Source: Nitrospirae bacterium CG2_30_53_67 (lineage in GTDB: Bacteria; CG2-30-53-67). Taken from it: DNA of 22,373 nucleotides. Below, piece by piece: positions 1 through 22,373 of the stretch; position 1 is the first letter of the stretch, and each line of letters begins with the position of its first letter. The notes below the pieces were generated by a model, which worked only from the letters and a program-made list of their open reading frames with translations, had not been told where the DNA came from and did not search any database. Location of the stretch: NCBI GenBank assembly GCA_001873285.1, contig MNYV01000072.1, forward strand, positions 1 through 22,373. Reading direction: 5' to 3'. The position numbers were made by a program, and so were the translations under genes.

Positions 1-64
1 GCTCGCCTTGATGAGACTGCCCTACGACCCTCTCGGTACGTTACCATATTTACGAACAGGACCA
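1..64. mobile_element. Right end of a MITE-like inverted-repeat element (second copy, cut by window edge)
   Basis: Bases 1-64 match bases 2097-2160, the right arm of the complete element at 2000-2161, at about 60 of 64 positions. The terminal sequence TACGAACAGGACCAC is identical in both. The base after the terminal C is followed by TGA and then G, so this copy sits in a CTGAG context while the complete copy sits in CTTAG. That fits insertion at a CTNAG site with a 3-bp TNA target duplication. The left half lies outside the window, so the duplication cannot be verified here. No coding capacity is visible. Confidence 0.75.
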
Positions 65-127
65 CTGAGAAGATCGATCGTGGGGAAAATAAGGAAAAAT
101 TAAAAGAACCGCTGGAAGGGGAATGGG

Positions 128-170
128 TTCTGGATGCTCAGACAAGGAGGGTTTGTCTGAGCATCCAGAA
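128..170 (-). terminator. Perfect 18-bp hairpin downstream of the histone-like gene
   Basis: Bases 128-145 and 153-170 are exact reverse complements around a 7-nt loop (GGAGGGT). The hairpin lies 8 bases past the stop codon of the minus-strand gene at 179-376, where a terminator or 3' stabilising structure is expected. It lacks a run of U on the minus-strand exit side (the next bases read CCCATTCCCC), so it is not a textbook intrinsic terminator. It could instead be a processing or stability hairpin, or a small palindromic repeat. Confidence 0.45.
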
Positions 171-178
171 AGATCCGT

Positions 179-376
179 TTATCTCTTTTTCTGATGGGTC
201 TTGCAAAGCTTTGAGGGAGCCTTTGCTCGGTTCTTGCACTGTTTCCCATCCTTGGTCTTGGCCATGCAGCGCTTGGTGGCCTTCTTGGCTGATTTCCTGA
301 CGGCCTTCTTCGCTCCCCTTTTCTTTGCCGTTCTCTTTACTGCTTTCTTTGCTGTCCTCTTCTTTGCTTTTGCCAT
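179..376 (-). CDS. Small lysine-rich histone H1-like protein with C-terminal Cys3His motif
   Basis: This encodes a 65-residue, extremely basic protein. Residues 1-36 consist of AKK/KRTAKK/RKSAKK-type repeats, like bacterial histone-H1-like DNA-binding proteins. Residues 37-61 form a compact motif with C37, C47, C58 and H61 (C-X9-C-X10-C-X2-H), which looks like a small zinc-binding knuckle of the kind seen at the ends of other small basic proteins. I choose the ATG at 376 because AAGGAGG lies about 8 bases upstream; an in-frame start at 439 would put the 5' leader hairpins inside the gene. It probably binds nucleic acid, either as nucleoid condensation or as an RNA-binding role, but that is inferred from composition and the motif. 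It stands alone, with its own leader and a hairpin behind it. The Lys/Ala bias makes homology weak evidence, so the zinc motif is the better search handle. Confidence 0.75.
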   Translation of the reverse strand: MAKAKKRTAKKAVKRTAKKRGAKKAVRKSAKKATKRCMAKTKDGKQCKNRAKAPSKLCKTHQKKR

Positions 377-393
377 TTTCTTTCCTCCTTTGT

Positions 394-521
394 GTTGTTG
401 ATAAAAACAACGGAGATATAAAAACGTGGGGTTAACCATTAACCCCTATGACAGAGAGTTAAATAAACTCTCTAACTCAAAATAGCATAACGAAAAAAGG
501 ATTGCAAGGAAAAAATGTCAA
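394..521 (-). promoter_or_regulatory. Promoter region and structured 5' leader of the histone-like gene
   Basis: Reading the minus strand, a perfect TTGACA (516-521) lies upstream, but no good -10 box follows at 16-18 bp. A second reading is TTGCAA (502-507), a 17-bp spacer and TATTTT (479-484). The exact promoter is therefore uncertain. Downstream, before the ATG at 376, there are three simple stem-loops: 453-473 (8 bp, 5-nt loop), 428-446 (8 bp, 3-nt loop) and 394-411 (6 bp). The Shine-Dalgarno sequence AAGGAGG follows the last one. Three hairpins in about 80 nt suggest a stabilised or regulated leader. Confidence 0.35.
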
Positions 522-624
522 CTTTATTTATTTTTTTTCTGTCATTACTGCAAAACATATAAAACCAAAAACCGAAGGTCCATTCAAAATCCTTTCGTCG
601 CCGTCTTCAGCCTGTGACACTCCT

Positions 625-1986
625 TTAGAGTCCGTGCGCGCTGCATGGATTCGAACGTTCGAGATAGAGGGGAAAATCGAATGCCGGACTATGAATCTCG
701 TTGTGGCACGTCCTGCATCGGTCCTCTGAAACTTTCGATGGAATCGGTTCTCCATCGAGATGGGCTCCGCCGGGCCCATGGCAGGATTCGCACTGCACAC
801 CCGAGAGATGCGGGGTCTTGCTCTCGCCCAGGAAACCGCTTGGTGTACGGTACCCCACGACATGGCATACCACGCACTCCGGATCAAACTCGGATTTTTT
901 ATTCTTCAGGGTCTCGAAGGCAAAGGCATGCGGGGTGGCGGACCATGTCCGGAAGTTCAGAGGATGGCAGCCTGCACACTGCTTTGCCCCTGCATATCCC
1001 GCATCACCGGGCGCGGCTGGAAGAAAAGAGAGATCCTCCGAGAGCCGTTCTTCTCTGACCGTCTGATAAAAGCGCGTCACCTCGTTCTGCGCCTTTTCAT
1101 CAAGGGGGATATCCTCCGAGACCGGGACCAGGGCGCCTCTGAAATTGACGACCCCTTTTCCCCGGATGACGGTCAGGCTGAGCTCCCCCAAAGACTTCCC
1201 GAGGTCCTCCCCGGCAACGGCGATGGTTCCGGCAATCCTTTCAGGTGTCCCGTCCCCTGAGGCATGGCCGATGACCGCGACATCTATCTCGGGGAAGGCC
1301 TCCAGAAATTTATTGACATCCATCACGTTGAAATGAATCAGCGCGACCGTCATGTCGCTCTTCTTCTTCATTTCCGGAAGGACCCGCCTCGCGGCCTCGA
1401 CCGGGTCTTCGATCATGAGATGACCGAGGGACCTTCGATAAACCAGGGACGATACCGTGGAGTCGAGAAACCCGGTCACGGAGATGCGAAGCCCGCCCTT
1501 GGTGATGATCCGGTATGACGGGACCCAGCTCGTTCCGTCACGGCCGATCAGGTTTGCGCAGACGAACGGGAATGAAGCTTCCCGGATTCTGTCCAAGAGA
1601 AAGGCATCCCCTTGGGCAAAGTCATAGTCGCCGGGGATCGCGGCATCGTACCCCATGAGGCTCATGGCGCGGACCATGGCAGAGGCCTTGTAACCGTAGA
1701 ACGTTCTGCTCCCGATGAGGGGCGGGAAGGATCCGAAAAAAATATCCCCGGAGTCGAGGAGGAGCGTGTTATCGGAACGGAGACGATCAATCAGGGTTTT
1801 TCTCCTGGCCACGCCGCCGAGCTGCGCCTCAGAACACCCGCACCGCTCCAGTTCTCCGTTGACGTTTCCGGTGTAAAGGATCGTGACCGGCGCTTCACCG
1901 GATTCATGTGACCGGATCCCGCACGAGGCCGTCGCGAGAAAACCGGTGATAAGCGGGAGGATAAGAAATATTGAAGGGGAGCGCAT
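625..1986 (-). CDS. Exported metallophosphoesterase-like / tetraheme cytochrome c lipoprotein
   Basis: This 453-residue protein begins with a signal peptide and a probable lipobox ending at C22, so it should be an envelope lipoprotein. Residues about 34-290 resemble the 5'-nucleotidase/UshA-type metallophosphoesterase fold: TGNVNGE near 39-45, a CGC pair at C49/C51, DSGD at 78-81, GDYD at 119-122 and GHASGDGTPE at 240-249. The usual DxH and GNHD metal motifs are altered, so phosphatase activity is doubtful. Residues 337-428 carry four CXXCH heme sites (337, 371, 399, 424), like the cytochrome c-554 domain. Nucleotidase-like domains joined to multiheme tails occur in metal- and sulfur-cycling anaerobes. 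AAGGAG precedes the ATG at 1986. An inverted-repeat element now separates it from pyrD, and it may originally have been the last gene of that operon. Function beyond periplasmic electron transfer is unknown. Confidence 0.85.
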   Translation of the reverse strand: MRSPSIFLILPLITGFLATASCGIRSHESGEAPVTILYTGNVNGELERCGCSEAQLGGVARRKTLIDRLRSDNTLLLDSGDIFFGSFPPLIGSRTFYGYKASAMVRAMSLMGYDAAIPGDYDFAQGDAFLLDRIREASFPFVCANLIGRDGTSWVPSYRIITKGGLRISVTGFLDSTVSSLVYRRSLGHLMIEDPVEAARRVLPEMKKKSDMTVALIHFNVMDVNKFLEAFPEIDVAVIGHASGDGTPERIAGTIAVAGEDLGKSLGELSLTVIRGKGVVNFRGALVPVSEDIPLDEKAQNEVTRFYQTVREERLSEDLSFLPAAPGDAGYAGAKQCAGCHPLNFRTWSATPHAFAFETLKNKKSEFDPECVVCHVVGYRTPSGFLGESKTPHLSGVQCESCHGPGGAHLDGEPIPSKVSEDRCRTCHNEIHSPAFDFPLYLERSNPCSAHGL

Positions 1987-1999
1987 AGAGGGCTCCTTA

Positions 2000-2161
2000 G
2001 TGGTCCTATTCGTAAATACGGTGGCATTCGAGTGCCGTAGGGCGATCTCCTCGGCGTTCCGCTCCTTGCGGTGTACCAGAGGGGTACGCCTCAGTCGCGC
2101 GCCTTGATGAGATCGCCCTACGACCCTCTCGGTACGTCACCATATTTACGAACAGGACCAC
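2000..2161. mobile_element. Complete MITE-like inverted-repeat element inserted at the pyrD stop codon
   Basis: The two ends are inverted repeats of about 24 bp with two mismatches; each outer end reads GTGGTCCT going inwards, followed by TTCGTAAATA. An inner block (CGTAGGGCGATCTC) also repeats in inverse orientation, and the centre holds a GTACC/GGTAC mini-hairpin, so the whole 162 bp can fold into one long hairpin. TTA at 1997-1999 and 2162-2164 flanks it, within a CTTAG context on each side. This looks like a 3-bp target duplication. There is no transposase or convincing ORF, so it would be non-autonomous. A second copy ends at base 64. Confidence 0.8.
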
Positions 2162-3091
2162 TTAGAGAACGCCGGTCAGGTCCCGCATGGAGGCCATGCC
2201 GTATTGAATCATATAGTCACGGATCCCCTGAATGACCTTGAGAGGGGTCATGGGATCCACGAAATTTGCGGTACCGACGGCCACGGCAGTGGCGCCGGCC
2301 AGGAGGAAAGAGACCGCATCCTCGGCATTCATGATCCCCCCCATCCCGATCAACGGGATCTTGACCGCCCGCGCAACCTGATAAACCATACGGAGCGCCA
2401 CCGGACGGATGGCCGGCCCGGAAAGCCCCCCCATGATGTTGGCCAGTTTGGGTTTTCTGCTGTGGATGTCAATGGCCATGCCGAGCAGGGTGTTGATCAG
2501 GGAGACGGCATCGGCCCCTTCCCCCTCGGCCGCACGGGCGAACTCGCTAATATCGGTGACATTGGGCGAGAGCTTGACGATCAGCGGAAGCCTGCACGCC
2601 TTGCGGACCGTTTTCACGACGTTTCGTGTCTCGACCGGGTCGGTACCGAAGGCCATCCCCCCCTTCTTGACATTGGGGCAGGAGATGTTGAGCTCGATGC
2701 CGTCCACACCCTCCGCGTCATTGAGACAGCGGGCGACCTCGGCATACTCCTCGCAGTCCTGTCCATAGATATTGGCGATGATGCGCGTCTCCCGCCGCCT
2801 GAGCAGCGGGAGTTTATCTTCTATAAATGCCCTGACACCGATATTCTGAAGCCCGATGGCGTTGAGCATACCTGCGGGGGTCTCGCAGATCCTGGGGGGA
2901 GGGTTCCCGGGCTGAGGATTCAGCGAAAGCCCTTTGACCATGACCCCGCCTAAAGAGGAAAGGTCATAGAATTCGGACATCTCTTCACCGTATCCGAACG
3001 TTCCGGACGCCGTGATCACCGGATTCTTCATCCGGATGCCTCCGATGTTGACGGTAAGGTCCGGAGCTGAGGAGGATCTTCTCTTGTTCAT
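2162..3091 (-). CDS. pyrD: Dihydroorotate dehydrogenase, class 1B catalytic subunit
   Basis: This oxidises dihydroorotate to orotate, the fourth step of UMP synthesis, with FMN in an (alpha/beta)8 barrel. In class 1B enzymes the electrons pass to NAD through the PyrK subunit, and pyrK lies immediately upstream. The protein shows the N-terminal NPVITASGTFGYG segment, the active-site loop NISCPNV with catalytic C138, KLSPN, and the phosphate-binding GMGGI and GTANF segments near the C-terminus. I use the ATG at 3091 (309 residues), about 10 bases after AAGGA; the frame is open to a TTG at 3109, which would leave no ribosome site. A 46-nt gap with a small hairpin separates it from pyrK. The TAA stop lies on the target-site duplication of the element at 2000-2161. 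Confidence 0.96.
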   Translation of the reverse strand: MNKRRSSSAPDLTVNIGGIRMKNPVITASGTFGYGEEMSEFYDLSSLGGVMVKGLSLNPQPGNPPPRICETPAGMLNAIGLQNIGVRAFIEDKLPLLRRRETRIIANIYGQDCEEYAEVARCLNDAEGVDGIELNISCPNVKKGGMAFGTDPVETRNVVKTVRKACRLPLIVKLSPNVTDISEFARAAEGEGADAVSLINTLLGMAIDIHSRKPKLANIMGGLSGPAIRPVALRMVYQVARAVKIPLIGMGGIMNAEDAVSFLLAGATAVAVGTANFVDPMTPLKVIQGIRDYMIQYGMASMRDLTGVL

Positions 3092-3110
3092 CTCATAAAT
3101 TTCCTTCAAG

Positions 3111-3140
3111 TGAAATTTTCAGTTTCTGCTGAAAAATTCA
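3111..3140 (-). other. Imperfect 12-bp hairpin between pyrK and pyrD
   Basis: TGAAATTTTCAG (3111-3122) and CTGAAAAATTCA (3129-3140) are inverted repeats with one mismatch and a 6-nt loop. The structure spans the pyrK stop codon and ends about 20 bases before the pyrD start. It is AT-rich and has no poly-U tail, so I read it as a possible processing or stability site within the operon and not as a terminator. Confidence 0.35.
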
Positions 3141-3950
3141 CTCCCAAAGCACCTCTTCCGCCGGGAATACGGGGCCTTCCCTGCAGACCCTCTCATACCC
3201 CCTGGACGTACGGATCACACAACCCATGCAGGTTCCAATGCCGCATCCCATCTCCGACTCCATAGAGACCTCCCCTTGGACCCCCGAGTCCCTGCATAAA
3301 CGGGCCACAGCTAAGAGCATGGGCTGAGGGCCGCAGGCGTAGACCCGGCACGACCGGTCGATCTTCGCCTTCCCCGGTAAACCGAGGGCAAGTTGGATCC
3401 TTTTTCTGAAGACCTCCACGATCATCCCCTGTTCCCCCGCGCTCCCGTCTTCGGTTGCAAGAACCTGGGGTATCCCCTGCTCCTCAAAATCCCGGAGTCC
3501 AACCAGTTCGTTCCCGGTTCCGGCGCCGAAGAAGAGGGTCGTATCAATATGTTTTGAACGCAGAATCCGGATCAGCATCTGAAACGGCGCGACACCGATG
3601 CCTCCGGCCACCAGCCATGCGGTCTTCACCGTCTTGGGAACGGAAAACCCCGTCCCGAGGGGGCCGATCAAGTCTATCCTGTCTCTCTTTTTCCTTCTTG
3701 CGAGCCAGCCGGTGCCTCTTCCCACGACCTTGTAGAGGATCCTGATTCTGCGGTCCATCAGATCATGGATGGAAAAGGCGCGGCGCAGGAGAGGGTCCAC
3801 ACCATCGGAGGTCCTGACCATAATGAACTGTCCAGGGGCAGCGGTTTCCGGAAAGGAGTCTGCGGCGAGCGTCAACCGGAAAATACCGGCGGACACCTCC
3901 TCATTCTCAATCACCTCTGAGGTCATTTGTCTGACGGACTTTTTGGACAT
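3138..3950 (-). CDS. pyrK: Dihydroorotate dehydrogenase electron-transfer subunit
   Basis: PyrK carries FAD and a [2Fe-2S] cluster and moves electrons from PyrD to NAD. The 270-residue sequence has the ferredoxin-reductase arrangement: an FAD-binding RRAFS at 56-60, a nucleotide-binding GGIGVAP at 116-122, YACGP at 204-208, and a C-terminal cluster motif with cysteines 236, 241, 244 and 256. That four-cysteine spacing is typical of PyrK and distinguishes it from generic ferredoxin-NADP reductases. Its ATG lies inside the end of greA (28-nt overlap), so the two are probably translationally coupled. Pairing with the adjacent class 1B pyrD is strong context. Confidence 0.95.
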   Translation of the reverse strand: MSKKSVRQMTSEVIENEEVSAGIFRLTLAADSFPETAAPGQFIMVRTSDGVDPLLRRAFSIHDLMDRRIRILYKVVGRGTGWLARRKKRDRIDLIGPLGTGFSVPKTVKTAWLVAGGIGVAPFQMLIRILRSKHIDTTLFFGAGTGNELVGLRDFEEQGIPQVLATEDGSAGEQGMIVEVFRKRIQLALGLPGKAKIDRSCRVYACGPQPMLLAVARLCRDSGVQGEVSMESEMGCGIGTCMGCVIRTSRGYERVCREGPVFPAEEVLWE

Positions 3951-4417
3951 CGGATATCCAGAACCTCGTAACCAATAATGCCGCTTGGGGCCCGGACCTC
4001 GATCTCTTCACCGATCTCCCTGCCGATCATGGCCCTTGCCATCGGAGAAAAGACGGAGATCTTACCATCATTGATTTCAGCTTCATCTTCACCCACGATC
4101 TGGTAGGTGACCTCTTTTTCCGTGGCCACGTTGATGAGCGTGACCACCGAGCCGAAGCTGATCTTCCCGGTCGAGATCCTGGTGGGATCAATGACTTCGG
4201 CCCTTGCGATTTTGGAATTCAGTTCCGCAATCCGCTTTTCTATGAACCCCTGACGTTCCTTGGCCGCATGATACTCGGCGTTTTCACTTAAGTCTCCATG
4301 GGCTCGGGCCTCCTCGATATCCCGCATGATCCGAGGCCTCTCTTCGTTCATGAGCTTTTTTAACTGCTCCTTGAGTTTTGCAAATCCTGCCGGTGTCATG
4401 GGAACCTTACCGTTCAT
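3923..4417 (-). CDS. greA: Transcription elongation factor GreA
   Basis: GreA rescues backtracked RNA polymerase by stimulating transcript cleavage through the secondary channel. The 164-residue protein has the family layout: an N-terminal coiled coil (about 1-75) with the tip motif [10 protein letters not shown], where D42 and E45 position the catalytic metal, and a C-terminal FKBP-like domain ending in a [12 protein letters not shown] strand. It is about six residues longer than usual because the end runs into pyrK. The ATG overlaps the carB stop (ATGA), and a GGAGGTG inside the carB tail serves as Shine-Dalgarno. Its place in the middle of a pyrimidine operon ties its level to UTP-sensing attenuation. 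Confidence 0.97.
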
Positions 4418-7400
4418 TTTTTGACTTCACCTCCTGATTGATGATATTCCTGCAATGGAAGGACATTCATCTCTCCTCCCAGAATGGCTTCGATGCCGTT
4501 GACGGCTTCACGCGCCCCTGCTACGGTCGTAAAATACGGAATGGAATAGGTCAAGGCCGTCCGCCGGATCGAATAGGAGTCGAGTTTGGCAGCCGTCCCC
4601 GTCGGTGTATTGATCACCAGATCGATCTCATGATTTTTCATCCGGTCCACGATATGGGGCCTTTCTTCGACGACCTTGTTCACCACCTCGGAGATTATGC
4701 CGTGTTCCTGAAGGAAGCCTGCCGTACCGCGTGTGGCGATGATCTTAAACCCCATCCTGACCAGCTTTTCCGCTGTCTTGAGGATGGGCTGCTTATCCTT
4801 GTTCCGAACACTGATAAAGGCATTTCCGGATCTGGGGAGCAAGGTCCCGGAAGCGATCTGGGCCTTGGCATAGGCGTTTCCGAAACAGCGGTCGATGCCC
4901 ATGACCTCACCTGTGGATTTCATCTCCGGGCCGAGGATGGTATCCACTCCCGGAAACTTCAGGAAAGGAAAGACCGCCTCCTTGACGCAGACGTAGGGGA
5001 TCTCACGCTCCTTGGTGAATCCAAGCTCGGAGAGTTTCATCCCGGCCATGAGCTTCGCGCCCAGCTTGGCCAGGGGGACCCCGATGGCCTTGCTGACAAA
5101 CGGAATGGTCCGTGACGCCCTGGGGTTCACTTCCAGGACAAAGATATCCCTGCCGTGCACGGCAAACTGGATGTTCATCAGGCCGACGACCTTAAGCTCC
5201 TTGGCCATGGCCATGGTCTGACGCCGGACCTCGTCAAGGATACCCTTGTCCAGTGAATAAGGAGGGAGCGAACACGCGGAATCTCCGGAGTGCACCCCGG
5301 CCTCCTCGATATGTTCCATAATCCCGCCGATGACCACATCGCATCCGTCGGAGACGGCGTCCACATCGATCTCAATAGCGTCCATGACAAATTTATCGAT
5401 CAGCACGGGATGCATGGAAGAGGCCTGCACGGCCGAGGCCATGTAGGCCCGGATATCCTCGTCATGATAGACGATCATCATGGCCCTGCCGCCCAGGACA
5501 TAAGAGGGCCTGACCACAACCGGATACCCGATCCGTCCTGCAATCTTCAGGGCCTCCTGAAGAGAAGTGGCCGTGCCGTTTTCAGGTTGTTTCAGGCCCA
5601 GATTGTGGAGCAGGCCTTGGAAACGCTCACGGTCCTCGGCTCGGTCTATGGCATCCGGAGAGGTCCCGATGATGCATACCCCTTCCTTTTCAAGGGGAAT
5701 AGCGAGCTTCAGCGGGGTCTGTCCGCCGTACTGCACGATGACGCCGTCCGGCTTTTCGGTCCGGACGATCTCCAGGACGTGCTCCAGGGTCAGAGGTTCG
5801 AAATAGAGACGATCCGATGTGTCGTAATCCGTGCTCACGGTTTCAGGGTTGCAGTTGACCATGATGGTCTCATAGCCGATTTCCTGGAGGGCATAAGAGG
5901 CGTGCACGCAGCAGTAATCAAACTCAATCCCCTGCCCGATCCGGTTCGGCCCTCCGCCCAGGATCATGATCTTCTTCCGGCTGCCGGGGTCGGCCTCGCA
6001 CTCCGATTCATAGGTCGAGTAAAGATAAGGCGTGTGGGCCTCAAATTCAGCCGCGCAGGTATCCACCGTCTTAAACGTTGCATGGATACCCATCTTCTTT
6101 CTCATCTCACGGACCAGGCGCTCTTCCCGCCCTCGGAGTTCCCCGATCCTCTGATCGGAAAACCCGTAGGTCTTGGCCTCCCGCAGCAGTGCTTCGAGGT
6201 GGGGTTCCTTCCGGAGGCGGTCCTCAAAATCGATGATCTCCTTTATATTGTGCAGAAACCACCGGTCGATCTTCGTGAGGGAATAGATCTCCTCCAGGCC
6301 CATCCCCCCCCGGAAGGCCTGCCCGATCATCCAGATCCTGTCGGCATTGGGGACCCTGAGGCCTGAGCGGATCTTGCCGGGGTCCGCATCACGCTCCTCA
6401 AACCCGCAGCTGTCGATTTCCATCGAACTCATGGCCTTTTGCAGGGCCTCCTTGAACGTCCTTCCGATGGCCATGGCCTCGCCCACGGACTTCATCTGCG
6501 TGGTCAGCGTGGCATCAGCCGCCGGGAATTTCTCAAAGGTAAATCTCGGAAACTTGACCACACAGTAGTCCAGCACGGGCTCAAAAGAGGCCGGGGTCTC
6601 CCGGGTGATATCGTTCCGGATCTCATCGAGGGTATAGCCCACGGCAAGCTTGGCCGCGATCTTGGCAATGGGGAACCCGGTCGCCTTGGAGGCCAGGGCC
6701 GAGGAACGTGAAACCCTCGGATTCATCTCAATCACCACCAGTTCCCCTGTCTCAGGATGAACCGCGAACTGGACGTTGGACCCTCCGGTTTCCACGCCGA
6801 TCTCCCGGATGATGGCGATCCCGGCATCCCTCATGATCTGGTATTCCTTGTCGGTCAGGGTCTGCGCCGGGGCCACAGTGATGCTGTCCCCGGTATGGAC
6901 CCCCATGGGATCGAAATTTTCTATGGAGCAGACGATCACCACATTGTCCTTGCGGTCCCTCATGACTTCCAGCTCGAACTCTTTCCAGCCCAGGACCGAC
7001 TCCTCGATCAGGATCTGCCGGATCGGGCTGGCATCCAGACCCCATTCCACGTGGGATTCGAACTCTTCCATGTTGTAACAGATATTTCCCCCGGTTCCGC
7101 CGAGGGTGAAGGAAGGACGGATGATGTTCGGAAACCCGATCTCATGTGCCGACTCCATGGCCTTTTTCTTGCTGTCCACATAGACACTCTTCGGGAGCGA
7201 CAGCCCGATCCGCTTCATGGCATCCCTGAACTCCTCGCGGTCCTCGGCCTTGCGTATGGCTTGGATGTCCGCGCCGATGAGCCTGACTCCGTACTGATCC
7301 AGGATGCCCGCATTTGAAAGTTCAATGGAAATGTTCAGGGCCGTCTGTCCCCCCATGGTCGGAAGAAGCGCATCGGGCCGCTCCCTCTCGATGATTTTTT

Positions 7401-7623
7401 TCAGGGTCGAGAGGGTGATCGGCTCAATGTAGGTCCGGTCCGCAAACTCCGGATCAGTCATAATCGTAGCCGGATTGCTGTTGACCAGCACCACCTGAAA
7501 GCCTTCCTCCTTCAGGGCCTTGCATGCCTGTACCCCCGAGTAATCGAACTCGCAGGCCTGCCCGATCACGATGGGCCCGGAACCGATCAGGAGGATCTTC
7601 TTGATGTCATCTCGTTTAGGCAT
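4414..7623 (-). CDS. carB: Carbamoyl-phosphate synthase large subunit
   Basis: CarB makes carbamoyl phosphate from bicarbonate, ammonia delivered by CarA, and two ATP. At 1069 residues it is full length (E. coli: 1073). The two homologous halves are clear: the first opens with [20 protein letters not shown] and the second, near residue 555, with [17 protein letters not shown]. Each is followed by an ATP-grasp domain with NPR motifs (EMNPRVSR and EVNPRASR). The last 130 residues or so form the methylglyoxal-synthase-like allosteric domain that in other bacteria binds UMP or ornithine. The ATG at 7623 has no visible Shine-Dalgarno: the upstream 127-nt gap is largely the 8-bp tandem repeat at 7641-7712. 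It couples to greA downstream by a 4-nt overlap. Confidence 0.98.
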
Positions 7624-7640
7624 ATAATGAATAGTTCAAA

Positions 7641-7712
7641 GGGTTCAAGGGTTCAAGGGTTCAAGGGTTCAAGGGTTCAAGGGTTCAAGGGTTCAAGGGT
7701 TCAAGGGTTCAA
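7641..7712. repeat. Nine perfect tandem copies of an 8-mer (GGGTTCAA)
   Basis: The 72 bases are nine head-to-tail copies of GGGTTCAA (TTGAACCC on the coding strand). They are followed by a degenerate stretch to about 7735 that repeats CTTGAACGG twice and makes short inverted repeats with the array. It fills most of the gap between the radical SAM gene and carB, ending 17 bases before the carB ATG. Related 8-mers occur at 8705-8716, 14445-14460 and 14578-14588, so this is a dispersed family in this genome. A perfect array of this length is prone to slippage and should vary in copy number. Confidence 0.95.
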
Positions 7713-7750
7713 ACCGCTTGAACGGCTTGAACGGTTTAAACTTCCCCTTA

Positions 7751-8680
7751 TTAGATCTCCTGGATCCATCCCCGGGTAAGGCCGTACTGCTTCAGCAAGG
7801 CCTTGGCCCTGTCATACTCCTCCGGCGTAATCCTGCGGCTGATCACATCCTCCATGTCCGGGGCCTTGTGCGCCGGGAAGTACTGGCTCATCAGGCTGAT
7901 GGACGTCTCGGGCGATACCTTTTTAGAAATAAACCGCAGGACCTTTTCCGTGCCGGCCATATCCAAGGGAAGAACCAGGTGCCGGATCAGAAGCCCCCGC
8001 ACCGCAATCCCGTCTGAATTCAGCCTGAGATCGCCCGCCTGACGGTGCATCTCCAGAATCGCCTTCCGATTCACCTCAGGGTAGTCCGGGACGCCCGAGT
8101 ACTTCATGGAGATCCCGCCGTCTGCATAGCGCATGTCCGGCAGGTAGATGTCCACAACTCCGTTTAGAAGTTTCAGCACATCCAGGGAGTCATATCCGCT
8201 GCTGTTATAAACGATGGGGATTTCAAGACCTGAACGCCGTGCCCTATGCAATCCATCGAGAAGATGAGCGGCCTCATGGGTCGGAGTCACCCAGTTGATG
8301 TTGTGGGCGCCCAGTTCCTGCAGACGGATCATCATTCCTGCCAGTTCTTCCACCTCCGTCTCGACGCCGTGCCCCAACTGACTGATGGGGTAGTTCTGAC
8401 AATAGAGGCAGGAGAGGCTGCAATGCGTAAGAAATAGGGTCCCTGAGCCCCTCCACCCCGAGATCGGGGGTTCCTCGCCATGGTGCAGATTCGAGCTCGA
8501 GATCAAGAGACGATGGTCCGCACCGCAGGCCCCTGCCTCCCCTTCAAGACGTTCGGCGCCGCACTCCCTTGGGCAGAGCCTGCATGACGGCCTCATCAAA
8601 TCGTAGGCGCGCCTCACCCGCTCGGCAAGTTCCTGCTCTGAAAGCTGAAGATATGACGCCCCATGTTCCATGGTCTGCAT
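7751..8680 (-). CDS. PflX-like radical SAM protein (COG1313 type)
   Basis: This 309-residue protein has the radical SAM cluster motif CSLSCLYC (C87, C91, C94; CX3CX2C), which binds the [4Fe-4S] cluster that cleaves S-adenosylmethionine. An N-terminal cysteine group, C33, C36, C40 and C52 (CRLCPREC ... GACG), precedes it. This layout is that of the uncharacterised PflX/PflA-related family. No pyruvate formate-lyase or other glycyl-radical enzyme is in the window, so the substrate is unknown. It lies between carA and carB, subunits of one enzyme that are normally adjacent, and has repeat DNA on both sides (8721-8768 upstream, 7641-7712 downstream). The ATG at 8680 has only a weak ribosome site; the ATG three codons on is an alternative. 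The C-terminus shows no obvious extra domain. Confidence 0.88.
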   Translation of the reverse strand: MQTMEHGASYLQLSEQELAERVRRAYDLMRPSCRLCPRECGAERLEGEAGACGADHRLLISSSNLHHGEEPPISGWRGSGTLFLTHCSLSCLYCQNYPISQLGHGVETEVEELAGMMIRLQELGAHNINWVTPTHEAAHLLDGLHRARRSGLEIPIVYNSSGYDSLDVLKLLNGVVDIYLPDMRYADGGISMKYSGVPDYPEVNRKAILEMHRQAGDLRLNSDGIAVRGLLIRHLVLPLDMAGTEKVLRFISKKVSPETSISLMSQYFPAHKAPDMEDVISRRITPEEYDRAKALLKQYGLTRGWIQEI

Positions 8681-8720
8681 TTTGCCGCCGGATCTTACGT
8701 GGTTTCAAGGGTTCAAATGG

Positions 8721-8768
8721 TTTAATTCAGCGAGAATTCCCCAGTCGGGGAATTCTCGCTGAATTAAA
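8721..8768. repeat. Perfect 22-bp palindrome overlapping the carA 3' end
   Basis: Bases 8721-8742 and 8747-8768 are exact reverse complements with a 4-nt loop (AGTC). On the minus strand the hairpin encodes the last 13 codons and stop of carA. It is followed by CCATTTGAACCC and not by a U run, so it is not a standard intrinsic terminator in the operon direction. A degenerate GGGTTCAA unit abuts it at 8705-8716. It may be a mobile palindromic unit, or a transcript-stability hairpin between carA and the next gene. Confidence 0.85.
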
Positions 8769-9884
8769 CTTTTCCATCATCACGAGAAACCTCTCGAACA
8801 GATATCTCGAGTCGTGAGGACCGGGTGATGACTCCGGATGGTACTGAACCGAAAAGATCGGGAGCCGTTTGTGCCTGAGGCCTTCCACGGTCCGGTCATT
8901 CAAATTGATATGAGTCAATTCCACATCCTGATCCGCCCTCTTTAAAAAATCAATATCCACGGCGAATCCGTGGTTCTGTGCCGTGATCTCAACCTTTTCG
9001 GTCGAGAGATCCATGACCGGCTGGTTCCCTCCGTGATGGCCGAACTTGAGTTTATAGGTCCTGCCGCCCAAGGCAAGGCCTAAGAGCTGGTGCCCCAGAC
9101 AGATGCCGAAGATCGGTTTCTGACCGATCAGTCCCCGGATCGTTTCCACGGCATAGGTGACTGCCTCCGGGTCACCGGGACCGTTGGAGAGAAAAATTCC
9201 GTCCGGATTCATATTGAGAATCTCCCGGGCCGTACACCCTGCAGGGACCACCGTGATCCTGCAGCCGAAGCCCGCAAGGATCCGCAGGATGTTCCTCTTG
9301 ATCCCATAATCAATAGCGACCACCCGGAACCTCTCCGCAGGCGCCTTGGCATACCCTTTGCCCAAAACCCATTCAGCATCATCCCAGGCGTAGGGCGTTT
9401 GGCAGGTGACTTTCCGCACCAGATCCTGCCCGGCCATGGAGGGCCTCGCCGCAGCCCGGCGGACCAGCGAGACCGGATCGAAATCCGTGGTGGAGATGAT
9501 CCCCTGCTGAGCGCCCCGGTCCCGGATATGCCTGGTCAGGGCGCGTGTATCGATCCCGCATATCCCGACGATCCCTTGTTTCTGGAGATATTCGTTCAGC
9601 GAGCAATCGGATCTCCAGTTGCTGGTGATTCCGCTCACCTCCTTGGCCACGAACCCCGAAACATAAGGCCTGCCGGATTCCACGTCTTCGGCATTGATGC
9701 CGTAGTTCCCGATCAAGGGATAGGTCATGGTCACGATCTGACCTTGATAGGAGGGATCGGTAAGGATCTCCTGATACCCCATCATGGAGGTATTAAACAC
9801 AACTTCGCCGCCGTTTTCACCGGCGGCGCCGAATGATTTTCCTTCAAAGACCCGGCCGTCGGCCAAGGCCAAGATTGCTTTCAT
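8727..9884 (-). CDS. carA: Carbamoyl-phosphate synthase small (glutaminase) subunit
   Basis: CarA hydrolyses glutamine and channels ammonia to CarB. The N-terminal half is the CarA-specific domain ([18 protein letters not shown]). The C-terminal half is a class I glutamine amidotransferase with nucleophile C262 in GICLGHQ and the H349/E351 pair in QYHPE. I use the ATG at 9884 (385 residues), with GAGGAG just upstream; the frame runs open to a GTG at 9947, but those 21 residues do not resemble CarA. The normal C-terminus is about FLVMMEK. The last 13 residues ([13 protein letters not shown]) are encoded entirely by the perfect palindrome at 8721-8768, which looks like an addition. It follows pyrC with an 85-nt gap. 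Confidence 0.97.
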
Positions 9885-9962
9885 GTTCTCCTCAGTGAGT
9901 TCGCTCCTCTTTAAGTAGACAGCATACAGGGAAGAACCGAAAAACACCCGTACCGGAAGATC

Positions 9963-9987
9963 TGTCTGTCTACTGTCTACTGTCTAC
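9963..9987. repeat. 7-bp tandem repeat (TGTCTAC x3) spanning the pyrC stop
   Basis: Three perfect copies of TGTCTAC occupy 9967-9987, preceded by a partial TGTC at 9963-9966. A related AGTAGACAG stands at 9914-9922 in the pyrC-carA gap. On the coding strand the unit is GTAGACA; because 7 is not a multiple of 3, it supplies the C-terminal residues VDSRQ and the TAG stop. Gain or loss of one unit would change the PyrC tail and stop position. Confidence 0.85.
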
Positions 9988-11268
9988 TCTCTTCTTCCAC
10001 TCCCCGTCTTCATAGACCACCTTGCCGGAGACCAGGGTACAGACGGCCTTGCCTTTGAGTTCCCACCCGTTGAAGGGGGTGTTCCGGCTCCTGGAACGGA
10101 ACCTATCGGTATCCACGTTGAAGGCCGCGTCCGGATGGATCAGAGTCACGTTGGCCGGAGCGCCCTCGCTCAAATCCCAGTTTCGGAGCCCGAGGATACG
10201 GGCCGGGCCGGCTGACATCCGTTCCACGAGCTGTGAAGGCGTGAGAATCCCATCATGGACCAGACGGAGCAAGAGGGGAAGGGACGTCTCCAGGCCGATC
10301 ATGCCGAAGGCCGCGTTTTCAAACTCGGTCTCCTTCTCCGCAATGTTGTGAGGCGCATGGTCCGAGGCCACGGCATCGATAGTGCCGTCAACCAGCCCCT
10401 CGATCAAGGCCTCCCGGTCCGATTGGGACCGGAGCGGCGGGTTCACCTTCAGGTTCGTATCGTACGCCGTCAGGGCCTCATGGGACAGGGTCAGATGATG
10501 CGGGGTCACCTCGGCCGTCACCCGTACCCCAAGCCTCTTCGCGTTCCGTATCCTTTCCACGGATCCCCTGCTGCTGACGTGCGCGATGTGAAGGGCGGCG
10601 CCGGTGAGAGTCGAGAGGAGGATATCCCGCTCCACCATGATTTCTTCGGAAACCGACGGAATCCCTGGAAGGCCGAGCCTTGTTGCGACCTCTCCCTCAT
10701 GCATCACGCCATTTGCGCTGAGGTTCAGATCCTCGCAGTGGGAGATCACCGGCAGTCCGAAGGTCTTGGCATATTCCATGCCCCGGCGCATCAATTCGGC
10801 ATTCATCACCGGTTTCCCGTCATCGCTCAGGGCTGCGATACCTCTCTCGGCCATGTCTCCGATCTCGGCCAGGGTCTCCCCTTTCTGCCCGCGGCTTAAG
10901 GCGCCTACCGGGAAAACATGCACCAATGCGGACTTCCTGGCCTGGGTCATGATGAAATCCGTAACCGATCCCGTGTCGTTGACCGGGTCTGTGTTGGCCA
11001 TGCAGGCTATGGCGGCAAATCCCCCCGCCGCCGCGGCCGAAGATCCGGTCTCGATGGTCTCCTTGTATTCGAAGCCGGGTTCACGCAAATGAACATGGAT
11101 ATCGATCAGCCCCGGCGTCACCCATAATCCTGAGGCGTCAATGACCCTCTCCCCCGAAAGCCCCTTGCCTCTTTGGATGATGCGCCCTTTTTCGATCCTG
11201 AGGTCCATGACCTTGTCAACCCGGTTCACCGGGTCAATCACCCTTCCGCCCTTAATAACCAGACTCAC
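9970..11268 (-). CDS. pyrC: Dihydroorotase
   Basis: This zinc amidohydrolase cyclises carbamoyl aspartate to dihydroorotate. The 432-residue sequence is of the long bacterial (type I) class, with metal ligands in [10 protein letters not shown] (H58, H60), H177 in SHCED, H230 in HIAHVS and the catalytic D303 in SDHAPH. DDGKP near 149-153 is the metal-bridging segment of this class. It starts with GTG at 11268, overlapping the pyrB TGA by 4 nt (GTGA), which implies coupled translation. The final residues come from the 7-bp repeat at 9963-9987 and lie outside the conserved fold. In several bacteria the long class associates with aspartate transcarbamoylase, encoded here immediately upstream, but association is not shown. 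Confidence 0.96.
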
Positions 11269-12191
11269 CGCGCCGCCCCCGAATAGAGAAAAAGAATGGC
11301 CATACGTACTGCAACCCCGTTGGTGACCTGATTGAGAATGATCGAATACGGCCCGTCCGCCACATCCGGGGCGATCTCCACACCCCGGTTGATGGGCCCA
11401 GGATGCATGATCAGGACGTCCTTCTTGGCGCCCTTGAGACGGGCCAGGTTCAGCCCGAAGAAACGGGCATATTCGCGAATCGAGGGAAAGAGGTTCCTCC
11501 CCTGCCTTTCCTGCTGGATTCGAAGCATCATCACCACATCCGCCCCTTCAATGGCCTCGTCTATCTGATAGGTGACATCCACTCCCAGCGTTTCCACTCC
11601 GAGGGGAATCATGGTGGCCGGTCCGGCGATCCTCACATGGGCGCCCATCTTATTGAGCGCCAGAATATTGGAACGCGCCACCCGGCTGTGCGCAATGTCT
11701 CCAATGATGGCCACCGTCAGGCCCTCAATCCGTTTTGTTTTCTCCCGGATGGAGAAAAGGTCGAGCAGCGCCTGCGTAGGGTGCTCGTGCGCGCCGTCGC
11801 CCGCGTTGACTACCGAGCACTTGAGCACTCTGGAAAGAAAATGAGCGGCGCCCGCCTTGGAATGCCGGACCACCAGGATATCCGTGTTCATGGCCTCGAT
11901 ATTACAGGACGTGTCCTTGAGGCTCTCTCCTTTAAGCATGCTGCTGTCGGATGCCGAGATGTTGATGACATCGGCCGAGAGTCTCTTCCCGGCGAGTTCA
12001 AAGGATGTCCGCGTCCGGGTCGAGGGTTCCAGAAAGAGGTTCACCACCGTGACCCCCCGAAGGGCGGGAACCTTCTTGATCTCCCTTCGGGATACGTCCT
12101 TGAACGACTCAGCGGTATCGAGAACGGCCTCGATTTCCTCCCGGCTCAAATCTTCGATTCCAAGGAGATCTTTGCGTTTTCCCCAGGCCAT
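11265..12191 (-). CDS. pyrB: Aspartate carbamoyltransferase catalytic subunit
   Basis: This transfers the carbamoyl group to aspartate, the committed step of pyrimidine synthesis. At 308 residues it matches the catalytic chain. It contains the carbamoyl-phosphate loop STRTR (57-61), K87 in the SMLKGES loop, and HPTQALLD at 137-144. No pyrI regulatory chain follows; pyrC overlaps directly, so this looks like the pyrB-pyrC arrangement in which control comes from PyrR. The ATG at 12191 lacks a Shine-Dalgarno: the 40 nt between pyrR and pyrB are almost pure A/T. Such unstructured AU-rich leaders can still initiate efficiently. Confidence 0.97.
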
Positions 12192-12231
12192 AATTTTAAT
12201 TAAAAAATCAAAAATGAAATAATAAAAATAT

Positions 12232-12792
12232 CTATGGGATCTCCCGAAGGATCACCCCGTCCTCATCCCCGTCCTCGGAGAAGCGGACCCGGATGGTCTG
12301 ATCGTTTTTTGTCGGCACATATCTTCCTGTATAATTGGCCCGGATCGGAAGCTCCCGGAACCCACGGTCCACCAGAACGGCAAGTTGAATCATCCTGGCC
12401 CGGCCCATATCCATGATGCCGTCCATGGCGGCCCGGATCGTCCTTCCCGTAAAAAGAACATCATCCACAAGGATGATATTCCGGTCCTCAACCGCCCCCG
12501 GTATTTCCGTTCGCAAAAGACTGGGCTGATCAAGCCTGGACCGCAGGTCGTCACGGTACAGGGTGATATCGAGTATCCCCACGGGAACCCTGACACCGCA
12601 TTTCTCGAAGATTTTTTCAGCAATCCTGCGGGCCAGGTGGGCGCCGCGGCTCCGGATCCCCACAAGCGTAATTTCGGAGAGGTCCTGATTCTTGTCGAGG
12701 ATATCCGCTGCCAGCCGTCCGATCAGGCCTGCCATTTCCTCCCGGTTGATGATCCGGACCTCGACGGTATCGGTTTTTTGTTTTCTGGTCAT
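12232..12792 (-). CDS. pyrR: PyrR, pyrimidine operon attenuator / uracil phosphoribosyltransferase
   Basis: PyrR binds the 5' leader of pyr mRNA when UMP or UTP is high and promotes premature termination; the fold is a type I phosphoribosyltransferase and many members also have weak uracil phosphoribosyltransferase activity. The 186-residue sequence has the PRPP motif [13 protein letters not shown] (about 105-117), the SRG loop at 48-50, and the PyrR-typical DITLYRDD (75-82). It is the first gene after the leader holding a matching attenuator (12807-12854), so it would control its own expression with the rest of the operon. GGAG sits just upstream of the ATG at 12792. Confidence 0.96.
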
Positions 12793-12806
12793 AATCTCCG
12801 GGTCAT

Positions 12807-12841
12807 AAAAAAGGCCTCCTGCTCAATCAGCAAGAAGGCCT
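12807..12841 (-). terminator. Intrinsic terminator in the pyr operon leader (attenuator)
   Basis: On the minus strand AGGCCT-CTTGCT pairs with AGCAGG-AGGCCT around a 5-nt loop, with one bulged T and one G-U pair, and six U residues follow directly (12807-12812). It ends about 15 nt before the pyrR ATG, upstream of the whole operon. A strong terminator here makes sense only as an attenuator. Its 5' arm abuts the PyrR-box-like sequence at 12837-12854. Confidence 0.85.
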
Positions 12842-12854
12842 CTCAAGGACCCCG
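12837..12854 (-). promoter_or_regulatory. Probable PyrR-binding sequence in the leader RNA
   Basis: The leader RNA reads GGGGUCCUUGAGAGGCC immediately before and into the terminator stem. PyrR-binding loops in Bacillus follow roughly ARUCCNGNGAGGYU; this matches UCC and GAGG with one additional base between them. Its position, overlapping the 5' arm of an intrinsic terminator in front of pyrR itself, supports the role. Antiterminator pairing with upstream leader sequence was not resolved by eye. Confidence 0.65.
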
Positions 12855-12915
12855 CTTTCTTTCACGGTGAACTCAATCATCTGCGTCCTATCGCCCTTTT
12901 CCTAAGTTTTCTGAC

Positions 12916-12943
12916 ACTATAACATATTCATACACCTTGTCAA
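12916..12943 (-). promoter_or_regulatory. Sigma-70 promoter of the pyr operon
   Basis: TTGACA (12938-12943) and TATAGT (12916-12921) are separated by 16 bp on the minus strand. Predicted transcription would begin near 12908, giving a leader of about 115 nt that contains the PyrR-type attenuator. It lies in the 189-nt gap between the response-regulator stop and pyrR, so the pyr operon can start independently of the genes upstream. Confidence 0.75.
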
Positions 12944-12981
12944 GTCATTTAACGAATCAAAGAATGATCCGGCAAGTATAG

Positions 12982-14358
12982 TTATCTCTCTTTCTCCAGA
13001 TTATAATCCTTGATCTTGGTGAGAAGGGTCTTGTAGCTGACTTTGAGCTGTTCTGCGGCCCTGGTCTTGTTCCAGTCGTTTTCCTTGAGAACGGACAGCA
13101 TCATCTCTCGCTCAGCCCTGGCGGCGGCCCGTGCAGCCACTTCCTGAAGTCCTTGCCCTGCAAGGAAATCTCGTGGCAGGCTTTCCGCAGGATGGACGGT
13201 TGAAATCCCCATGTCCTGTGACCCAATCCGGTTGCCGGCGCAGAGGATGGCCCCGCGCTCGATACAGTTTTCCAGTTCACGCACGTTCCCTTTCCAGACC
13301 TGGTTCTGCATCAAGGCAAGGGTCTCTTCTTCAATATGCAGGCCTTTTCTGTTCAGCTCCTTTTCGTATTTCTTCAGGAGGTGATCTACCAGAAGAGGAA
13401 TGTCTTCCCTTCGCTCCCTGAGCGGTGGGATGGTGACGGGGACCACACTGATACGGTAGTAGAGGTCCTCCCGGAACAGGCCCTGACGTATGAGATCCTC
13501 AAAATTGTTGTTGGAGGCGGAGATGATACGCACGTCGATCTGAATGGTCTTGGTCCCGCCGAGCCGCTGGAAGGACTTCTCCTGAAGCACCCGCAGGAGT
13601 TTCACTTGCAGGGGGGGAGGAAGCTCCCCGATCTCGTCTAAGAAAAGCGTCCCGGTATGGGCCAGCTCGAAGTATCCGATCTTGCGCCGGTCTGCCCCGG
13701 TAAAGGCCCCCCGTTCATAACCAAAAAGCTCACTCTCCAGAAGTTCCGACGGGATGGCCGCGCAGTTGATTGCAATGAAATTAGACCTCGCCCTGTCGCT
13801 CAACTGATGAATCGACCGTGCAAAAAGTTCCTTCCCGGTCCCGCTTTCCCCCAGGAGGAGCACGGTGCTGTCGGTTGCCGCCACCTTCCGGATCTTGGCC
13901 GCTACCTCCAGAATGACCTGGCTTTTCCCGACAATCTCCGGCATCCCGTATTTTTTAGAAAGAGTCTCCTTTAAAACCATGTTCTCCCTGGCGATCTTCC
14001 GCGCCTCCAGTGCCCGTTTGATCAGGATCAGGAGATGTTCGGTGTCAAAAGGTTTGGTGATGAAATCCATGGCGCCGAGTTTCATGGCCTCGACAGCGCG
14101 CTCAACGGTCCCGTAGGCGGTCATGATGATGAGATCCACAAGGGCGCCCTCTTCCTTGACAGCGCGAAGGAGGTCGATCCCATCCATCTCCGGCATCTGA
14201 AGATCGGTCAGGATCAGGTCCACCCAGTTGCTGCGAAAGATATCCATGGCCTCCCTGCCGTCCTTGGCCTCAAGCACATGGTACCCTTCGGCATGGAGGG
14301 TCTGGTTCAGCATCCGCCGCATGCTCGCCTTGTCTTCCACAAGAAGAATATGGTCCAA
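12982..14358 (-). CDS. NtrC-family sigma-54-dependent response regulator (PilR-like by context)
   Basis: This 458-residue activator has the standard three parts. The receiver domain (1-120) has phosphoacceptor D52 in TDLQMPEMDG and K102 in TKPFD. The AAA+ domain (about 140-370) has Walker A GESGTGKE (170-177), the sigma-54 contact loop GAFTGA (217-222) and Walker B LFLDEIGE (238-245). A Fis-type helix-turn-helix closes the protein (NDWNKTRAAEQLKVSYKTLL). It should activate sigma-54 promoters when phosphorylated by the kinase encoded upstream. The start is TTG at 14358, after AGAGGGA; no closer ATG preserves the receiver's first strand. Proximity to the prepilin peptidase suggests type IV pilus control, but NtrC-class regulators cannot be told apart by domains alone. 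Confidence 0.9.
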   Translation of the reverse strand: MDHILLVEDKASMRRMLNQTLHAEGYHVLEAKDGREAMDIFRSNWVDLILTDLQMPEMDGIDLLRAVKEEGALVDLIIMTAYGTVERAVEAMKLGAMDFITKPFDTEHLLILIKRALEARKIARENMVLKETLSKKYGMPEIVGKSQVILEVAAKIRKVAATDSTVLLLGESGTGKELFARSIHQLSDRARSNFIAINCAAIPSELLESELFGYERGAFTGADRRKIGYFELAHTGTLFLDEIGELPPPLQVKLLRVLQEKSFQRLGGTKTIQIDVRIISASNNNFEDLIRQGLFREDLYYRISVVPVTIPPLRERREDIPLLVDHLLKKYEKELNRKGLHIEEETLALMQNQVWKGNVRELENCIERGAILCAGNRIGSQDMGISTVHPAESLPRDFLAGQGLQEVAARAAARAEREMMLSVLKENDWNKTRAAEQLKVSYKTLLTKIKDYNLEKER

Positions 14359-14436
14359 AAGATTCCCTCTCTTGCTTTATTCTCGGTTCTTATCCTCTAC
14401 GAGCCATCGGCCATATAGTGGGTAAGAAGGGTCCGA

Positions 14437-14667
14437 GGATTCCAGGGTTCAAGGGTTCAAGTGAAATACTTAAACACAAACAAAATCTCCAGAGAAAAAC
14501 ACTGGATCCCTTGACCCCTGATGTTTTTAGCACTTCACCCCGTTAGAGGACAACCTCTAACGGGGTTCACTCGACCCCTTGAACCCTGGGACCCTCAAAC
14601 CCTTAAGTCTTTGAAAAGCACTTCACTTGACCCCTGGAATCCTTGACCCCTTGACCCCTGATGTTTT
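14437..14667. repeat. Degenerate repeat-filled spacer between kinase and regulator genes
   Basis: The 347-nt gap 14359-14705 has no gene but holds much repeat sequence. AGGGTTCAAGGGTTCAAG (14444-14461) belongs to the carB-upstream 8-mer family. CCCTTGACCCCTGATGTTTT occurs twice (14508-14527 and 14648-14667), and AGCACTTCAC occurs twice (14529-14538 and 14618-14627). The left flank GATTCCAGGGTTCAAG reappears inverted near 14623-14643, with a gap. In the middle lies a perfect 13-bp hairpin (14537-14549/14554-14566, loop ACAA) with no U run on either side. I find no promoter I would defend in this gap. Confidence 0.8.
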
Positions 14668-14705
14668 CACCCTCTTTTGGAGATGAACCTTATCTTATTA
14701 CTCTC

Positions 14706-16037
14706 TTACGCTTGAGCGCTATGAATCGGAAGGGAGACGATCACCAGGGTCCCCTCCCCTTCTTCGCTCTTGATGGTGAGCGACCCCTGATGGGACAGGA
14801 TGGTCTTCTGCGTGATGGCCAGTCCCAGGCCCGTCCCTTCGCGCTTCGTGGTAAAAAACGGCTCAAAAATCTTCTTATGGTTTTCCTTGGAGATCCCGCA
14901 TCCGTTGTCATGAATCCAGATCTCCATCCGGCCGGCAATCCGTTTTTCCTGGATCTTGATTTTCCCCTCTCTGCCTACGGCCTCCAAGGCATTCTTAATC
15001 AGGTTGGTCAGGGCCTGCCGGATCAGTGTATGATCCGCATACACGGGAAAAGAATCTTCAAATAAGGTCTCAACCTTGCCCCCGCTCTTTTTGATCTCTT
15101 CGGACAGCACGTCCAGGGATTCCTTGACCAGATCCCCGAGACGGCATTCTTCCCTGTTCAGCTCGACCGGACGGGCAAAATTGAGAAAATCCGTCAGCAT
15201 GGCGTCAAAGCTCTTCACCTCTGCCATGATCCCTTCCACCGACTCCTTGAGGAGATCGTTATGAACAGCCTGGCGTTCCACCAGCCGTGCATACCCCAGG
15301 ATGGCGCCTAGGGAATTCCGGAACTCGTGGGCGATGCCCGCCGACATCTTCCCCAGGTCCGCCAGGCGGTTCTTCAACTCCACTTGGCGCTGGAGTTCCT
15401 TGACTTCGGTCAGGTCCGTAAAAACGAGCGTTATGCCGATCATCTCCCCATCATCCCCCTTGAGCGGGGAGGCGTTCACTCCGAGCCATCTCCGCTCGCC
15501 GTCCTGCAGGGTGAAGGGAATCTCCTCTCTCAGGATCTTGCGGCGATCCTCAAGGACTTTTTTCAGGATCTCCTTCAACTGATCCGATCCTTCCATGACC
15601 ACCTCAAAGGACTTGCCTATGGAATCAACGTCCCTGGGCCAGCCCAGGATCTCGGCCGCGGCCAGATTCATAGACGTCAGATCCCCTTTACAGTCGAAGG
15701 CGATCACGCCGCTCACCATGCTCTCCAGGATGCACTGGTTGTAACGTTCCATCTGCCGGATACGTTCCTCTGCCTCCTGGTGCATCTGGATCAGCTCATG
15801 CTTTTTCTCGGATATCTCCTTAAGCGTCTTCTGAAAGGTGTTGAAAACGAAGGCCATGTCCCTGCTGCCGCCGCCGGAAGACTTCCCGGACTCCATCACC
15901 CCATCCGGATTAAACGCCTCTTTAACACCCTGCCGGATTTTGCGCAGCCCGTAGATGACGAGAAGAAAGATGAAAAGTGTCAGGGCGATCAGCCACAAGG
16001 CGGCCCTGAACAGGTCCGGCTGATTCAAGGATTCCAT
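14706..16037 (-). CDS. Membrane-anchored PAS-domain sensor histidine kinase
   Basis: The 443-residue kinase has one N-terminal membrane helix (about 12-31), a short coiled coil (75-100), a PAS domain (about 100-212), then a HisKA-type dimerisation domain with phosphoacceptor H237 in GIAHEFRNSLGAILGY. The ATPase domain follows with N box NLIKNALEA (345-353), DNGCGIS (377-383), FEPFFTTK (391-398) and GTGLGLA (401-407). There is no sizeable extracytoplasmic loop, so the signal is probably sensed in the membrane or cytoplasm through PAS. HEFRN with one membrane helix is of the NtrB/AtoS style, distinct from the multi-helix PilS of Pseudomonas. Its ATG lies inside the end of the prepilin peptidase gene (13-nt overlap). 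The NtrC-type regulator downstream is the likely partner. Confidence 0.9.
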   Translation of the reverse strand: MESLNQPDLFRAALWLIALTLFIFLLVIYGLRKIRQGVKEAFNPDGVMESGKSSGGGSRDMAFVFNTFQKTLKEISEKKHELIQMHQEAEERIRQMERYNQCILESMVSGVIAFDCKGDLTSMNLAAAEILGWPRDVDSIGKSFEVVMEGSDQLKEILKKVLEDRRKILREEIPFTLQDGERRWLGVNASPLKGDDGEMIGITLVFTDLTEVKELQRQVELKNRLADLGKMSAGIAHEFRNSLGAILGYARLVERQAVHNDLLKESVEGIMAEVKSFDAMLTDFLNFARPVELNREECRLGDLVKESLDVLSEEIKKSGGKVETLFEDSFPVYADHTLIRQALTNLIKNALEAVGREGKIKIQEKRIAGRMEIWIHDNGCGISKENHKKIFEPFFTTKREGTGLGLAITQKTILSHQGSLTIKSEEGEGTLVIVSLPIHSAQA

Positions 16038-16852
16038 GGCGTGTTACCCCATCGTTGGTACCAGGCGATCATAGAGGTTCCCCAGAAGAGGCTCATCAGA
16101 GCGCCCAAAGAGAGAAAGGGACCGAATGGAACGGCGTATTGACGGCCTTTCCTGAAAAAAATCATCAGGAAAATTCCTACGATTGAACCTGCGAGCGAAC
16201 CCAGCATGATGGTCAAGAGCATCTTCTGCCAGCCCAGAAAGGCGCCGATCATGGCGATCAGTTTGATGTCCCCTCCTCCCATCCCCTCCTGTCCGAAAAT
16301 TTTCGGGCTCACCTTGGCGATGATGTAAAATATCCCGAATCCTAACGCTGAGCCGAAAAGCGCATCCGGGAACTTCGGCGGGATGGAGAGTGTCATGGCG
16401 GACAAAGGGGAAAACATGGGGATGATCATACTCCCCAGAAGCCCGACCCCGATCCCCGGCAGGCTGATCAGGTCCGGAATGATCCTGTGATAAAGATCAA
16501 TGAAGGTGATGACCACAAGCGCTGAAAAGAAAAGGCCATAAAAGAGGGCCTGCGCAGTGATGCCGTATCGGATATAAATATAAAAAAAACCGGACGCATT
16601 CAATAATTCCACCATCGGATATTGAAAGGAGATCGGGCTTTTGCAATGCCGGCACTTCCCGATCAATATGAACCAACTGATGATGGGGAGGTTGTCATAA
16701 AAACGGATCGGCTCGCCGCATCGGGTACAGTGGGAGGATGGAAAAACCAGGGACTCATTCCTGGGAATCCTGTAGATGCAGACATTCAAAAAACTGCCGA
16801 TCATTGACCCAAAGACAAAGACAGCAGCAGGGATGAATATTTCAGACGCCAT
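16025..16852 (-). CDS. pilD: Type IV prepilin leader peptidase / N-methyltransferase
   Basis: This inner-membrane aspartic protease cleaves and N-methylates type IV prepilins and related type II secretion pseudopilins. The 275-residue protein opens with GSFLNVCIYRIPR, followed by the four-cysteine cytoplasmic zinc motif (C42, C45, C67, C70) of the bifunctional methylase/peptidase form. The two catalytic aspartates are D119 in FIDLYHRIIPD and D195 in GMGGGDIKL. About seven to eight hydrophobic segments fill the rest. A good promoter (16899-16926) lies just upstream, and the gene is coupled to the kinase downstream. No pilin gene is in the window, so whether it serves pili or secretion is open. 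Confidence 0.95.
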   Translation of the reverse strand: MASEIFIPAAVFVFGSMIGSFLNVCIYRIPRNESLVFPSSHCTRCGEPIRFYDNLPIISWFILIGKCRHCKSPISFQYPMVELLNASGFFYIYIRYGITAQALFYGLFFSALVVITFIDLYHRIIPDLISLPGIGVGLLGSMIIPMFSPLSAMTLSIPPKFPDALFGSALGFGIFYIIAKVSPKIFGQEGMGGGDIKLIAMIGAFLGWQKMLLTIMLGSLAGSIVGIFLMIFFRKGRQYAVPFGPFLSLGALMSLFWGTSMIAWYQRWGNTPWNP

Positions 16853-16898
16853 GTTTGGCTTTTCCGTTAGAGAGGTATGAAAACAATTCCCTATATTG

Positions 16899-16926
16899 AT
16901 TATAGCCTTTTCTTATATTTTTTCAA
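16899..16926 (-). promoter_or_regulatory. Sigma-70 promoter of the pilD-kinase unit
   Basis: TTGAAA (16921-16926) and a perfect TATAAT (16899-16904) are spaced 16 bp on the minus strand, with an A-rich spacer. Transcription would start near 16891, about 40 nt before the pilD ATG. The promoter lies between the truncated mutY reading frame and pilD, so pilD need not depend on the isoprenoid/repair operon upstream. Confidence 0.75.
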
Positions 16927-16972
16927 GGAATTTCATAAGGTTAGCAAAGAATGTCTGTGCCGGATCCGAATA

Positions 16973-17368
16973 TCACCTCTTAAGGCCTTTCCGGGCGATG
17001 AATGACCCGCTGGTTTGCGATGGATGGTGTACACCGAGTAAAGAATCTATTGACCGATTTTTAATGGTTTTTGCGGCATCGTGCAGATGCCTTGCCCTCG
17101 CGTAATAGCCCATATTTTCCCAGACCTTGAGAACACTCTGCATGCGGGCTCGGGCCAAGGTCTCAACATTGGGGAATCTCTTCATGAACCGGCGGTAGAA
17201 CGGAACGGCCGTATCAACCCGGGTCTGCTGAAGCATGATCTCCGAGATCCAGATGCTGTAAGGATCGCCGGACTTTCGCCAGGGTAAATCTCGCCGATTG
17301 CGTCCGTACCAGTCGAGAAGCCGCTCGGCCATATCGGGTGCGGGTATTTTTTCCCTTGCTCGGCCCAT
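16973..17368 (-). pseudogene. mutY: Truncated A/G-specific adenine glycosylase (mutY N-terminal remnant)
   Basis: Residues about 14-105 match the start of MutY: LLDWYGRNRRDLPWR, DPYSIWISEIMLQQTRVDTAVPFY with the conserved catalytic glutamate in SEIMLQQT, then RFPNVETLA and VWENMGYYARARHLHDAA. MutY normally continues to a helix-hairpin-helix with GVGxYTA, the catalytic aspartate and a four-cysteine [4Fe-4S] cluster, about 350 residues in all. Here similarity stops after TIKN and an unrelated tail of about 28 residues leads to a stop, giving 131 residues. Neither other minus-strand frame between here and pilD restores the missing part. The product should therefore be inactive. I start at the ATG at 17368 (GAGG 8 nt upstream); an ATG at 17398 is also possible. 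It is the last reading frame of the ispA-dxs-udg-cyclase unit. Confidence 0.8.
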
Positions 17369-17429
17369 GATGCAGACCTCATCCTGATAAACATCCATTC
17401 GGGGATTATTAATAAGCTGACAAGAAATT

Positions 17430-19289
17430 TCAGAGCAGGACCGCTGAAATCGGGAAGGCGCTGTCCACGCCTTTGAACTTGGCATCACCGACATAGTAAA
17501 GACTGATCTGTCTCGAAAGGACCGGGTCGAAATAGTAGAGATACCCCACGTCCCCGTCTTCGCCTGACTGCAGGTCCACAATCTGCGCAATGGCCTGGAT
17601 CATCTGCCGGCTGAGAACAATCCCGAGATTGTAAAGATTTCCTTCCGCATCCACGGAGACGCCGGAGACGGTCTTTTCCATGGATTTCTTGGATTGAAGG
17701 GTATTGAAAAAGGTCTCTTTTTCTTCTTGGCTTGTAAGACTCCTGCCCAGAGATTCGACCATGTCGTCAAAATCCTTTTTCTTTCTCAGGAAACGGTCCA
17801 TGTCCCCTGCAGAAGAAAGACGGCCCGCGATATTGACATTACGTCCGATCACGGTGTTGTCCACCCGGTCTTCGCCCGCAATAAAATCGGCCACGAAGGC
17901 CACACCGGTATGGATGGAGATCCCCATCTGAAACTGGGTCTTGCCGCTTTTTCGAAGAGACCGCAGAGTCTCCTGGATCCTGACCGCCATGCGGAGCGCA
18001 TTCAACGGGTCTTCCTTACTCCGGGTCTCCACTCCGAAGGTGACCATCATGCCGTCACCGGTGAATTTGTCTATCTTCCCGTGAAGTTCATTGACGATTG
18101 AAGTCAGGGGATCAAAGATGGCATACAGTTCGTTCGTCAGCTCACCGGCGGAGATGGCCTCCTCGGATTTCTTTGTGAAGCCTCTCAGATCCAGGAAGAC
18201 GGTCGTCACGTTTCTTGCCTCATTCACGATCCGCCCGTTCACATGATAGCGGTAAAGACTCCCTGCATTGTAGAGATCTTCAGCCAGCGAAGCCTGCTTT
18301 TCCGACAGGATCTCAACGTTTCTCTTCAAGATCTGGACTATTTCATTCCGCTTCAAGGCCTGCATGAAATCCAGATAGGCGCTGTTGAGTTCCGAATGGG
18401 AGAATTCCTCTTTCTTGATGTTCTTGGAAGAGAGGATCTTGCGGCCCACTTCATCATAATCCATCAACAGGTAGCGGACCAGATCAGCGCTCTTCAATAA
18501 GTCTGAAGCGGTTTTTTGCCGAATGGACTCCGGACAGCCCGAGAGCTCCTGGATCTTCTTCAACCACAGGGTTTCATTCCTCTCGATTCCGTTTCGTATA
18601 CGAGAGGAAAGGATCCCGAAAATTTCCTTAAAGCTGTTTAACGTGATTTTGAATCTTGCATTGTCGACCCCCAAGATGTCCTGTATGTTGATCTCCTCCT
18701 GTTCCGTGGTGACGAGCGGGAGCTGATCTTCAAGGATGGACCGTATCAGGGAGGCATTGAACGCCGGGCCGAACCGGAAGGCAACGCTTTTAGGCGCGTG
18801 TTCCTCAACCTTTTTGAGCGTCTCTTGATGAATGCCGGAGAGCAGGACGGAAAGCTTAGAATGGAGAAGGTATTTGTGATAGGGTTTTCTTCCCCCGGAA
18901 GAAATGAATTCATGGACGATTCCGGAGAATACCTTCGCGAGAGATAGATAAAAAAGATTATAGAGACCGCTTCTGCGTTCCTGCATAACCGCCTGCATCT
19001 GTATCTTGATCAACATCTCCTTGAGGCGATCAATGCTTTCAACGGTCTTCAACTCGTCTTCCTGTTCCCCGATGGCAACGGGATAGACCGCCTGAAGAAC
19101 CTCACGAAACAGGGCTCCCAGAATCGGCGGGAAATCGACAAAAATCTTCTTCTGTCCGCCCTGGATCTCGTCCCCCTGAGGCAGTTTGGGAAGCGGGTAT
19201 CCAAAGAGTTCCCCCGCCTCTCTTTCCAGGTCAACGATGTATTTAAACGATGCCGTCTCTCCCGGCTTCATTCGAAGGAGATTTTTCAT
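17430..19289 (-). CDS. Class III adenylate/guanylate cyclase with unrecognised N-terminal region
   Basis: The 619-residue protein carries a class III nucleotide cyclase domain at about 358-500: metal-binding D367 in VFLDLRGF and D412 in KFTGDGMMVTFG, the base-contacting K408, the D477 region in VDNTVIG, and transition-state N486 and R490 in NVNIAGR. All core residues are present, so catalysis is expected; K408 and D477 favour ATP over GTP. Residues 1-350 are soluble, mostly helical and have no membrane segment; I recognise no GAF, PAS, HAMP or CHASE domain there. A tail of about 120 residues follows the cyclase domain, with charged helices and then a strand-rich end. The gene sits 23 nt after the uracil-DNA glycosylase gene in the same unit. 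The ligand controlling it is unknown. Confidence 0.85.
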   Translation of the reverse strand: MKNLLRMKPGETASFKYIVDLEREAGELFGYPLPKLPQGDEIQGGQKKIFVDFPPILGALFREVLQAVYPVAIGEQEDELKTVESIDRLKEMLIKIQMQAVMQERRSGLYNLFYLSLAKVFSGIVHEFISSGGRKPYHKYLLHSKLSVLLSGIHQETLKKVEEHAPKSVAFRFGPAFNASLIRSILEDQLPLVTTEQEEINIQDILGVDNARFKITLNSFKEIFGILSSRIRNGIERNETLWLKKIQELSGCPESIRQKTASDLLKSADLVRYLLMDYDEVGRKILSSKNIKKEEFSHSELNSAYLDFMQALKRNEIVQILKRNVEILSEKQASLAEDLYNAGSLYRYHVNGRIVNEARNVTTVFLDLRGFTKKSEEAISAGELTNELYAIFDPLTSIVNELHGKIDKFTGDGMMVTFGVETRSKEDPLNALRMAVRIQETLRSLRKSGKTQFQMGISIHTGVAFVADFIAGEDRVDNTVIGRNVNIAGRLSSAGDMDRFLRKKKDFDDMVESLGRSLTSQEEKETFFNTLQSKKSMEKTVSGVSVDAEGNLYNLGIVLSRQMIQAIAQIVDLQSGEDGDVGYLYYFDPVLSRQISLYYVGDAKFKGVDSAFPISAVLL

Positions 19290-19312
19290 ATTCTGACCTT
19301 TACCCTGCTATC

Positions 19313-19990
19313 CTATGGTTCCATGTACAACTTCCTGATCTTCTTCATGTCTTCCCAGACTAAACGCTTCTCGGATGGATACCGCAAGAGGTAGGCCGGA
19401 TGATACGTGGGCATGACCTTAATCCCATCCATGTCATGGAATCTCCCCCTTAATCTGGAAATCGAATCCCTGGTTTTCAACAGGGTTTTTGAGGCCGGAG
19501 CGCCGAGGGCGCATAGGATCGAAGGGCGGATTGCCCGGATCTGCTGCCTTAAAAACGGGACACAAGCGGCGATTTCATCCTCTTCAGGTTCCCGATTCTC
19601 AGGGGGTCTGCATTTCACGACGTTGGTGATATAGACATCATCCCTGGTCAGATCTATGGACGCGATGATTTTGGTCAGAAGCCGGCCGGCCTTTCCCACA
19701 AACGCCAGCCCCTCCCTGTCTTCGTCCTCGCCGGGCCCTTCCCCTACGAACATCAGGCGGGCGTGAGGGTCCCCCTGTCCGAAGACGATCTTCTTCCTCC
19801 CTTGATGGAGGCGGCACCGTGTGCATTCACCGAGGATCTCCCTGACATGCTCCAACGACAGGTCTTCTTCAAGGCTGAGACCCGGGTTCACTCCCCCGGA
19901 GGCCGAGATCCATGATGGGATCTCCGGCATCTGTCCGATGAGATGCCGTTTCAGGCCTGATAGAATCTGAAGGAGCTTATTCGGATCCAT
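19313..19990 (-). CDS. Type 4 (iron-sulfur) uracil-DNA glycosylase
   Basis: Family 4 uracil-DNA glycosylases remove uracil from DNA produced by cytosine deamination. The 225-residue sequence shows motif [21 protein letters not shown] (83-102), [11 protein letters not shown] (123-133) and motif [10 protein letters not shown] (195-203). The four [4Fe-4S] cysteines are C56, C59, C127 and C143. About 50 residues precede the first cluster cysteine, more than in the shortest thermophile forms; similar extensions occur in bacterial proteins annotated as phage-DNA-polymerase-related. The gene overlaps the dxs end by 14 nt, so translation is coupled to an isoprenoid enzyme with no obvious functional link. 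Confidence 0.93.
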
Positions 19991-21896
19991 GCATCCTGCT
20001 TACGGAAACCTTCAAGGGTTTGGGACAAAGAAAATTTTCAATGCGCCGGGCAATTCCATCCGGATCCAGACCGTATTTCCTCCGAAGAACCTCCTGTGAT
20101 CCCTGTTCGATAAAATGGTCCGGCAGGCCGATCCGAAGAAGCTTTACATCATGGATCTTCTCCTGCTCCAGGGCCTCCAGCACGGCGCTCCCGAAACCGC
20201 CCATGAGCGCGTTCTCCTCCACCGTGACGAGATGGTTTGTCTCGGAGAGAACCTCACGGATCATGCTTAGATCCAGAGGTTTTACAAACCTCGCATTCAC
20301 CACGGTGGCGTGGATCCCTTTTTTCTTCAAGATCCGTGCGGCCTGCAGGGAGGGATAGACCATATGTCCGATGGCCAGGATGGCCGCATCCTCTCCCAGG
20401 GTCAGACGTTCGGCCTCTCCGATGGCCAGCAGACTGGGATAAGGTTCAAGCTCCACCCCGGTTCCAACTCCTCTCGGATACCGGATGGCCGCAGGATGAT
20501 TGCAGACGAGCGCGGTCTTCAGCATGTTCTGGAGTTCGTTTTCGTCTTTTGGAGACATCAGGATGATATTGGGGATATGGCGTAAATAGGAGAGATCAAA
20601 GTTTCCATGATGGGTCGGACCGTCATCTCCGACCAGTCCCGCCCGGTCCACGGCAAAGACCACCGGGAGATCCGGCAGGCAAACGTCATGGAGGATCTGG
20701 TCGTAGGCCCTCTGCAAAAATGTGGAATAGATCGCAGCCACGGGTTTGAACCCCTCTGCAGCCAGTCCTGCCGAGAAGGTGATCCCGTGCTGTTCGGCGA
20801 TCCCGACATCGAAAAATCGGTCCGGAAATTTCTGCGCAAAATAGTGGAGGCCTGTGCCTCCCGGCATGGCCGCGGACACGGCCACAATGCTTTCATCCTC
20901 GAATGCAAGCCGGGTCAGGAGCTTCCCGAAGACCTCGGTATAGGTCGGAACGTCCTTGCCGTTGCCCAGGATCTTCCCGGTCTTTCTTTCAAAGGGCCCG
21001 ACCCCATGGAAGACCGATGGATTCTTTTCGGCAGGCTCGTAGCCTTTCCCTTTCTGAGTGGTCACATGAACCAGCACGGGCCTTTTCAGTTTTTTCACAT
21101 TCTCGAAGGTCTGAATCAACCGGTCAAAGCGGTGTCCCTGAATAGGCCCCACATATTCAAACCCCAGTTCCTCGAAGACCATGCCGGGAACGATCAAACC
21201 TTTCAGTGAATCCTCCAGCCGCTTGGCCGCCTTCAGCATGGACCCGCCGATTCCGGGAATATTCTTCAAAACATTCTCAACGATCTTCTGGATGGAGACG
21301 TAAAAATCACCGGTCATGTGCCTGGAAAGATAGGATGAAAGCGCGCCGACATTCGGGGATATGGACATCTCGTTGTCATTCAGCACGATGATCAGATCTT
21401 TTTCCGAGGCGCCCCCCTGGTTCAGCCCCTCGAAGGCCAGACCTGCGGTCATGGATCCGTCTCCGATCACGGCAATGACCTTATGGTCTTCGCCACGAAG
21501 GTCCCTGGCCTCGACCATTCCGAGCGCTGCGGAGATGGACGTGCTGCTGTGTCCCACGGTAAAGACATCATAACGGCTCTCTTCCCTTCTGGGGAAACCG
21601 CTGATACCGCCGTACTGACGGAGACTTCTAAAGGCCTTCCGCCTCCCGGTCAGGAGCTTATGAGCATACGCCTGATGTCCCACATCCCAGACAATGCGGT
21701 CCTTGGGAGCATCAAATACATAATGCAGGGCGATCGTCAGTTCCACCACGCCGAGACTCGAAGAGAGATGCCCTCCGTTGGATGAAACCGTGCTGATGAT
21801 CATGTCCCGGATTTCTTCCGCGAGCAGCGGGAGTTCGGCCATCTTCAACTTCTTCAGATCTGCGGGGCTGTCGATCCGGTTCAGATATTTATACAT
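19977..21896 (-). CDS. dxs: 1-deoxy-D-xylulose-5-phosphate synthase
   Basis: Dxs condenses pyruvate and glyceraldehyde 3-phosphate, using thiamine diphosphate, as the first step of the MEP isoprenoid pathway. The 639-residue protein has H43 in GGHLSSSLG, the thiamine-diphosphate motif GDGSMTAG (145-152) continuing to [10 protein letters not shown], the pyrimidine-domain glutamate in IAEQHG, and DGPTHHG in the middle domain, and a C-terminal transketolase domain. I start at the ATG at 21896, with AAAGGAT upstream, because the 21 extra residues available back to 21959 would lie inside ispA and do not resemble Dxs. One nucleotide separates it from the ispA stop. The ispA-dxs order is widespread in bacteria. 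Confidence 0.97.
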
Positions 21897-21897
21897 C

Positions 21898-22373
21898 TTA
21901 ATTGATCCTTTCCACCATATACCGTGCAATCTCTCGAAGAGGGTCCGCACGATCATCAAACCGGCTTAAAGCATCCAAAGCCGATTCCATAAGTTCCCTG
22001 GCTCTGTTTTTGGATTCCTGGATTCCATAGGCTGCCGGATAGGTCTTTTCCCCCTTTTTCAGGTCGCTTCCGACCTGTTTCCCCAATCTTTTTTCATCCC
22101 CCAGAAGATCAAGGAGATCATCCGTGATCTGGAACGCAAGTCCGATCTTCTCACCGTATTCCGTGAGATCCTGCATCTCACGTTTATCTGCGCCCCCCAC
22201 GATCGCCCCCACCCTGACGGCTGTACGGATCAAGGCCCCGGTCTTGTGGGTATGGATATATTCCAGTATGGGCAGATCCACGGTATCTTTTCCCTCGGAA
22301 AGAATATCCACGGTCTGACCGCCGACCATCCCCATGCACCCGGCCGCGGCTGCAATCTCCCGGACCATTTGCA
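21898..22373 (-). CDS. ispA: Polyprenyl (farnesyl/geranylgeranyl) diphosphate synthase, 3' part
   Basis: The frame is open to the window end, so only the C-terminal 158 or so residues are present. They contain [11 protein letters not shown], the [13 protein letters not shown] helix and the second aspartate-rich motif [13 protein letters not shown], which binds the magnesium-pyrophosphate of the allylic substrate. [11 protein letters not shown] follows, as in short-chain prenyl synthases. The first aspartate-rich motif, which would indicate chain length, lies outside the window, so farnesyl versus geranylgeranyl specificity cannot be judged. The protein would supply C15/C20 precursors for quinones and undecaprenyl phosphate. 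Position just before dxs supports the ispA name. Confidence 0.93.

Follow-up and report, generated by a model that had tools for sequence, protein, structure and literature searches.

A MITE-like element between pyrD and a cytochrome gene in a CG2-30-53-67 bacterium: a CTWAG target that preserves stop codons

Introduction

How can a mobile element of 162 bp enter the short interval between two co-directional genes and leave intact both the stop codon of the first gene and the ribosome-binding site of the second? This question is raised by the junction of pyrD and a multihaem cytochrome gene in contig MNYV01000072.1 of Nitrospirae bacterium CG2_30_53_67, the analysed stretch of which (22,373 nucleotides) is referred to here as the window. 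The genome that holds the window (G000) comprises 2.36 Mb and is a draft of 183 contigs. An earlier note on this DNA, made from the sequence of the window, interpreted the junction as a MITE insertion in which the duplicated target rebuilt both signals. The results presented below make it highly probable that an element of this kind hit a CTTAG pentamer at the pyrD-cytochrome junction with both signals rebuilt, that its copies persist where they are harmless, and that its hairpin is likely to break the coupling of the two genes.

Results

The element is an imperfect palindrome located at positions 2000-2161 (forward strand), as indicated by the sequence, the alignment of its family, and the predicted fold, and no gene was found within its 162 bp. 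Its ends read GTGGTCCT...AGGACCAC, and the left and right terminal inverted repeat arms, which form the outer helix, lie at 2000-2025 and 2137-2161 (both forward strand). It is flanked by two genes of the reverse strand, namely, pyrD (2162-3109), encoding dihydroorotate dehydrogenase (Pfam DHO_dh), and the multihaem cytochrome gene (625-1986), the product of which contains a Cytochrome_C554 domain and four CxxCH motifs. The coordinates of the element and of the TTA triplets at 1997-1999 and 2162-2164, given in the earlier note, are correct, and the sequence agrees with the roles assigned there to both triplets. On the coding strand, the triplet at 2162-2164 is the pyrD stop codon TAA, while the triplet at 1997-1999 opens the TAAGGAG ribosome-binding site of the cytochrome gene (1993-1999, reverse strand), in which GGAG is separated by six bases from the ATG. 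Both junctions read CTTAG: the fifth base of the left pentamer (1996-2000) is the first base of the element, and the first base of the right pentamer (2161-2165) is its last base. The deletion in silico of the element and one TTA leads to CTCTAAGGAGCCCTCTATG, where the pyrD stop codon overlaps the ribosome-binding site; such an overlap of a stop codon with the Shine-Dalgarno sequence of the next gene is a known arrangement at tight junctions (PMC2784483).

The comparison with relatives provided an empty site. The genus is represented in this comparison by one further genome, G001, the PyrD protein of which is 89% identical. In G001, the cytochrome gene directly follows pyrD with no element between them, and the joined flanks of the window can be aligned with this locus over 240 bases without gaps. 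The TAA is shared, and 10 bases separate the stop codon from the ATG in both genomes. This element-free junction supports the proposed 3-bp target duplication upon insertion as well as the proposed entry into a tight co-directional junction. The correspondence is incomplete, as the seven bases that follow the TAA at this locus (L052) are GTGGTTA in G001 and GGAGCCC in G000 (five of seven differ). With TAAGTGG in G001, the TAAGGAG Shine-Dalgarno sequence is not a signal conserved in the genus. In all five relatives, the pyrD-cytochrome junction is tight or overlapping (ATGA and TGAATG in other genera); the insertion therefore split a tight pair. Two other insertions, namely, L004, where 10 bases separate the neighbouring genes, and L028, likewise correspond to empty sites in G001 that align without gaps. 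The L027 insertion is common to G000 and G001, and thus some of the insertions are older.

The GTGGT that follows the pyrD stop codon in G001 matches the five bases with which the element begins in this orientation, and may be the scar of a deletion. If the element was already inserted here in the common ancestor of the genus, its imprecise removal from G001 could have left this GTGGT. The divergence of the seven-base block, far exceeding that of the remainder of the 240-base alignment, and the presence of the L027 insertion in both genomes are consistent with such a loss. On the other hand, a random deletion would restore only by luck the distance from TAA to ATG, which is exactly 10 bases in both genomes, and GTGG is absent from two other sites that are empty in G001. 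We therefore consider the loss from G001 unlikely and favour the insertion of the element into the junction.

The element belongs to a repeat family. At least 40 scored full matches were found in G000, and a search with the 18-base end (up to three mismatches) gave 170 matches there vs. 0 for the reversed control; the 100 end matches listed group into 86 sites, and the family occupies about 85 sites in G000. Searched with an HMM of the element, the stretches of G000 around copies yielded 83 hits. The element is not a chance sequence. It is present in many copies in all five other genomes of the bacterial family examined, while one weak partial match was found among 35 genomes from outside this family. 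A scan of public genomes with the end motif recovered the same group, labelled Nitrospirae CG2-30-53-67-like, and bins from Hainich groundwater, as well as isolated hits scattered over other genomes, a number of which would be expected from chance alone. The mean identity of full-length copies is 89% (range 79-99%). In sister genera, the element commonly occurs in a longer form, in which about 100 additional bases separate positions 59 and 60 (e.g., G002:C174:6521-6784 and G005:C169:8027-8289). No Rfam family was matched in the window.

Other repeats are also present in the window. About nine tandem copies of the octamer AAGGGTTC lie beside carB (7639-7712), and diverged units of this octamer occur in both orientations near 14.4-14.7 kb (14427-14660); runs resembling the octamer adjoin the element copy in L023. 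A perfect 23-bp inverted repeat with a 4-base loop (8720-8769) is located between the end of carA and a radical SAM gene.

The target of the element was deduced from 47 distinct copies with matching flanking triplets (clean copies), and the flank statistics rest on about 237 kb around copies. The duplicated triplet is TTA in 31 and TAA in 16 of these copies, and no other triplet occurs. Among relatives, the matched duplications are TTA or TAA in 20 of 21 cases, 17 of which lie within CTWAG. The earlier note had conceded that its reading would fail if TTA flanked every copy as a part of the element itself. Since TAA takes the place of TTA in 16 of the 47 clean copies, and the duplications in relatives are likewise of both types, the flanking TTA is the target and not the element. 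Moreover, two other empty sites of G001 have TCA and CTC in the place of TTA. Before the insertion, the site read CTWAG in 40 of the 47 clean copies, and no base preference beyond the pentamer was found. No clean copy uses CTGAG or CTCAG, pentamers that are each more frequent by a factor of four to five in this DNA. All 47 aligned copies begin with G and end with C, and these two terminal bases complete the pentamer, so that CTWAG is read again at both junctions after the insertion.

Approximately one third of full-length copies are not flanked by matching triplets, which we take as decay. At the start of the contig, the right part of a second copy (1-65, forward strand), truncated by the contig boundary, is followed by TGAG instead of TTAG, and hence this copy either departs from the target rule or has mutated. 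In four loci (L019, L088, L097, and L122), a further element start directly follows the right triplet in a head-to-tail arrangement, with a single TWA shared, which fits the re-use of the rebuilt target.

The two strands of the CTWAG pentamer contain different stop codons, one TAA and the other TAG. Because the pentamer carries these codons and is rebuilt at both junctions, a gene that ends at CTWAG keeps its stop codon from either side. A TAA stop codon is the duplicated triplet itself, while a TAG stop codon consists of the last two bases of the triplet and the first G of the element; where TAAG is followed by GAG, the ribosome-binding site is kept as well. The idea that the duplication kept both signals holds in that both are intact, but the preservation of the stop codon is not a coincidence, being built in by the CTWAG target and the invariant terminal G and C.

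According to gene calls made by a simple codon-usage script, which are approximate, 9 of the 47 clean copies are located exactly on the stop codons of called genes, and the next gene is co-directional in eight of these nine; the raw count of open reading frames of at least 60 aa that end at a junction (22 of 67) is an upper bound. Such a location might indicate that the element is aimed at stop codons or operon junctions per se, beyond its preference for CTWAG. An enrichment at stop codons beyond the pentamer was tested against control CTWAG sites from the same DNA and was not found: stop codons hold 9 of 46 non-interior insertions vs. 3 of 25 non-interior control sites (p = 0.52), and with laxer gene-calling thresholds 4 of 22 or 4 of 23 controls lie on stop codons (p 0.5-1.0 overall). 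Together with the lack of base preference outside the pentamer, this makes aiming at gene ends highly improbable. A strong depletion concerns gene interiors, which contain 1 of 47 insertions vs. 15 of 40 control CTWAG sites (p = 3e-5; p from 1e-5 to 8e-7 with other gene-calling thresholds). The observed depletion would most simply result from selection removing insertions from genes. The target rule combined with the removal of harmful insertions explains the finding, and extra targeting is unneeded. The landing on a stop codon is thus a neat but predictable outcome of the target preference of the element, by which it is mostly explained.

The predicted fold of the junction RNA has an energy of -114.6 kcal/mol vs. 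-64.6 ± 4.6 kcal/mol for shuffled sequences. The outer helix comprises 24 pairs, and 93% of its cells are paired across the 47 copies; over the arms, pairing is kept in 91.8% of cells, and 13 pairs are changed on both sides, vs. 6.0 ± 1.2 in shuffles. The consensus calculated by RNAalifold itself shows less pairing and little covariation. Because a single copy supplied the structure and the copies share ancestry, the pairing of arms across copies is moderate evidence. The earlier suggestion that the hairpin could end co-transcription gained no support, as a search of the region 1800-2400 for terminator-like sites with a T-run was negative; the element is not an intrinsic terminator because its hairpin lacks a U-tract.

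The inverted repeat might instead be maintained as a regulatory RNA hairpin selected at gene ends, e.g., as an RNase III site or a 3' stabiliser. The very stable fold and the compensatory changes are in line with this, and the hairpins of ERIC and NEMIS have been reported to alter the stability or processing of neighbouring mRNAs (PMC2229807). The pairing of arms is, however, also expected from the needs of transposition or from arm-to-arm conversion, and the majority of copies lie off stop codons. Moreover, in a longer fold of the junction, GGAG is predicted to pair with CUCC inside the cytochrome gene nearly in the same way with and without the element. Selection for a regulatory role at gene ends is therefore doubtful. 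The hairpin of this mobile element may still act as a processing or stability element rather than as a terminator. A sequestration of the ribosome-binding site by the end of pyrD, which appeared in a short fold, vanished once the cytochrome coding region was included. The likelier cost of the insertion would be lost translational coupling, with a ribosome finishing pyrD no longer beside the cytochrome start.

Discussion

Results of our analysis are consistent with the following course of events. A non-autonomous cut-and-paste element (MITE) would have entered CTTAG, which reads CTAAG on the coding strand, with duplication of its central TTA. Both junctions would then read CTTAG again, as they do now, leaving intact the pyrD stop codon TAA and the TAAGGAG in front of the next gene. 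Copies would survive where they are harmless, i.e., between genes or on stop codons, while selection would remove those that enter genes. In the mRNA, the long hairpin of 162 nt between the stop codon and the start codon would most likely break direct stop-to-start coupling. A bolder view of the element is that of a self-regenerating inserter specific to gene ends, for which the rebuilt pentamer with its stop codons on two strands would make gene ends reusable safe harbours, and the hairpin of which would bring the stop codon and the ribosome-binding site together again, so that coupling would survive the insertion of 165 bases; we regard this view as rather improbable.

The pyrD-cytochrome junction shows, at the level of single bases, how a mobile element that follows the CTWAG rule can spread through a gene-dense genome and leave genes unbroken, even inside operons; L004, L008, L027, and L028 are examples of insertions at other gene junctions. 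The insertions also provide natural pairs of before and after states, in which the effect of a large hairpin between a stop codon and the next ribosome-binding site can be gauged.

A transposase partner would be expected to share the ends of the element family, GTGGYCCTATTCGTAAAT. Among end pairs separated by 400-3500 bp with an open reading frame between them in the loci of relatives, no autonomous partner with two convincing ends and matching flanks was found. The transposase search, which covered the families PF01609, PF13359, PF13586, and PF07592 in the draft genome of 183 contigs and was not exhaustive, revealed PF01609 loci with ends that differ from those of the element; PF13359 and PF13586 are absent from the six genomes of the bacterial family, and PF07592 gave no match in this family but none in control genomes either, which makes this last search uninformative. 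The IS1031 group is characterized by a TNA duplication. The PIF/Harbinger superfamily duplicates TWA, the same trinucleotide as the element described here, and IS5 elements, which are related to this superfamily, duplicate ANT in bacteria (PMC4482050). Membership in the PIF/Harbinger-IS5 assemblage is a lead provided by the TWA duplication alone, as the above searches found no IS5-type transposase with these ends.

The element has the defining features of bacterial MITEs and represents a new family of a known kind: it is short, multicopy, and non-coding, has terminal inverted repeats, duplicates its target, and has gap-free empty sites at three loci of G001. A literature search, which covered few subscription journals, found neither this element nor the stop-codon rule described. 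Like RUP, NEMIS/Correia, ERIC, and CIR, it is shorter than 200 bp, geneless, bounded by terminal inverted repeats, and associated with a target duplication, and it shares with them the high copy number, the long RNA hairpin, and the mostly intergenic location (PMC2229807). While most known bacterial MITEs have TA ends and are A+T-rich (PMC2229807), the element described here duplicates TWA within CTWAG and has a G+C-rich centre. It resembles YPAL/RU-2 of Yersinia, which is also palindromic, not A+T-rich, and without the terminal TA motif, YPAL being 168 bp long (PMC2229807). However, the duplications associated with YPAL vary from 3 to 26 bp (PMC2229807), whereas those of the element of the pyrD-cytochrome junction are always of 3 bp and concern one target.
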